Below, one piece after another: positions 1-64,000 of a stretch of 64,000 nucleotides of DNA. Origin of the DNA: Pseudomonas laurentiana (GTDB lineage: Bacteria; Pseudomonadota; Gammaproteobacteria; Pseudomonadales; Pseudomonadaceae). A program made the position numbers and the translations under genes. The stretch covers positions 207,739 through 271,738 of the forward strand of contig NZ_BMQU01000004.1 of NCBI RefSeq assembly GCF_014648275.1. The letters run 5' to 3'. How positions within the stretch are numbered: position 1 is the first letter of the stretch; each line of letters starts with the position of its first letter. The notes under the pieces are model-generated. The model made no database searches and was not told where the DNA came from. It worked only from the letters and a program-made list of their open reading frames with translations.

Positions 1-383
1 TGCTGTTCCAGCGGGCTCAGGTCGATGGTGGTGTGAATCGCAAAGCGTTCTTCCAGTACGCGCAGGACCCCTTTGTTTCGCTCCAGGCGGCGGTTCTGGC
101 CTTCCATCGGGTAGAGCACCAGGCTGCCGTCGGCGTGGCTGCTCCACCAGTTGTTGGGGAAGATCGAGTCTGGGGTGTGAGGGGCAGGGGTGTCCTGCAC
201 GACCAGTACCTCTACGCCGTGCTGGCGTAGGGTATCGACGTAGCCATCGAACTCTTCCAGCGCTTTCTGCTGCGCCTGTTCGGGGGCGAGGAAGGGTTGT
301 TGAAAGCGGTTGTTGACGGCCGTGTCCGGGTTGAAGGCGAACCGCGCCGGGCGGATCATCAAGACGGTATTGGTGGTTTGCAT
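1..383 (-). CDS. ctlX: Citrulline/arginine amidinohydrolase-like protein CtlX, 3' end cut by the window edge
   Basis: The minus strand encodes 127 residues from an ATG at 383 to the window edge, so the C-terminal part is missing. The translation opens MQTTNTVLMIRP and carries FPNNWWSSH at residues 75-83, followed by LVLYPMEGQNRR. This pattern belongs to the amidinotransferase/dimethylargininase-fold family, in the branch annotated as citrulline utilisation hydrolase CtlX. Proteins of this fold hydrolyse guanidino or ureido groups in the cytoplasm. The catalytic His and Cys of the fold lie in the missing part and cannot be checked. The gene is transcribed away from folD, with about 225 bp between them. 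The family assignment is firm; the exact substrate is inferred from the resemblance to CtlX. Confidence 0.8.
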   Translation of the reverse strand, partial: MQTTNTVLMIRPARFAFNPDTAVNNRFQQPFLAPEQAQQKALEEFDGYVDTLRQHGVEVLVVQDTPAPHTPDSIFPNNWWSSHADGSLVLYPMEGQNRRLERNKGVLRVLEERFAIHTTIDLSPLEQ

Positions 384-440
384 CGAGGCACGCATCCAGG
401 GTTGGCTGTGTGCCTATTGTCCGTGGGATGCGGTGTAAAT

Positions 441-472
441 CCCGGCTGAAGCCAGTGTTGCGCTCAGCCGGG
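441..472. repeat. Perfect 9-bp inverted repeat upstream of ctlX
   Basis: CCCGGCTGA at 441-449 is matched by TCAGCCGGG at 464-472 across a 14-nt loop. It lies about 60 bp upstream of the ctlX start and has no adjacent T-tract. It could be an operator or mRNA hairpin; nothing in the sequence decides which. Confidence 0.35.
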
Positions 473-558
473 AAAGCTGAATTCGGTCGTGATGCAGCGC
501 AATCGGCTGCGGCGATGGCGTCGAGCGAGTTGGCAGGGCGATCGGGTTTTTCGAGTGC

Positions 559-590
559 AAAAAAAACGGCACCTTCGCAGGTGCCGTTCT
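559..590 (-). terminator. Rho-independent terminator of folD
   Basis: On the minus strand AACGGCACCT, a 4-nt loop and AGGTGCCGTT are followed by a run of eight T. It starts about 20 bp after the folD stop codon. Confidence 0.9.
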
Positions 591-607
591 TTCAGTCGCC
601 TGATGCC

Positions 608-1462
608 TTACTTATGCAGCGTTTCTGCCGCATACAAGGTGTTCTCCAGCAGGCAGGCGCGGGTCATCGGGCCGACGCCACCTGGAACCGGCGTGATCCA
701 GCCAGCGCGTGGCAGGGCGGTTTCATAAACCACGTCGCCGACCAGCTTGCCATCTTCCTGGCGGTTGATGCCGACGTCGATGACGATGGCGCCTTCCTTG
801 ATCCACTCACCTTTGACCAGGCCTGGCTTGCCAGCGGCGACAACGACCAGGTCGGCACGGCCGACGTGGCCTGCCAGATCCTTGGTGAAGCGGTGGGTGA
901 CGGTCACGGTGCAGCCCGCGAGCAGCAGTTCCATCGCCATTGGGCGGCCAACGATGTTCGACGCGCCAACCACCACGGCATTCATGCCGTACAGGTCCTG
1001 ACCGGTGCTCTGCAGCAGGGTCATGATGCCTTTCGGCGTGCAGGGGCGCAGCAGAGGAATGCGCTGAGCCAGGCGACCGACGTTGTAAGGATGGAAGCCG
1101 TCGACATCCTTGTCCGGGCGAATGCGCTCAAGCAGCAGCGATGCATCCAGGTGAGCCGGAAGCGGCAACTGCAGCAGGATGCCGTCGATGTTCGCGTCGT
1201 TATTAAGGCGATCGATCAGGTCGGTCAGGGCTTGCTGCGTGGTATCGCTAGGCAGGTCAAAGGCCTGAGAGATAAAGCCGACCTCTTCGCAATCCTTGCG
1301 CTTGTGCGAAACATAGACTTGAGAGGCGGGGTCGTTGCCAACCAGGATCACTGCCAGGCCAGGCGTGCGCAGGCCTTGCTGGCGGCGCTCCGCGACACGT
1401 TGGGCGATCTGCTGGCGCAGGCTGGCGGCGATCGCCTTGCCGTCGATAAGTTGTGCAGTCAT
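608..1462 (-). CDS. folD: Bifunctional methylenetetrahydrofolate dehydrogenase/cyclohydrolase FolD
   Basis: FolD is a cytosolic enzyme that oxidises 5,10-methylene-THF with NADP+ and then hydrolyses methenyl-THF to 10-formyl-THF, supplying one-carbon units for purines and initiator tRNA formylation. The 284-residue product has the family's usual length. It shows the substrate-site signature with Tyr50 and the catalytic lysine motif SHKRK (Lys54, Lys56), and the Rossmann dinucleotide site GASNIVGRP. The C-terminal signature PGGVGPMT is also present. The ATG at 1462 gives the expected N-terminus [12 protein letters not shown]. The gene is monocistronic, with its own terminator at 559-590, and is divergent from the tRNA cluster. 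Confidence 0.97.
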
Positions 1463-1694
1463 GACGCGTGATTAACCATCGAGAGGGAATAAAAAGAGCG
1501 CGCATTCTCGCATGACACAGCCCTAGGGCAAAGGCGCTTGGTCTGGCAAATGCTCTAAGCCCTTAAATAAAATGAATTTTTTTCAAAAAAGAGTTGACGA
1601 CCCTGCCGCCCGTCTATAACATTCGTCGCACTTGTCGGGCAGAGCCTAGCACTGGTTAGCAAGGTCAGGCAGAATGAGCGGATTTTAAGCTTGT

Positions 1695-1723
1695 TTGGCG
1701 GGACTGAAAAGTTAGTTTGTAAT
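1695..1723 (+). promoter_or_regulatory. Candidate sigma-70 promoter of the tRNA cluster
   Basis: TTGGCG (1695-1700) and TGTAAT (1718-1723) are separated by 17 bp and sit 25 bp before tRNA-Arg. A second possible promoter, TTGACG at 1594 with TATAAC at 1615, has a short 15-bp spacer. Neither is experimentally supported here. Confidence 0.5.
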
Positions 1724-1747
1724 CTTAAACGAAAGCAGATTAAATAT

Positions 1748-1824
1748 GCGCCCGTAGCTCAGCTGGATAGAGCATCCGCCTTCTAAGCGGATGGTCGCAG
1801 GTTCGAGTCCTGCCGGGTGCGCCA
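1748..1824 (+). tRNA. tRNA-Arg (anticodon TCT)
   Basis: The 77-nt cloverleaf has acceptor arms GCGCCCG and CGGGTGC, discriminator G and an encoded CCA. The anticodon stem TCCGC/GCGGA holds the loop CTTCTAA, giving anticodon TCT, which reads AGA. The T-loop GGTTCGAGTCC is intact. It is the first gene of a three-tRNA transcript. Confidence 0.96.
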
Positions 1825-1864
1825 TTAGGCAGCTTTGGCACAAGTAAAGCAGTATCGCAATATG

Positions 1865-1940
1865 GTGGGCGTAGCTCAGTTGGTAGAGCACAGGATTGTG
1901 ACTCCTGTTGTCGTGGGTTCGATCCCCATCGTCCACCCCA
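1865..1940 (+). tRNA. tRNA-His (anticodon GTG)
   Basis: The 76-nt cloverleaf has acceptor arms GTGGGCG and CGTCCAC, discriminator C73 and an encoded CCA. The anticodon GTG reads histidine codons. The base before position 1 is G (1864), matching the G-1 that pairs with C73 in mature tRNA-His. Confidence 0.96.
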
Positions 1941-1994
1941 TATTCTAAAAGGCGCCCGATGAATAGTCCGGCGCCTTTGCTTTAAACGCTTCAC

Positions 1995-2079
1995 GCGGAC
2001 GTGGTGAAATTGGTAGACACACTGGATTTAGGTTCCAGCGGCGCAAGCTGTAAGAGTTCGAGTCTCTTCGTCCGCACCA
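1995..2079 (+). tRNA. tRNA-Leu (anticodon TAG)
   Basis: This 85-nt class II tRNA has a long variable arm (GGCGCAAGCTGT region), acceptor arms GCGGACG and CGTCCGC, and an encoded CCA. The anticodon stem CTGGA/TCCAG carries TAG, which reads CTA leucine codons. The accessory segment with the toxin-antitoxin genes begins directly after it. Confidence 0.96.
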
Positions 2080-2135
2080 TATAAGCGCCTGTTTTCAAAG
2101 AGTTTTATCCCGATAGTCCTGAAAGCGGGAAGGAT

Positions 2136-2193
2136 CTGGGAGCACTTTGGGAGCGGGGCAACGAAAAAGGCAGCCATTCTGGCTGCCTTTTTT
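2136..2193 (+). repeat. Left copy of an imperfect direct repeat flanking the toxin-antitoxin segment
   Basis: CTGGGAGCACTT (2136-2147) is followed about 16 bp later by a GGCAGCC/GGCTGCC terminator. The same arrangement recurs at 3471-3528 with the 12-mer identical and the terminator stem nearly identical. The left copy also has a second GGGAGC 11 bp after the first. This may be a junction of a former integrated element next to tRNA-Leu; that reading is inference. Confidence 0.55.
2164..2193 (+). terminator. Rho-independent terminator of the tRNA transcript
   Basis: The stem GGCAGCC/GGCTGCC with a 6-nt loop is followed by six T residues. A run of A on the other side makes it potentially bidirectional. 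Confidence 0.88.
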
Positions 2194-2325
2194 GCTTTAT
2201 GGATGGGGTTTTCTAAACAGATGATCCCGTCCTGCCTTCTGCCTTCTGCCTCCTGATGTGCTGTGACGCGGCCGTGCCGCAGGAGAAGGGCAGGCCGAAG
2301 ACGCCAACGAAGAAGCAGTAGGCAT

Positions 2326-2349
2326 GAAAAAGCCCGCGCTTGGCGGGCT
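2326..2349 (-). terminator. Rho-independent terminator of the higBA-like operon
   Basis: On the minus strand AGCCCGC, a 5-nt loop and GCGGGCT are followed by TTTTT. It lies about 20 bp downstream of the antitoxin stop codon. Confidence 0.85.
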
Positions 2350-2368
2350 TATCGGATAGGGCATAAGG

Positions 2369-2671
2369 CTATGCGTGAGCTGCTTCTTGCTCTGGCACCA
2401 GTCTAACCTCAACGCGCTGGCCAAGTGCTCTGGCGGCGCTGGCCAAGGTCGCCAAGGTCATTCCTGGATCATCTTGGTCGAGCGCGCGGTCCACTGCTGT
2501 ACGACTAGTATGCATGCGTGCAGCCAGGACTTTCTTTGTTACTTTCTGGCTCTTCATGGCTTCGGCGATCTGCCAAGAGATAACGCGCTTGAGGGCAGCA
2601 GCGGACACTTCCTCTGCGAGACCTTGCTCAGCAAGGAAATCATCGAAATCGGAGCCGATGTGCTGATTCAT
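2369..2671 (-). CDS. HigA-like antitoxin with helix-turn-helix
   Basis: The 100-residue product carries an XRE-type helix-turn-helix at about residues 33-90, with IAEAMKSQKVTKKVLAARM and then TSRTAVDRAL as the likely recognition part. Antitoxins of this type bind the cognate RelE-fold toxin and repress their shared promoter. The ATG overlaps the toxin stop codon (ATGA, 2668-2671), so translation is coupled. The toxin-first order is that of HigBA-type operons. The operon has its own terminator at 2326-2349 and its probable operator at 3054-3070. The family is clear from the gene pair, but the exact HigA subgroup is not proven. Confidence 0.85.
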   Translation of the reverse strand: MNQHIGSDFDDFLAEQGLAEEVSAAALKRVISWQIAEAMKSQKVTKKVLAARMHTSRTAVDRALDQDDPGMTLATLASAARALGQRVEVRLVPEQEAAHA

Positions 2672-3024
2672 TGCTTGTTCCTCTCTAGTGTTGCTTTGCG
2701 TTGCCTGGCGGTTTCCAAGTCAGACGCTGGTGTTTTTTGGCTTTTCTTGATGAAGCCGTGAAGCAGAACCATCACGTTCCCGTCCACGGTGAAGAGCACG
2801 CGAGCTATGGTATCGACAAGGTTTACCCTGACCTCCCACAAGCCTTTCTCAAGCTTTCTGACAACCGGCATTCCGATTGGCCATCCGATCTGAACCGTTT
2901 TGATTTCGGTTCCGATCATCCGCTTGTGATCGCGGGGAACTTCGGTCAGCCATTCGCGCACCGGTTCGTTACCTGCTTCCGTGCGATAAAAACTGACGTT
3001 CAATGTTGGTGGCGTTTCACTCAT
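2668..3024 (-). CDS. HigB/RelE-superfamily toxin, phage Gp49-like
   Basis: The 118-residue product resembles the Gp49/DUF891 branch of RelE-fold mRNA interferases. It has the conserved blocks PVVRKLEKGLWEVR, ARVLFTVDG and LLHGFIKKSQKTP, in which basic residues usually contact mRNA. Toxins of this family cleave translated mRNA on the ribosome. The ATG at 3024 was chosen because the promoter -10 ends at 3031, which places the transcription start at or next to this ATG. The longer reading from 3051 would begin inside the promoter. No Shine-Dalgarno is seen, so the toxin mRNA may be leaderless. It is the first gene of the pair and overlaps the antitoxin by 4 nt. Confidence 0.85.
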   Translation of the reverse strand: MSETPPTLNVSFYRTEAGNEPVREWLTEVPRDHKRMIGTEIKTVQIGWPIGMPVVRKLEKGLWEVRVNLVDTIARVLFTVDGNVMVLLHGFIKKSQKTPASDLETARQRKATLERNKQ

Positions 3025-3030
3025 ACGGCG

Positions 3031-3070
3031 AGTGTACCAAAAATGGTGCATTATTCAACTGTCAGTTGAA
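3031..3070 (-). promoter_or_regulatory. Promoter and palindromic operator of the toxin-antitoxin operon
   Basis: On the minus strand, -35 TTGAAT (3058-3053) and -10 TACACT (3036-3031) are separated by 16 bp. The perfect palindrome TTCAACT-GTC-AGTTGAA at 3054-3070 covers the -35 box. This position fits autorepression by the HigA-like antitoxin; the binding itself is inferred. Confidence 0.65.
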
Positions 3071-3470
3071 TGGGCGAAAAGTCTGGCGACGGATTCGACG
3101 AGCGTTTCGGACCTTCAGCATGGACTGTCGTCCGCGACCATGAAGTTTGGCGGCGAACCAAGGAAGGTGCTGAAAAGCTGATGTAGCAGGTCTTGGCGTT
3201 CTGCTTGAGCTCGGTAAGGCTTATGGCGGGCAGCTGTTGAAAGAGCGCTTGGGTTTCGAGCTCTAGAGATCACCAAGGCGAGCTCAGCCCCTGCGCTGGT
3301 TTTTTGCATTTGGCTGCCCGGCCTGCCGCTACAGCGGAGTGTTTCGGGGTTTGTATGATCCTCTGTCGTACTTTTCCAGCGCAGAGTGTAGGAATGTCAA
3401 ACCTGCAGCGAGTTGCTCTTCACGGCCTTTGCTATGGGAGCCGTCCTGCGAAGTGACCTACACGCCCGTA

Positions 3471-3528
3471 CTGGGAGCACTTCTGGAACACAGGCAGAAA
3501 AAAGGCAGCCACAGCGGCTGCCTTTTTT
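3471..3528 (+). repeat. Right copy of the imperfect direct repeat flanking the toxin-antitoxin segment
   Basis: CTGGGAGCACTT (3471-3482) is identical to 2136-2147, and the following GGCAGCC/GGCTGCC terminator repeats that of the left copy with the same six T. The two copies are about 1.33 kb apart. Confidence 0.55.
3497..3528. terminator. Bidirectional terminator between the accessory segment and the zinc-ribbon gene
   Basis: The stem GGCAGCC/GGCTGCC has A6 on the left and T6 on the right. On the minus strand it ends the 3564-4055 gene. Confidence 0.85.
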
Positions 3529-3563
3529 CGTTTCTGATGGCTGGCTTTTGCCGCTGTGCTTGA

Positions 3564-4055
3564 TCAGTCTCGATGCCAGTCAACGCTGAGGTAGAACTCG
3601 CTGTCGCTGTACCGATAGCTGGTGTCTCCGTCATAGGCCGCTTCCAGGTCATGGCCGATGCGATTGGCGAGGTGAAGGCCGGTGGTAGTGACCAGCAGCT
3701 CATCGCCGTCCTCTGCTACGTCAATCAATCGCTCCAAGGCATGTTCGGCCTTTTCTCTGGCTTCTGTATTGCGGACAAGATGAACAAGTTCTTCGCGGTG
3801 CTTTTGCAGAAACCCTCCTGCCAGCCTCACTTGACCTGCTGCTGCGCGGTCGGCGACTCGCCTGCATGCCGGGCAGACAAAGTTTTCGACCGAGACGTGG
3901 GACGCATCGGCATGCCATGACCACTGGCCTGCATGGTATTTGGCGCCACATTCTGGGCATTGTGCTGAGCCACCAGGTCGGTGAGCTTCTAGATACGGAT
4001 CTGTTTTGTCTGTTTTGAACAGCTTGTCTTTCTGGCTGTGCTGGTATTTGTCCAT
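3564..4055 (-). CDS. BCAM0308-like zinc-ribbon protein of unknown function
   Basis: The 163-residue product has two CxxC pairs near the N-terminus (CPECG and CPACR), about 30 residues apart. They probably form a zinc ribbon with an intervening GQWSWHADA segment. The rest is helical and acidic and ends in a divergent beta-rich region. It resembles the BCAM0308 family, which has no established role. The ATG at 4055 is preceded by GGAGAG at good spacing, so the longer upstream reading (from 4103) was dropped. It stands just downstream of the small heat-shock gene on the same strand but is separated from it by a hairpin. Confidence 0.75.
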   Translation of the reverse strand: MDKYQHSQKDKLFKTDKTDPYLEAHRPGGSAQCPECGAKYHAGQWSWHADASHVSVENFVCPACRRVADRAAAGQVRLAGGFLQKHREELVHLVRNTEAREKAEHALERLIDVAEDGDELLVTTTGLHLANRIGHDLEAAYDGDTSYRYSDSEFYLSVDWHRD

Positions 4056-4141
4056 TGCTGCTCTCCGATTCGTGCTGAAGTACAGCGGCCGACGGCGCAT
4101 CAACCATCCACGTGGCCACCCTGCAAAAGCCTGTGATGTCT

Positions 4142-4177
4142 TCTAAAGAGCCCCTCGCCGACGTTGAAGCAAGGGGC
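4142..4177 (-). terminator. Probable terminator of the small heat-shock gene
   Basis: On the minus strand GCCCCTTGC pairs with GCGAGGGGC (one wobble) across an 11-nt loop and is followed by TCTTTA. The T-tract is weak. Confidence 0.5.
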
Positions 4178-4189
4178 GGGTGCCTGGCT

Positions 4190-4732
4190 TTAGCTGCTTT
4201 TGATCGGCACGACTTTCTCGGGCTTCATGGCCTCAGGCTTTTTCGGTAGCGATACTGTCAATATGCCTTTGCTGAAGCTGGCTTCGATTTTGTCGGCGTC
4301 GACCTCTTTGGGTATGTTGAATACCCGTTCAAACGAGCCGTAGTGGCGTTCGGAGAGGTAGTACCCCTTTCTTTTCTCTTCCTTGTCTTCTTTCTTTTCA
4401 CCTTTGATGATCAGGCTGCCATTGGACAGCTTCACCTCGATGTTTTTTTCATCCATGCCGGGAAGCTCGACTGTGATTTCATAGCTTTTTTCTTTGTCGG
4501 AAATGTCCGCGGCGGGGACGTTGCGGCCGATCAGTTCCCTGCGCCAGAAGGGTTCGGCATCAAACAGGCCCCGGCTGAATGGGGTGGGAAACGAGCCCCG
4601 GTTGAAGTCTTCGAACAGATGATCAACCTGCTGGCGCAGTTTTTCAAAGGGGCGCCACAGGTCGGAAGTTGCCGGATGTTGGCTGGTTTTTTCTTCGTGT
4701 TGAATCGGCATTTTTTTTTCGGAGTTAGCCAT
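4190..4732 (-). CDS. Small heat-shock protein of the Hsp20/alpha-crystallin family
   Basis: Hsp20 proteins are ATP-independent cytosolic holdases that keep unfolding proteins soluble. The 180-residue product has an N-terminal arm of about 75 residues, an alpha-crystallin domain (about 75-170, with VPAADISD, ITVELPGMDEKNI and the GILTVSLPK signature) and a C-terminal extension. The start at 4732 is preferred because AAAGGAG lies 8 nt upstream. The ATG two codons earlier (4738) is only 2 nt from that site, and an open frame continues further upstream without a ribosome site. The class is closer to the HspA/IbpC-like Pseudomonas proteins than to IbpA. It is divergent from the small gene at 5051. 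Confidence 0.92.
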   Translation of the reverse strand: MANSEKKMPIQHEEKTSQHPATSDLWRPFEKLRQQVDHLFEDFNRGSFPTPFSRGLFDAEPFWRRELIGRNVPAADISDKEKSYEITVELPGMDEKNIEVKLSNGSLIIKGEKKEDKEEKRKGYYLSERHYGSFERVFNIPKEVDADKIEASFSKGILTVSLPKKPEAMKPEKVVPIKSS

Positions 4733-5050
4733 TTTCATATCTCCTTTGTGTTGATATTCGGTAGGTGTTGCCTTTATTTGTGAGGTGATCTGCTGTGGGG
4801 GTGGGGCAAGCCACAGGTGTACGCTTTGGCGCGCAGGGCGATCTGAGCGTTCAGGTTTCAATTGAATCGCAAAAGGGTTGGTCGGGTTTGATCTGGATCA
4901 GACGAGTGTTATCTGGTCGTCGGCGTCGTGAAGACCCGTGGCGCCAAGGTGTTCAGCGTACGCCCGACTGGTGACAATGGTCCGAAAGCTGATAGATTTC
5001 AGCCGGTTGAGGCAGTGGCTGAGCTGTCGGCTGCAGGAAGGAAGAACTAT
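4733..5050. other. Divergent intergenic region between hsp20 and a small conserved gene
   Basis: This 318-bp stretch carries the Shine-Dalgarno sites of both flanking genes. On the minus strand an ATTGAAA followed 15-16 bp later by CCCTG resembles a degenerate sigma-32 promoter, but the match is weak. No convincing RNA thermometer pairing with the hsp20 ribosome site was seen. The upstream in-frame extension of the 5051 gene crosses this region without a ribosome site. Confidence 0.4.
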
Positions 5051-5356
5051 ATGATCGCAAAAGAGCTCCGCCAGGCTGTTGCCCTGGAGCGTTTCGCCGA
5101 GGCCAATCCGCAGTTGCTGGCCGAAATGGCCCAGCTTAGCGAGCACGATCAGGCGCAACAGATCCAGTGGGCATTCGAGGATGAAGCCGAGATGCAGGGG
5201 CTCCAGCCCTGGGAACTGGCGCTGCAACTGATTGCAGAGTCTCCCGAGGAGCTGCAGGCCATGCGCCTGGAAGTGCATCGCGAAGTGGCCGAGGCACTGG
5301 GCATGGGCTGGGAAGAATACTGCGGGTTTAATGAGCTCGACGAAACCGCGCCGTGA
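5051..5356 (+). CDS. Small conserved protein, DUF6388-like, unknown function
   Basis: The 101-residue product is acidic and predicted helical, with the central block LIAESPEELQAMRLEVHREV and the end WEEYCGFNELDETAP. This resembles the DUF6388 proteins common in Pseudomonas, for which I know no function. The ATG at 5051 is preceded by AGGAAGGAAG at 6-7 nt, whereas the longer reading from 4928 has no ribosome site and a different composition. It is a single gene between hsp20 and tig. Confidence 0.7.
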   Translation: MIAKELRQAVALERFAEANPQLLAEMAQLSEHDQAQQIQWAFEDEAEMQGLQPWELALQLIAESPEELQAMRLEVHREVAEALGMGWEEYCGFNELDETAP

Positions 5357-5612
5357 TTGGTATCGGTTTGTAGTGTTTTGAAAAGGTTTGCCGAGGTGGG
5401 CGGGTAAAATCGAGCGGCGTCTCGTGTCGCCCGGTACGCCTTGGTTTGCGGGTATCCAGCCATTTCGACGGATACCCCTTCATACAAAAGGACCGGTGTG
5501 GTTTCCCATCGTCTTGAACGGGGTGACTTCTGGTGTTTGAGCTACTAGAATGCTTGCCCTTGATTCTGGAGTCGGGTATCGCCGGCTAACGTCTGTGCAA
5601 CGAGGAATATCC

Positions 5613-6923
5613 ATGCAAGTTTCTGTTGAAAATACTTCCGCTCTCGAGCGCCGCATGACCATCGGCGTTCCGGCCGAGCGCATCGAGACCGAAGTCAACA
5701 AGCGTCTGCAACAGACTGCCCGTCGCGCCAAGGTCCCAGGCTTCCGTCCTGGCAAAGTGCCTATGAGCGTGATTCGTCAGCGTTACGAAGACGCAGCCCG
5801 TCAGGAAGCCCTGGGCGACCTGATCCAGGCCACGTTCTATGAAGCTGTGGTTGAGCAGAAGCTGAACCCGGCTGGCGCCCCTGCCGTCGAGCCAAAAGTG
5901 TTCGAAAAGGGCAAGGATCTGGAATACGTTGCCACCTTCGAAGTATTCCCTGAGTTCGCCGTTGCCGGCTTCGAGTCGATCGCCGTTGAGCGCCTGAGCG
6001 CCGAAGTGGCTGATGCCGACCTGGACAACATGCTGGAAGTACTGCGCAAGCAGAACGTCCGTTACGAAGTGGCAGAGCGTGCGGCTCAGAACGAAGACCA
6101 ACTGAACATTGATTTTGTTGGCAAGATCGATGGCGAAGTCTTCGCCGGTGGTTCGGCCAAGGGCACCCAGCTGGTGCTGGGTTCCGGCCGCATGATCCCA
6201 GGCTTCGAAGAAGGTCTGGTCGGTGCCAAGGCGGGTGAAGAGCGCGTTCTGAACCTGACCTTCCCAGAGAACTACCAGAACCTGGACCTGGCCAACAAGG
6301 CCGCAGAGTTCACCGTTACCGTCAACAGCGTTTCCGAGCCAAAGCTGCCTGAGCTGACCGAAGAGTTCTTCGCCCAGTTCGGTATCAAGGAAGCCGGTGT
6401 CGATGGTTTCCGCGCCGAAGTTCGCAAGAACATGGAGCGTGAGCTGCGTCAGGCAATCAAGACCAAGGTCAAGAACCAGGTAATGGACGGCCTGCTGGCT
6501 GCCAACCCGATCGAAGTGCCGAAGGCCCTGCTGGAAAACGAAGTGAACCGTCTGCGCGTTCAGGCCGTTCAACAGTTCGGCGGTAACATCAAGCCAGAGC
6601 AACTGCCTGCCGAGCTGTTCGAAGAGCAAGCCAAGCGTCGCGTCGTGCTGGGCCTGATCGTTGCCGAAGTGGTCAAGCAGAACGAGCTGAAGCCTGACGA
6701 AGACCGCGTACGTGAGCTGATCCAGGAAATGGCTTCGGCCTACCAGGAGCCAGAGCAGGTCGTGGCGTGGTACTACAAGAACGACCAGCAACTGAACGAA
6801 GTCCGTTCGGTTGTGCTGGAAGAACAAGTTGTGGATACTGTTCTTCAGAAAGCGACTGTGACCGATAAATCGGTCTCTTACGAAGAAGCTGTCAAGCCGG
6901 CACAGGCACCAACTGCCGACTGA
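5613..6923 (+). CDS. tig: Trigger factor, ribosome-associated chaperone and prolyl isomerase
   Basis: Trigger factor docks on the 50S subunit near the tunnel exit and shields nascent chains. The 436-residue product has the three expected domains. The N-terminal ribosome-binding domain carries the signature GFRPGKVP around residues 43-50. An FKBP-type isomerase domain lies at roughly 150-245, and a helical C-terminal substrate domain follows. The start at 5613 ([14 protein letters not shown]) follows GAGGAA at 7 nt and matches the family N-terminus; an upstream in-frame start at 5550 was rejected. It leads the tig-clpP-clpX-lon chaperone/protease block. Confidence 0.97.
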
Positions 6924-6947
6924 TTTCCTTCTCTCGTAGGAAAACAC

Positions 6948-6975
6948 CATAAGCCAGCCTTCGTGCTGGCTTATG
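6948..6975 (+). terminator. Perfect hairpin between tig and clpP, possible terminator or attenuator
   Basis: CATAAGCCAGC (6948-6958) pairs perfectly with GCTGGCTTATG (6965-6975). No T-run follows, so it may limit readthrough or mark an mRNA processing site instead of being a full terminator. Confidence 0.45.
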
Positions 6976-7014
6976 CGTATTCAAGACATGACTATTTGGG
7001 AGTGAGTGCAGGAC

Positions 7015-7656
7015 ATGTCCCGCAATTCTTATTATCAGCAGAGCTCTGACATCCAGGCCGCAGGCGGTCTGGTCCCGATGGTTATCGAGCAATCCGCTCG
7101 TGGCGAACGTGCCTACGATATCTATTCGCGCCTCTTGAAGGAGCGGATCATCTTCCTGGTTGGCCCGGTAGAGGACTACATGGCTAACCTGGTAGCGGCG
7201 CAGATGCTGTTCCTTGAAGCGGAAAACCCGGACAAGGATATCCATCTCTACATCAACTCGCCGGGTGGTTCGGTGACTGCCGGCATGTCGATCTACGACA
7301 CCATGCAGTTCATCAAGCCTGATGTTTCCACCATCTGCATTGGCCAGGCCTGCAGCATGGGTGCATTCCTTTTGGCCGGTGGTGCCAAGGGCAAGCGTCA
7401 TTGCCTGCCGAACTCGCGGATGATGATTCACCAACCACTGGGTGGTTTCCAAGGCCAGGCGTCGGACATCGACATCCATGCCAAGGAAATCCTTTCGATT
7501 CGTTCGCGTCTGAACGAGCTGCTGGCGTTCCATACTGGCCAGTCCATCGAAACCATCGAACGTGACACCAACCGTGACAACTTCATGAGCGCTCAACGCG
7601 CTGCCGAGTACGGCCTGATCGACTCGGTGTTCGACAAGCGTCAAATGACTGCTTGA
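7015..7656 (+). CDS. clpP: ATP-dependent Clp protease proteolytic subunit ClpP
   Basis: ClpP forms the tetradecameric serine-protease chamber that degrades substrates fed by ClpX or ClpA. The 213-residue product has the catalytic triad Ser114 (GQACSMGAF), His139 (MMIHQPLGG) and Asp188 (NRDNF). The oxyanion segment [11 protein letters not shown] is also present. The start at 7015 (MSRNSYYQQ) matches Pseudomonas ClpP. A GTG at 7006 in the same frame would add three residues, and the ribosome site GGGAG fits neither start ideally. It lies 90 bp after tig and 105 bp before clpX, as in other gammaproteobacteria. Confidence 0.96.
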
Positions 7657-7667
7657 TCGACTCAAAA

Positions 7668-7696
7668 GCAGGTGGTTGGCCCGTCCAGCCACCTGC
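7668..7696 (+). terminator. Hairpin between clpP and clpX, possible terminator or attenuator
   Basis: GCAGGTGGTTGG pairs with CCAGCCACCTGC (one wobble) across a 5-nt loop, 11 bp after the clpP stop. No T-run follows. Confidence 0.45.
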
Positions 7697-7761
7697 GGAC
7701 TTGAAAAAGCCCGCAATTGCCTTCATCTTGTGTTGCAAGCCTACCGGATTGGATCGATCGA

Positions 7762-9045
7762 ATGACTGACACCCGTAACGGCGAGGACAACGGCAAATTG
7801 CTCTATTGCTCCTTCTGCGGCAAAAGCCAGCATGAAGTGCGCAAGTTGATTGCCGGCCCCTCGGTATTTATCTGCGACGAGTGCGTCGACCTGTGCAACG
7901 ACATCATCCGTGAGGAGGTGCAGGAAGCCCAGGCCGAGAGCAGTGCGCATAAATTGCCTTCGCCGAAAGAAATCAGCGCCATCCTGGACCAGTACGTCAT
8001 TGGTCAGGAACGCGCGAAAAAGGTCCTGGCTGTAGCGGTGTATAACCACTACAAGCGCCTGAACCAACGCGACAAGAAAAACGACGACGTCGAACTTGGC
8101 AAGAGCAACATCCTGCTGATCGGCCCGACCGGTTCGGGCAAGACGCTGCTTGCTGAAACCTTGGCGCGCCTGTTGAATGTGCCGTTCACCATTGCCGATG
8201 CCACCACGCTGACTGAAGCGGGCTACGTCGGTGAGGATGTCGAGAACATCATTCAGAAGCTGCTGCAGAAGTGCGACTACGACGTCGAGAAAGCCCAGAT
8301 GGGTATCGTCTACATCGACGAAATCGACAAGATTTCGCGTAAGTCGGACAACCCGTCCATTACCCGCGATGTGTCGGGTGAGGGCGTGCAGCAAGCGCTG
8401 CTCAAGCTGATCGAAGGCACGGTCGCTTCCGTTCCGCCGCAAGGTGGTCGCAAGCACCCGCAGCAGGAGTTCCTGCAGGTCGATACGCGCAACATCCTGT
8501 TCATCTGTGGCGGTGCGTTCTCTGGCCTGGAAAAGGTTATCCAGAGCCGTTCCACCCGCGGCGGCATCGGCTTCACTGCCGAAGTGCGCAGCAAGCAGGA
8601 AGGCAAGAAGGTTGGCGAGTCGCTGCGTGAAGTCGAACCGGATGATCTGGTCAAGTTTGGCCTGATTCCTGAATTCGTCGGTCGTTTGCCAGTGCTGGCA
8701 ACCCTCGACGAGCTGGATGAAGCGGCTTTGATGCAGATTCTTACCGAGCCGAAGAATGCCCTGACCAAGCAGTACGCCAAGCTGTTCGAGATGGAAGGCG
8801 TGGACCTGGAGTTCCGCAACGACGCCTTGCGCTCCGTCGCTCGCAAGGCGCTGGAACGCAAGACCGGTGCACGTGGCCTGCGTTCTATTCTCGAGGGCAT
8901 TCTGCTCGACACCATGTACGAAATTCCTTCACAGAAGGATGTCAGCAAGGTGGTGATCGACGAGAGTGTCATCGATGGATCTTCGCAGCCGCTGTTGATT
9001 TACGAAAACAGCGAGCCGCAAGCCAAAGCTGCACCTGATGCCTGA
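7762..9045 (+). CDS. clpX: ATP-dependent protease ATP-binding subunit ClpX
   Basis: ClpX is the AAA+ unfoldase that recognises tagged substrates and threads them into ClpP. The 427-residue product begins with a four-cysteine zinc-binding domain (CSFCGK and CDECVDLC). It then shows Walker A GPTGSGKT, the pore loop GYVGEDVE, Walker [11 protein letters not shown] and the sensor-2 region GARGLRS. The start at 7762 gives [11 protein letters not shown], the family N-terminus. The ribosome site is weak (GGAT), and the longer frame from 7717 lacks family similarity. A strong terminator follows at 9067-9095. Confidence 0.97.
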
Positions 9046-9066
9046 GCCCTTCACCGGCTCGAACCA

Positions 9067-9095
9067 GCAAGGGGCCTTCGGGCCCCTTTGCTTTT
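9067..9095 (+). terminator. Rho-independent terminator of clpX
   Basis: GCAAAGGGGCC-type pairing: GCAAGGGGCC, loop TTCG, GGCCCCTTTGC, followed by TTTT. It lies about 20 bp after the clpX stop. Confidence 0.88.
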
Positions 9096-9107
9096 CCTGT
9101 CGTAGAG

Positions 9108-9136
9108 CTTGTTTTTTTAAGGGGCTGCCCCCACAT
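9108..9136 (+). promoter_or_regulatory. Candidate heat-shock (sigma-32) promoter of lon
   Basis: CTTGTTT (9108-9114) and CCCCACAT (9129-9136) are separated by 14 bp. They match the CTTGAAA / CCCCATNT pattern well in the -10 box and partly in the -35 box. Heat-shock control of lon is established in other gammaproteobacteria; here it is inferred from this match. Confidence 0.6.
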
Positions 9137-9196
9137 TAGGTTCAAGCTTAAATTCCATCGGTTTTGCGGCCACAAGGCCGCTGTAGAGGCGAAATC

Positions 9197-11596
9197 ATGA
9201 AGACAACCCTCGACTTGCCTCTTTTGCCATTGCGTGATGTGGTCGTCTATCCGCACATGGTCATCCCGCTGTTCGTGGGGCGCGAGAAGTCCATCGAAGC
9301 CCTCGAGGCCGCGATGACGGGCGAGAAGCAGATCCTCCTGCTGGCCCAGAAGAATCCAGCCGACGATGATCCAGGCGAAGACGCCCTGTATCGCGTGGGC
9401 ACTATCGCTACGGTTCTGCAACTGCTAAAACTGCCTGATGGCACCGTCAAGGTGCTGGTCGAGGGTGAGCAGCGCGGTGCTGTCGAGCGTTTCAACGAAG
9501 TTGAAGGGCACATTCGTGCCGAAGTCGCACTGATCGACGAGTCGGAAGCCGCTGACCGCGAATCCGAAGTGTTCGTGCGTACGCTGCTGTCGCAGTTCGA
9601 GCAATATGTCCAGCTGGGCAAGAAAGTCCCGGCTGAAGTCCTGTCGTCGCTGAACAGCATCGATGAGCCAGGTCGTCTGGTCGACACCATGGCCGCGCAC
9701 ATGGCGCTGAAGATCGAGCAGAAACAGGAAATCCTGGAAATCATCGACCTGGGTGCCCGGGTTGAGCATGTCCTGGCGCTGCTGGACGCCGAAATCGACC
9801 TGCTGCAGGTCGAGAAGCGCATCCGTGGCCGGGTCAAGAAACAAATGGAGCGCAGCCAGCGCGAGTACTACCTGAATGAGCAGATGAAGGCCATTCAGAA
9901 AGAGCTGGGTGATAGCGAAGAAGGCCACAACGAAGTCGAAGAGCTGAAAAAGCGCATCGATGAGGCTGGTCTTCCCAAGGATGCCTATGCCAAGGCTCAA
10001 GCCGAGCTGAACAAGCTCAAGCAGATGTCGCCAATGTCTGCTGAGGCGACCGTGGTACGTTCCTACCTGGACTGGCTGGTGCAGGTGCCGTGGAAAGCCC
10101 AGAGCAAGGTCCGCCTGGACTTGGCCAAGGCCGAAGAAATCCTTGATGCTGACCACTACGGTCTGGAAGAGGTCAAGGAGCGGATCCTTGAATACCTCGC
10201 CGTACAGAAGCGGGTCAAAAAGATCCGTGGTCCGGTACTGTGCCTGGTAGGCCCGCCGGGTGTCGGCAAGACCTCCCTGGCGGAGTCGATCGCTGCTGCG
10301 ACCAATCGCAAGTTCGTGCGCATGGCGTTGGGTGGTGTGCGTGATGAGGCCGAGATTCGTGGCCACCGGCGCACCTACATCGGTTCCATGCCGGGTCGCC
10401 TGATCCAGAAAATGACCAAGGTTGGCGTGCGTAACCCACTGTTCCTGCTCGATGAAATCGACAAGATGGGCAGCGACATGCGTGGCGATCCTGCGTCGGC
10501 ACTGCTGGAGGTGCTGGATCCAGAGCAGAATCACAACTTCAACGATCACTACCTGGAGGTCGATTACGACCTGTCGGACGTGATGTTCCTCTGCACCTCG
10601 AACTCGATGAACATTCCACCAGCCTTGCTGGATCGGATGGAAGTCATCCGTTTGCCGGGGTACACCGAGGACGAGAAGATCAACATCGCCGTCAAGTACC
10701 TGGTGCCGAAGCAGATCAAGGCCAACGGCCTGAAGAAAGGCGAGCTGGACATCGATACCACGGCGATTCGCGACATCATCCGTTACTACACCCGTGAAGC
10801 CGGTGTGCGTGGCCTTGAGCGTCAGATTGCCAAGGTTTGCCGCAAGGTGGTCAAGGAGCACACCGGGCAGCAGAAGCAGGTGGCCGTCAAGGTGAGCGGC
10901 GATCAGCTCGAGCATTTCCTCGGCGTGCGCAAGTTCCGTTACGGCCTGGCTGAACAGCAGGATCAGGTGGGTCAGGTTACAGGGCTGGCCTGGACTCAGG
11001 TGGGCGGCGAGTTGCTGACCATCGAGGCGGCTGTGGTTCCGGGGAAAGGTCAGTTGATCAAGACTGGTTCGCTGGGTGATGTCATGGTCGAATCGATCAC
11101 GGCAGCGCAGACCGTTGTCCGTAGCCGTGCCCGCAGCCTGGGTATTCCGGCGGACTTCCACGAGAAGCGTGACACCCACATCCATATGCCTGAGGGCGCA
11201 ACGCCGAAGGATGGTCCAAGCGCGGGCATCGGTATGTGCACGGCGTTGGTTTCGGCGCTGACCCAGATTCCAGTGCGTGCCGATGTGGCAATGACCGGCG
11301 AGATTACCTTGCGTGGTCAGGTGTTGGCGATTGGCGGTTTGAAGGAAAAGCTACTGGCTGCACACCGTGGCGGAATCAAGACCGTGATCATTCCAGAAGA
11401 GAATGTGCGGGATCTGAAAGAAATTCCTGAGAATATTAAGCAGGATCTGCAGATTAAACCCGTGAAATGGATTGACGAAGTCCTCCAAATTGCGCTGCAA
11501 TACGCCCCGGAGCCCTTGCCAGATGTGGCTCCCGAGATTGTCGCAAAGGATGAAAAGCGCGACGGTGATTCCAAGGAAAGAATCAGCACGCATTAA
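9197..11596 (+). CDS. lon: ATP-dependent protease Lon
   Basis: Lon is a homo-hexameric AAA+ protease that degrades misfolded and short-lived regulatory proteins in the cytoplasm. The 799-residue product has the N-terminal LON substrate domain (from [13 protein letters not shown]) and a coiled-coil linker. Walker [10 protein letters not shown] and Walker [11 protein letters not shown] follow. The catalytic Ser lies in the [10 protein letters not shown] motif near residue 680, with the partner Lys about 43 residues later ([10 protein letters not shown]). The start at 9197 follows GAGGC and gives [15 protein letters not shown] sigma-32-like promoter lies upstream and hupB follows, the usual gammaproteobacterial order. 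Confidence 0.97.
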
Positions 11597-11620
11597 TACG
11601 TATTTGGCTGGGGGGCCTTG

Positions 11621-11649
11621 TTGGTAGTAGTTAGAGCCTTTGTTATAAG
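11621..11649 (+). promoter_or_regulatory. Candidate promoter of hupB
   Basis: TTGGTA (11621-11626) and TATAAG (11644-11649) are separated by 17 bp in the lon-hupB gap, about 95 bp before the hupB start. Additional promoters closer to the gene are possible. Confidence 0.4.
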
Positions 11650-11742
11650 GCGGCGCTTAAATGCCAACTGGCCACCCAGTATTCGTTTTGCTTTGATTAC
11701 ATACTTAGAAACAAACTCAATAGAGATATAAGGGGACTTAGA

Positions 11743-12015
11743 GTGAACAAGTCGGAACTGATTGACGCTATCGCTGCATCTGCTGACATCCCGAAAGCTG
11801 TAGCTGGCCGTGCGCTGGACGCAGTAATCGACTCCGTCACCGGCGCCCTGAAGGCAGGTGACTCGGTAGTACTGGTAGGCTTCGGCACCTTCTCCGTGAC
11901 CGACCGTCCTGCTCGTACCGGCCGCAATCCGCAAACCGGTAAGACTCTGGAAATCCCTGCTGCCAAGAAGCCAGGCTTCAAAGCTGGTAAAGCACTGAAA
12001 GAAGCCGTCAACTAA
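11743..12015 (+). CDS. hupB: DNA-binding protein HU-beta
   Basis: HU is a small histone-like protein that bends and compacts DNA. The 90-residue product has the full HU fold, with the DNA-arm signature [21 protein letters not shown] and the C-terminal [14 protein letters not shown]. The start codon is GTG at 11743, preceded by AAGGGG at 7 nt; no ATG offers the family N-terminus MNKSELI. It stands between lon and ppiD as in many gammaproteobacteria. A terminator lies at 12155-12185. The 140 bp between the stop codon and that hairpin contain nothing I recognise. Confidence 0.97.
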
Positions 12016-12154
12016 GTCGCTTCTTTCGGGCTTACGCCTAGTCGAATCAGGTCAAGGCCTGGTTCGGCAGCGAAGCGCAAAGTGGGCTGACCTCACAAGA
12101 GGTGCCTCCTGCGAAAGCTTACACATCGGCTTTCGACCGCTTCGCCAGCTACGA

Positions 12155-12185
12155 GAAGGCGCATCCTCGGATGCGCCTTTCTTCT
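12155..12185 (+). terminator. Rho-independent terminator after hupB
   Basis: AAGGCGCATCC, a short loop and GGATGCGCCTT are followed by TCTTCT. It lies 140 bp after the hupB stop and 60 bp before ppiD. Confidence 0.7.
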
Positions 12186-12245
12186 ATCAGGACTCTACCC
12201 ACGCTCCGCGGTTGTTTTATCAGTACGACCGTTTCTGGGGGACGC

Positions 12246-14117
12246 ATGCTGCAGAATATCAGGGACAATTCACAAGGTTGGATTGCCAAGACCATCATCG
12301 GTGTCATCGTAGCCTTGATGGCGCTGACCGGCTTCGATGCCATCTTCCGGGCTACCAGCCACAGCCAGGACGCTGCCAAGGTCAATGGCGATGCCATTAG
12401 CCAGAACGAGCTGAGCCAAGCGGTCGACATGCAACGTCGTCAGCTGATGCAACAGTTGGGCAAGGATTTCGACGCCTCCCTGTTGGATGAAAACATGTTG
12501 CGCGAAGCCGCACTCAAGGGGCTGATCGATCGCAAATTGCTGCTTCAGGGGGCTCGTGACGCGAAATTCGCGTTCTCCGAGGCGGCCTTGGACCAGTTGA
12601 TCCTGCAAACGCCTGAGTTTCAGGTTGATGGCAAGTTCAGTGCCGAGCGTTTTGACCAGGTCATTCGGCAGATGGGTTACGGCCGTCTGCAGTTCCGCGA
12701 AATGCTGGCGCAGGAAATGCTTATTGGCCAACTGCGTACTGGCCTTGCCGGCAGTGGTTTCGTGACCGACTCCCAGGTTGAGGCGTTCGCTCGCCTGGAA
12801 AAACAGACCCGTGACTTCGCCTCGATGACCTTCAAGGCTGACGCTGCTGCAAGCAAAGTCAGCGAGGATGAGATCAAGGCTCACTATGACGCACACGCCA
12901 AGGAATTCATGAGCCCGGATCAAGTGGTCATCGACTACCTGGAGCTTAAGAAGTCCGCGTTCTTCGATCAGGTCAGTGTCAATGAAGACGAGCTTCAGGC
13001 GCTGTATGAGAAAGAGATCTCCGGCCTTGCCGAGCAGCGGCATGCCGCGCACATCCTCATCGAAGTCAACGACAAGGTGAATGAAGCGCAGGCCAAGGCG
13101 CGTATTGAAGAGATTCAACAGCGCCTGGCCAAAGGTGAAGACTTTGCTGCCCTGGCCAAGGAGTTTTCTCAGGACCCGGGATCGGCCAGCAATGGTGGCG
13201 ATCTAGGCTTCGCGGGTCAGGGCGTTTACGACCCGGCTTTCGAAGAGGCACTGTATGCGCTGGATAAAGATCAGGTATCGGCCCCGGTTCGTACCGACTA
13301 CGGTTTCCACCTGATCAAGCTGCTGGGTGTGCAGGCGCCTGAGGTGCCGACCTTCGCCAGCCTGAAAGACAAATTGACCCGTGAGCTGAAGACCCAGCAG
13401 GTCGAGCAGCGCTTTGTCGAGGCGACCAAGCAACTGGTTGACTCCGCATTCGAAGCCTCTGACCTGAGCCAGCCGGCCCAGGAACTTGGCTTGAAGGTCA
13501 AGACCTCCGAGCCTTTCGGTCGTGAAGGTGGCGAAGGCGTGACGGCTAACCGTGCCGTGATTCAGGCGGCGTTCAGCCCCGAAGTCATGGAAGAGGGTGC
13601 CAACAGCTCGTCCATCGAGCTGGACCCGGAAACTGTCGTGGTCATCCGTGTCAAAGAGCATCGCAAACCGGCTCAGTTGCCGCTGGAAGCGGTTGCCGAC
13701 AGCATTCGCAAGCACCTGGCCAAGGAACACGCCAGCGCTGCTGTGAAGGCTAAAGGCGAAGCCCTGATCGCGGGTCTGCGTGACGGTAAGATCGCGCCTG
13801 CAGCTGCGTATGAGGGTCAGAGCTGGAAGGTGCAGGAAGCGGTGACGCGTAATCAGGACAGTATCGATCCTGTAGAGCTGCAAGCCCTGTTCCGCATGGG
13901 CAAGCCTGAAGCCAAGGACAAGCCGATCTTCGGCAGTGTCAGCCTTGCCGATGGCAGCTTCGTTGTCCTGCGTCTGGACGGTGTCAATGAAGGTTCTGCA
14001 GCGACAGATGAAGAGAAGGCGGCCTACCGTCGCTTCCTGGCGTCGCGTGCTGGCCAGCAAGACTTTGCAGCCTACCGCAAGCAGTTGGAAGCCAAAGCGG
14101 ACATCACACGTTACTGA
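12246..14117 (+). CDS. ppiD: Periplasmic folding chaperone / parvulin-like isomerase PpiD
   Basis: PpiD is an inner-membrane-anchored periplasmic chaperone acting on proteins leaving the Sec translocon. The 623-residue product has a single N-terminal membrane anchor at about residues 14-34 (IAKTIIGVIVALMALTGF). It has a SurA-like helical region, and a parvulin domain at about 260-360 containing AAHILIEV, FSQDPGSASNGGDLG and YGFHLIKL. A second, divergent helical part forms the C-terminus. The start at 12246 follows a GGGGGA ribosome site and gives MLQNIRDNSQGW; the upstream frame from 12102 runs through the terminator and was rejected. A terminator follows at 14153. Confidence 0.95.
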   Translation: MLQNIRDNSQGWIAKTIIGVIVALMALTGFDAIFRATSHSQDAAKVNGDAISQNELSQAVDMQRRQLMQQLGKDFDASLLDENMLREAALKGLIDRKLLLQGARDAKFAFSEAALDQLILQTPEFQVDGKFSAERFDQVIRQMGYGRLQFREMLAQEMLIGQLRTGLAGSGFVTDSQVEAFARLEKQTRDFASMTFKADAAASKVSEDEIKAHYDAHAKEFMSPDQVVIDYLELKKSAFFDQVSVNEDELQALYEKEISGLAEQRHAAHILIEVNDKVNEAQAKARIEEIQQRLAKGEDFAALAKEFSQDPGSASNGGDLGFAGQGVYDPAFEEALYALDKDQVSAPVRTDYGFHLIKLLGVQAPEVPTFASLKDKLTRELKTQQVEQRFVEATKQLVDSAFEASDLSQPAQELGLKVKTSEPFGREGGEGVTANRAVIQAAFSPEVMEEGANSSSIELDPETVVVIRVKEHRKPAQLPLEAVADSIRKHLAKEHASAAVKAKGEALIAGLRDGKIAPAAAYEGQSWKVQEAVTRNQDSIDPVELQALFRMGKPEAKDKPIFGSVSLADGSFVVLRLDGVNEGSAATDEEKAAYRRFLASRAGQQDFAAYRKQLEAKADITRY

Positions 14118-14152
14118 GTGATGCGCCTCTAGAGTTGTAAAGGCTACCGACA

Positions 14153-14184
14153 AAGCCCCTGACCGAAAGGTCAGGGGCTTTTTG
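14153..14184 (+). terminator. Rho-independent terminator of ppiD
   Basis: AAAGCCCCTGACC, loop GAAA, GGTCAGGGGCTTT and further T form a strong terminator 36 bp after the stop. Confidence 0.92.
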
Positions 14185-14251
14185 CTTAAGGCTTGCGAGT
14201 TCTCGGCGGCGGTATTGCTGGCACGGCCAGCGAGTACTGTACGTGCACGCT

Positions 14252-14293
14252 GAAAAAACAAACCCCCGCAACGGGCGGGGGTTTGTTTGCAAC
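14252..14293 (-). terminator. Rho-independent terminator of fabI
   Basis: On the minus strand AAACAAACCCCCGC pairs with GCGGGGGTTTGTTT and is followed by TTTTTT. It lies 13 bp beyond the fabI stop and closes the leftward operon. Confidence 0.92.
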
Positions 14294-14305
14294 AACGGCC
14301 GGGGT

Positions 14306-15100
14306 TTACTCGGAGAGGTCGCCCATGGCGGTGGTGTTGAAGCCGCCGTCTACGTACATGATTTCACCGCTGACGCCCGACGCCAGGTCGGAGCAGAGGA
14401 AGGCGCCAGCGTTGCCGACTTCCTCGATGGTGACGTTGCGACGCAGCGGGGTCTGGGCTTCGTTGGCCGCCAGCATCTTGCGGAAGCTCTTGATGCCGGA
14501 AGCAGCCAGTGTGCGGATCGGACCAGCGGAAACGGCGTTCACGCGGGTGCCCTCTGGGCCCAGGCTGCCGGCCAGGTAGCGTACGCCAGCTTCCAGGCTG
14601 GCCTTGGCCATGCCCATGACGTTGTAGTTCGGCATGGTGCGCTCTGCGCCCAGGTAGGACAGGGTCAGCAGGCTGCCATTACGGCCTTTCATCATTTCGC
14701 GACCGGCCTTGGCCAGGGCGACGAAGCTGTAGGCGCTGATGTCGTGGGCAATGCGGAAGCCTTCGCGGGTGGTGACCTCGGTGAAGTCGCCATCCAGTTG
14801 GTCGCCAGGAGCGAAACCAACCGAGTGCACGATGCAGTCCAGGCCGTCCCACTTCTTGCTCAGTTCTTCGAAGACCTTGGCGATCTCTTCATCGCTGGCA
14901 ACGTCACAGGGGAAGCACAGCTCTGGGCTGGAGCCCCAGCCAGCGGCGAACTCTTCGACGCGGCCCTTGAGCTTTTCGTTCTGGTAGGTGAAGGCAAGTT
15001 CTGCGCCCTCGCGATGCATGGCGGCAGCAATGCCGGATGCGATGGACAGTTTACTGGCGACACCGACGATCAGTACGCGCTTACCGGCGAGAAAACCCAT
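14306..15100 (-). CDS. fabI: Enoyl-[acyl-carrier-protein] reductase (NADH) FabI
   Basis: FabI catalyses the last reduction of each fatty-acid elongation cycle in the cytosol. The 264-residue product has the FabI-type dinucleotide site [13 protein letters not shown] and the active residues Tyr149, Tyr159 and Lys166 in [19 protein letters not shown]. This is the YX6K arrangement that separates FabI from ordinary short-chain dehydrogenases. Its length is normal. It starts 18 bp after the stop of the peptide-transporter ATPase gene on the same strand and may be read through from it, although the gene is probably essential and likely has its own promoter. A terminator lies directly downstream. Confidence 0.96.
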
Positions 15101-15118
15101 GTGTTGTTCCTCTTCAGG

Positions 15119-16729
15119 TTAATCGACAGCTGTTGGGGCCAAAAAGGCCGCTTCCAGCAGCTGCTGTGTATAAGAATGTTGCGGTGCAGCGAAAATACCC
15201 GCCGCCGGACCTTGTTCAACCACCTGGCCCTGCCTGACCACCATCAGTTGGTGGCTTAGCGCCTTGATCACTGCCAGGTCATGGCTGATGAACAAGTAGG
15301 TCAGGTTGTACTTGGTCTGTAGCGAGCGCAGCAGCTCCACCACTTGGCGCTGAACGGTCCGGTCGAGCGCCGAAGTGGGCTCGTCCAGCAGTATCAGTGC
15401 CGGTTTCAATACCAATGCCCGGGCAATGGCAATCCGTTGTCGCTGGCCTCCAGAGAACTCGTGGGGGTAGCGGTTCCGGGTTTCCGGATCCAGGCCTACC
15501 TCCTTGAGTGTCGCTATGATCGCCTGCTCTTGTTCTGCTTCTGTGCCAATCCGATGGATGCGCAGGCCCTCACCGACGATATCACCCACGCACATGCGTG
15601 GGCTGAGGCTGCCGAAAGGGTCCTGGAAGACCACTTGCATCTGCCGTCGAAACGGCCGGACCTGTTGCTGAGAAAGGCAGTCTAGCGCCTTTCCTTGAAA
15701 ACGTATGGCGCCTCGGCTGTTCAGCAGCCGCAGGATTGCCAACCCCAGAGTGGACTTGCCGGAACCGCTTTCACCAACAATCCCGAGGGTTTGGCCCTGG
15801 GGCAGGCTGAAATTGATGCCGTCCACCGCCTTGACGTAATCGACCGTTCGCCGCATCAGGCCTTTCTTGATCGGGAACCAGACGCGCAGGTCCTCGACTT
15901 CCAGTATTGGCTTGCCGACCGGGTTATTGGCAGGCAGCCCGCTGGGCTCGGCACCCAGCAGCATTTGTGTATAGGGATGCTGTGGGGCGCGGAACAATTC
16001 GTTGCACGACGCTTGTTCGACGATACAACCGCGCTGCATGACACATACGCGATGTGCAATTCTTCTTACCAGGTTCAAATCATGGCTGATCAGCAGCATG
16101 GCCATGCCCAGTCGCGACTGCAGCTCCCTGAGCAAATCGAGAATTTTCAGCTGGACAGTGACGTCCAGCGCTGTGGTCGGTTCGTCGGCGATCAGCAGCT
16201 CCGGCTCGTTGGCCAGGGCCATGGCGATCATTACCCGTTGGCGTTGACCGCCAGAGAGCTCGTGCGGAAGCGCCTTGAGGCGTTTGACCGGCTCTGGGAT
16301 ACCGACCAGATCCAGAAGCTCCAGCGTACGTTCGGTGGCAGCTTTACCGCTCAAACCTTTGTGCAACAGGAGCACTTCGTTGATCTGCTTCTCGACGGTG
16401 TGAAGCGGGTTCAACGAGGTCATGGGTTCCTGGAAGATCATTGCGATGCGGTTACCACGAATGTGACGCATCTGCTTTTCGTCCAGCTTCAGCAGGTCGT
16501 GTTGCTCGTAATGGATGCTGCCGGAGGGGTGTCGGGCCAGTGGGTAGGGCAGCAGGCGCAGTATCGAGTGCGCGGTTACCGACTTGCCCGAGCCGCTTTC
16601 GCCCACCAGGGCCAGGGTCTCGCCACGGCGGATATCGAAACTGATATGTTCGACCGCCCGCTGTGTCTGGTCGCCGGCGACGAATTCGACGGAAAGGTCG
16701 CGGACTTCGATCAAATTGTCCTGATTCAT
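15119..16729 (-). CDS. nppD: Peptide ABC transporter ATPase with two nucleotide-binding domains (NppD/YejF-like)
   Basis: This is the energising subunit of a peptide importer. The 536-residue product fuses two ABC ATPase domains. Each has a Walker A ([10 protein letters not shown] near residue 38 and [10 protein letters not shown] near residue 320), an ABC signature (LSGGQRQR and FSGGQRQR) and a Walker B (LLIADEPT and LILLDEPT). Each domain ends in an oligopeptide-binding-type C-terminal segment. It is the last gene of nppA1-A2-B-C-D and follows nppC with 1 nt between them. The operon resembles Npp of P. aeruginosa, which imports peptidyl-nucleoside antibiotics, and YejABEF of E. coli (microcin C). 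The physiological peptide substrate here is unknown. Confidence 0.9.
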
Positions 16730-16730
16730 C

Positions 16731-17750
16731 TTATTTCCTCGGGTCGAAGGCGTCGCGGGCGGATTCGCCGATGAACACCAGCAGGCTGAGCATCAGGGCC
16801 AGTACCGCGAACGCGCTGATGCCAAGCCATGGTGCCTGAAGGTTGGACTTGCCCTGTGCAACCAGCTCGCCCAGCGATGGGGCGCCAGGCGGCAGGCCGA
16901 AGCCGAGGAAGTCCAGTGCGGTCAGGGTACCGATTGCGCCCGTGAGAATGAACGGCATGAACGTCATGGTCGAGACCATGGCGTTGGGCAGGATGTGCCG
17001 GAACATGATCGCACCGTTTTGCATGCCGAGTGCCCGTGCGGCGCGCACGTACTCCAGATTGCGCCCGCGCAGAAACTCCGCACGGACCACGTCCACCAGG
17101 CTCATCCAGGAGAACAGCAGCATGATGCCCAGTAGCCACCAGAAGTTCGGCTGCACGAAACTGGCCAGAATGATCAGCAGGTAAAGGACCGGCAAGCCCG
17201 ACCAGATCTCCAGGAAGCGCTGGCCGGCCAGGTCTACCCAGCCACCATAGAACCCTTGCAAGGCGCCGCTGATCACGCCAACGATCGAGCTCAGGATCGT
17301 CAGGGTCAGGGCAAACAGCACAGAGATCCTGAAACCGTAAATGACCCGGGCCAGCACATCACGCCCTTGGTCATCCGTACCCAGCCAGTTTTGCGCCGAG
17401 GGCGGGGCGGGGGCGGGGACCTTCAGGTCGTAGTTGATGCTCTGGTAGCTGAAAGGAATCGGTGCCCAGAGCACCCAACTGTCCTTGGCTGCCAGAAGTT
17501 CGCGAATGTAGGGGCTCTTGTAGTTGGCTTCCAGTGGGAACTCACCACCAAAGGTGGTTTCCGGGTAGCGCTTGACTGCCGGGAAGTACCACTGACCGTC
17601 ATAGTGCACGGCGAGTGGCTTGTCGTTGGCGATCAGCTCCGCGCCAAGGCTCAAGCCAAACAGGATCAGGAACAGCCAGAGTGACCACCAGCCACGGCGG
17701 TTGGCCTTGAAGCGTTCAAAACGCCGGCGATTGAGTGGTGACAGTTTCAT
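16731..17750 (-). CDS. nppC: Peptide ABC transporter permease (NppC/YejE-like)
   Basis: This is one of the two inner-membrane permeases of the importer. The 339-residue product has a short cytoplasmic N-terminus, one transmembrane segment (residues about 19-38) and a periplasmic stretch with NWLGTDDQGRDVLARV. A multi-spanning BPD_transp_1 domain follows, with the coupling loop EFLRGRNLEYVRAARALG. The DQGRDV block is typical of DppC/OppC/YejE permeases. The start at 17750 gives MKLSPLNRRRFERFKANRRGW, rich in basic residues. It lies 1 nt from both neighbours, so the operon is translated as a coupled unit. Confidence 0.9.
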   Translation of the reverse strand: MKLSPLNRRRFERFKANRRGWWSLWLFLILFGLSLGAELIANDKPLAVHYDGQWYFPAVKRYPETTFGGEFPLEANYKSPYIRELLAAKDSWVLWAPIPFSYQSINYDLKVPAPAPPSAQNWLGTDDQGRDVLARVIYGFRISVLFALTLTILSSIVGVISGALQGFYGGWVDLAGQRFLEIWSGLPVLYLLIILASFVQPNFWWLLGIMLLFSWMSLVDVVRAEFLRGRNLEYVRAARALGMQNGAIMFRHILPNAMVSTMTFMPFILTGAIGTLTALDFLGFGLPPGAPSLGELVAQGKSNLQAPWLGISAFAVLALMLSLLVFIGESARDAFDPRK

Positions 17751-17751
17751 C

Positions 17752-18825
17752 TCATTGCTCCCGGCTTTCGAAGTCGATGCGTGGGTCGACCAGGGTGTAG
17801 GTCAGGTCGCCGATCAGTTTCACGACCAGCCCCAGCAAGGTGAAGATGAACAGCGTGCCGAACACTACCGGGTAGTCGCGGTTGATGGCGGACTCGAAGC
17901 TCATCAGGCCCAGGCCGTCGAGCGAGAAGATCACTTCCACCAGCAGCGAGCCGGTGAAGAAAATGCCGATGAATGCCGAAGGGAAGCCGGCAATCACCAG
18001 CAACATGGCATTGCGGAACACATGGCCGTACAGCACTTGATTGTTAGTCAGGCCCTTGGCCTTGGCGGTGATGACATACTGCTTGTTGATCTCGTCCAGG
18101 AAGCTGTTCTTGGTCAGCAGGGTCATGGTGGCGAAGTTGCCGATCACCAGTGCGGTCACGGGGAGCACCAGGTGCCAGAAGTAGTCGAGGATCTTGCCGG
18201 TGGTGCTCAGTTCATCGAAGTTGTTCGAGGTCAGGCCGCGCAATGGGAACCAGTCGAAGTAGCTGCCTCCGGCGAACAGTACGATCAGCAGAATGGCGAA
18301 CAGGAACGCTGGGATTGCGTAGCCGATGATGATTGCCGAACTGGTCCAGACGTCGAAATGGCTACCGTGGCGCGTGGCCTTGGCGATGCCCAGGGGGATC
18401 GAGACCAGGTACATGATCAGGGTGCTCCACAGCCCCAGAGAGATAGAGACCGGGAGTTTTTCCGCAATCAGGTCGATGACCTTGGCATCGCGGAAGAAAC
18501 TCTCGCCGAAATCGAGCCGGGCATAGTTCTTGATCATGATCCACAAACGTTCCGGCGCCGATTTGTCGAAGCCGTACATGCGCTCGATTTCCTTGATCAG
18601 CGCCGGATCCAGACCCTGAGCCCCGCGGTAGTTGGAGCCGGCTACCGAAACTTCGGCGCCGCCACCGGCGATACGGCTGGTAGCGCCCTCGAAACCTTCA
18701 AGCTTGGCGATCATCTGCTCTACCGGGCCGCCTGGGGCGGCCTGGATGATGATGAAGTTGATCACCAGGATACCCAGCAGGGTTGGAATGATCAGTAGCA
18801 GACGGCGCAGAATGTAGGCCAGCAT
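17752..18825 (-). CDS. nppB: Peptide ABC transporter permease (NppB/YejB-like)
   Basis: This is the second inner-membrane permease. The 357-residue product has the DppB/YejB layout: an N-terminal transmembrane helix ([20 protein letters not shown]), a periplasmic insertion with [19 protein letters not shown], and five further helices. The cytoplasmic coupling loop is [22 protein letters not shown]. The insertion around [10 protein letters not shown] is longer than in DppB, as in YejB. It is placed between nppA2 and nppC with 1-nt gaps on both sides. Confidence 0.9.
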
Positions 18826-18826
18826 A

Positions 18827-20677
18827 CTAGTGTGCTCCGCTCGTCGATGCAGTCTCGTTCGGCGCCGTTACGGGCACCACTGGTTGGGCATCGGGCTTGA
18901 TCCACCAGGTATTGACGCCAATGTCGAATTTGGGCGGGGTCTGCGGATGACCGATGTGGTTCCAGTAGGCCACACGCCAGGTCTTGATGTGCCAGTTGGG
19001 TACCACGTAGTAACCCCACAGCAATACACGGTCGAGTGCGCGGGTGTGGGCGATCAGGTCCTGGCGCGAATCAGCGTTGATCAGCGATTCCACCAGTGAG
19101 TCCACGGCAGGGTCTTTCAGGCCCATGAAGTTGCGGCTGCCTGGATTGTCGGCACTGGCGCTCTGCCAATATTCACGTTGCTCGTTGCCTGGGGAATTGG
19201 ACTGCGGGAAGCCACTGACAATCATGTCGAAGTCGCGTGAGCGCAAGCGGTTGATGTACTCGGCAACGTCCACCCGGCGAAGTGTCAGTTCGATGCCGAG
19301 GTCGGCGAGGTTGCGTTTGTAGGGCAGCAGGACGCGTTCAAATTCAGTTTGAGCCAGGAGAAACTCGATTTTCAGCGGTTTGCCCTGGGCATCGACCATT
19401 TTGTCGTCCTTGATGCTCCAGCCAGCCTCCTGCAGCAGCTTGTAAGCCTTGCGTTGCTGTTCGCGGATCATGCCGCTGCCATCGGTCACCGGGTTGGCAA
19501 AAGCCTGGCTGAAGACCTGCTCGGGGACTTTGCCGCGCAAAGGTTCGAGGATCTTCAGTTCGGCGGCATCCGGCAGGCCGCGTGCGGCCATTTCCGAGTT
19601 TTCGAAGTAGCTGCCGGTGCGGGTGTAGGCGCCGTTGAACAGCTGCTTGTTGGTCCACTCGAAGTCCAGCAGCAGGCTTAGCGCTTCCCGTACCCGTACA
19701 TCCTGGAATACCGGGCGACGCAGGTTGAAGACGAAGCCTTGCATGCCGGTGGGCAGGCCGTTCGGGATCTCTTCGCGGATCAGGCGGCCTTCACGCACGG
19801 CAGGCGTGTCGTAGGCGGTTGCCCAGTTTTTTGCACTGCTCTCCAGCCAGTAATCGAACTGCCCAGCTTTGAGTGCCTGCAGCGCGACGGTGTTGTCACG
19901 GTAGTAGTCGACAGTCATCTGGTCGAAGTTGTAGAAACCGCGGTTGACCGGCAGGTCCTTGCCCCAGTAGTCCTTGTCGCGCACGTAGCGAATGGAGCGC
20001 CCGGGTTTGACTTCGGCGATCTTGTAAGGCCCGCTGCCCAGTGGGATTTCCAGGTTGCCCTTGGTGAAGTCGCGACTTTCCCACCAGTGTTTAGGCAGCA
20101 CGGCGATCTGCCCGAGGATCAGCGGCAGCTCGCGGTTGTTGTTGTGCTTGAACTTGAACAACACCCGTAGCGGATTTTCGGCGACCACTTCGGCAACGTC
20201 GGCATAGTAGCCCCGGTACATGGGGGCGCCGTTCTTGATCAGCATGTTGAACGTGAACACGACATCGTCGGCGCGTACCGGATGGCCGTCATGGAAGCGG
20301 GCTTCCGGGCGCAGGTAGAAGCGTACCCAACTGTTATCAGGGGCTTTTTCGATCTGCTTGGCCAGCAAGCCGTACTCGGTGAACGGTTCGTCCAGGCTGG
20401 CACGGGCCAGGGTGTCGTAGATCAGGTCGAGGTTGTCCGCCGAGACACCTTTATTGATAAAGGGGTTGAGGCTGTCGAAACTGCCAAAGCCATTCTGGCG
20501 GAAGGTGCCACCTTTGGGGGCGTCCGGGTTGACGTAATCAAAGTGTTTGAAGTTGGCAGGGTACTTTGGCGCTTCGTTGTACAGGGTCAACGCATGCTGT
20601 GGCTCGGCCAGAGCCTGCAGGCTCAGGCCAGCCAGGAACAGGCCAGCCAGTATGCGAAAGCTGGGCAATGGCATCAT
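18827..20677 (-). CDS. nppA2: Peptide ABC transporter periplasmic binding protein, second copy (NppA2/YejA-like)
   Basis: This family-5 solute-binding protein presents peptides to the permease in the periplasm. The product of about 616 residues starts with a signal peptide ([18 protein letters not shown], cleavage near AEP). It continues with [30 protein letters not shown] and the SBP_bac_5 core. The start at 20677 is the first of two consecutive ATGs and overlaps the stop of the upstream binding protein by 4 nt (ATGA). GGAGA lies 7 nt before it. It is clearly paralogous to the neighbouring nppA1 product, with matching blocks such as GSGPYKI and [19 protein letters not shown]. Confidence 0.9.
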
Positions 20678-22503
20678 TGGGCATTCTCCGAAGGCTTGAG
20701 CCACCAACTGTTCAGGCCCAGTGTGTAGGGCGGAGTGGCGACGAAGGCGAACCGGTTTCGGTAGGCCAGGCGGTGATTGTTCAGGTACCAGTTGGGAATC
20801 ATGTAGTGCTGCCAGAGCAGCACCCGATCCAGTGCGCGAGCGGCGGCAACCTGCTCGTCCCGGCTTTTTGCCGCGAGCAGTACATCAAGCAAGTGGTCGA
20901 CTACCGGGTCCTTGATGCCCGCATAGTTTTTGCTGCCTTTGATCGCAGCCTGGCTTGAGTGAAAGTACTGCCATTGTTCAAGGCCTGGGCTTAGGGTCTG
21001 GTTGAGCGTCATCAGGATCATGTCGAAGTCGAACTGGTCAAGCCGCTGTTTGTACTGGGCACGGTCAACCGTGCGCAAGCGTGCGTCGATGCCAATGCTG
21101 GCCAGATTTTCGACATAAGGTTGCAGAATCCGCTCCAGGTTTGGGTTGACCAGCAGAATCTCCAGTCTCAAGGGTTGCCCCTTGCCGTTGACCAGGCGTT
21201 GCCCGCTGAGCTTCCAGCCTGCCTGGTTCAGGAGTGTCAGGGCCTGGCGCAAGGTGTCCCGGCCAATGCCTCGCCCCTCGGTGCTACTGACCTTGAACGG
21301 CTGGGTGAACAGTTCTGCCGGCAGTTGGTTGCGGTAGGGTGACAGTAGCAGCCACTCTTGTCCGACGGGCAAGCCGGTGGCGCTGAACTCGCTGTTCGGA
21401 TAGAAGCTGGTCGCGCGTTGGTAGGCGCTACTGAACAGGGTGCGGTTGGTCCACTCGAAATCCAGCATCAGGCCGAGCGCCTGCCGTACGCGGGCGTCGG
21501 CAAAGGCATCTCGGCGGCTGTTCATGAACAGGCCTTGGGTCTGGGTCGGGATTTGGTGCGGAATCTGCGCCTTGATTACGTCGCCGCGGCGTACCGCGGG
21601 GAAGGTGTAGCCGTTGGCCCAGTTCTTCGCCTGATGCTCGATGTAGATATCGAACTCGCCAGCCTTGAAGGCTTCGAATGCGACATCGCTGTCGCGGTAG
21701 AACTCGAATTCAACGCGATCGAAGTTGTACTTGCCACGATTGACTGCCAGGTCCTTGCCCCAGTAGTCACTGACGCGCTCGAACACCAGGCTTCTGCCCG
21801 GCTGCACCTGAACAATGCGGTAGGGGCCGCTGCCCAGCGGTGGCTCGAATGTGGTGGCTTTGAAATCGCGTGTCTTCCAGTAGTGCTGCGGTAGTACTGG
21901 CATTTCGCCCAGGCGCAGGATCAACAGTGGATTACCGGCGCGTTTGAACACGAAGCGAATTCGCTGGGGGCTGAGTATGTCAACCCGTTGCACTTCCTGC
22001 AGGTTGGTGCGGTAGAGCGGATGGCCGTCCTTGAGAAGCGTGCGATAGGAGAACGCAACGTCGGTTGCGGTAATCGGTACGCCGTCGTGGAAGCGTGCCT
22101 CGGGGCGCAGGTTGAACACCACCCAGCTACGGTCCTCGCTGTACTCGACCGAGCGGGCGATCAGGCCATAGCTTGACGTCGGCTCATCGCCGGAAGGATC
22201 GTACTGACCGGTACCGACCATAAGGGTTTCGTTCAGCTCGCTCACGCCGTACTGCAAGAAGTTCGGTGTGGTTACCGGGCTGCTGCCCTTGAATGTGTAA
22301 GGGTTGAGCGTGTCGAACGTGCCAAAGGCCATTGCCCGCAACGTACCGCCCTTGGGCGCTTGCGGATTGACCCAGTCGAAATGGGTGAACTTGGCTGGAT
22401 ACTTGAGCGTGCCGAACTGGGCATAACCATGGCTTTCGCTGATTGTTGCGCCCGCAGGAAAGCTCAAGGCCAGACTGATTGACAGCAGGAGGGGGCGTAT
22501 CAA
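20674..22503 (-). CDS. nppA1: Peptide ABC transporter periplasmic binding protein, first copy (NppA1/YejA-like)
   Basis: The 609-residue product is a family-5 solute-binding protein with a signal peptide (RPLLLSISLALSFPAGA) and the blocks YPAKFTHFDWVNPQAPKGG, GSGPYRIVQVQPGRS and NWYLNNHRLAYRNRF. It is the first gene of the transporter operon and overlaps nppA2 by 4 nt. Two tandem binding proteins with one permease/ATPase set is the hallmark of the Pseudomonas Npp system. It implies two substrate specificities or affinities for one channel. mltD lies 124 bp upstream on the same strand with no clear terminator between, so some co-transcription is possible. Confidence 0.9.
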   Translation of the reverse strand: MIRPLLLSISLALSFPAGATISESHGYAQFGTLKYPAKFTHFDWVNPQAPKGGTLRAMAFGTFDTLNPYTFKGSSPVTTPNFLQYGVSELNETLMVGTGQYDPSGDEPTSSYGLIARSVEYSEDRSWVVFNLRPEARFHDGVPITATDVAFSYRTLLKDGHPLYRTNLQEVQRVDILSPQRIRFVFKRAGNPLLILRLGEMPVLPQHYWKTRDFKATTFEPPLGSGPYRIVQVQPGRSLVFERVSDYWGKDLAVNRGKYNFDRVEFEFYRDSDVAFEAFKAGEFDIYIEHQAKNWANGYTFPAVRRGDVIKAQIPHQIPTQTQGLFMNSRRDAFADARVRQALGLMLDFEWTNRTLFSSAYQRATSFYPNSEFSATGLPVGQEWLLLSPYRNQLPAELFTQPFKVSSTEGRGIGRDTLRQALTLLNQAGWKLSGQRLVNGKGQPLRLEILLVNPNLERILQPYVENLASIGIDARLRTVDRAQYKQRLDQFDFDMILMTLNQTLSPGLEQWQYFHSSQAAIKGSKNYAGIKDPVVDHLLDVLLAAKSRDEQVAAARALDRVLLWQHYMIPNWYLNNHRLAYRNRFAFVATPPYTLGLNSWWLKPSENAQ

Positions 22504-22627
22504 GTCGGGGATCCGTTCCAGGCAGCTTGGGCTTTGTTCCAGCTACAGTAACAGCTTGTATCGGCAGGAAAAAGAGTACGGGGTTGAGCTGGAGCAGCGC
22601 TGCGCTGAGTTGACGTGCCTTATTGCC

Positions 22628-24037
22628 TCAATGAGGCAGATAGACGGTCAGGGTCTGGCCCGGTTTGAGTGCATGTGCAGTGCTTGGATTCCAGCGCTTG
22701 AGGTGCTGCATTTCGACATTGAAACGCTTGGCGACCATGTACAGCGAGTCGCCCTTGCGCACCTTGTACTGGGTTGCGCGCTGCTTTGCGGCACCCTTGG
22801 TGTCGCGCAGTGCGAGGGTTTGGCCAACCTTGACATTGCGACCGGAGAGCTTGTTCCAGCGCTGCAGATCATTGACGCTGACCCGGTTGGCCTTGGCGAT
22901 ACTGGCCAGGTTGTCACCACGCTTGACCCGGTAATTGCTCGCGGTCCCCGGTGTGCTCGGTTCCGCTTCGGCCATGGCAGCCTTGAACACCGCCGGTTGA
23001 GGCTGCAGGCTGAGCAGCTCTTCCGGTTTCATGTTCGACAGGCTGGCGGTCAGCAACTGCGCCTTGGCGGTAGGTACCAGCAATTGTTGCGGGCCATCGA
23101 CCGTCATGCGTTTCTTGAAGGCCGGGTTGAGCTGGTACATCTCGTCTTCGTCGATTTCGGCCAGTGCCGCCACGCGCGAAAGGTCCAGACGATCCTTGAT
23201 CTCGATGGCCTCGAAGTAGGGCTCGTTGGCGATCGGGTTGAGGTTCACGCCGTAAGCTTGCGGCGTCAGTACCACCTGGGACAAGGCCAGTAGCTTGGGC
23301 ACGTAGTCACGGGTCTCCTTGGGCAGCGGCAGGTTCCAGTAGTCGGTCGGCAGGCCAAGGCGCTCGTTACGCTCAATGGCGCGGCTCACCGTACCCTCAC
23401 CGGCGTTGTAGGCCGCCAGTGCCAGCAGCCAGTCACCGTTGAACATGTCGTGCAGGCGTGACAGGTAGTCGAGTGCGGCGTTGGTCGACGCGGTAATGTC
23501 GCGACGGCCATCGTAGAAGCGTGTCTGGCGCAGGTTGAAGTGGCGCCCGGTCGAGGGAATGAACTGCCACAGACCGACGGCATGGGCGCGGGAGTACGCC
23601 AATGGGTTGTAGGCGCTCTCGATCGCAGGTAGCAGTGCCAGCTCCAGGGGCATGTCGCGCTCTTCAAGACGCTCGACGATGTAGTGCATGTAGAGGCTGC
23701 CACGGTCGCCGACAGTCTCCAGGTGCGAAGGGTTGCTGGCAAACCACAGGCGCTGCTGCTCGATACGAGGGTTGACCCCGATGTCGTCCTGCAACCTGAA
23801 GCCTTGACGCATGCGTTCCCAGACATCATCCGGTGCCTGCTGGGCAGGTTTGTCGTGGATGAAGACCGGTTTCTGCTTGATCCGGGCCTGGTAGTTGTGC
23901 GCGCGAACGCTCTCTGAGTCACCCATATGACTGGTGCTCTGGCAGCCCACGAGAGTGGCGGTCAGAGCCAGCGCGACAGCTTGTGCGACGCGCGTCAGGG
24001 TGACGGAATTGAGGGTTCTGCGGCTAGTGGACGACAT
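22628..24037 (-). CDS. mltD: Membrane-bound lytic murein transglycosylase D
   Basis: MltD cleaves peptidoglycan glycan strands at the outer membrane, forming 1,6-anhydro-muropeptides. The 469-residue product has a lipoprotein signal with lipobox LVGC (Cys32). It has an SLT family 1D catalytic domain with the predicted acid Glu140 (LLPAIESAYNP) and AHAVGLWQFIPSTGRHF. Two C-terminal LysM repeats (about 348-390 and 423-466) begin YRVKRGDNL and YKVRKGDSL. It lies between gloB and the peptide transporter, the known Pseudomonas order. Placing a cell-wall hydrolase before a peptide importer is suggestive of muropeptide recycling, but this is only inference. Confidence 0.95.
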   Translation of the reverse strand: MSSTSRRTLNSVTLTRVAQAVALALTATLVGCQSTSHMGDSESVRAHNYQARIKQKPVFIHDKPAQQAPDDVWERMRQGFRLQDDIGVNPRIEQQRLWFASNPSHLETVGDRGSLYMHYIVERLEERDMPLELALLPAIESAYNPLAYSRAHAVGLWQFIPSTGRHFNLRQTRFYDGRRDITASTNAALDYLSRLHDMFNGDWLLALAAYNAGEGTVSRAIERNERLGLPTDYWNLPLPKETRDYVPKLLALSQVVLTPQAYGVNLNPIANEPYFEAIEIKDRLDLSRVAALAEIDEDEMYQLNPAFKKRMTVDGPQQLLVPTAKAQLLTASLSNMKPEELLSLQPQPAVFKAAMAEAEPSTPGTASNYRVKRGDNLASIAKANRVSVNDLQRWNKLSGRNVKVGQTLALRDTKGAAKQRATQYKVRKGDSLYMVAKRFNVEMQHLKRWNPSTAHALKPGQTLTVYLPH

Positions 24038-24136
24038 TGGCTGGAAGAAAGTTCCTGGCGAAAATGTCGGGCGATTCTAGGAAGCAGTCGGGGGGTGGTC
24101 AACCTTTCAGAACTTTTGGTACCCAGCCGCGCTCGC

Positions 24137-24916
24137 TTAGAACGTATCTTTCCAAGCCCTTAAGCCAGCAAAAACAGTGCTCGGAGAGGTACTTGGGACG
24201 CCGTTCCGTTCGTCCGCTTTTTCTTTAACGGATGTTTCACCGGTGCGCAAAAATGGATTGGTCAGCTTCTCCAGTGCCAAAGTAGAAGGCAACGTGATGC
24301 GATTTTGTGCCCGAAGTTGGGTAACGTCGGCGAAGCGTTGGGCAATGTGCGGGTTTTGTGGTTCCACCGCGCAGGCAAAGCGCAGGTTGCTCAAGGTGTA
24401 TTCATGGGTGCAGTAGACCAGCGTCTCGGCTGGCAGGGCTGCCAGACGTTGCAGTGACTGGTGCATTTGCTCGGCGGTACCTTCGAACAGGCGACCGCAG
24501 CCTGCGGCGAACAGCGTATCGCCGCTGAACAGTAGCGGTGTTGGCGACTGGCTACTGTAATAAGCAATATGCCCCAGTGTGTGGCCGGGTACCGCCAACA
24601 CGTGGAACGTCAGGCCCAGCACCTGAAGCTGGTCGTTGTCGTTCAGGGCCAGGTCACGGGCGGGGATCCGCTCGGTGGCCGGGCCGCATACCCGTGCGCC
24701 AGTGGCCGCCTTGAGCGTTTCGATGCCGCCAACGTGATCGTGGTGGTGGTGGGTGATCAAGATGTCGCTCAACTGCCAGCCGGGGTGTTGCTCCAGCCAT
24801 TTGAGCACGGGGCCGGCATCCCCTGGATCGACGACCGCACAGCGGCGGCTGGCAGTGTCCTGTAACAGCCAGATGTAATTATCGGAGAAAGCGGGCAGGG
24901 CATCGATCTGTATCAT
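24137..24916 (-). CDS. gloB: Hydroxyacylglutathione hydrolase (glyoxalase II)
   Basis: GloB hydrolyses S-lactoylglutathione to lactate and glutathione, completing methylglyoxal detoxification. The 259-residue product is a metallo-beta-lactamase-fold protein with the metal motif [10 protein letters not shown], a second ligand block VPGHTLGH and FSGDTLF. The start at 24916 ([16 protein letters not shown]) matches the family N-terminus. An in-frame TTG at 24931 adds five residues but has no better ribosome site. The gene is divergent from the methyltransferase gene at 24999. Confidence 0.94.
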
Positions 24917-24998
24917 GGGGCGATTCGCCAAGCGTGGGACATTGGTGCATCTTAGAGGCTATGGGGTTCTACGAGAACCCAGTAAGCGGGAGGCTGCT

Positions 24999-25757
24999 AT
25001 GACCGACAAAGCGTTCGCTCAGGCTGATCCGGACTGGCTTGAGCTGATTAGCCTGGCACGGGACTGGTTCGGTGGGCCGTTGGGCCAATTGCTGCTCAAT
25101 GAAGAGCAGCGATTGCTGGAGGAAGAGCTGGGGCGCTATTTCGGAGGCTACCTGGTGCATTACGGCCCGTGTGCCGAGGCCCCGCCCAATGCGCCGCAAG
25201 TGCAGCGCAATGTGCGCCTGGGGGCGCCGTTGCCAGGCGTGGAGATTGTCTGTGAAGAACAGGCCTGGCCGTTGAGTGAGCATGCCGCTGATGTGGTCGT
25301 GCTGCAGCATGGGCTCGATTTCAGCCTGTCGCCGCACGGCCTGCTGCGCGAAGCTGCAAGCAGCGTGCGCCCCGGCGGGCACTTGTTGATCGTCGGCATC
25401 AATCCTTGGAGCACGTGGGGCCTCAGGCACTTTTTTGCCCATGATGCCTTGCGCAAGGCACGCTGTATTTCGCCCTCGCGCGTCGGTGACTGGCTGAACC
25501 TGCTGGGCTTCGCGCTGGAGAAACGCCGCTTCGGGTGCTATCGTCCGCCGCTCGCTTCTGCCGCCTGGCAACAGCGCCTGGATGGCTGGGAACGTCTGGC
25601 TGGCCGATGGCAGGGCGCTGGTGGTGGCGTCTACTTGCTGGTGGCGCGCAAGATGGTGGTTGGCCTGCGGCCGCTGCGCCAAGCGCGTCGCGAACCCATG
25701 GGCAAGTTGCTGCCCCTACCGATGGCCAAGGTCAACCGACGCAATTCCGAACCCTGA
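24999..25757 (+). CDS. Class I SAM-dependent methyltransferase, substrate unknown
   Basis: The 252-residue product has a Methyltransf_11-like core. The expected post-motif VVVLQHGLDFSLSPHGLLREA lies after the cofactor strand, and VRPGGHLLIVGINPWSTWGLR forms motif III. The N-terminus (WLELISLARDWFGGPLGQLLL) is helical. The start at 24999 has a GGGAGG ribosome site. Orthologues sit between gloB and rnhA in Pseudomonas genomes, but I know of no proven substrate. A hairpin (CCCTGAGC/GCTCAGGG) overlaps the stop codon, and rnhA follows 42 bp later. Confidence 0.85.
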   Translation: MTDKAFAQADPDWLELISLARDWFGGPLGQLLLNEEQRLLEEELGRYFGGYLVHYGPCAEAPPNAPQVQRNVRLGAPLPGVEIVCEEQAWPLSEHAADVVVLQHGLDFSLSPHGLLREAASSVRPGGHLLIVGINPWSTWGLRHFFAHDALRKARCISPSRVGDWLNLLGFALEKRRFGCYRPPLASAAWQQRLDGWERLAGRWQGAGGGVYLLVARKMVVGLRPLRQARREPMGKLLPLPMAKVNRRNSEP

Positions 25758-25799
25758 GCTTGCAGGCTCAGGGGCAACTATTGATGAAAAAGGCTGTAC

Positions 25800-26246
25800 A
25801 TGACCGAAAGCGTCGAGATCTACACCGATGGTGCCTGCAAGGGTAACCCTGGCCCCGGTGGCTGGGGCGCACTGCTGATCTGCAAGGGCGTGGAAAAGGA
25901 GTTGTGGGGCGGTGAACGCGAAACGACCAACAACCGCATGGAGTTGATGGCGGCCATCCGCGCGTTGGAAGCCCTCAAGCGCAGTTGTGAAGTGTTGCTG
26001 GTCACTGACTCGGAATATGTCATGAAGGGCATTAACGAGTGGATGGTCAACTGGAAGAAGCGCGGTTGGAAAACCGCTGCCAAGCAACCAGTCAAGAATG
26101 CTGACCTGTGGCAGCAGCTGGACGAGCAGGTCGGTCGGCATCAGGTGACCTGGAAGTGGGTACGCGGCCATACCGGCCATGACGGCAACGAGCGGGCTGA
26201 CCAGTTGGCCAACCGCGGTGTTGATGAAGTGCGCGGTCTGCGCTGA
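25800..26246 (+). CDS. rnhA: Ribonuclease HI
   Basis: RNase HI degrades the RNA strand of RNA-DNA hybrids during replication and R-loop removal. The 148-residue product has all expected active-site residues: Asp10 ([15 protein letters not shown]), Glu48 (NRMELMA), Asp70 (VTDSEYV), His124 (VRGHTGH) and Asp134 (ERADQLA). The length is normal. It precedes dnaQ on the same strand, as in many bacteria where the two replication genes are neighbours. Confidence 0.97.
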
Positions 26247-26384
26247 GCGCAAATCGGTCCGGCAAATGCCAGGGAGCTGAGGTAGAATTCCCGGCTTTCC
26301 CTATTCAGTAGCTCATCGCTGCGGCCAGGCCGGCTCAGCGACGGGGTATGGTTTTCAAGATGTACGCGGCAGGAGATCACCGGC

Positions 26385-27134
26385 GTGGAGATGCATAACA
26401 ACAGGTCGGTAGTGCTGGATACCGAAACCACCGGTATGCCGGTTACCGACGGCCATCGGATCATTGAGATCGGTTGTGTCGAGGTGATTGGCCGGCGTCT
26501 GACGGGCCGCAACTTCCACGTCTACCTGCAACCGGATCGTGAGAGTGACGAGGGCGCGATTGGCGTTCACGGCATCACGGATGCGTTCCTGATTGGCAAG
26601 CCGCGCTTTGCCGAAGTCGCCGATGAATTCTATGAATACATCAAGGGTGCACGGCTGATCATCCATAACGCGGCGTTCGACGTTGGCTTCATCAACAACG
26701 AATTTGCCTTGGCCGGTTACGCTGACCGCACCGATATCACCCAATATTGCGATGTGCTCGACACCCTGATGATGGCGCGGGAACGCCATCCGGGGCAGCG
26801 CAACAGCCTTGATGCCTTGTGCAAACGCTACGGTATCGACAACTCCGGTCGCGACCTGCACGGCGCTTTGCTCGACTCCGAGTTGCTGGCGGATGTCTAC
26901 CTGGCCATGACCGGTGGGCAGACCAGCCTCTCGTTGGCTGCCGACGGCGCTGAAGACAGCAATGGCAACAGTATTCAAGGCAGTGAAATTCGTCGGTTGG
27001 CGGCTGATCGTCAGCCTGGGCGGATCATTCGCGCCAACGCCAGCGAGCTTGAAGCCCATGTGGCCCGCCTTGAAGCGATCGCCAAGTCTGCGGGTGGCCC
27101 GTCGGTATGGCAGCAAATGAACGACGCGAACTGA
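26385..27134 (+). CDS. dnaQ: DNA polymerase III epsilon subunit (proofreading exonuclease)
   Basis: DnaQ is the 3'-5' exonuclease of the replicative polymerase core. The 249-residue product has the DEDDh active site: Asp12 and Glu14 (LDTETTG), Asp99 (HNAAFDVGF), His159 and Asp164 (LHGALLDSELLADVY). The clamp-binding motif QTSLSLA lies just after the domain, followed by the C-terminal tail that contacts the polymerase. The GTG at 26385 is chosen because AGGAG lies 9 nt upstream; the ATG two codons later is less well placed. A small hairpin (AGGCC/GGCCT near 27180-27195) follows the gene. Confidence 0.96.
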   Translation: MEMHNNRSVVLDTETTGMPVTDGHRIIEIGCVEVIGRRLTGRNFHVYLQPDRESDEGAIGVHGITDAFLIGKPRFAEVADEFYEYIKGARLIIHNAAFDVGFINNEFALAGYADRTDITQYCDVLDTLMMARERHPGQRNSLDALCKRYGIDNSGRDLHGALLDSELLADVYLAMTGGQTSLSLAADGAEDSNGNSIQGSEIRRLAADRQPGRIIRANASELEAHVARLEAIAKSAGGPSVWQQMNDAN

Positions 27135-27219
27135 AGTCGTTCCTGCACGCTGGCGGCAACCTTCTAACCTGTGAAGTGAAAGGCCCTTCGGGCCTGCCGT
27201 TTCCAGGGTGGGGTGGCGC

Positions 27220-29481
27220 ATGTACAAGGACCTCAAGTTTCCCGTTCTGATTGTTCACCGTGATATCAAGGCTGATACGGTTGCTGGTGAGCGCGTCCGC
27301 GCCATTGCCCAGGAGCTGACGCAGGACGGCTTTGCGATTCTATCGGCAGTGGATTACGCCGAAGGGCGTCTGGTGGCGTCCACCCATCATGGCCTGGCGT
27401 GCATGCTGATTGCGGCAGAAGGTGCGGGCGAGAATACCCACCTGTTGCAGAACATGGTCGAGCTCATCCGTCTGGCGCGGCTGCGTGCGCCCCACCTGCC
27501 GATCTTTGCCTTGGGCGAGCAAGTGACGCTGGAGAATGCACCGGCAGAGGCCATGAGCGAGCTTAACCAGCTACGCGGCATCCTCTACCTGTTTGAAGAC
27601 ACGGTGCCTTTTTTGGCCCGGCAAGTGGCACGTGCGGCGCACAATTACCTGGACGGGCTGTTGCCGCCGTTCTTCAAGGCACTGGTGCAGCACACGGCGC
27701 AGTCCAACTACTCCTGGCACACGCCGGGGCACGGTGGCGGCGTGGCGTATCGCAAGAGCCCGGTGGGGCAGGCGTTTCACCAGTTCTTCGGTGAAAACAC
27801 GTTGCGTTCGGATCTCTCGGTATCAGTGCCCGAACTTGGCTCGCTGCTCGATCACACGGGGCCACTGGCTGCGGCCGAAGCGCGTGCGGCACGAAACTTT
27901 GGTGCCGACCATACCTTCTTTGTCATCAACGGTACGTCCACGGCCAACAAGATCGTCTGGCATGCGATGGTCGCTCGCGATGATCTGGTGCTGGTGGACC
28001 GCAACTGTCACAAGTCGGTGTTGCACGCGATTATCATGACCGGTGCAATCCCTTTGTACCTCTGCCCCGAGCGCAACGAACTGGGCATCATCGGGCCGAT
28101 CCCGCTGAGTGAATTCAGCCGCGAGTCGATTCAGGCCAAGATCGAGGCCAACCCGCTGGCACAGGGTCGCGAGCCGAAGGTCAGGATGGCCGTGGTGACC
28201 AACTCTACCTATGACGGCCTGTGCTACAACGCTGAGTTGATCAAACAGATGCTCGGCAACAGTGTCGAGGTGCTGCACTTTGACGAAGCCTGGTACGCCT
28301 ATGCGGCTTTTCACGAGTTTTTTGCCGGGCGCTTCGCGATGGGGACGTCACGCAGTGCGGACAGCCCGCTGGTCTTCAGCACCCACTCTACCCACAAGCT
28401 GCTGGCGGCATTCAGCCAGTCTTCGATGATTCATGTGCAGGACGGCGGGGCGCGGCAATTGGACCGTGATCGTTTCAACGAAGCCTTCATGATGCATATT
28501 TCCACATCGCCGCAGTACAGCATCCTGGCGTCGCTCGATGTGGCGTCGGCGATGATGGAAGGTCCGGCCGGGCGTTCGCTGTTGCAGGAAATGTTCGACG
28601 AGGCGCTCAGCTTTCGGCGGGCTTTGGCCAACCTGCGCGCGCACATCGCCGCCGACGACTGGTGGTTCAGTATCTGGCAGCCACCCCAGGTCGAAGGTGC
28701 ACAGACGGTAGCCACTGCCGACTGGCTGCTGCAGCCTCAGGCAGCCTGGCATGGGTTTGGCGAGGTGGCGGATGATTACGTGCTGCTCGATCCGATCAAG
28801 GTTACGTTGGTCATGCCGGGGCTGACCGCGGACGGTACGCTGGGCGAGCACGGGATTCCGGCGGCCGTGGTCAGCAAGTTTCTCTGGGAGCGGGGGCTGG
28901 TGGTGGAAAAGACCGGGCTCTACTCGTTCCTGGTGCTGTTTTCCATGGGTATTACCAAGGGCAAGTGGAGCACCTTGCTGACCGAGTTGCTGGAGTTCAA
29001 ACGCAACTACGACGCCAACACGGACCTGCTCGAAAGCCTGCCATGCGTTGCCAGCCTGGACCCGCTGCGCTACCAGCGGTTGGGCCTGCGTGACCTGTGT
29101 GACCAACTGCACGACTGTTACCGCAGCAACGCTACGGCCAAGCAGCTCAAGCGCTTGTACACCCGTTTGCCGGAGGTGGTCATGAAACCGGCTGACGCTT
29201 ACGACAAACTGATCAGGGGGGAAGTGGAGGCGGTGCCCATCGATCAACTGATCGGGCGCATTGCTGCCGTTATGCTGGTGCCGTATCCGCCGGGCATACC
29301 CTTGATCATGCCGGGTGAACGTTTCACTGAGGCGACACGTTCGATCATTGACTACCTGGCCTTTGCACGAGCCTTCGACACCGGCTTTCCCGGCTTTGTC
29401 GCTGATGTGCATGGGCTACAGCATGAAGACACCGCCCAAGGGCGGGTCTATACCGTCGACTGCATCACGCCTTCAACTTGA
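27220..29481 (+). CDS. ldcA: Lysine decarboxylase (LdcA/LdcC-like), PLP-dependent
   Basis: This fold-type I decarboxylase probably converts lysine to cadaverine in the cytosol. The 753-residue product has an N-terminal response-regulator-like wing domain (about 1-130), the PLP domain with SWHTPGHGGG and HFDEAWYAY, and Lys393 in STHSTHKLLAAFSQ as the likely Schiff-base residue. A C-terminal domain follows. The start at 27220 (MYKDLKFPVLIVHRDIKAD) matches Pseudomonas LdcA, and the position just after dnaQ is that of PA1818 in P. aeruginosa. Arginine or ornithine specificity cannot be excluded from sequence alone. The upstream ribosome site is GGGGTGG. Confidence 0.88.
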   Translation: MYKDLKFPVLIVHRDIKADTVAGERVRAIAQELTQDGFAILSAVDYAEGRLVASTHHGLACMLIAAEGAGENTHLLQNMVELIRLARLRAPHLPIFALGEQVTLENAPAEAMSELNQLRGILYLFEDTVPFLARQVARAAHNYLDGLLPPFFKALVQHTAQSNYSWHTPGHGGGVAYRKSPVGQAFHQFFGENTLRSDLSVSVPELGSLLDHTGPLAAAEARAARNFGADHTFFVINGTSTANKIVWHAMVARDDLVLVDRNCHKSVLHAIIMTGAIPLYLCPERNELGIIGPIPLSEFSRESIQAKIEANPLAQGREPKVRMAVVTNSTYDGLCYNAELIKQMLGNSVEVLHFDEAWYAYAAFHEFFAGRFAMGTSRSADSPLVFSTHSTHKLLAAFSQSSMIHVQDGGARQLDRDRFNEAFMMHISTSPQYSILASLDVASAMMEGPAGRSLLQEMFDEALSFRRALANLRAHIAADDWWFSIWQPPQVEGAQTVATADWLLQPQAAWHGFGEVADDYVLLDPIKVTLVMPGLTADGTLGEHGIPAAVVSKFLWERGLVVEKTGLYSFLVLFSMGITKGKWSTLLTELLEFKRNYDANTDLLESLPCVASLDPLRYQRLGLRDLCDQLHDCYRSNATAKQLKRLYTRLPEVVMKPADAYDKLIRGEVEAVPIDQLIGRIAAVMLVPYPPGIPLIMPGERFTEATRSIIDYLAFARAFDTGFPGFVADVHGLQHEDTAQGRVYTVDCITPST

Positions 29482-29487
29482 GTGGTT

Positions 29488-29706
29488 TCAGGGGATACGG
29501 ATGATCTCTACACCGCTCTGCACCAGTTCAAAACGGTCTTCGCCCAGGTGGTTGACCCGATCACCGATAGCCAGTCGGTACGTGGTGACGGGGAGCGAGG
29601 CGGCAGTTCCATCGGCCTGCAGGGTAGATTCCTGGAACTCATGCACAGGGTAGATACGTCCTTCAGCATCCCGTGCATGAAATTGTCCGACCAGTACTGC
29701 TGTCAT
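29488..29706 (-). CDS. Small conserved protein of unknown function
   Basis: The 72-residue product (MTAVLVGQFHARDAEGRIYPVHEFQ start) is beta-rich, with no signal peptide or membrane segment. The coding strand is convergent with ldcA, ending 6 bp from its stop. A ribosome-site-like AGAGGT lies 10 nt upstream of the ATG. I do not recognise a named family. It shares the 147-bp upstream region with the divergent FMN reductase gene. Confidence 0.65.
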   Translation of the reverse strand: MTAVLVGQFHARDAEGRIYPVHEFQESTLQADGTAASLPVTTYRLAIGDRVNHLGEDRFELVQSGVEIIRIP

Positions 29707-29772
29707 TTAGCGTGCGACCTCTGAAGTAAAAATGCGCTGTCAGGCATAGACCGCTCTAATTGCCGGTAGTTT

Positions 29773-29797
29773 TGCCAGTGTAGAAAAAAACTGGGCA
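29773..29797. promoter_or_regulatory. Possible operator in the divergent region before the FMN reductase gene
   Basis: TGCCAGT (29773-29779) and ACTGGGCA (29790-29797) form an inverted repeat, with one extra G, around an A-rich spacer. The site lies between two divergent genes and could bind a regulator; no direct evidence is available. Confidence 0.3.
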
Positions 29798-29853
29798 GAT
29801 GCATTGTTCGTCTATACCTAAAAGTTCCCAGGGTTGTCAGGTTGGAGAACGCT

Positions 29854-30408
29854 ATGAGTCGGGTTTATTCAGTTGCGGTGCTGGTGGGGAGCCTGCGCAA
29901 GGAGTCCTTGAATCGCAAGGTTGCTCGCGCGCTTTGTGAGTTGGCGCCGTCCAGTCTCAAATTGAGCATTGTGGAAATCGGTGAACTGGCACTGTACAAC
30001 GAAGACATCGATGGCTCACCCCCTGCGGCCTATGCAGCCTTTCGTGAGCAGATTCGCAACAGTGATGCGGTGCTGTTTGTGACGCCTGAGTACAACCGCT
30101 CGGTCCCCGGTGTGCTGAAAAATGCCATAGACGTCGGCTCGCGGCCCTATGGCCAAAGTGCCTGGAGTGGTAAACCGGGGGCGGTTATCAGTGTGTCACC
30201 GGGTGCGGTGGGAGGCTTTGGTGCCAACCATCATTTGCGCCAGTCCCTGGTGTTCCTCGACGTACCCTGCATGCAGCAGCCTGAGGCGTATATGGGTGGG
30301 GCGGCGAGCCTGTTCGATGAGCATGGCAGGCTTTCGGAGAAAACCCGGCCGTTCCTGCAAGGGTTCATTGACAGCTATGCGAAATGGGTCGCGCTGCATC
30401 AGCGTTGA
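29854..30408 (+). CDS. NADPH-dependent FMN reductase / quinone reductase (ChrR-like)
   Basis: Flavodoxin-fold reductases of this family transfer two electrons from NAD(P)H via FMN to quinones or other acceptors. The 184-residue product shows the FMN phosphate loop GSLRKESLN and the signature PEYNRSVPGVLKNAIDVGSR. Its length is typical of ChrR/YieF enzymes. The start at 29854 (MSRVYSVAVLVGSLRK) has TTGGAG at 6-7 nt; an in-frame TTG at 29842 lies in the ribosome site. The natural substrate is not evident, but the quinone-reductase role is the usual one for the group. Confidence 0.88.
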   Translation: MSRVYSVAVLVGSLRKESLNRKVARALCELAPSSLKLSIVEIGELALYNEDIDGSPPAAYAAFREQIRNSDAVLFVTPEYNRSVPGVLKNAIDVGSRPYGQSAWSGKPGAVISVSPGAVGGFGANHHLRQSLVFLDVPCMQQPEAYMGGAASLFDEHGRLSEKTRPFLQGFIDSYAKWVALHQR

Positions 30409-30412
30409 GGTG

Positions 30413-30440
30413 AGGCCGGCTCCTTCTGGGAGCCGGCCTT
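30413..30440. terminator. GC-rich hairpin between convergent genes, REP-like
   Basis: GGCCGGCTCC pairs with GGAGCCGGCC across a short loop, between the FMN reductase and phnX stop codons. The T-tract is poor. The GGCTCC/GGAGCC arms resemble Pseudomonas REP-type hairpins; compare the hairpin at 40189-40233. Confidence 0.5.
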
Positions 30441-30446
30441 GAGCGT

Positions 30447-31274
30447 TTAAACCGCTTGCGGCATTTCACCCCGGGCCAGACGCTGATTGATGTCGGCGAT
30501 CACTTCGGGAAGCTCGTTGATGGTGTCGATCAGGTAGTGTGGGCGCGAACCTTCGAACAACCCATGGATACGCTTGCGCTCAGCTTCCAGTGTGTTCGTG
30601 TCGAGGGCGCGGTAGCCTTCGTAGGTCAGGCCCAGGGCATTGCCGGAGCAGACCAGGGCGACGGTCCACATGCCGGCGCGGCGACCTTCGAGGATGCCTG
30701 GCACGGTGTCATCGACCTTGACGCAGGCCGCAACGTCGTCGATGCCCAGGGCAATGACGTTGGCCAATGCTTGCGCCGGCCAAGGGCGGCCATTGGGGGT
30801 TTCGTCGGTGGCCACTACGTGGTCGGCAACATAGCCGTTCTGTGCTGCCAGTTCGACCACCTTGTCCATCACCACTTTCGGGTAGCCCGAGCACGAGCCG
30901 ATCTTCAGTCCGTTCTGGCGAAGTCCGGTAAGCGTGTCCAGTGCGCCAGGAATCAGCGCTGAGTGCACGGCGATCTTTTCGATTTGCAACGGCATGAAAC
31001 GCTCATAAATCGCCGTCACGTCATCATCGGTCGGGGTGCGCCCGAACACCTTGCGGTAGCGCTCGGCAATCTGCGGCTGGTCGCAAAGGGTGCGGATATG
31101 GTCCCACTTGCCCATACCCATCGGGCCGCGAGCTTCCTCGATAGAGACCTCGACGTCGAACTCGGCGAAGGCCTCGACGAAGATCTGCGTGGGTGCAAAG
31201 GAGCCGAAGTCGACCACGGTGCCGGCCCAGTCCAGGATCGCGGCTTGCAGTTGCGTTGGGTTTTTGTAGTTCAT
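30447..31274 (-). CDS. phnX: Phosphonoacetaldehyde hydrolase (phosphonatase)
   Basis: PhnX cleaves the carbon-phosphorus bond of phosphonoacetaldehyde to give acetaldehyde and phosphate, the second step of 2-aminoethylphosphonate use. The 275-residue HAD-superfamily product has the nucleophile Asp15 in [11 protein letters not shown] and the Schiff-base lysine Lys56 in [10 protein letters not shown]. The HAD motif III/IV region VKVDDTVPG is also present. It lies 48 bp downstream of phnW on the same strand and should be co-transcribed with it. Confidence 0.95.
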
Positions 31275-31322
31275 GGGTGAATTCCTCGATCGGTCATGCC
31301 ATTGGGCGTGTTGAAAACGGCT

Positions 31323-32432
31323 TCAGATGTCCAGCACTTCCATTTCGCGCAGTACGTCAGCGATGGCATTGACGGCGGCGCTCATGCCATCCGGACCAAC
31401 ACAGCCGATGCAACCGACGCGGAAGGTTTCCACTTGGGTGAGCTTGCCCGGGTAGAGGATGAAACCCTTGGCCTTGACCCGCTCGTAGAAGTCTTTGAAG
31501 GCGTAGCGTGCATCACGAGGGGCGTGGAATGTGACGATGATCGGCGCCTGGATTTCGGCCGGCAGGAAGCTGCGCAGGCCAATGGCGGCCATGCCGTCGA
31601 GCAGGGTTTTGCAGTTGTTGGCGTAGCGCTGATGACGCGCGGGCAGGCCACCTTCCTCGTTGTATTGCAGCAGGGCTTCGTGCAGCGCCGCGACCACGTG
31701 GGTGGGCGGAGTGAAGCGCCATTGGCCGGTCTTGGCCATGTAGCTGTGTTGATCATGCAGGTCCATTGCCAGGGAGTGCGAGTTGCCTTCGGCAGCGGCC
31801 AGCGATGCCTGGTTGGCGAAGACGAAGCCCATGCCTGGCACACCTTCCAGGCACTTGCCGGAGGCGGCGATCAAGGCATCGAAGGGCACTTCGCTGGCGT
31901 CGATCGGCAGGGCTCCGAACGAGCTCATGGCATCGATGATCAGGCGCTTGCCGTGGTTGGCGACGACCCGGGCGATGTCGGGCAGCGGGTTGAGAATGCC
32001 GGTACTGGTTTCACAGTGAATCAGTGCCACGTGGGTGATGCTGGCGTCGGCTTGCAGCAGGCGGTCGACATCGGCGGCAGTGGTTGGTTCGTCCTCTGCG
32101 GTCTCGAACGTGCGGTAGGCACGCCCCAGTACTTTGCAGATTTTTGCCAGGCGCTGGCCGTAGGCGCCGTTGATCAGCACCAGTACGTTGCCGTCACGCG
32201 GTACCAGGGTGCCGATGGCCGCTTCCACGGCGAAGGTGCCACTGCCTTGCAGAGGGACACAATGGTGCGTTTCTGCGCCGTTGATGATGGCCAGCAGTTG
32301 CTGGCACAGGCTGGCGGTCAGTTGGTTGAAGTCACGGTCCCACGAGCCCCAGTCCACCAGCATGGCTTGCCGGGTACGGGCCGAAGTGGTCAAGGGGCCT
32401 GGGGTCAGCAGAATCGGAGCGGCAGTACTCAT
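31323..32432 (-). CDS. phnW: 2-aminoethylphosphonate:pyruvate transaminase
   Basis: PhnW transfers the amino group of 2-aminoethylphosphonate to pyruvate, making phosphonoacetaldehyde for PhnX. The 369-residue fold-type I PLP enzyme begins [17 protein letters not shown] and has Lys193 in [12 protein letters not shown] as the cofactor lysine, with the DAMSSFG motif before it. The start at 32432 has GAGGA 8 nt upstream; the longer frame from 32483 has no ribosome site. It is first in the phnWX unit and divergent from a LysR-type regulator gene that probably controls it. Confidence 0.95.
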
Positions 32433-32544
32433 GGTGGTGGTCCTCACAAACTGTGGGCTGAAGGTACGGGGCTTAAGTTGCAATTCCGTGCGCCATCAAT
32501 CAAATTGTTTGTTGTTATGCCAACTATAAGTAGGGCCGATACTG
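32433..32544. promoter_or_regulatory. Divergent promoter region of phnWX and the LysR-type gene
   Basis: This 112-bp region separates two divergent starts. Near its centre is the short inverted repeat CAAATTGTTTG (32501-32511), in an AT-rich patch that ends in CTATAAG toward the LysR gene. LysR-type regulators commonly bind such inverted repeats in divergent gaps; the exact site is not proven. Confidence 0.4.
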
Positions 32545-33408
32545 ATGAACCTGTTTCAGCTCCGCGCCTTTGATGCCGTGGCCCGCGAGGGCAGCTTTAC
32601 CCGTGCTGCCAATCGCCTGTTCATCAGCCAACCTGCGGTTACCGGGCACATCAAGGCGCTTGAAGAGCACTACCAGATCACCTTGTTGCGGCGTACGGCG
32701 CGTCGGGTCGAGTTGACCGAAGAGGGCACCCGCCTGGCGGCGATCACCCGTGCCATGTTCAGCCTGGCCGAAGAGGCCCAGGCGATGCTTGAAGCCAACC
32801 GGCAGTTGCTGACCGGGCGCCTGGAAGTGGCCGCAGACGGCCCGCACCGGGTCATGCCGATGTTGGCGCAATTGCGTGCCCGCTACCCGGGCATTACGGT
32901 CAACCTGCGACTGGGCAATGCCCAGGAAACCCTGGCGGCGTTGTTGTCCGAACATGCCGATGTGGCGGTGTTGACCGAGGTGGAGCCGCGTAAGGGGTTG
33001 TACCTGCAAAGCCTTGGGCCGTCGCGTATCTGCGCGTTGATTCCGGCCGGGCATGAATGGGCTGCCAGCGCTGCGCCGTTGCCCATTGATCAGTTGGACA
33101 AGCAGATCATGGTGCTGCGCGAGCCCACCTCGATTACCCGACGTACGTTTGACCAGGCCTGCAGCGAAGCGGGCATTCAGCCCAGGGTGCTGCTGGAGCT
33201 GGATAGCCGCGAAGCGGTGACCGAAGCCGTGGCTGCGGAACTGGGCATTGGTATTGTCGCTTCGGTCGAAGTCAGCCACGACCCGCGTGTGGTGGCTCGG
33301 CCTATTGCCGGCCCGGGTTTGATCAACCAGCATATGCTTGGCTGTCTGGAGCGGCGCCGGGAACTGCGCCTGATTCGGGCGTTCCTGGATTTGGCGAACC
33401 AGGGTTGA
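32545..33408 (+). CDS. LysR-type transcriptional regulator, probably of phnWX
   Basis: The 287-residue product has an N-terminal winged helix-turn-helix (residues 1-60: MNLFQLRAFDAVAREGSFTRAA, then LFISQPAVTGHIKALEE). A periplasmic-binding-like effector domain follows from about residue 90. Its divergent position to phnW, with a 112-bp gap, suggests that it activates 2-aminoethylphosphonate degradation in response to the substrate. The ligand is inferred from context only. It is followed after 68 bp by an AraC-family gene that belongs to the next cluster. Confidence 0.88.
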   Translation: MNLFQLRAFDAVAREGSFTRAANRLFISQPAVTGHIKALEEHYQITLLRRTARRVELTEEGTRLAAITRAMFSLAEEAQAMLEANRQLLTGRLEVAADGPHRVMPMLAQLRARYPGITVNLRLGNAQETLAALLSEHADVAVLTEVEPRKGLYLQSLGPSRICALIPAGHEWAASAAPLPIDQLDKQIMVLREPTSITRRTFDQACSEAGIQPRVLLELDSREAVTEAVAAELGIGIVASVEVSHDPRVVARPIAGPGLINQHMLGCLERRRELRLIRAFLDLANQG

Positions 33409-33476
33409 AACAAGCGTTTTCGATGGCGGGGCTCTAAGAAGTCGGCCGGAACCCAAGGGAAGGTGAAGTACAAGCG

Positions 33477-34493
33477 ATGACGGAGAAAGACACGATCTCC
33501 ATGCAACTGGTGCGTGAGGCCCTGTTGCAGAGTTGTGCGGCAGGCAGCGCCACGAGCGAGGTACTCAAGCGGGTCGGTATCGACCCGCAGCAGTTGGGTC
33601 TGCCCGAGGCTCGCGTACCCGCCAGTGCCTATGCGCAGCTGTGGCGGCTGTTGGCGCGGCGTTGCCATGATGAGTTTTTCTGCATGGATCCGCGCGGATT
33701 GCGTAGCGGTAGCTTGGCATTCCTGTGCCGCTCGTCCATGGCGCAGCCCACGTTGGGTGCCGCGTTGGAGTCGGGGCTGAGCTTCCTGTCACTGATGCTG
33801 GAGCACCTGCAGCCGGTGCTGGTACGCCAGCAGAGCCTGGCCGAAATCGTGGTCGGCGAACCTGAAGATACCCCTCGTCGGGCGTTCACCTACTTCACCT
33901 TCTGGATGATCGTCCATGGTGTCGCCTGCTGGCTGGCCGGGCGACGTATTCCGATTCTGGCCATCGAGTTGCGGTGTGCCGAGCCGGACTTCTGTGATGA
34001 TTACCGGGTGATGTTCTCCGAGAACCTTCAATTTGGCCGTCCACGCACACGGATGATCTTCGCGGCCGAGTGCCTCGATCTGCCTGTCAAACGCAGCGTC
34101 GAGGAGTTGCAGCGCTTTCTGGCGGAAGCGCCAGCCAACATCCTGGTCAAGTACCGCGACCCGGCCAGCCTGGCGCGGCGTATCCGCCACGACCTGCGGG
34201 CGTTGCCTGCCGCTGCTTGGCCCGAGACTGAAGCCCTGGCTCAGCGCCTGTGCATTTCCGCCTCGACGTTGCGTCGGCGTTTGGCCGATGAAGGGCAGAC
34301 CTATCAGGGCTTGAAAGACAGTGTGCGTCGGGAGCTGGCGATTACCTGGCTGGCTGAAGCCGACGTGAGTTTTGCCGACATTGCCGCGCGCTTGGGGTTT
34401 GCCGACACCAGTTCCTTCTATAAAGCGTTCCGCAAATGGACTGGAAGTAACCCGGGACACTACCGCAGCCTGATTCTTCTGCCCGCCGACTGA
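33477..34493 (+). CDS. AraC-family regulator, probably of the short-chain acyl-CoA cluster
   Basis: The 338-residue product has an Arabinose_bd-type ligand domain (about 20-210) and a C-terminal AraC DNA-binding domain (about 235-335). The latter contains LCISASTLRRRLADEG and the signature FADIAARLGFADTSSFYKAFRKWTG. It stands 115 bp upstream of the acyl-CoA synthetase gene on the same strand, as the orthologous regulator does in the related P. aeruginosa cluster (PA2556 region). It probably activates the five downstream genes in response to a carboxylic acid or its CoA ester; the ligand is unknown. Confidence 0.88.
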   Translation: MTEKDTISMQLVREALLQSCAAGSATSEVLKRVGIDPQQLGLPEARVPASAYAQLWRLLARRCHDEFFCMDPRGLRSGSLAFLCRSSMAQPTLGAALESGLSFLSLMLEHLQPVLVRQQSLAEIVVGEPEDTPRRAFTYFTFWMIVHGVACWLAGRRIPILAIELRCAEPDFCDDYRVMFSENLQFGRPRTRMIFAAECLDLPVKRSVEELQRFLAEAPANILVKYRDPASLARRIRHDLRALPAAAWPETEALAQRLCISASTLRRRLADEGQTYQGLKDSVRRELAITWLAEADVSFADIAARLGFADTSSFYKAFRKWTGSNPGHYRSLILLPAD

Positions 34494-34608
34494 GTGGCCA
34501 AACCAGTCATCCAGATTGCGCGCTTTGACCATTGCCGCAGGCGGTGACCAGCGCGACTATCAACAGATCATTCGTTTATTCCAAAAATAAGAAACGAGGA
34601 GTCTGGTG

Positions 34609-36261
34609 ATGCGTGACTACAGCGTGGCAGCGAGCAGCTTCAACTATCAGCAGGCCGCCGCCGAGGCACTTGCAGGTAACCTTGAGGCGCTCAACGCCTG
34701 TGTTGAGTGCTGTGACCGACATGCCCAGGACGGGCGTATTGCGTTGAACTGCGAAGACCGCGACGGCAACAGTGCGCACTACAGTTTTGCCGATCTGCAG
34801 GCCCGCGCCGCGCGTTTTGCCAACGTGCTCAAGGCACAGGGTGTTGGCCCCGGCGACCGCGTGGCGGGTTTGTTGCCACGTACCGTGGAGCTGCTGGTGA
34901 CGATACTCGGTACCTGGCGCCTGGGTGCGGTGTACCAGCCGCTGTTCACCGCGTTCGGCCCCAAGGCGATCGAGCACCGGCTGGAAAGCTCCGGCGCCAA
35001 GGTGGTGATCACCGACCGTAACAACCGCAGCAAGCTTGATGACGTTGAAGGTTGCCCGCGAATTATCTCCGTGCTCGCCCAGGCGGGTTCCGGCGACCTG
35101 GACTTCCATACCGAACTCAATGCTGCGTCCAGCGAATGCGAGCCTGTACTGCTGGGTGCCGACGCACCGTTCCTGCTGATGTTCACCTCCGGCACCACCG
35201 GCCCGGCCAAGCCGCTGGAAGTGCCGTTGCGGGCGATCGTTGCGTTCCAGGGCTACATGCGCGACGCCATCGATCTGCGCCCGGAAGACGCTTTCTGGAA
35301 CCTGGCCGACCCGGGTTGGGCGTACGGACTCTACTATGCCGTTACCGGCCCGCTGTCCTTGGGCCATGCGACGACCTTCTTCGATGGCCCGTTCAGTGTT
35401 GAAAGCACCTGCAAGGTGATCAAGAAATACGGCATCACCAACCTCGCCGGTTCGCCGACGGCCTACCGCATGTTGATTGCTGCCGGTGAGGATTTCTCGG
35501 CACCGATCAAGGGCTGCCTGCGGGTGGTCAGCAGCGCCGGGGAACCGCTCAACCCAGAAGTGATCCGCTGGTTCGCCGAGCAACTGAATGTGCCCATCCA
35601 CGACCATTATGGCCAGACCGAACTGGGCATGGTCCTGTGCAATCACCATGGCCTTGCGCACAAGGTACATATGGGCGCCGCAGGTTTTGCCGTTCCTGGG
35701 CACCGCATTGTCGTGCTGGATGAGCAACAGCGTGAACTGCCTGCCGGGCAGCCGGGCATTCTGGCGGTGGACCGTGAGCAGTCGCCGCTGTGCTGGTTCG
35801 GTGGTTACCACGGCCTGCCGACCAAGGCCTTTGTCGGCAAGTACTACCTGAGTGGCGATACCGTCGAGTTGAACGATGATGGCAGCATCAGCTTTGTCGG
35901 GCGCAGCGACGATGTGATCACCACCTCCGGCTACCGGGTCGGGCCGTTCGATGTCGAGAGCGCCTTGATCGAGCACCCTTCGGTGGTTGAGGCTGCCGTC
36001 ATCGGCAAGCCAGACCCGGAACGCACTGAACTGGTCAAGGCCTTTGTGGTGCTGGGGAATGGCCATAACGCCAGCCCCGAGTTGGCCGAAACCTTGCGCC
36101 AGCACGTGCGCCAACGCCTGTATGCCCATGCCTACCCACGTGAAATCGAATTTGTCAGCGAGCTGCCGAAAACCCCGAGCGGCAAGCTGCAGCGCTTCAT
36201 CCTGCGCAATCAGGAAATCGCCAAACAACAAGCAGCGCTGGGCCAGACCGCCAGCGCCTGA
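34609..36261 (+). CDS. AMP-dependent acyl-CoA synthetase
   Basis: The enzyme activates a carboxylic acid to its CoA thioester through an acyl-adenylate. The 550-residue product has the ATP-binding motif [12 protein letters not shown], the motif [24 protein letters not shown] and the catalytic lysine in TPSGKLQRF near the C-terminus. The ATG at 34609 has GAGGAG at 7 nt; a GTG one codon earlier is possible. It is the first of five genes forming a complete beta-oxidation set. The absence of a membrane-binding segment and the overall similarity to acetyl/propionyl-type synthetases suggest a short- or medium-chain acid substrate, but this is not certain. Confidence 0.88.
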
Positions 36262-36272
36262 GGAAACCGAAC

Positions 36273-37040
36273 ATGCACATTGCCAATAAAAACTTCATCG
36301 TCAGCGGCGCGGCCTCCGGGCTAGGCGCGGCCACCGCCGAAATGCTCATCGAGGCCGGCGCCCAGGTCATGCTGGTCGACCTCAATGCCGAGGCGGTAGC
36401 GGCCAAGGCCCAGGCGTTAGGCCCCAAGGCGCGTTATGCGGTTGCCGACATCAGTCAGGAGGCCCCCGCCAAGGCTGCCGTGGATGCCGCAGTCGAAGCC
36501 TTTGGCAGCCTTCATGGGCTGGTCAACTGCGCCGGTGTGGTCGGTGCCGAGAAAATCCTCGGTAAGCAGGGCCCGCACGGCCTGGACAGCTTCAGCCGGG
36601 TGATCAACATTAACCTGGTTGGCAGCTTCAATTTGCTGCGCCTGGTCTCGGCGGCCATGGCTGAAACCGAGGCCGGTGCCGAGGGTGAACGCGGCGTGAT
36701 CATCAACACCGCATCCATTGCTGCCTATGACGGCCAGATTGGCCAGGCAGCCTATGCTGCCTCCAAGGGCGCCATTGCCAGCCTGACGCTGCCGGCGGCC
36801 CGCGAACTGGCGCGGTTTGGCATTCGCGTGATGACCATCGCCCCGGGCATCTTCGAGACCCCAATGATGGCGGGCATGCCTCAGGAAGTGCGTGACTCTC
36901 TGGCTGCGGGTGTGCCGTATCCGCCACGCCTGGGGCGCCCGCAGGAATACGCGGCGCTGGTCCGCCACATTATCGAGAACAGCATGCTCAACGGCGAAGT
37001 GATCCGTCTCGACGGTGCGCTGCGCATGGCCGCCAAGTAA
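36273..37040 (+). CDS. 3-hydroxyacyl-CoA dehydrogenase of the short-chain dehydrogenase type (FadB2x-like)
   Basis: The 255-residue product is a classical short-chain dehydrogenase with the NAD-binding motif [10 protein letters not shown] and NNAG-type VNCAGVV. The active site is Ser148, Tyr161 and Lys165 (YAASK). Its similarity to HSD10/type II 3-hydroxyacyl-CoA dehydrogenases and its place beside a thiolase indicate that it oxidises 3-hydroxyacyl-CoA to 3-ketoacyl-CoA. It begins 11 bp after the synthetase and ends 16 bp before the thiolase. Confidence 0.88.
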
Positions 37041-37056
37041 TCAGAGAGTAACCATC

Positions 37057-38250
37057 ATGACCCTCGCCAACGATCCAATTGTCATTGTCAGCGCTGTGCG
37101 CACGCCCATGGGCGGGCTGCAGGGCGACCTTAAAAGCCTGACAGCGCCGCAACTCGGTGCTGCGGCCATCCGTGCGGCCGTAGCGCGCGCCGGTATTGCC
37201 AGCGATAGCGTCGAGCAGGTGCTGTTCGGCTGTGTATTGCCTGCCGGTCTGGGACAGGCGCCAGCCCGTCAGGCAGCCCTTGGGGCCGGCCTGGACAAGG
37301 GCACTACGTGTACAACCCTGAACAAAATGTGCGGTTCGGGCATGCAGGCCGCGATCATGGCCCATGACCTGCTGCTGGCAGGCAGCGCCGATGTGGTGGT
37401 GGCCGGTGGCATGGAAAGCATGTCCAACGCGCCGTACCTGCTGGACAAGGCCCGCAGCGGTTATCGCATGGGTCACGGCAAGATCATCGATCACATGTTC
37501 TTCGATGGCCTGGAAGATGCCTACGACAAGGGTCGTCTAATGGGCACTTTTGCCGAGGATTGTGCCGAGAAAAATGGCTTCAGCCGTAAAGCCCAGGACG
37601 ACTTCGCCATTGCGTCGCTGACCCGCGCCCAGCAGGCGATCAAGGACGGCAGCTTCGCCGCCGAGATCGTTCCGGTCGAAGTCACCGTGGGCAAGGAGCA
37701 GCGCCTGATCAGTGATGACGAACAACCACCCAAGGCTCGCCTGGACAAGATCCCGCAACTCAAGCCGGCTTTTCGCGACGGCGGTACCGTAACGGCGGCC
37801 AACTCCAGCTCGATCTCCGACGGCGCTGCCGCGCTGGTGCTGATGCGCCGTTCCCAGGCCGAACAACGTGGCTTGAAACCGCTGGCGGTTATCCATGGCC
37901 ACGCGGCGTTTGCTGATGCGCCATCACTGTTCCCGGTTGCGCCGATTGGCGCCATCGACAAGCTGATGAAGCGCACCGGCTGGAACCTCGGCGACGTCGA
38001 TCTGTTTGAAATCAACGAAGCCTTTGCCGTGGTTACCCTGGCCGCCATGCAAGCGCTCGAATTGCCCCATGACAAGGTCAATGTCCACGGTGGCGCTTGC
38101 GCCCTTGGCCATCCGATCGGTGCGTCGGGTGCGCGGATTATCGTCACACTGCTTTCGGCCCTGCGTCAGAAAGGCCTGCGCCGTGGTGTGGCGGCGATCT
38201 GCATCGGCGGCGGTGAAGCCACGGCCATGGCCGTTGAATGCCTGTATTGA
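37057..38250 (+). CDS. Acetyl-CoA acyltransferase (thiolase, FadAx-like)
   Basis: The enzyme cleaves 3-ketoacyl-CoA with CoA to release acetyl-CoA. The 397-residue product has the nucleophile Cys92 in [11 protein letters not shown], the NEAFAV block, the histidine motif [11 protein letters not shown] and the second cysteine in CIGGGEA. The length is normal. The start at 37057 ([20 protein letters not shown]) follows AGAGAG; the longer frame overlaps the previous gene and was rejected. Orthologues in P. putida are called fadAx. Confidence 0.9.
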
Positions 38251-38258
38251 GGTCCACC

Positions 38259-39386
38259 ATGTTAGTGAATGACGAACAACAGCAGATCAGCGACGCCGCC
38301 CGGCAGTTTGCCCAAGAACGTTTGCGGCCCTTTGCCGAACAGTGGGACCGCGACCACCGTTTCCCGAAAGAAGCCATGGTCGAAATGGCTGAACTGGGCT
38401 TCTTCGGCATGCTGGTGCCGGAGCAGTGGGGCGGTTGTGACACCGGGTACCTGGCTTACGCCATGGCCCTGGAGGAAATCGCTGCCGGCGACGGTGCCTG
38501 CTCGACCATCATGAGCGTGCACAACTCGGTGGGCTGTGTGCCGATCCTCAAGTTTGGCAACGACCAGCAGAAAGCCCAGTTCCTTACTCCGCTGGCCAGT
38601 GGCGCCATGCTCGGTGCGTTCGCCCTGACCGAACCGCAGGCCGGCTCCGATGCCAGCAGCCTGAAAACCCGAGCCCGGCGCGATGGCGACCACTACGTGC
38701 TTAATGGCTGCAAACAGTTCATCACGTCTGGCCAGAATGCCGGTGTGGTGATCGTATTTGCCGTGACTGACCCGGCCGCCGGCAAGCGTGGCATCAGCGC
38801 CTTCATCGTGCCGACCGACTCGCCGGGCTATCAGGTCGCCAGGGTCGAAGACAAGCTGGGTCAGCATGCCTCTGACACCTGTCAGATCGTTTTCGACGAC
38901 GTCCGTGTGCCGGTGGCCAACCGACTTGGCGAGGAGGGCGAAGGCTACAAGATTGCATTGGCCAACCTTGAGGGCGGGCGTATCGGCATTGCGGCACAGT
39001 CGGTGGGTATGGCCCGTGCGGCATTTGAAGTGGCCCGTGACTATGCCCGTGAGCGGCAGAGTTTTGGCAAAGCGTTGATCGAGCATCAGGCCGTCGCATT
39101 CCGCCTGGCTGATATGGCAACGCGCATCGCCGTAGCGCGGCAGATGGTGCATCATGCCGCAGCCTTGCGTGATGCAGGGCGTCCGGCGCTGGTGGAAGCC
39201 TCGATGGCCAAACTGTTTGCCTCGGAAATGGCCGAAAAGGTCTGCTCCGACGCCTTGCAGACCCTGGGCGGTTATGGCTATCTGAGCGACTTCCCGCTGG
39301 AGCGGATCTACCGCGATGTGCGGGTTTGCCAGATCTACGAAGGCACCAGCGACATTCAGCGCATGGTCATTGCGCGCAATCTTTGA
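38259..39386 (+). CDS. Short-chain acyl-CoA dehydrogenase
   Basis: This FAD enzyme introduces the alpha-beta double bond into acyl-CoA and passes electrons to ETF. The 375-residue product has the family signatures [13 protein letters not shown] and [20 protein letters not shown]. The probable catalytic base is Glu361 in IYEGTSDIQ. Its start at 38259 has GAGGT 5-6 nt upstream and lies 8 bp after the thiolase stop. It provides the first oxidation of the cycle encoded by this operon. Confidence 0.92.
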
Positions 39387-39400
39387 AGGGAGCCGTTTGC

Positions 39401-40174
39401 ATGACGTACGAAACCATCCTGTTGGAAATCCGTGACAAGGTCGGTCTGATCACCCTCAATCGGCCGCAGGCGCTCAATGCCCTGAACGCCCAGATCGTGA
39501 GTGAGATCAACCAGGCGCTGGATCAGCTCGAACGCGACCCGAACATCGGCTGCGTGGTGCTTACCGGCTCCCAGAAAGCCTTCGCTGCCGGTGCCGACAT
39601 CAAGGAAATGGCCGACCTGCGTTACCCGCAGATCTACGTCGATGACCTGTTCAGCGACGCTGACCGCATCGCCAATCGTCGCAAGCCCATCATTGCCGCC
39701 GTCTCTGGTTTTGCTTTGGGCGGGGGGTGTGAGCTGGCCATGATGTGCGACTTCATTCTGGCCGGTGACAATGCCAAGTTCGGCCAACCGGAAATCAACC
39801 TGGGCGTACTGCCGGGCATGGGCGGTACCCAGCGCCTGACGCGTGCCGTAGGCAAGGCCAAGGCGATGGAGCTGTGCCTGACCGGTCGCCTGATGGGCGC
39901 TGAAGAGGCCGAGCGTGCTGGGTTGGTTGCCCGTGTTGTGCCTCAGGCGGAGTTGCTTGACGAAGCGCTGAAGGTTGCTGCCGTGATCGCCAGCAAATCG
40001 ATCCCGATGACCATGATGGTCAAGGAAAGCGTCAACCGCGCCTTTGAAGTCAACCTCACCGAAGGTGTGCGTTTCGAGCGTCGTGTGTTCCATGCCGCCT
40101 TCGCCACCGAAGACCAGAAAGAAGGCATGGCGGCATTCATCGCCAAGCGTGAAGCGCAGTTCAAGGACCGTTAA
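39401..40174 (+). CDS. Enoyl-CoA hydratase (FadBx-like)
   Basis: The enzyme adds water to 2-enoyl-CoA to form 3-hydroxyacyl-CoA. The 257-residue crotonase-fold product has the oxyanion-hole segments [12 protein letters not shown] and [11 protein letters not shown], and both catalytic glutamates (Glu111 and Glu131, in CELAMM and QPEINLG). The start at 39401 has GAAGGGAG upstream. It closes the five-gene cluster; with the dehydrogenase, the SDR and the thiolase it completes one beta-oxidation turn. A REP-like hairpin follows. Confidence 0.92.
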
Positions 40175-40188
40175 GGCACCTTCTCCTC

Positions 40189-40233
40189 GGCAAGGCTTGC
40201 TCCTGCACATTGAGCGGTGGGAGCCAGCCTTGC
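40189..40233. repeat. REP-like inverted repeat after the acyl-CoA cluster
   Basis: GGCAAGGCTTGCTCCTGC (40189-40206) is largely complementary to GGTGGGAGCCAGCCTTGCC (40216-40233 region). This resembles the short palindromic REP elements scattered between genes in P. putida and P. fluorescens genomes. Confidence 0.55.
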
Positions 40234-40374
40234 CAAGGTACAACGACGCCCCCAGACCTACTACCAAATAACGAGCCGCCCGCTGCCAACGGCTCATTCG
40301 CGGCCATCGACCTGCTGGCTAAGATCGAACCACTGCCTGCCCCTCGGCAGGCCTCGATCAGCAGAGGTTTCCGC

Positions 40375-41895
<1,521 letters not shown>

Positions 41896-41909
41896 ATCAC
41901 GTCCCTTTC

Positions 41910-41958
41910 GGCCGCTGGATACCTGGCATTTCTGTCAGTGTTCAGCGGCTGCTTTTTT
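41910..41958 (+). terminator. Possible terminator of the aldehyde dehydrogenase gene
   Basis: GCCGCTG (41911-41917) pairs with CAGCGGC (41943-41949) across a long loop and is followed by TGCTTTTTT. The long loop makes it weaker than usual. Confidence 0.5.
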
Positions 41959-42152
41959 GTGCTCCACTCATTGCTCGCGTGAGGGGGCTGTGCTGCTCAG
42001 GGCGTCAGGTGTGCGCGACGTCTCTGAGTGGCTTGTTGAGGATATGGCACCAAAGCGCTGAGCCATTTGCTCCCAAAGTAGGAGGCGTGGCTTGCAGGGC
42101 AGGTGTTTAATGAAATCACCGCAATCCTGTGGTGCTAGAAGAGGATCGAGTT

Positions 42153-42224
42153 ATGTGGAAAAAGCCTGCGTTCACTGATCTGCGTATTGGTTTTGAAGTG
42201 ACGATGTACTTCGCCAACCGTTGA
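42153..42224 (+). CDS. pqqA: Orphan PqqA, precursor peptide for pyrroloquinoline quinone
   Basis: The 23-codon frame from the ATG at 42153 to the TGA at 42224 begins [11 protein letters not shown] and contains the hallmark EVTMY. In PqqA the Glu and Tyr of this motif (Glu15 and Tyr19 here) are cross-linked and become the PQQ skeleton. AGAGGATCGAG precedes the start at a suitable distance. The other pqq genes are absent from the window, so this copy stands alone between the aldehyde dehydrogenase and ercA. A perfect hairpin follows 11 bp later. It could boost PQQ supply during growth on alcohols, when PQQ-dependent dehydrogenases are needed. Whether it is a second copy cannot be seen here. Confidence 0.88.
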
Positions 42225-42235
42225 TCCTGCTCCCG

Positions 42236-42259
42236 CCGGCCACTGTGTACAGTGGCCGG
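42236..42259 (+). terminator. Strong hairpin downstream of pqqA
   Basis: CCGGCCACTGT and ACAGTGGCCGG form a perfect 11-bp palindromic stem with a tiny loop. No T-run follows, so it may stabilise the short pqqA mRNA or reduce readthrough into ercA, not act as a classical terminator. Confidence 0.55.
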
Positions 42260-42343
42260 TGCCACTTACGCTTGACGGTCTGATTGCAATCCCGGTCCGA
42301 TGCTTTAGGCTGGCGCTATCTTAAAAAAACAAGAAGGCGTTGC

Positions 42344-43507
42344 ATGAGCCCGAACCTGAGCCAGTTGCGTAAATTCGTCTCCCCGGAAATCATCTTTGGC
42401 GCGGGCTGTCGGCACCATGTGGCCAACTATGCCAAGACCTTTGGTGCACGCAAGGTGTTGCTGGTCAGCGACCCAGGGGTAATTGTTGCGGGGTGGGTGG
42501 CCGATATCGAAGCCAGCCTGCGCGAGCAGGGCATCGAGTACTGCCTGTACAGTGACGTGTCGCCCAATCCTCGGGTCGAGGAGGTCATGGCTGGCGCTGA
42601 GCGTTACCGCAGTGAGCAGTGCGATGTGATTGTCGCCGTTGGAGGTGGTAGCCCGATGGACTGTGCCAAGGGCATTGGCATCGTGGTAGCGCATGGTCGG
42701 CATATTCTGGAGTTTGAAGGGGTCGATACCATTCGTGTGCCGAGCCCGCCGCTGATCCTGATCCCGACCACTGCCGGAACCTCGGCGGATGTCTCGCAAT
42801 TCGTGATCATTTCCAACCAGCAGGAACGGATGAAGTTCTCCATCGTCAGCAAGGCAGTGGTGCCGGATGTGTCGTTGATCGACCCGGAAACCACCCTGAG
42901 CATGGACCCGTTCCTTTCCGCCTGCACCGGTATCGATGCGTTGGTGCATGCCATCGAGGCCTTTGTTTCTACTGGCCACGGGCCGCTGACCGATCCCCAC
43001 GCGCTGGAAGCAATGCGCCTGATCAACGGCCATCTGGTGCAGATGATCGCCAACCCTGGTGATATTGCCCTGCGCGAGAAAATCATGTTGGGCAGCATGC
43101 AGGCCGGGTTGGCGTTTTCCAACGCGATCCTGGGGGCGGTGCACGCCATGTCCCATAGCCTGGGCGGCTTCCTCGATCTGCCTCATGGCTTGTGCAATGC
43201 GGTGTTGGTTGAGCACGTCGTGGCCTTCAACTACAGCGCCGCACCCGAGCGTTTCAAGGTGATCGCCGAGACGCTGGGTATTGATTGCCGTGGCTTGAAT
43301 CACAACCAGATTCGCCAGCGCCTGGTGGAGCACCTGATTGCCCTCAAACACGCAGTAGGCTTCCATGAAACCCTTGGTCTGCATGGTGTTGGTCTGTCGG
43401 ATATCCCGTTCCTGTCGCAGCATGCCATGGATGATCCATGCATTCTGACCAACCCGCGTGCATCGAGCCTGCGTGACGTCGAGGTGGTGTATGGCGAGGC
43501 CCTCTGA
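42344..43507 (+). CDS. ercA: Iron-containing alcohol dehydrogenase, ErcA-like
   Basis: The 387-residue product belongs to the iron-dependent group III alcohol dehydrogenases. It has the NAD-binding segment VGGGSPMDCAKGIG and likely metal ligands Asp198 and His202 in TGIDALVHAIEAF. Two further histidines lie in AVHAMSHSLGGFLDLPHGLCN. In P. aeruginosa and P. putida, ErcA-type proteins next to an ErcS' kinase take part in regulation of the ethanol-oxidation system, possibly by generating a signal metabolite. The start at 42344 has AAGAAGG at 6 nt. Its 3' end overlaps the kinase start by 17 nt, which ties the two proteins together translationally. Confidence 0.88.
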   Translation: MSPNLSQLRKFVSPEIIFGAGCRHHVANYAKTFGARKVLLVSDPGVIVAGWVADIEASLREQGIEYCLYSDVSPNPRVEEVMAGAERYRSEQCDVIVAVGGGSPMDCAKGIGIVVAHGRHILEFEGVDTIRVPSPPLILIPTTAGTSADVSQFVIISNQQERMKFSIVSKAVVPDVSLIDPETTLSMDPFLSACTGIDALVHAIEAFVSTGHGPLTDPHALEAMRLINGHLVQMIANPGDIALREKIMLGSMQAGLAFSNAILGAVHAMSHSLGGFLDLPHGLCNAVLVEHVVAFNYSAAPERFKVIAETLGIDCRGLNHNQIRQRLVEHLIALKHAVGFHETLGLHGVGLSDIPFLSQHAMDDPCILTNPRASSLRDVEVVYGEAL

Positions 43508-45158
43508 TCCCGGGGCGGATGCCCTTGCCGGGCTTCTAGGGCTGAGCAACCATACGGTTCGCAAGAGCCATTACCCGGAATTGGCCGTGCGGCTGGAGGA
43601 GCTGGAGGCTGAACGCAACCGTTACAAGTGGCTGTTCGAGCACGCGGTACACGGGATTTTTCAAGCCAGCCTGGACGATGGCCTGCGTGCCGCGAACCCG
43701 GCGTTGGCACGTATGCTTGGCTACACCGACCCTCAGGCCGTGTTGTTTTCCCGTAGGGACCTGGGCGGTCATTTGTTTGTCGGTGGGCCGACGGAACTGT
43801 TGCAGATTACCCAGGTGTTGCAGCGCGACGGCGCCTTGCTTGGCTATGAGACACAGTTGCGCCGCCGTGATGGCAGCAGTATCGACGTGGTGATGAACCT
43901 CTTGCGCCGGCCTGATGAAGAAGGCCTGGTGGAAGGCTTCGTTGCCGACATCACTGAGCGCAAGCTGGCCCAGGAGCGCTTGCAGCAGCTCAACGATGAA
44001 CTGGAGCAGCGCGTCACCGAGCGTACCAACGAGTTGATTGACGCGCGTGATGCGGCCCAGGCCGCCAACCGGAGCAAGGACAAGTATCTGGCTGCAGCCA
44101 GCCATGACCTGTTGCAACCATTGAATGCGGCGCGGCTGCTGATCTCTACCCTGCGTGAGCGAGTGCTACCGGCCACCGAACAGGTGTTGGTCGAGCGCGC
44201 TCATCAGGCACTGGAAGGGGCGGAGGACCTGCTCACGGATCTGCTGGACATCTCTCGGCTGGACCAGGCTGCGATCAAACCAGACCTTGATCTGTACAGC
44301 CTGGATGAGGTGTTGGCACCATTGGCCTCGGAGTTCCAGCCGGTTGCTGAAGCCGCAGGGCTGAGCTTGCGGGTGCGCAGCGGTCAGCGGGTGATTCATA
44401 CCGATTTGCGGTTGCTGACGCGGATCCTGCGCAACTTCCTCAGCAATGCTTGTCGATACACCGAGCACGGACGTGTGTTGTTGGGCGCCAGACGATGTGG
44501 TCATTACCTGCGGCTTGAGGTGTGGGACAACGGTAGGGGAATTGCCGCCGATCGCCTTGAGTCGATTTTTCTGGAGTTCAATCAGCTCGACGTGGGGCGT
44601 GCGGCTGATCGCAAGGGGGTTGGCCTGGGGTTGGCGATTGTTGAACGTATTGCCCGCATACTCGACTGTCAGGTGCGTGTGCGTTCCTGGCCGGGGCGCG
44701 GCTCGGTGTTCAGCATTGATGTCCCGCTCACCCGCGATTTGCCACGCCCGCCGGTGGCCGCGGTGTTGCCGCAGCCAAGTATCGGCAATCCGTTGCCAGG
44801 ACGGCGTTTGCTGGTACTGGACAATGAACTGAGCATCCTCCAGAGCATGGCTTCTTTGCTCGGCCAGTGGGGGTGTGAGGTGCTGATCGCCACAGACCGT
44901 GAGAGCGCACTGGAGGTGCTGCAGGGGCGTGAGCCGGAGTTGATACTGGCGGACTACCACCTTGACCACGGCGTAACGGGCTGTGATGTGGTCATGGACC
45001 TGCGCAAGCATTTTGGACAGCCGATTGCAGCGGTGATGATTACGGCTGATCGTAGTGATCAGAGCCGTCTGGCAATGCAGCGTCTCGGGGCACCTCTGCT
45101 GAGTAAACCAGTGAAACCCGGTAAATTGCGGGCCGTGTTGAGCCAGCTGTTGGGGTAG
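43491..45158 (+). CDS. Hybrid sensor histidine kinase, ErcS'-like, with PAS and receiver domains
   Basis: The 555-residue cytoplasmic kinase has no membrane segment. The order is a short N-terminal coil, a PAS domain (about 45-155, ending in FVADITERK) and a coiled coil. HisKA follows with the phosphorylated His205 (AASHDLLQPLN), then HATPase with the N-box RNFLSNACRY and the GLGLAI G2 box. The C-terminal receiver has Asp488 (LILADYHL) and Lys539. It overlaps ercA by 17 nt. No stand-alone response regulator lies nearby, so it may feed a regulator elsewhere or act as a phosphorelay partner in the Erb/Erc network that controls alcohol oxidation. Confidence 0.87.
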   Translation: MARPSDPGADALAGLLGLSNHTVRKSHYPELAVRLEELEAERNRYKWLFEHAVHGIFQASLDDGLRAANPALARMLGYTDPQAVLFSRRDLGGHLFVGGPTELLQITQVLQRDGALLGYETQLRRRDGSSIDVVMNLLRRPDEEGLVEGFVADITERKLAQERLQQLNDELEQRVTERTNELIDARDAAQAANRSKDKYLAAASHDLLQPLNAARLLISTLRERVLPATEQVLVERAHQALEGAEDLLTDLLDISRLDQAAIKPDLDLYSLDEVLAPLASEFQPVAEAAGLSLRVRSGQRVIHTDLRLLTRILRNFLSNACRYTEHGRVLLGARRCGHYLRLEVWDNGRGIAADRLESIFLEFNQLDVGRAADRKGVGLGLAIVERIARILDCQVRVRSWPGRGSVFSIDVPLTRDLPRPPVAAVLPQPSIGNPLPGRRLLVLDNELSILQSMASLLGQWGCEVLIATDRESALEVLQGREPELILADYHLDHGVTGCDVVMDLRKHFGQPIAAVMITADRSDQSRLAMQRLGAPLLSKPVKPGKLRAVLSQLLG

Positions 45159-45493
45159 GGCGCATTCATGTGGATGCACAGTAAATTGTTACTGTATCTG
45201 AACGGCTTGCCCTGAGGCACACTGCATGGCCGTTGCCGTTTGTCTTCTGTAGTACGCCGGCTAGCCCTTTTATTTGCTATAAAGCCTGCGCCCTCAGGCC
45301 ATCAGGTGATGATGAGCCTTGGGTTTTTCAGGCGCATCCGCTGTCTTTTATGTTGCTGAGTACGAATCTCGGCCTTAGACTGCCGCCCCCTGTAAATTGA
45401 GTGCCGGATGGTGCTTGAAGAATTCCGCTGAGCGCGTTTGCCGCGAGCAGCACTCGATTCGCCTTAATGCACGTATTTTTTATAGAGAAATCA
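45159..45493. other. Intergenic region before the DksA-family gene
   Basis: No gene is recognised in this 335-bp stretch. It contains several AT-rich segments (TTTATTTGCTATAAAG near 45268-45285, and CACGTATTTTTTATAGAG before the DksA-like start) that may hold promoters. None matches a consensus strongly. Confidence 0.4.
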
Positions 45494-45898
45494 ATGACAA
45501 AGGAAAAGTTGCTGGCCATGCCGGCCGATGACTACATGAACGCCGAGCAACTGGCCTTCTTCACCGGCTTGTTGCAGTCGATGAAGATCGAAACCCAGGA
45601 GCGTATTGAACAGAGCCGTGTAGCCATTGAAAGCCTGGACTCGCCTGCCGATCCTGCCGACGCTGCCTCGGTTGAAGAAGAGCGCCATTGGCTGGTCAAC
45701 GCCATCGAACGTGACCAGCGCCTGCTGCCACAATTGGAGATGGCCTTGGGTCGAATTGCCGACGAAAGTTTCGGCTGGTGCGATGACAGTGGTGAACCTA
45801 TCGGCTTGAAGCGTCTGCTGATCAGCCCGACCACCAAATACTGCATCGAAGCGCAAGAGCGCCACGAACAGATCGACAAGCACCAGCGTCAGGTCTGA
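45494..45898 (+). CDS. DksA/TraR-family protein with only two of the four zinc-ligand cysteines
   Basis: DksA-type proteins bind the RNA-polymerase secondary channel and alter promoter activity together with ppGpp. The 134-residue product has the long coiled coil with the tip motif DPADAA (Asp53, Asp56, Ala58), which matches the DxxDxA consensus. The C-terminal zinc-finger region keeps Cys96 and Cys117 but has Ser99 and Thr114 at the other ligand positions. It is therefore a two-cysteine variant that may not bind zinc tightly. The start at 45494 (MTKEKLLAMPADDYM) was preferred over an upstream frame. It is conserved in Pseudomonas, distinct from the main DksA, and a strong terminator follows. 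Confidence 0.88.
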   Translation: MTKEKLLAMPADDYMNAEQLAFFTGLLQSMKIETQERIEQSRVAIESLDSPADPADAASVEEERHWLVNAIERDQRLLPQLEMALGRIADESFGWCDDSGEPIGLKRLLISPTTKYCIEAQERHEQIDKHQRQV

Positions 45899-45918
45899 CG
45901 TTCGCGCTGTTGTCACTC

Positions 45919-45956
45919 AAGGCCCCGGGCATCAAACCCCGGGGCCTTTGTATTTG
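45919..45956 (+). terminator. Rho-independent terminator of the DksA-family gene
   Basis: AAGGCCCCGG, an 8-nt loop and CCGGGGCCTT are followed by TGTATTTGTTG. It lies 20 bp after the stop. Confidence 0.78.
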
Positions 45957-46065
45957 TTGTCCTGTATCAAGCTCGGCCGTATTAGGTCCAAGGAAGCATA
46001 GATAATGGCTTTATAGTGGCGTTTAATGGCGTCACAAAAACGACAGTGTCTATGGAGTTCGAACC

Positions 46066-47676
46066 ATGATGCGAGAGGGATCTCTGCCAGAGTCCGTGCT
46101 AACGCCGCGCCAATCACTCACAGCAAGGCAGGGATGGGCGGGAGTGGCACTGCAAGGCTTGGCATTGCTGGTGCTGTTGGCGGCGATGGCATTTGCTGAG
46201 CTGTCCTTCTATGTCTGCGCACCGCTGGCCTTGTTGATCCTGTTGCTGCCGCGTTTTCGCAGCCGTGAGCCGGATGAAGTGCACAGTGCTATCGACCCGC
46301 TCGGTGAACTGACTCGCGATCTTTCGCATACCACCAGCCATAACGCCTTGTCAGCGGCGGGTGTGGCGTTTTCCGTGAAACAACTGGCCGACAAGCTGCA
46401 ATCACAACTTGACTCGGCGGCGCAGATTGTCAGCAGTGCGCATGTCATGATCGATACCGAGCAAGCAACTTCCCAGCTCAGTCAGCAAGCCTTGACTGCG
46501 GCCCGTGAAGCACACCAGAGCAGTGCTGCCGGGCGCTCGGTGCTGGCGGAGTCGATTCAGCGGATGCATCAACTGAGTGCCCGGGCGAGCGCCAGCCGCG
46601 AGTTGATCGAAGCCTTGCATCAGCGCAGTGAGGATATTGCGCGGGTCACCCTGGTGATTCATACCATTGCCAGTCAGACCAACTTGCTGGCGCTGAACGC
46701 AGCCATTGAGGCGGCCCGTGCAGGTGAGCATGGTCGCGGTTTTGCGGTGGTGGCCGATGAGGTGCGGGGCTTGGCGGGGCGAACTGCCAAAGCCACTGAA
46801 GAGGTCGGGCTGATGGTCGCTGATATTCAGCAGCGTACGGCTCAGGTCGTGGAGCAGATCCGTGAATTGTCCGACGACCTGCACACAGGGGTGGATCAGG
46901 TGGAACACACCGGTGGGCAACTCGACAGCATTGCCGGTCTGGCTGCCGGGGTGGAGCAACAGATCAGCGAGATTGCCCAGGGGACAGAGACCAATCTGGC
47001 CCAACTCGACAGTTTGTTCCGTGCTGTCGAGCAAATGCGTGGCGATTTGCAGGTCAGTGATCAGCAAACCCAGCAACTGGCCAAGGCCGCGGTACAAATG
47101 GAAGGACAGGCCGAGAGCATCAGCGAACGTTTGGCGGAGGTCGGCCTGGACGACTATCACCAGCGTATCTATGACCTGGCGCGGGAGGGCGCGCAAAGGA
47201 TGGCCAAGCAGTTTGAGGCGGATGTTGCCCAAGGCCGTATCAGCCTGGAAGATTTGTTCGATCGGCACTATCAGGCTGTTCCGGGCACCCGGCCCGTGCG
47301 TTATCGCACCCGTTTTGACCAGTACACCGATCAGGTTCTACCGGCCATTCAAGAGCCCTTGCTGAAAGCGCACGAAGGTCTGGTGTTTGCCATCGCTTGT
47401 ACTCAACAGGGCTATGTGCCGACGCACAATGCTGCGTTCAATCAGCCATTGACGGGCGATGAGGCGGTTGATACTGCGCACAATCGCAGTAAGCGCAAGT
47501 TCGATGATCGGACAGGCATTCGATGCGGTAGTCACCAACAGGCTGTTCTGTTGCAGACCTATACCCGTGACACGGGTGAGCTGATGCATGACCTGTCAGT
47601 GCCTATTGAAGTTCATGGGCGTCACTGGGGTGGTTTTCGTCTTGGTTACAAACCTCAGGTAGCCGCGTTGGGTTGA
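46066..47676 (+). CDS. Methyl-accepting chemotaxis protein with C-terminal soluble sensor-like domain
   Basis: The 536-residue receptor has two closely spaced transmembrane helices (about 27-44 and 46-63) with almost no periplasmic loop. A cytoplasmic signalling domain follows, with the conserved hairpin tip [20 protein letters not shown] at residues 209-228. About 170 further residues follow the signalling bundle. That segment includes [32 protein letters not shown] and a final [11 protein letters not shown], which look like a separate domain of the Cache/PAS type. The sensory function is thus likely intracellular and C-terminal, an uncommon layout. The start at 46066 has GGAG at 8 nt. Confidence 0.87.
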
Positions 47677-47702
47677 GTGTTTTATTGCGGCTGATGTAAA
47701 AC

Positions 47703-47725
47703 AGCTATGCAGGTGATAGCTTTTT
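47703..47725 (+). terminator. Probable terminator of the chemoreceptor gene
   Basis: AGCTAT and ATAGCT pair across a 7-nt loop and are followed by TTTTT, 26 bp after the stop. Confidence 0.6.
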
Positions 47726-47790
47726 CCCGTGAGGAACGGGTTCTATGATGGCTCCATCGTTAGGTTGCTAATGACGTTCCGGAGGGAATC

Positions 47791-48006
47791 ATGCATAGCA
47801 AGGTCGATGTAGCCGTGATGATTGGTAGTGGTGTGCCGGCATCGATGCAGGCGCAGGGCAAGCGAGTATGTTGGGTTGTGCTAGTCAATGGCGAGCGCCG
47901 AGGTACTGCTTTTGCCAGCCCTGGTGAGGCCCACGAGTGCCGTGCCGCCTGGCTGGCCCAGTTGAACAAGGGCGCCATGGCGGGTGTTGCCCGCCACGCC
48001 AGTTGA
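47791..48006 (+). CDS. Small basic protein of unknown function
   Basis: The 71-residue product (MHSKVDVAVMIGSGVPASM start) is soluble and ends in a helical AAWLAQLNKGAMAGVARHAS. A strong ribosome site CGGAGGGAATC precedes the ATG. I recognise no family. It is convergent with the next small gene, with 10 bp between their stop codons. Confidence 0.65.
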   Translation: MHSKVDVAVMIGSGVPASMQAQGKRVCWVVLVNGERRGTAFASPGEAHECRAAWLAQLNKGAMAGVARHAS

Positions 48007-48016
48007 GCGCACGTCT

Positions 48017-48220
48017 TCAGCGCTCAAGATCGCGCGCCAGCGCGCAGGCGTCAATGTGCTCGCGACGGAAACCCTTGACGCGCCCTGTGGTGTACTCGGT
48101 GATGTGAAAGAACCCGATACCTGCAGGTATCACGACGAAGCGTGCAGGCTTGGTATGGTTTCGACTTTCTACGCCGCAATACGTGTTGGCCTCTCGACGG
48201 AATTCAGTGTTTTCGTGCAT
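48017..48220 (-). CDS. Small conserved protein of unknown function
   Basis: The 67-residue product has an N-terminal charged segment and the block ARFVVIPAGIGFFHITEYTTG, ending in basic and acidic residues. AGGAAG lies 6 nt before the ATG at 48220, so this start is favoured over an upstream in-frame ATG at 48241. Such proteins occur in Pseudomonas but their role is unknown. It faces the 47791 gene tail to tail. Confidence 0.65.
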   Translation of the reverse strand: MHENTEFRREANTYCGVESRNHTKPARFVVIPAGIGFFHITEYTTGRVKGFRREHIDACALARDLER

Positions 48221-48533
48221 ATTCAGCTTCCTGTAGTACATGAGTGATGGTCAGGACACCCCGCCGATGGGGGCGTTCTTTCAGCTATCGCATGTCTGAT
48301 GCGATATTGCTGTCAGAAAAAGCTTCCTTGAATGAGGAAATCTGCTGAGAATTCGCCCAAGGGCTTATGCCGGCAAGAAGCAGTACACTTTCCTTCATGC
48401 CTGGATGCTTATCTGCACGGATAATCACTCGCTAAACCACTAATATCTGGTTATCTAATAATGTGCCTTGGCCATTGCGCGGCATCGCTGCCAGCGTTGG
48501 CGTGGGCGTGATCAGTCGTTGAGGAATTTTTCA
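48221..48533. other. Intergenic region without a recognised gene
   Basis: This 313-bp stretch lies between divergent small genes. A weak hairpin (CCCC/GGGG around 48256-48272) and AT-rich patches are present, but nothing clearly functional apart from the ribosome site for the 48534 gene (GAGGA). Confidence 0.4.
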
Positions 48534-49001
48534 TTGGCAGTCAGCAATCTGGATATGCAGGCCCTGTTTGTGCTGGGCGATCTTCGGGCCAAGCTTGTCA
48601 AACAGTTTCAATCGCGTTTTGTCTATATCACTGAGCAAAGTGCCGAAGGCCTCTACATGGCCGAGATCGACACTGAAGAGGCGTTGGTCGTTGATGACAA
48701 ACAGCGTCTTGAGTTAAAGGTGGGCGACCACTTTCGTGCGGCGGTGCTGCCCAGCCGCGAAGGCGGCAAGCTGGAAGTTCGTTTCCGTGACATCAAACAT
48801 ACGGTTTACGGGCTGGGCGACTATGCATTCGTATCGTCCCCAGAGGGCAATGGGATCGTGTTACGCGAAGGGCAGAGTGTGGTGCTGGTGTTTGCAGCCC
48901 ATGCACAGTTGCAGGAAGGGCTGAGCAAGATCCTCAAGGCCGCTACCGCTAAAGCAGCCAAGTGGCGCAAGGGCGAGATGACCTTCAAGGCCAGCGAATG
49001 A
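48534..49001 (+). CDS. Conserved protein of unknown function, TTG start
   Basis: The 155-residue product begins at TTG 48534 (reads L/M-AVSNLDMQALFVLGD), chosen because GAGGA lies 8 nt upstream. An ATG seven codons later (48555) lacks a good ribosome site. The sequence is mixed alpha/beta, with KVGDHFRAAVLPSREGGKLEVRF and a basic, helical end. No motif of a known enzyme is visible. It overlaps the next small gene by 4 nt (ATGA), so both are probably made together. Confidence 0.7.
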   Translation: MAVSNLDMQALFVLGDLRAKLVKQFQSRFVYITEQSAEGLYMAEIDTEEALVVDDKQRLELKVGDHFRAAVLPSREGGKLEVRFRDIKHTVYGLGDYAFVSSPEGNGIVLREGQSVVLVFAAHAQLQEGLSKILKAATAKAAKWRKGEMTFKASE

Positions 49002-49207
49002 GCAACGTCCGCACCGAACCTCAGGGTCGCGCCGAGTTCCATGCGCAGCACCAGGCGCAGGCACACGCATTGGCCGAGCAATGGCTGGCACAACGCGGTC
49101 AGTTGAAAGCGGCCTGGTTTGATTGGGTTGCCGCGCAGCTCTATCAGCTAAGCCCGCCGGAGTTCGCTTCGATGGTTCGACGAGAGCTGCAACATCTCAG
49201 CACCTGA
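48998..49207 (+). CDS. Small protein coupled to the upstream gene, unknown function
   Basis: The 69-residue product starts at the ATG of an ATGA overlap with the preceding stop codon. It is predicted to be one or two amphipathic helices (AHALAEQWLAQRGQLKAAWF, then LYQLSPPEFASMVRRELQHL). No family is recognised. It ends 4 bp from the convergent antiporter operon. Confidence 0.65.
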   Translation: MSNVRTEPQGRAEFHAQHQAQAHALAEQWLAQRGQLKAAWFDWVAAQLYQLSPPEFASMVRRELQHLST

Positions 49208-49211
49208 TGCA

Positions 49212-49577
49212 TCAGTTGCCCCTGTCGCGCCCGCTACTGACCTCTTCAGGTACAGGCTCATTGGCCATACGCTTACGAAACAGTGCCGCTCGCGCCAGTA
49301 GCAATGTAGTGATCGGTACGGTAATCGACAGCAGGATCGGGATCAGCCAGGCATGTAGAACCGGCATGTGCTTGAGACCGGAAAAGTACAGGATCGAGGC
49401 CAGGGCCACGCACCAGGTGCCCAGCGTAGAGGCCAGGGCGGGTGGATGCATGCGCTGAAAGAACGTCTTCATGCGCAGAAGGCCGAAGGCCCCCGTCAGG
49501 GCAAACACGCTGCCGGTTAGCAGAAGCGCTGCGGTAGTCAGTTCAAGCCACAATGGCAGTGTATTGAACTCGTTCAT
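49212..49577 (-). CDS. mrpG: Multisubunit cation/proton antiporter subunit G
   Basis: MrpG/ShaG is a small inner-membrane subunit of the Mrp-type antiporter. The 121-residue product has three hydrophobic segments and the conserved FGLLRMKTFFQRMHPPALASTLG signature. Its start codon overlaps the mrpF stop (ATGA at 49574-49577). It is the last gene of the operon. Confidence 0.9.
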   Translation of the reverse strand: MNEFNTLPLWLELTTAALLLTGSVFALTGAFGLLRMKTFFQRMHPPALASTLGTWCVALASILYFSGLKHMPVLHAWLIPILLSITVPITTLLLARAALFRKRMANEPVPEEVSSGRDRGN

Positions 49578-49852
49578 TCGATCACCTCACCGCGCAGCAG
49601 GAATTTGGCCAGGGCAAATGAGCCGACAAAGCCGAACAGCGCGATCAGAAGCGCGCCCTCAAAGTAGGTATCACTGGCGTAGCGGATGCCCAGCACCAGC
49701 ATCATCAGCATTGCCAGGATGTACAGGTAGTCCAGTGCCAGGACCCGGTCTTGCGCCGAGGGGCCTCGGAACAGCCTGACCAGGGTCAACGCCATGGCCA
49801 GGGCGAAGATGAACAGGCTGGCGAGAACGGCGTTGGCAAGCAGGCCTGTCAT
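49574..49852 (-). CDS. mrpF: Multisubunit cation/proton antiporter subunit F
   Basis: The 92-residue product has three transmembrane helices with the family blocks RGPSAQDRVLALD and YFEGALLIALFGFVGS. The start at 49852 (MTGLLANAVLASLFIFALAM) overlaps the mrpE stop by 4 nt. A much longer open frame extends upstream but is only the shadow of mrpE and mrpD. Confidence 0.9.
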   Translation of the reverse strand: MTGLLANAVLASLFIFALAMALTLVRLFRGPSAQDRVLALDYLYILAMLMMLVLGIRYASDTYFEGALLIALFGFVGSFALAKFLLRGEVIE

Positions 49853-50337
49853 TCGAAGATCTCCATCAGCGGGCGCTCGTAAGTGTGTTTGAAATGCTCG
49901 ATGAATTGCCTTTCGTCGTTCAGGTCGAAGACATGCAGTAACAAGATGCTGCGGTCTAGCGCCAACTCCGACCAGATAGTGCCAGGCACAATCGTTGTGA
50001 TCATCGACAAGGCCGCCAGCCCGTGTGCGTCGCGCAGGTCCAGTGGAATGCGAACGAAGGCCGACCGTGGTGGGCGTTGACCGGCAGTCAGGACGCTTCG
50101 AGCCACCTGCAGGTTGGAGGTCAGCACATCCAGACCGACCCTGAGGATCAGCCGTATGATGGTTACAGGTCTGCGGATGCGTACCGATTGTGGTCGCAGG
50201 GGCGCCATCAGCAGCGGTGCGAGCACGCCCAGCAGCGCGCCTAGCAACAGGTTGCCGGGGCTTGTTGAAAGGTTCAGTACCAGCCATAACAACCACAGCG
50301 TCAGTGATAGCAGCGGTGCCGGAAACAGGCGCTTCAT
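49849..50337 (-). CDS. mrpE: Multisubunit cation/proton antiporter subunit E
   Basis: The 162-residue product starts with hydrophobic helices (PAPLLSLTLWLLWLVLNLST). It has the MrpE core with FVRIPLDLRDAHGLAALSMI, TIVPGTIWSEL and LLLHVFDLND. The start at 50337 has GGAGGTG at a short distance and overlaps the mrpD stop by 4 nt. Confidence 0.9.
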   Translation of the reverse strand: MKRLFPAPLLSLTLWLLWLVLNLSTSPGNLLLGALLGVLAPLLMAPLRPQSVRIRRPVTIIRLILRVGLDVLTSNLQVARSVLTAGQRPPRSAFVRIPLDLRDAHGLAALSMITTIVPGTIWSELALDRSILLLHVFDLNDERQFIEHFKHTYERPLMEIFE

Positions 50338-52019
50338 GGCTGCACCTCCGCAGGTTTCGCCTGCGCAAGCGGGCCTGGGGTTGGCCGCGTAGCGAACACA
50401 GCAGATAGGTACTGTTGTGGATCTTGCAGGCCGCTTGCTGTGTCCTGCGTGTAGCGTAACAGTGGTTCGGCCTGGATGCTGAGCAGCACGCACAGGCTCA
50501 GCAGGGCGACAATCGGCAGGCATTCCAGGCGCCGAAGTACGGGTGAAGGGCGTTCTTGTGGGGTCCAGAAACGTGTGATGCCGACGCGAGCCAGGGCAAT
50601 GAGCGAAGCCAGGCCCGAGAGCACCAGCAGTGCCAGCAGTGCCCAGCCAGTCGCGGGCAGCGGCTGCTCAGTCGCGAGGCCGAGGCCTTGTGGGTTGAGC
50701 AGTGCGCTGATCAGGTTCAGCTTGCCGATGAAACCCGACAGTGGCGGCATGCCGATCACCAGCAGGGCGCAAGCAATGAAGCTAAGACCGAGAAACGCCA
50801 TGGCCCAGGGAATGACCTGGCCGACAACGGCCTTTTGCTCATCGTCCAGATTGATGCCCTTGGGCGGTTGCGATAGCTCCAGCGCTGGAGGGAGCGTGTC
50901 GCTGTCGTCATCCAGTGGTATCTCATTGACCGAGCGTGAGCGTTCGATCAGTTCTGCAAGCAGGAACAGTGCGCATAGTGCCAGGGTCGAACTGACCAGG
51001 TAGAACAGTGCCGCTGCGGTCAGGGCGGGTTGCCCGAAACCTATCGCGGCCAGCAGTGTACCCGCCGAGACCAGGATGCTCAGGCTGGCCATTCGTTCAA
51101 GGCGCTGTGCCGCGAGGATCGACAGCGCGGCACATCCCAAGGTTGCCAGGCCACCGTACACCAGCCACTCGCCACCGAAGAATGAAGAGGCACCGGCTTG
51201 CCCGGAAAACAGCAGGGTCCAGAGACGCAGCACGGTGTAGATCCCGACTTTGGTCATGATCGCGAAGAGTGCGGCCACGGGGGCGCTGGCTGCGGAGTAC
51301 GCCGGCACCAGCCAGAAGTTCAGCGGCCAGATACCGGCCTTGGCCAGAAAGGCAATGGCCAGGATTGCAGCGCCAGCGTGCAGCAAGCCTCGGTCGGCCT
51401 CTGGCACCAGTGGGATCTTGATCGCCAGATCGGCCATATTGAGGGTGCCGGTAACACCATAGAGCATCGCTGCGCCAATCAGAAACAGCGACGATGCCAC
51501 GAGGTTGATGGCGATGTAATGCAGGCCGGCCTTGACCCTGGCCCGTCCTGAACCGTGCAGGATCAAGCCATAGGATGCCGCCAGCAGCACCTCGAAAAAG
51601 ACGAACAGGTTGAACAGGTCGGCAGTCAGGAATGCCCCGTACAAACCCATCAGCTGGATCTGGAAGAGTGCATGGAAGCTGGCTCCAGCGCTGTCCCAGC
51701 GGGCCATGGCGAAGAGCAAAGCACTCACCCCGATGATGCCGGTCAGTACCAGCATCATTGCGGCCAGGCGGTCGACCACCAGCACGATACCGAAAGGTGC
51801 TGGCCAGTTACCGGGCAGGTAGACACCGATCGAACCGGCTTGCCCCTGTGTGTGTACCCACAGCAGCAACACCACGGAAATGCCCAAGCCAAGCAGGGAT
51901 GAAACCAGGTTGATACGGGCCTTGAGTGGCCGGCGTTTCTCGCCGAGCAGCAGCATGAGCGCTGCGGTAATCAACGGTAGCAGGATGGGGGCGACGATCA
52001 GTTGGTTCATCGCACTCAT
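50334..52019 (-). CDS. mrpD: Multisubunit cation/proton antiporter subunit D
   Basis: MrpD is homologous to the NuoM/N proton-pumping subunits of complex I. The 561-residue product has about 14 transmembrane helices, including the conserved NLFVFFEVLLAASYGLILHG segment with its key glutamate. The lysine-containing AFLAKAGIWPLNFWLVPAYS is also present. A hydrophilic insertion (SRSVNEIPLDDDSDTLPPAL) sits between helices. Its start overlaps the mrpC stop by 4 nt. Confidence 0.92.
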   Translation of the reverse strand: MSAMNQLIVAPILLPLITAALMLLLGEKRRPLKARINLVSSLLGLGISVVLLLWVHTQGQAGSIGVYLPGNWPAPFGIVLVVDRLAAMMLVLTGIIGVSALLFAMARWDSAGASFHALFQIQLMGLYGAFLTADLFNLFVFFEVLLAASYGLILHGSGRARVKAGLHYIAINLVASSLFLIGAAMLYGVTGTLNMADLAIKIPLVPEADRGLLHAGAAILAIAFLAKAGIWPLNFWLVPAYSAASAPVAALFAIMTKVGIYTVLRLWTLLFSGQAGASSFFGGEWLVYGGLATLGCAALSILAAQRLERMASLSILVSAGTLLAAIGFGQPALTAAALFYLVSSTLALCALFLLAELIERSRSVNEIPLDDDSDTLPPALELSQPPKGINLDDEQKAVVGQVIPWAMAFLGLSFIACALLVIGMPPLSGFIGKLNLISALLNPQGLGLATEQPLPATGWALLALLVLSGLASLIALARVGITRFWTPQERPSPVLRRLECLPIVALLSLCVLLSIQAEPLLRYTQDTASGLQDPQQYLSAVFATRPTPGPLAQAKPAEVQP

Positions 52020-52360
52020 TCGCTGGGCTCCCGGCCGTCGACGTGGTCAGTGCCGGTCAGGCCGCGCGAGGCCAGCAGCACCACGAGGAACAAGGCCGTC
52101 ATGGCGAAGCTGATGACGATCGCGGTCAGTACCAAGGCCTGGGGCAGCGGGTCGGTGTAGTTGAGCAGGTCTTGCGGTATGCCGTCCTTGATGATCGGCT
52201 CCTTGCCAATGAACAGGCTGCCCATGCTGAAGATGAACAGGTTGACGCCGTACGACAACAGGCACAGGCCCATCACGACCTGGAAGGTCCGTGGCCGCAG
52301 TATCAGCCAGACGCCCGAGGCGGCGAGTACGCCGATGGCAATTGCAATGACTTCTTCCAT
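52016..52360 (-). CDS. mrpC: Multisubunit cation/proton antiporter subunit C
   Basis: MrpC is related to NuoK. The 114-residue product has three transmembrane segments and the conserved VVMGLCLLSYGVNLFIF and DPLPQALVLTAIVISFAMTA blocks. Its start overlaps the mrpA stop by a single nucleotide (TGATG). Confidence 0.92.
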   Translation of the reverse strand: MEEVIAIAIGVLAASGVWLILRPRTFQVVMGLCLLSYGVNLFIFSMGSLFIGKEPIIKDGIPQDLLNYTDPLPQALVLTAIVISFAMTALFLVVLLASRGLTGTDHVDGREPSE

Positions 52361-55263
52361 CAGGCGGCTCCGGGTTGAAGGTTTTTACTGGGGCGATGGC
52401 TACGTACTGACTGGTGCGCCAGCGCGGTAAGGATCAGCAGCGTCGAGCCGACGACGACGGTGAACACGCCGATATCGAAGAACAGTGCGCTGGCGACATG
52501 CAAATCACCCACCACTGGCAGGTGCAGGTGGGCGGTGTGGGTGGTCAGGAAGGGAAATCCCAGGAACATGGCGCCAACCCCGGTGAGGGTGGCACAGAGC
52601 AGGCCGGTACCCATCCAGCGCAAAGGGCGCAGGCTCATCTGGGCCTCGACCCACTGGGTGCCGGCGACCATGTACTGCAGGATGAAGGCCACCGACATCA
52701 CCAGGCCGGCAACAAAGCCGCCGCCCGGTTGATTGTGCCCGCGCATGAACAGGTACATCGACACCACCAGGGCAATCGGCAGCAGCAGCCGGACCAGCGC
52801 CGCCGGCACCATCATGAAGCCCAGTGCGGTATCGGCGGCATGCCGTGGGTTGACCAGGTCGGTGACCACGTCTGGTGCGAGCAGACGCTGTTGTGCAGGC
52901 AGTTCGATACTCTCGCGGGGTGGGCGGAAGCGCCGTAGCAGTGCGAACACGGCCAGTGCCACGGCGACCAGTACGGTGATTTCGCCGAGGGTATCGAAGC
53001 CACGGAAATCCACCAGCATCACGTTGACGACATTGCTGCCGCCGCCCTCGGGCAATGCCCGGCTCAGGTAGAACGACGAGATGTCATTGGGGGTAGGGCG
53101 GGTCAGCATCGCATAGGACAGCAAGGCCATGCCGGCACCGACCAACACTGCCAGTACCAGGTCGCGCAGGCGCCGCAAGCGAGCACGCTCCTGGCTACCC
53201 AGTGGCGAGACACCTTCGATTCGGCGTGGCAGCCAACGCAAACCCAGCAGGATCAGAATGGTGGTGACGACTTCTACGACCAGTTGGGTCAGCGCCAGAT
53301 CAGGTGCCGAGAACCAGACGAAGGTAATGCAGGTCATCAGGCCGCATACGCTGACCATGGTCAGCGCTGCCAGTCGGTGGTATTTGGCTTGCCAGGCAGC
53401 ACCAAGGGCACAGGCAATCGCGATCAGCCAGAGGGCCACAAAGACACCGGAGCCTGGGATCTTGGGTCTGTCGCCCCAGCTCAGGCCGCTGTAAAGCATG
53501 GGTAGCAGGCCAGCGAGAAAGGCGGCCAGTACCAGCATGAACAACTGCTTTTGCAGGCGTCGGGTCGTGAGCAGGCGCTCGGCACGGCGTGCCATGCGCA
53601 TCAGCAGGACCAGGCTGCGCTCGAACAGTCGCTTGCCGTTGAAGCGCTCGATGACGGGTGGGTGTGAAATACGGTCGAGTCTGAACTGGTTGCGCAGCAG
53701 CAGGTACAGCACGATGCCGCCTGCCATGGCGATCAGACTCATGATCAGGGGGGCATTCCAGCCGTGCCAGATCGCCAGGCTGTAGTCGGGCAGTGTCCCC
53801 CCGACCACAGGCAAGGCGGCAGCCGCAAGCAGTGGGCCTACGGACTGGGCCGGGAAAATACCCACTACCAGGCAGGTCAGTACCAGGAGCTCGACCGGTG
53901 CGCGCATCCAGCGCGGTGGCTCATGTGGCGTATGCGGCAGATCAGTGGCCTGCGGCCCGAAAAACACATCGACGGTGAAACGCAGGGCGTACGCCACGCT
54001 GAAAGTGCCGGCCAGTGTCGCGATGACTGGCAGTGCGGCCTCGACCCAGGCGGTGGAGGAAATGAATACGGTTTCGGCGAAGAACATTTCCTTGGAGAGA
54101 AAGCCGTTGAGCAGCGGTACGCCGGCCATCGAGGCACTGGCGACCATCGCCAAGGTCGCGGTGAATGGAATCAGGCGGAACAGCCCGCTGAGTTTGCGAA
54201 TGTCTCGGGTGCCACTCTCGTGGTCGATGATCCCGGCTGCCATGAACAACGAGGCTTTAAAGGTGGCGTGATTGAGAATGTGGAACACTGCGGCGACCGC
54301 CGCCAACGGGCTGTTCAGCCCCAGCAGCAGGGTAATCAGGCCGAGGTGGCTGATGGTCGAGTAGGCCAGCAGACCCTTGAGGTCGTTCTGGAACATCGCC
54401 GTGTAGGCGCCCAACAGCAAGGTGCAGGCGCCTGCGCCGCTGACGATCCAGAACCACTGTTCGCTGCCCGCCAGGGCTGGCCAGAGTCTTGCGAGCAAGA
54501 AAACCCCGGCTTTGACCATGGTTGCGGAGTGCAGGTAAGCCGACACGGGCGTCGGCGCGGCCATGGCGTGGGGAAGCCAGAAGTGGAAAGGGAATTGCGC
54601 GCTTTTGCTCAGGGCGCCAAGCAGGATGAGGGGCAACAGCACTGGGTAAAGGGCATGGCTACGAATGTGATCACCGGCAGCCAGTACCTTGTCCAGGTCA
54701 TAGCTGCCGACCACATGGCCGAGCAGCAGTACCCCCGCCAGCAGGCACAGGCCGCCAGCACCGGTAACCATCAAGGCCATATAGGCCCCGCGTCGGGCGT
54801 CACTGCGATGATGCCAATAACCGATCAGCAGGAAGGAGAACAGGCTGGTCAGTTCCCAGAAAAATACGATCTGGATCAGGTTGCCGGAAATCACCAGGCC
54901 AAGCATCGCGCCCATGAACGCCAGGAAAAAGGCGAAAAAGCGCGGTACCGGGTCTTGAGGGGACATGTAGTAACGTGCGTAGAGCGAGACCAGCGTGCCG
55001 ATGCCAAGCACCAGCAGGGAGAACAACCAGGCGAAGCCATCCAGGCGCAGTACCAGGTTCAGCCCCAGGCTCGGCAGCCAGAGCACTTCCTCGCGAATGA
55101 TGCCGCCATTGGCGATTTGAGGGTACAGCAGGGCTACCTGTACGGTGCCGACAAGTGCGACGAGGCCTGCCAGCAGCGACTCACTGTTACGCGCATTGTG
55201 CGGCAGGACAGCCGCCAGACAGCTGCCGATGAATGGCAGAAGCAGCAGAACTATCAAGGACAT
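52360..55263 (-). CDS. mrpA: Multisubunit cation/proton antiporter, fused subunits A and B
   Basis: MrpA is the largest antiporter subunit, related to NuoL. The 967-residue product contains the NuoL-like part (WELTSLFSFLLIGYWHH; SKSAQFPFHFWLPHAMAAPTP; LLNGFLSKEMFF), a C-terminal MrpA extension and a DUF4040-like segment. A complete MrpB domain at about residues 810-960 carries the block PGGGFVAGLVMSVAFILQYMV. This A-B fusion is the known arrangement in Pseudomonas (shaA), so the operon is mrpA(B)CDEFG. The complex exports Na+ or K+ against protons and supports pH and salt tolerance. It begins the operon. The 150-bp upstream gap contains an A/T-rich hairpin-like stretch. Confidence 0.92.
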   Translation of the reverse strand: MSLIVLLLLPFIGSCLAAVLPHNARNSESLLAGLVALVGTVQVALLYPQIANGGIIREEVLWLPSLGLNLVLRLDGFAWLFSLLVLGIGTLVSLYARYYMSPQDPVPRFFAFFLAFMGAMLGLVISGNLIQIVFFWELTSLFSFLLIGYWHHRSDARRGAYMALMVTGAGGLCLLAGVLLLGHVVGSYDLDKVLAAGDHIRSHALYPVLLPLILLGALSKSAQFPFHFWLPHAMAAPTPVSAYLHSATMVKAGVFLLARLWPALAGSEQWFWIVSGAGACTLLLGAYTAMFQNDLKGLLAYSTISHLGLITLLLGLNSPLAAVAAVFHILNHATFKASLFMAAGIIDHESGTRDIRKLSGLFRLIPFTATLAMVASASMAGVPLLNGFLSKEMFFAETVFISSTAWVEAALPVIATLAGTFSVAYALRFTVDVFFGPQATDLPHTPHEPPRWMRAPVELLVLTCLVVGIFPAQSVGPLLAAAALPVVGGTLPDYSLAIWHGWNAPLIMSLIAMAGGIVLYLLLRNQFRLDRISHPPVIERFNGKRLFERSLVLLMRMARRAERLLTTRRLQKQLFMLVLAAFLAGLLPMLYSGLSWGDRPKIPGSGVFVALWLIAIACALGAAWQAKYHRLAALTMVSVCGLMTCITFVWFSAPDLALTQLVVEVVTTILILLGLRWLPRRIEGVSPLGSQERARLRRLRDLVLAVLVGAGMALLSYAMLTRPTPNDISSFYLSRALPEGGGSNVVNVMLVDFRGFDTLGEITVLVAVALAVFALLRRFRPPRESIELPAQQRLLAPDVVTDLVNPRHAADTALGFMMVPAALVRLLLPIALVVSMYLFMRGHNQPGGGFVAGLVMSVAFILQYMVAGTQWVEAQMSLRPLRWMGTGLLCATLTGVGAMFLGFPFLTTHTAHLHLPVVGDLHVASALFFDIGVFTVVVGSTLLILTALAHQSVRSHRPSKNLQPGAA

Positions 55264-55413
55264 GGGTTTCTAATCTGCAGGAGTTTGTAAGGGATCATAC
55301 GTGCCGTACCGTCGATCACCAACACACAAGCTGTCGCAGAATCCTACAAGAACGGTGCATTAAACTATTTTTTTATAACAGTTTTTTTCAGCGTTGGCGT
55401 GAAGCCTGCACCC

Positions 55414-56355
55414 TCAACCCGGTTCGCGCTCTTGTTCGGGCGCCTCTTCCTGTGCGGGGCTCTCCTCTCGACGCTTGATCTTCAATTCGCTGACCACGAC
55501 CGCAATGACGATAAGCAACGCACCGACCAGCGCAGCACCCGGCAGGCGCTCACCCGCCAGTCGCCCGAAGACGCCTCCCCACACGGGCTCTCCTGCGTAG
55601 ATGAGCGTAGCGCGGGTAGGCGAAACCGATTTCTGTGCCCAGTTCATCGCCACCTGGATAGCCGCGCTCATCGCCCCCAGGCCGACAGCGCTGAGCACCA
55701 GCAGCCAGGAAAAATCCGGCAGTGCTTCCTGCGTCGGAACGATCATCAGGAATGACAGGGCCGAGGCGGTGGCCAATTGCACGACAGTGACGCGGCGCAC
55801 ATCAACCTTGCCAGCAAAGCGGCTGATCAGAATGATTTCGGCTGCAATGGCGACCGCGCTGACCACCGTGGCGATCTCGCCAGGGCTGAACTGCAACGAA
55901 CGGCCGTTCGGGCCGGCCAGCAACATGAGTCCGATAAATGCCAGGCTGATGCCGATGCTTGGCATGAGACCTGGACGACGGCCTAGAATCACCCATTGAA
56001 GCAAGGGCACGAACGGCACATACAATGCTGTAATGAAAGCCGATTGGCTGCTACTGATGGTCTGCAGGCCGACCGTCTGCAAGCCATAGCCAAGCATGAT
56101 CGAGACGCCAATCAGGAAGCCGGCCTTGAGCTCGGTGGCGGTCAGACCTGACAGCGAGCGGGCCGATACCATGGCCACGAACAGTGCGGCGGCGGCGAAG
56201 CGCAGGCCCACGAAGAACATCGGGCCACTGACGGTCATCACCTTGTGCACCAGCAGAAAAGTGCCGCCCCAGAGAATGGTGATGAAAATCAGCACCCACT
56301 CAGCCTTGCTTGGCCGGAAGGTAATGGTCGCGTGTTGCGGGGCGCTCGAGGTCAT
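55414..56355 (-). CDS. EamA/DMT-family transporter
   Basis: The 313-residue product has ten predicted transmembrane helices in two EamA repeats (first from WVLIFITILWGGTFLLVHKV, second from FSPGEIATVVSAVAIAAEI). Its C-terminal tail is acidic and basic (KRREESPAQEEAPEQERE). Such proteins mostly export amino acids or other metabolites across the inner membrane; the substrate is unknown. The start at 56355 (MTSSAPQHATITF) is preferred; the longer frame crosses the promoter region. It is divergent from an XRE-cupin regulator, with two copies of a 16-bp motif in the gap. Confidence 0.85.
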   Translation of the reverse strand: MTSSAPQHATITFRPSKAEWVLIFITILWGGTFLLVHKVMTVSGPMFFVGLRFAAAALFVAMVSARSLSGLTATELKAGFLIGVSIMLGYGLQTVGLQTISSSQSAFITALYVPFVPLLQWVILGRRPGLMPSIGISLAFIGLMLLAGPNGRSLQFSPGEIATVVSAVAIAAEIILISRFAGKVDVRRVTVVQLATASALSFLMIVPTQEALPDFSWLLVLSAVGLGAMSAAIQVAMNWAQKSVSPTRATLIYAGEPVWGGVFGRLAGERLPGAALVGALLIVIAVVVSELKIKRREESPAQEEAPEQEREPG

Positions 56356-56400
56356 GGTCTTGCACACAAAGAATGGGCGACGCACAATGCGCCAAAGTGG

Positions 56401-56445
56401 GCAGTATACTGCGCACACCCTACCAGCGAGCAATATAGTGCACAA
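56401..56445. promoter_or_regulatory. Paired 16-bp operator-like motifs between the EamA gene and the XRE-cupin gene
   Basis: GCAGTATACTGCGCAC (56401-56416) and GCAATATAGTGCACAA (56430-56445) are similar 16-mers, starting 29 bp apart. The TATACT and TATAGT parts could also serve as -10 elements. The same motif pair occurs at 63551-63597 upstream of rhtA. Binding by the XRE-cupin protein is inferred from position. Confidence 0.6.
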
Positions 56446-56467
56446 AGATTCGAACCAAAGGGCGTCT

Positions 56468-57001
56468 GTGTTGCAGCACGTCAGCCAGAACATCCGCCGC
56501 CTGCGTCATGCAGCAGACCTCAGCCAGACTGCTCTGGCGGAAAAGTCGGGTGTGAGCCGTCGCATGCTGGTCGCCATCGAGGCAGGTGAAAAGAACGTCA
56601 GCTTGACCACGCTTGATCGAATAGCCGAAGCGCTTGATGTCGCTTTCAGTGATTTGATCCAGGCACCAGACAACCGCGACCCCAGCCGAATCAACGAGCT
56701 GGCCTGGACGGGCGTTCATTCGGGCAGCAAGGCCGTATTGCTGGCCAGCTCCAAGGCCAGCCGCGAGGTGGAGTTGTGGGAGTGGCGCCTGGAGCCCGGC
56801 GAAGTGTATCCCTCCGAGGCCGATGCCGACGGTTGGAGCGAGCAGCTCTATGTGTTACAGGGTTGTCTGACCTTGTTGATCGAGGATCAGGCCTACCGCC
56901 TGGCTGCTGGCGAATTCTTTACCTTCGCCAGCAACCGGATGCACGCCTACCGCAACGATGGAGAGGTGGCGGTACGCTTTGTACGCAATGTGGTGATCTG
57001 A
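56468..57001 (+). CDS. XRE-family regulator with C-terminal cupin domain
   Basis: The 177-residue product has an N-terminal helix-turn-helix (LSQTALAEKSGVSRRMLVAIEAG) and a C-terminal cupin (EVYPSEADADGWSEQLYVLQG; LAAGEFFTFASNRMHAY). In this family the cupin senses a small ligand or stabilises the fold. Start codons are ambiguous. GTG 56468 is chosen because AAGGG lies 5 nt before it; TTG 56471 and GTG 56438 are alternatives. It is divergent from an EamA exporter gene and probably regulates it, and possibly rhtA 6 kb away, through the shared motif. Confidence 0.82.
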   Translation: MLQHVSQNIRRLRHAADLSQTALAEKSGVSRRMLVAIEAGEKNVSLTTLDRIAEALDVAFSDLIQAPDNRDPSRINELAWTGVHSGSKAVLLASSKASREVELWEWRLEPGEVYPSEADADGWSEQLYVLQGCLTLLIEDQAYRLAAGEFFTFASNRMHAYRNDGEVAVRFVRNVVI

Positions 57002-57016
57002 GGGCTGTCCGGTGGG

Positions 57017-57574
57017 TCAGCCGCGTGGGGTGTCGAGGTATTCGGCTGTCGATACGACCTGCGCATAACCGAATGCCAGCGATGCCATATAGGCGGCGTG
57101 CACCTGTGCAGCAGGTACTGTTACGTCGTTGAACACCAGTGCACGGGTAGCGCAGGCATCGTGGATGACCGTGGTCGCGAAGCCAAAGTCTGCCGCCGCG
57201 CGCGCTGCAGAGTCGATGCACATATGACTCATGCTGCCGATCAAGGTAATGGCGCTTACCTGATGATCATCCAGTAATGTCTTGAGCTCGGTATTCAGGA
57301 AAGCATTTACCCGATGCTTGAGAATCACCGGCTCATCCGTCCGGTTTTCTGCTTTGGGGTGTATCTGCGCACCCTCTGAGCCGGGCGTGAAGAACGGTGC
57401 GTCCGCGGACTCAAACTCATGGCGTACATGAATCACCAGGTCGTTCCTGGCTCGCGCCGCTGCCAATACCCGTGCTGCGTTATCGGCAGCCGCCTCGGCA
57501 CCGTCGAGGGGCCATTTGCCGCCGGGAAAATAGTCGTTCTGAATATCAATGACGATCAGCGCGTGTTGGGTCAT
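57017..57574 (-). CDS. Cysteine hydrolase of the isochorismatase family
   Basis: The 185-residue product has the isochorismatase-like triad Asp10 (VIDIQNDYF), Lys86 (VILKHRVNAF) and Cys119 (GSMSHMCIDS). It has the usual length and fold pattern. The family includes nicotinamidases, N-carbamoylsarcosine amidases and related hydrolases. The Cys-containing motif is similar to that of YcaC/StrH-like hydrolases, and the substrate cannot be stated. It is convergent with the XRE-cupin gene and divergent from a GlxA-type regulator. Confidence 0.88.
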   Translation of the reverse strand: MTQHALIVIDIQNDYFPGGKWPLDGAEAAADNAARVLAAARARNDLVIHVRHEFESADAPFFTPGSEGAQIHPKAENRTDEPVILKHRVNAFLNTELKTLLDDHQVSAITLIGSMSHMCIDSAARAAADFGFATTVIHDACATRALVFNDVTVPAAQVHAAYMASLAFGYAQVVSTAEYLDTPRG

Positions 57575-57680
57575 GTCGCTTGCCTCATGCTGGGAGTGGT
57601 TGTGGTGTGGCGATAGTTATAGGCTTGATCGACAGACTTGCGGATTGGCGCGACCGACAAATTGGCTGGAAAAACTGACA

Positions 57681-58661
57681 ATGACTACCGTACGCGACAC
57701 GCTGGAGATCGGCATTCTGGTGTACCCGGGCGCGCAGATGGCGGCCGTGCATGGCATCACCGACTTATTGGCGGTCGCGAATCGCATGTCCGTCGAACTC
57801 GGTGCGCAGGAGCGACCGTTGTTGCGGGTCACTCACTGGTGTGAGGCCGAGGGCGGAGGGTTGGCGGTCAACTTTGATACGCATCCACAGGGTGTTCACC
57901 AACCACGTGCCATTATCATCCCGCCGAGCCTGACCCAGGCGCCTGTGCCTGAGTTGCTTGAGCGGTTCTGTGGTGACCTCAGGCAGTGGCATCGTGAGGG
58001 CGCTCTGCTGGTGTCGGTGTGCGTCGGGGTGTTCTTCATTGCGGCAAGTGGCCTGCTTGACGGCCGTCCGGCAACCACGCACTGGAACTTCGCGCAGTCC
58101 TTGGCTGAGCGCTTTCCGCAGGTGAGGGTCGAGACCCATCTGCCGTTGCTGGATGACGGCGATATTATTACTTCCGCAGGGCTGATGGCGTGGACCGAGC
58201 TGGGCTTGAACCTGGTCGAGCGCTTTCTCGGGGCCACCCTGGCGACGGAAACCGCCCGGTTTCTGGCGGTGGAGCGTGTGCAGGTCGGGCCGCGTGCAGG
58301 CAGTGTATTCAGCCCCTGTCTGGATCATGGTGACGAAGCGATTCTCAAGGTCCAGCACTGGCTGCAAGGCAGCGGTGCCAAGGACGTCAGCCTCGAAGGG
58401 ATGGCCGGTCATGCAGGCCTTGAGGAGCGTACCTTCCTGCGTCGTTTTCGCCGAGCGACTGGACTAAAGCCTACCGAGTACTGCCAGCAGGTTCGTGTCG
58501 GGCGTGCGTGCCGCATGCTGGAGTTCACCAATCGCAATATCGAGCAGATTGCCTGGGGTGTCGGGTATCAAGACCCGGGAGCATTTCGCAAAGTGTTTCA
58601 CAAGGTCACGGGGTTGGCGCCCAGTGATTATCGCAAGCGCTTTGCCGCTCCGTCGGTATGA
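57681..58661 (+). CDS. GlxA-type AraC regulator with DJ-1/PfpI-like domain
   Basis: The 326-residue product has an N-terminal class-I glutamine-amidotransferase-like (DJ-1/PfpI) domain with the conserved SVCVGVFFIAASGLLDG nucleophile-elbow region. A C-terminal AraC domain follows, with LEERTFLRRFRRATGLKPTEY and the signature IEQIAWGVGYQDPGAFRKVF. The start at 57681 (MTTVRDTLEIGILVYPGAQM) replaces the longer frame from 57549, which has no plausible N-terminus. It lies divergent to the hydrolase gene with a 106-bp gap, suggesting that it regulates it. Confidence 0.88.
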   Translation: MTTVRDTLEIGILVYPGAQMAAVHGITDLLAVANRMSVELGAQERPLLRVTHWCEAEGGGLAVNFDTHPQGVHQPRAIIIPPSLTQAPVPELLERFCGDLRQWHREGALLVSVCVGVFFIAASGLLDGRPATTHWNFAQSLAERFPQVRVETHLPLLDDGDIITSAGLMAWTELGLNLVERFLGATLATETARFLAVERVQVGPRAGSVFSPCLDHGDEAILKVQHWLQGSGAKDVSLEGMAGHAGLEERTFLRRFRRATGLKPTEYCQQVRVGRACRMLEFTNRNIEQIAWGVGYQDPGAFRKVFHKVTGLAPSDYRKRFAAPSV

Positions 58662-58739
58662 ACCTACTTTAGTACCGGTGTGGCTGCGTTTTCCGCCGTT
58701 TGCCGCTTATCATCCGGATAATTGCGCAAGGAGACGCGA

Positions 58740-60164
58740 ATGCACGAACCACACGCTGCGACGTACCCGAATACAGTCATTGATGTACTCATAATCGGGG
58801 GTGGCCTCAGTGGCGCGATGCTGGCTGCGCAACTGCTACGCCAGCCGGGTCAACGGCGCATTGTGGTCGTTGAGCCTCGGCCCGAACTGGGGCGTGGCGA
58901 GGCCTACAGTGCGACCGAGCCAGGGCATACCCTCAATGGCAACGCGGCACGGATGAGTGTCGACCCAGACAACCCCGATGACCTGACCCAATGGCTCGCG
59001 CAGTCTATTCAAGCGGGTAGCTGGCCTGAGTCAGCCGAACAACAGGTACCCATTGCCGAGCTGTTTCCGCCCCGAGGCCTGTTCGGCTGTTATGCGCGCC
59101 AGCGTCTGGCTGACGCTGAGGTCATGGGCGGCCGTTCAGGTTCCACCGTCGAGCACCTGTGTAGCGAGGTAGACGACCTGCAGGTCGGCAGCGAGGGAGT
59201 GGTTGTGCAGTGTGCCAATGGGCACCAACTGCGGGCGAAGCGTGCGGTACTGGCTACGGGCATGTTTACTGCCGCGCGTACTCCGCGCCTTGGTGCGGAC
59301 GGGCTGAGGCAGGCCACCCTTGACCCCTGGGATGTTTCGGCCATGCGTGGGCTTGATCCTCAAGGGCGGGTGCTGATCATCGGTTCCGGCCTGACCATGA
59401 TCGATGCATTGGTGTCGTTGCAGCAGGCTGGGCATCGAGGGCCGATCGATGTGTTTTCCCGCCATGGCCTGTTGCCTCATGTACGCCGACAGCCGCCGAG
59501 CTGGGTCGATTTCCTGGCAGCTGATCCTGGGGTACGTAGCCCTCGTCAGCTGCTCCGAAGTGTGCGGGCACAATGCCGCTTGGCTATCGCTCAGGGGGTT
59601 GATTGTCAGGCGCCGCTGGATACCGTCCGGGTGCATATCGCCAGGCTTTGGAGTCAGGCCAGCGATCGAGAGCGTCGACAGTTTGTGCGGCATGTGCGTC
59701 CTTGGTGGGAGAGTCATCACCATCGTTCCGCGCCGCCTGGCGCAGCGTTGCTCCAGCGGTTACTTGAGGAGGGGCGCTTGCGCATTCGTGCGGCCTCCTG
59801 GCAAGGCGTCGATGCTGTTGAGGGCAATGAGGTGGGTATTCGTTTGCGCTTGCGTGGTCAGCAGGCGACGACGCGTGTGACAGGTGCTGCACTGATCAAT
59901 TCAATGGGTATTGAATACGATTGGCGCCGTGTTGATCGGCCCCTGCCACGAAGCCTGCTGGCGCGCGGACTGGTTCAGCCTGGGCCGCTTGCGTTGGGCA
60001 TTGCTGCCAACCCGGCCGGTGCCGTACTGGATGCACAAGGGCGTGCCAGTGAGTGCTTGTTCGCCATGGGGCCACCGTTGCGCGGTATGTGGTGGGAAAG
60101 CACGGCTGTCACTGATGTGGCGCTGCAGGCGAAAGCCCTGGCACAGCTTCTGGCGAGAGGTTGA
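58740..60164 (+). CDS. FAD/NAD(P)-binding protein of the NAD_binding_9 type
   Basis: The 474-residue product begins with a dinucleotide-binding site (VLIIGGGLSGAMLAAQLL). It continues with GRGEAYSATEPGHTLNGNAARM and a second Rossmann-like motif GRVLIIGSGLTMIDALVSL. It resembles hydroxyacylglutathione-reductase-like or HpyO-type flavoproteins with unknown electron acceptor. The start at 58740 has AAGGAG at 5-6 nt; a TTG six codons earlier lies within the ribosome site. It is transcribed with the GlxA-type gene (79-bp gap), so a common regulon is possible. Confidence 0.82.
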   Translation: MHEPHAATYPNTVIDVLIIGGGLSGAMLAAQLLRQPGQRRIVVVEPRPELGRGEAYSATEPGHTLNGNAARMSVDPDNPDDLTQWLAQSIQAGSWPESAEQQVPIAELFPPRGLFGCYARQRLADAEVMGGRSGSTVEHLCSEVDDLQVGSEGVVVQCANGHQLRAKRAVLATGMFTAARTPRLGADGLRQATLDPWDVSAMRGLDPQGRVLIIGSGLTMIDALVSLQQAGHRGPIDVFSRHGLLPHVRRQPPSWVDFLAADPGVRSPRQLLRSVRAQCRLAIAQGVDCQAPLDTVRVHIARLWSQASDRERRQFVRHVRPWWESHHHRSAPPGAALLQRLLEEGRLRIRAASWQGVDAVEGNEVGIRLRLRGQQATTRVTGAALINSMGIEYDWRRVDRPLPRSLLARGLVQPGPLALGIAANPAGAVLDAQGRASECLFAMGPPLRGMWWESTAVTDVALQAKALAQLLARG

Positions 60165-60283
60165 TGGCGCTGAGGCAGTCAATGTCCATTGCAGGGGTGC
60201 GCCTCCTGGCAGTTGCCCGGCGCTGAGGGCTGCTCCATTATCTGCGATCAAGACCATCGGATGTCGTGGCAGCAGGAGTCAGC

Positions 60284-62092
60284 ATGAACAGTCAGTCTTC
60301 AACGCAGGGGGTGGTAACGGGGCGTTTGGCGCGTATGCGCGAGGTGATGAGCCGAGAAGGTGTCGATGCGCTGTTGGTGCCGTCGGCCGACCCGCACCTT
60401 TCTGAGTATCTGCCAGGGTATTGGCAGGGGCGGCAGTGGCTGTCCGGCTTTCATGGTTCGGTGGGGACGTTGATCCTCACGTCGGACTTTGCCGGCCTTT
60501 GGGTAGACAGTCGCTATTGGGAGCAGGCCGAAAGAGAGTTGAGTGGCAGTGGTATCGCGTTGATGAAACTGTTGCCGGGCCAGCCTGGCCCTCTGGATTG
60601 GCTCGCTGAGCAGGCTCCGGAAGGTGGTGTCGTTGCTGTCGATGGTGCGGTCATGGCGCTGGCATCGGCTCGGCAGTTGGAGGCGCGACTCAAACTTCGG
60701 AATGTTCGGCTGCTGGCGGACAAAGACTGGTTGCTTGAGGTTTGGGAAGAGCGTCCGCCGTTGCCAGTCAATCCGGTGTACCAGCATCTGCCACCTCATG
60801 CGACGGTCAGTCGGGTGCATAAGCTGGAAGGCCTGCGTCAGGCACTTCAGGTGCGTGGCGCCGACTGGCATTTCATTGCCACGCTGGATGACATCGCCTG
60901 GCTGTTCAATTTGCGCGGCAGTGATGTCTCTTACAACCCGGTGTTTGTGTCGTTTGCCTTGGTTAGTCAGAACGAGGCAATTCTGTTTGTTGCACTGGAT
61001 AAGGTTGACGGTAACCTGCGTAAGGTCCTTGAAACCGATGGTGTTCATGTACAGGACTATGCCGCGGTAGGTGAGGCGTTGGCAGGTATAGCCCCAGGCA
61101 GTTCGTTGTTGATTGATCCTGCCAAGGTGACCCTCGGCCTCTTGGCGAACCTGGGTAGCGATGTAAGGCTTGTGGAAGACCTCAACCCGACCACGTTGTC
61201 GAAGTCGCGCAAGAGTGAATCCGATCTTGCCCACATCCGTCAGGCCATGGAGCAGGATGGAGCGGCGCTGTGCGAATTTTTCGCCTGGTTCGAGTCTGCG
61301 CTGGGGCGGGAACGCATCACTGAAGTGACCGTTGACGAAAAGCTCGGCGCGGCACGATCCCGTCGGCCTGGTTTCGTCTCACCTAGTTTTGCGACGATTG
61401 CTGCCTTTAACAGCAACGGTGCCATGCCGCATTATCGGGCTACCGAAGAGGCACATGCGACGATCGAGGGTGATGGCCTGTTGTTGATCGATTCGGGTGG
61501 GCAGTATCTGGGCGGTACGACCGACATTACGCGGATGGTACCCATCGGATCACCCAGTATCGAGCAGAAGCAGGACTGCACCCGTGTACTCAAAGGTGTG
61601 ATCGCGTTGTCGCGTGCGCGGTTTCCGCGGGGAGTACTGTCACCCTTGCTCGATGCCATTGCGCGCGCGCCGCTTTGGGCTGAGCATGTCGATTACGGGC
61701 ATGGTACCGGGCATGGCGTTGGCTACTTCATGAATGTTCACGAGGGGCCTCAGGTCATTGCCTACCAGGCTGCGCCTGCTCCGCAGACGGCAATGCAGGC
61801 CGGCATGATCACTTCGATCGAGCCAGGTACTTACAGGCCGGGGCAGTGGGGGGTGCGTATCGAGAACCTGGTGTTCAATCGGGAATCCGGGAAGAGCGGT
61901 TTTGGTGACTTCCTTGAGTTTGAAACCCTGACGTTGTGCCCGATCGACACGCGTTGCCTGCTGCCTGAATTGCTGAGCAGCGAGGAGCGACAGTGGCTCA
62001 ATGCGTATCACGATGAAGTGCGCCAGCGGTTGTCGCCCTTGCTCGAAGGCAATGCATTGCAATGGTTGCAGGTGCGTACCGCGGCAATCTGA
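60284..62092 (+). CDS. Xaa-Pro aminopeptidase (M24 family)
   Basis: The enzyme removes N-terminal residues before proline. The 602-residue product has two creatinase N-like domains and a C-terminal M24 pita-bread domain. The metal ligands are visible in LLIDSGGQYLGGTTDITRM (two Asp), the His in HGTGHGVGYFMNVHEG, and Glu in IEPGTYRPGQWGVRIEN. The long form (about 600 residues) matches the three-domain aminopeptidase P of the eukaryote-like type. The start at 60284 has AGGAG at 5-6 nt. It is followed by a stable hairpin. Confidence 0.92.
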   Translation: MNSQSSTQGVVTGRLARMREVMSREGVDALLVPSADPHLSEYLPGYWQGRQWLSGFHGSVGTLILTSDFAGLWVDSRYWEQAERELSGSGIALMKLLPGQPGPLDWLAEQAPEGGVVAVDGAVMALASARQLEARLKLRNVRLLADKDWLLEVWEERPPLPVNPVYQHLPPHATVSRVHKLEGLRQALQVRGADWHFIATLDDIAWLFNLRGSDVSYNPVFVSFALVSQNEAILFVALDKVDGNLRKVLETDGVHVQDYAAVGEALAGIAPGSSLLIDPAKVTLGLLANLGSDVRLVEDLNPTTLSKSRKSESDLAHIRQAMEQDGAALCEFFAWFESALGRERITEVTVDEKLGAARSRRPGFVSPSFATIAAFNSNGAMPHYRATEEAHATIEGDGLLLIDSGGQYLGGTTDITRMVPIGSPSIEQKQDCTRVLKGVIALSRARFPRGVLSPLLDAIARAPLWAEHVDYGHGTGHGVGYFMNVHEGPQVIAYQAAPAPQTAMQAGMITSIEPGTYRPGQWGVRIENLVFNRESGKSGFGDFLEFETLTLCPIDTRCLLPELLSSEERQWLNAYHDEVRQRLSPLLEGNALQWLQVRTAAI

Positions 62093-62113
62093 TTTGAGGG
62101 CAGTTCGGCGTGG

Positions 62114-62143
62114 GTAGAAGGTAGCCTGAGGGTTGCCTTCTAC
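62114..62143. terminator. Hairpin between the convergent aminopeptidase and lipoprotein genes
   Basis: GTAGAAGG (62114-62121) and CCTTCTAC (62136-62143) pair perfectly, with further weaker pairs inside. It lies between two convergent genes and probably limits readthrough in both directions, although no long T-run is present. Confidence 0.5.
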
Positions 62144-62154
62144 CGTGTTGTGGC

Positions 62155-62436
62155 TTACCGGCAGATCACGATCATGCTGCGGCTGGTGTAGCCCGCCGGG
62201 TTTATGCCGAAGACAAAATCACCGGGTTCTCCCTCATCATCGCCGGATTTTGCGAGAACCTTGTAGCCTTTGCTGCCACATGAGCTTTCCGCTTTGCTAT
62301 AGCACTTGCTCCATGATGACGACAGGCCGGAACAATTGATGTGAAGGCCTTTCTTTCCGCGCTTGACCTCTGTCTTGGCGGTCGCGGCGCAGCCTGCGAT
62401 GGCCAAAATGGCTAGGATGAGCAAAATTCGTTTCAT
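62155..62436 (-). CDS. Small cysteine-containing lipoprotein
   Basis: The 93-residue product has a lipoprotein signal (MKRILLILAILAIAGC, lipobox AGC with Cys16) and a soluble part of about 77 residues. That part has four further cysteines, in LHINCSGLSSSWSKCYSKA, SSCGSKG and at the C-terminal end. These may form disulfides in the periplasm. AAGGACAGGA precedes the ATG at 62436. The type is widespread, but its role is unknown. Confidence 0.75.
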   Translation of the reverse strand: MKRILLILAILAIAGCAATAKTEVKRGKKGLHINCSGLSSSWSKCYSKAESSCGSKGYKVLAKSGDDEGEPGDFVFGINPAGYTSRSMIVICR

Positions 62437-62619
62437 TCCTGTCCTTACTGCGTACCCGAGCCTACGGGTCGTCTACATAGCCAATGCATCCTTCCTGGCG
62501 CCCACAGCATCCTTGTCTGATCAGTGAAATATTTCAAGCGTGGCGTCAGGTTACAGCTTAAAGATGGCAGGTATTAGACACAATGACCTGCATCGATTTA
62601 GATGAAAGTATTTCTCATG

Positions 62620-63507
62620 TCAGTCGGCGGCAACCAAGGGCTGCGTCTCTCTGCGCAAGGACAGTGTGGCGCCAGCAGAAGCGGTGATGATCGCCGCGAT
62701 GGCCAGCCACTGGGTCAGGCTAAGTACCTCGTTTAGGAACAGCAGGCCGGAAAGTGCACCAAATGCTGGCTCGATACTCATGAGTGTGCCAAAGGTCTTC
62801 GCGGGCATGCGCGTCAGCGCCACCATCTCCAGGCTGTAGGGCAGGGCGGTGGAAAGAATCGCGACGCCGAGGGCAACGGGGATGAGTGCTGGGGACAGCA
62901 AGTCGCTGCCGGCATGCGCAATACCGAAAGGCGCTACGACGAAAGCGGCGATCACGACGCCCAGTGCGGCTGTCTGGATGCCATTTTCAGCGCCCGCCTT
63001 CTGACCGTACAGGATGTAGAGCGCCCAGCAGACACCGGCACCTAATGCATAGCTGGCGCCGACCAGGTCAACGCTCGTGCCTGACTGACCCACTGGAATG
63101 AGCAGGGCCAGGCCCAGCACGGCGAGGCCGATCCATAGAAAGTCTACCGCGCGGCGTGACGCATAGAGGGCTACCGCCAGTGGTCCGGTGAACTCCAGGG
63201 CTACGGCCACGCCAAGTGGCACGGTGCGCAAGGACATATAGAAGAGAAGGTTCATGCCACCCAGTGCCATCCCGTAGATCAGCACCGTTTTCAGTGTGCT
63301 GGCGTTCAGCTTGGCGCGCCAGGGGCGCAGCAACAGCAACATGATCACACTGGCGAATATCAGGCGTAGCGTGGTTGTGCCTTGGGCGCCGATAACAGGG
63401 AACAGGCTTTTTGCCAGCGAGGCGCCAGATTGAATCGAGGCCATGGCAATCAGCAGGAGTGCGATGGGAAAGAGGGTTGTTGCCAGGCTGCGGGGTTGTG
63501 CATTCAT
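62620..63507 (-). CDS. rhtA: Threonine/homoserine exporter RhtA, EamA/DMT family
   Basis: RhtA exports threonine and homoserine across the inner membrane. The 295-residue product has ten predicted transmembrane helices in two EamA repeats. It shows the RhtA-like N-terminus MASIQSGASLAKSLFPVIGAQG and the blocks PLGVAVALEFTGPLAVAL and FGTLMSIEPAFGALSGLLF. Two copies of the 16-bp motif seen before the other EamA gene lie upstream (63551-63597). That suggests common control by the XRE-cupin protein. The exact substrates are inferred from the RhtA match. Confidence 0.88.
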   Translation of the reverse strand: MNAQPRSLATTLFPIALLLIAMASIQSGASLAKSLFPVIGAQGTTTLRLIFASVIMLLLLRPWRAKLNASTLKTVLIYGMALGGMNLLFYMSLRTVPLGVAVALEFTGPLAVALYASRRAVDFLWIGLAVLGLALLIPVGQSGTSVDLVGASYALGAGVCWALYILYGQKAGAENGIQTAALGVVIAAFVVAPFGIAHAGSDLLSPALIPVALGVAILSTALPYSLEMVALTRMPAKTFGTLMSIEPAFGALSGLLFLNEVLSLTQWLAIAAIITASAGATLSLRRETQPLVAAD

Positions 63508-63550
63508 GCTGCGGACAAAGTCCTTCTATATAGTAGCGGCGGAAATGGTC

Positions 63551-63597
63551 GCTGTATGATGCGCGAAGCTTCAGTTGGTGAGCAATATAGTGCGCAC
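63551..63597. promoter_or_regulatory. Paired 16-bp operator-like motifs upstream of rhtA
   Basis: GCTGTATGATGCGCGA (63551-63566) and GCAATATAGTGCGCAC (63582-63597) match the motif pair at 56401-56445. Their starts are 31 bp apart, compared with 29 bp there. Together the four copies suggest a consensus of GCARTATAVTGCGCAC. Confidence 0.55.
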
Positions 63598-63630
63598 TTT
63601 TCTTTTCTTGGGTGTTCATGGTAATAGTGC

Positions 63631-63658
63631 TTGACGCCCCGTTTGATCTCTCTATAAT
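63631..63658 (+). promoter_or_regulatory. rRNA operon promoter, distal copy
   Basis: TTGACG (63631-63636) and TATAAT (63653-63658) are 16 bp apart and followed by the GC-rich discriminator GCGCACC, a feature of stringently controlled rRNA promoters. Confidence 0.75.
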
Positions 63659-63776
63659 GCGCACCTCTTCCGGCGCAGTCGAAACGGAAAACTCCTTGGT
63701 AATCAACGAGTTAGAAGTTTCTAGAAGGTGCAGGAAGTGCTTCGGTCGATTAGATCGGCAGCGGTGAAAAAGGTGG

Positions 63777-63804
63777 TTGACAGCGAGTTGAAACGCTGTA
63801 GAAT
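63777..63804 (+). promoter_or_regulatory. rRNA operon promoter, middle copy
   Basis: TTGACA (63777-63782) and TAGAAT (63799-63804) are 16 bp apart, followed by TCGCCTCC. Confidence 0.78.
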
Positions 63805-63886
63805 TCGCCTCCCGCTAACGAGAGATCGAAGCGAGTCAAGTGTTTGAAGTTGAACGGAAAATTCTGAAAAACTTCAAAATAAACGC

Positions 63887-63914
63887 TTGACAGAGACAGA
63901 GGAAAGCGTAGAAT
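63887..63914 (+). promoter_or_regulatory. rRNA operon promoter, proximal copy with UP-like element
   Basis: TTGACA (63887-63892) and TAGAAT (63909-63914) are 16 bp apart, followed by GCGCGCC. An A-rich stretch at about 63858-63882 just upstream resembles an UP element. This is probably the strongest promoter of the operon. Confidence 0.82.
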
Positions 63915-63951
63915 GCGCGCCTCGGTTGAGACGAAAAGCTCTTAACCAACC

Positions 63952-63963
63952 GCTCTTTAACAA
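63952..63963 (+). promoter_or_regulatory. boxA antitermination site in the rRNA leader
   Basis: GCTCTTTAACAA matches the rRNA boxA element that recruits NusB/NusE for antitermination. The following leader (to 64000) leads into a 16S rRNA gene that starts outside the window. Confidence 0.82.
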
Positions 63964-64000
63964 TCGAATCAAGCAATTCGTGTGGGTGCTTGTGAAATCA

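Follow-up and report, generated by a model that had tools for sequence, protein, structure and literature searches.

The peptide PqqA is the substrate of PQQ synthesis and is consumed at one peptide per PQQ, and PqqB-E are the catalysts of the pathway. Why, then, should a pqqA gene stand without them in a locus for alcohol oxidation? The question is raised by a stretch of 64,000 nt from Pseudomonas laurentiana (GCF_014648275.1, contig NZ_BMQU01000004.1, positions 207,739–271,738 of the forward strand), referred to as the window in this text. A first-pass annotation had described a 23-codon PqqA precursor with its cross-link motif and a ribosome site, lying without pqqB-E among genes of alcohol oxidation, and had read it as an orphan gene that might raise the supply of PQQ on demand. 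Our analysis confirmed the observation and partly supported the interpretation.

A solo pqqA gene between exaC and ercA

The gene lies on the plus strand at 42153–42224 (ATG at 42153, stop codon TGA at 42222–42224) and is one of 137 in-cluster copies considered below. A chance reading frame was ruled out by the PqqA family scores of the 23-residue product, which matches TIGR02107 (NCBIfam) with 49.1 bits against a cut-off of 20 (E 3.3e-13) and Pfam PqqA (PF08042) with 44.4 bits against a cut-off of 21.1. The cross-link residues Glu15 and Tyr19 are present in the spacing E-x-x-x-Y. The ribosome-binding site AGAAGAGGA (42137–42145) ends 7 nt before the ATG; most other leaders have AAGAGGA at the aligned position. 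It is preceded by a leader hairpin, CACCGCAATCCTGTGGTG (42117–42134, folding at -9.0 kcal/mol), by a -10-like element placed by alignment, GTGTTTAATG (42103–42112; the commonest form in the genus is GTGCATTAATG), and by an upstream promoter box, CAAAGTAGGAGG (42074–42085), which starts 79 nt before the ATG and has 3 mismatches to the genus consensus CAAAGTAGCATT. A second hairpin with a 12-bp stem (42234–42261, -24.3 kcal/mol, without a T-run) follows the stop codon.

The flanking genes are transcribed in the same direction. The upstream gene (40210–41895 as the longest ORF; the family match begins near 40384) encodes the acetaldehyde dehydrogenase ExaC (NF050026, 946.7 bits, cut-off 900), and downstream we found ercA for an iron-ADH-like regulatory protein (42344–43507; NF041833, 612.1 bits, cut-off 550) and an ErcS-like hybrid histidine kinase of the NahK/ErcS family (43458–45158 as the longest ORF, although the true start may be later; NF041832, 418.8 bits, cut-off 400). 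With exaC, ercA and ercS all present together, the window contains an exa/ped alcohol-oxidation locus. It does not contain a pqq operon in the sense of pqqA followed by pqqBCDE: a tblastn search with the genome's own PqqB-E proteins gave no match between exaC and ercA, and this interval holds pqqA only. A PQQ alcohol dehydrogenase and PedF do not adjoin exaC-ercA-ercS here and are located on another contig (C2). At 42278–42317, ercA seems to be preceded by a conserved element of its own (GGTCTGATTGCAATC ... GATGCTTTAGGCTGGCGCT), which recurs in many of the solo loci inspected, so pqqA probably forms one unit and ercA another. The only Rfam matches at gathering thresholds in the window were three consecutive tRNA genes (1748–2076).

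Maturation enzymes elsewhere in the genome

As the first-pass annotation had proposed, the whole assembly (5.2 Mb in 223 contigs) was searched for pqqABCDE and for other pqqA copies. Two PqqA matches were found at E ≤ 1, namely the solo gene and a main copy on contig C17, where pqqF lies before pqqA, and pqqB, pqqC, pqqD and pqqE lie after it. These genes are followed by what we take to be a PqqG-like peptidase, a label given from its position, the NCBIfam match to Dpp5 being weak. The maturation enzymes PqqB-E for the solo peptide are thus present in the genome, on C17, and pqqE is single-copy. The solo and the main peptide differ at two residues, 3 and 7. Two quinoprotein alcohol dehydrogenases score above the family cut-off, one each on C2 and C15. 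The C2 gene is accompanied by genes for PedF, a SoxYZ-like, a SoxH-like and a CXXCW protein, NosP and NahK, and by one for a response regulator with likeness to ErdR and NarL that stays below their cut-offs. This set is a ped cluster, and it is separate from the window.

In-cluster pqq operons across Pseudomonas

Using a sample of 299 Pseudomonas genomes, drawn evenly, we found ErcA in 154 and PqqA in 273. In 149 of the ErcA genomes we read as much as 9 kb of the sequence preceding ercA, giving 150 loci together with the window; four of the 154 ErcA genomes are not in this tally, and one of them (G180) was later found to be of the solo type. The reading revealed every degree of pqqB-E(G) content in exaC-ercA loci, from full to absent. 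Complete in-cluster operons had the composition ABCDE in 29 loci (28 with exaC) or ABCDEG in 26 (16 with exaC), partial ones were AD (10), AB (5), ACDE (2) or ABCE (10), and pqqA stood alone in 55, in 47 of them with exaC in the stretch; in the remaining 8 solo loci the sequence read did not include exaC, in 4 cases owing to a contig end. The solo gene had been called an orphan, and it is indeed alone in its locus; the term needs correction in that the gene is best explained as a remnant of an in-cluster pqqABCDE(G) operon and is not rare (55/150 ercA loci).

The AD loci (L182, L190, L201, L206, L207, L208, L210, L213, L229, L246) are of the KT2440 type, with pqqA before pqqD-II. A pqqABCE arrangement without detectable pqqD was seen in L146, L147, L153, L156, L191, L195, L196, L216, L227 and L243.

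Whatever the state of the enzyme genes, pqqA was kept between exaC and ercA, with an intact frame, in 118/118 loci that hold both flanking genes. None of the 137 in-cluster copies found departs from the frame or lacks Glu15 or Tyr19, so the conservation on which the first-pass annotation made its reading depend is borne out, with the qualification that the search expression itself demanded Glu and Tyr/Phe; every locus with exaC and ercA passed it. An ErcA search of GTDB genomes, which yielded the named loci, gave a similar picture: in the 80 best loci, out of at least 571 relatives, pqqA was located upstream of ercA in 77, the exceptions being L057, L067 (contig cut) and L074, and in the first 13 of these 80 loci (L012–L024) pqqA stood alone about 100–150 nt before ercA. 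One locus of Pseudomonas sp. PDM05 (L060:1610-9001) has about 7.4 kb between pqqA and ercA, and in L061, with the same peptide, the distance is 128 nt; the L060 gap looks like an insertion.

The association does not extend to every ercA. No pqqA was found in 11/150 loci, and a further 2/150 consisted of DEG with a contig end; 4 of these 13 pqqA-less loci (L193, L238, L136, L199) end at a contig edge, and nine were read over the 9 kb. In eight of these nine genomes exaC lies apart with no pqqA within 1.5 kb, and a single pqqA was found. In G142, ercA has no upstream pqqA, and exaC-pqqA-pqqB, with the promoter box kept, is located elsewhere. Six loci with ercA apart from exaC (L167, L221, L228, L249, L266, L267) show a CCAAAGTAGTAG site before ercA. 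A response regulator resembling AgmR/ErbR is divergently adjacent in L167, L228, L249 and L266, where the neighbours were read.

The long-kept linkage with ercA, irrespective of the enzyme genes, could also be read in another way, with PqqA or a PqqE-modified form of it signalling the status of the PQQ precursor to ErcA/ErcS, so that the gene would be a regulator and not only feedstock. Four solo loci (L125, L161, L165, L253) fit this idea, since pqqA precedes ercA there and exaC is not found within 9 kb. Against it, G142 has pqqA with exaC and not with ercA. Moreover, two of the commonest PqqA peptides were found in solo and operon copies alike, so that no residue marks the solo copies as a class, and the literature passages covered here held no precedent. 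We regard a signalling role as highly improbable.

Copy number of pqqA and pqqE

At least two pqqA genes were present in 121/154 genomes with ErcA versus 1/145 without. In all 55 solo genomes pqqA is present two or three times and pqqE once or twice, and the 27 genomes with partial operons (AD, AB, ACDE, ABCE) carry two pqqA each; taken together, 82/82 genomes whose in-cluster operon is solo or partial have at least two pqqA and at least one pqqE. A single pqqA was found in 21 of the 26 ABCDEG genomes, and in these the in-cluster operon is therefore the only one. It follows from these counts that, in this sample, the in-cluster operon is reduced only where another pqqA and a pqqE exist, with the enzyme set of the other genomes judged by pqqE alone, not by pqqB, pqqC or pqqD. 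Three genomes (G324 with L288, G314 with L289, and G347) have three pqqA and three pqqE each, and L288 and L289 represent one further pqq set with yet another upstream region.

Phylogeny and selection

On a tree of ercA (150 rows), the solo label requires 9 changes, of which well-supported branches force at least 6, and the distinction between solo and any larger form requires 7; the tree is a quick one with SH-aLRT support only, these counts carry no direction, and a locus moved by transfer could give the same picture as repeated loss. The window locus falls within a supported set of nine solo loci. Both the pattern of copy numbers and the flanks that the loci have in common lead us to infer loss as the direction of change.

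If a solo gene is what remains of a truncated operon, it might simply be a neutral leftover that is itself heading for loss. The disappearance of the enzyme genes and the degenerate promoter box of the window copy are in line with this, as are the eight genomes with exaC and ercA apart, which have one pqqA only. However, among the 55 solo copies we found a pN of 0.031, a pS of 0.435 and a pN/pS of 0.071 (plain pairwise proportions), close to the 0.067 of 55 copies in ABCDE(G) operons, and the frame is intact in all exaC-ercA loci. The ratio is somewhat favoured because the search expression fixed some residues, although no exaC-ercA locus was lost to the expression. Met1, Trp2, Glu15, Met18 and Phe20 have invariant codons among the solo copies, and many third positions vary. 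The solo genes are under purifying selection like operon pqqA, and for the solo family as a whole neutral persistence is unlikely, with very little probability in our view.

A promoter box and leader common to in-cluster copies

The in-cluster copies have in common a box with the consensus CAAAGTAGCATT (also named CAAAGTAG), followed by the -10-like GTGCATTAATG, a short hairpin and AAGAGGA. The AAAGTA portion occurs in all 137 upstream regions, and the box starts 78–86 nt before the ATG in 134 of them. At most two mismatches to the 12-mer were found in 136/137 in-cluster upstreams versus 3/685 shuffled sequences that preserve base make-up only. The one exception is the window copy, whose 3 mismatches all lie in the second half; as its box is the most deviant of the 137, this copy may be weakly or differently driven. 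The 4-pair leader stem is paired in 121–123 of 123 distinct leaders; its pairs are mostly invariant, with one G-C/C-G exchange common to nine sequences.

Within 75 nt after the stop codon, a hairpin reached our score in 118/137 in-cluster copies versus 54/411 shuffles, which again keep base make-up only. The score was reached by 50/55 solo copies and by 12/26 ABCDEG loci. In seven of the 50 scoring solo loci (L151, L204, L226, L242, L244, L245, L247) the best stem belongs to a different element close to ercA, and the 3' hairpin itself is thus absent in part of one clade.

AAAGTA was absent from all 17 pqqA upstreams read outside the cluster (the main copy of the P. laurentiana genome and 16 from 16 other genomes, with L288 and L289 belonging to a third pqq set). 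In the 80 named loci, the best from at least 571 relatives, near-exact boxes (AAAGTA, then at most one mismatch) stood before pqqA in 74/74 cases. We conclude that the solo unit represents the front portion of an in-cluster operon together with its promoter, and not a copy of the main gene. The idea that the main pqqA had been duplicated into the cluster was accordingly set aside, the upstream region matching in-cluster full operons and not the other copies read.

A further possibility is that the solo gene is a plain dosage or backup copy that gives a constant extra amount of PqqA without any special tie to alcohols, its adjacency to ercA being a matter of history. The solo and main peptides of the genome differ at two residues only, and every solo genome has both genes. 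A motif related to the box, CCCAAGTAGTA, occurs about 48 nt before the ATG in 9 of the 17 non-cluster upstreams (L285, L286, L287, L293–L298), so that the regulator of both pqqA copies is possibly a common one. Yet a plain backup needs neither the full box nor the leader, and both are kept across the in-cluster copies, unlike the other upstreams in sequence and in place. A backup role appears rather doubtful to us, though worth keeping in mind.

A wider regulon defined by the box was considered and dropped. At up to two mismatches the P. laurentiana genome contains 8 matches versus 14 in a reversed control, and the 7 matches of a strict 16-base pattern in 38 genomes all lie at in-cluster pqqA promoters; the window's own box does not match this pattern.

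A truncated operon as the probable source of extra precursor

A conserved pqqA under purifying selection, with the promoter of the in-cluster operons and its maturation enzymes elsewhere in the genome, is probably best explained as a truncated in-cluster pqq operon that became a stand-alone unit feeding extra PqqA to distant enzymes. The ancestral arrangement would have been a pqqABCDE(G) operon between exaC and ercA. With a second complete pqq operon elsewhere, the in-cluster enzyme genes would have been lost, partly or wholly, in several lineages, and pqqA would have been retained with its own promoter box, leader hairpin and ribosome site, and often a 3' hairpin. Such a unit could make extra PqqA from what may be a stable mRNA, and the enzymes encoded by the C17 operon would use this peptide in trans. 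As PqqA is consumed and PqqB-E are catalytic, a single set of enzymes is enough for two precursor genes. The solo unit would then add PqqA under the alcohol programme, with the supply of PQQ presumably rising alongside.

Several reports bear on this model. The pathway is outlined in a 2026 review (PMC12997753), according to which the ped genes and the pqq operon are repressed when yiaY (ercA) or its kinase is inactivated. In P. brassicacearum the operon pqqA reaches a log2 TPM of 12.77 versus 3.98–6.86 for the other operon genes shown (PMC6722718). The proposal that PqqA abundance can limit PQQ synthesis agrees with a methylotroph, Methylovorus MP688, for which PqqA availability was reported to be rate-determining (Ge 2015, as cited in PMC11317620). 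Other findings point the opposite way. Disruption of any pqq gene except pqqG is stated to prevent PQQ synthesis (PMC12997753, its reference 17; by context P. putida), which speaks against the model in that a second pqqA would not be sufficient there, unless the pqqA insertions were polar. The cold response of P. extremaustralis, in which exa genes rise and pqq genes do not (a second pqqA is not mentioned in the passages covered), also counts against it, as do the nine pqqA-less ercA loci, the deviant box of the window and the occurrence of CCCAAGTAGTA in 9/17 non-cluster upstreams.

Orphan pqqA genes as such are already known. Methylorubrum extorquens has the extra copies pqqA2/pqqA3, and Methylovorus MP688 and Hyphomicrobium denitrificans have five copies each (PMC11317620, PMC9851590); for M. 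extorquens, pqqA has been reported to be non-essential in studies that left the orphan copies uninvestigated (PMC11317620). Like the solo pqqA, these methylotroph genes, which differ in expression, lie away from the enzyme genes, but in the passages covered they are not placed in an exaC-ercA locus nor described as the end of an operon truncation series. Within Pseudomonas, a pqqA2 of P. putida LWPZF (PMC9346032), a second pqqA in Pseudomonas sp. SD17-1 (PMC10467086) and an extra pqqD and pqqA in P. asiatica RYYT.1b (PMC12243554) are, as here, paralogs besides a pqqFABCDE(G) set and possibly represent the same locus; in the parts of these papers covered they are mentioned in a sentence or table, without context, conservation or promoter. 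Five other papers contain nothing on a second pqqA in the passages covered (PMC9777792, PMC5851621, PMC3644233, PMC11520305, PMC7937890).

The in-cluster operon of P. aeruginosa lies between pedI/exaC and yiaY/ercA, the same flanks as in the window, as far as the review tells (PMC12997753). Compared with it, the window lacks pqqB-E and pqqG, and the enzymes would be supplied by the operon on contig C17. The solo unit has its promoter box and leader in common with the in-cluster operons sampled across the genus. Incomplete pqq operons in ped clusters are, per its legend, marked in a figure of the review, and the rows of its table for the KT2440 ped cluster give pedI, pqqD-II and yiaY and no pqqA (PMC12997753). 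KT2440, known here from this table, would have a partial in-cluster operon like our 10 AD loci, where pqqA precedes pqqD in 10/10; judged by these loci, a pqqA is to be expected ahead of its pqqD-II. KT2440 keeps pqqD-II, whereas the window has lost pqqD. The expectation that gene finders may miss so short a gene fits these table rows and fails for LWPZF and RYYT.1b, in which the extra pqqA is listed. In the literature covered, mostly open-access papers, there was no account of pqqA as the kept part, of the shared promoter or of pqqA alone as a repeated end state, and the genus-wide reduction pattern looks new.

If the model is true, it explains the genus-wide association of a second pqqA with ErcA, and the effect of deleting the main pqqA may be masked in such strains. 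There is perhaps an even chance that a more general rule lies behind it: in a duplicated pqq operon the catalytic genes would be dispensable and the gene for the consumed peptide would not, Pseudomonas would repeatedly have made an alcohol-tied precursor gene, and the peptide rather than the enzyme level would set the output of PQQ. The pattern points to a need of these bacteria for additional PQQ precursor during growth on alcohols. The natural series from ABCDEG down to A offers a test bed for the question of whether PqqA supply limits PQQ.

A near match to the pqqA box, CCCAAGTAGCATTCG, was also noticed in the ped cluster on C2 (L279:7738-7752, minus strand). It starts 76 nt ahead of the nosP ORF's ATG, which resembles the spacing of the pqqA box (79 in the window). 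Judged by this likeness, the regulator of nosP-nahK may be the same as that acting at the pqqA box.
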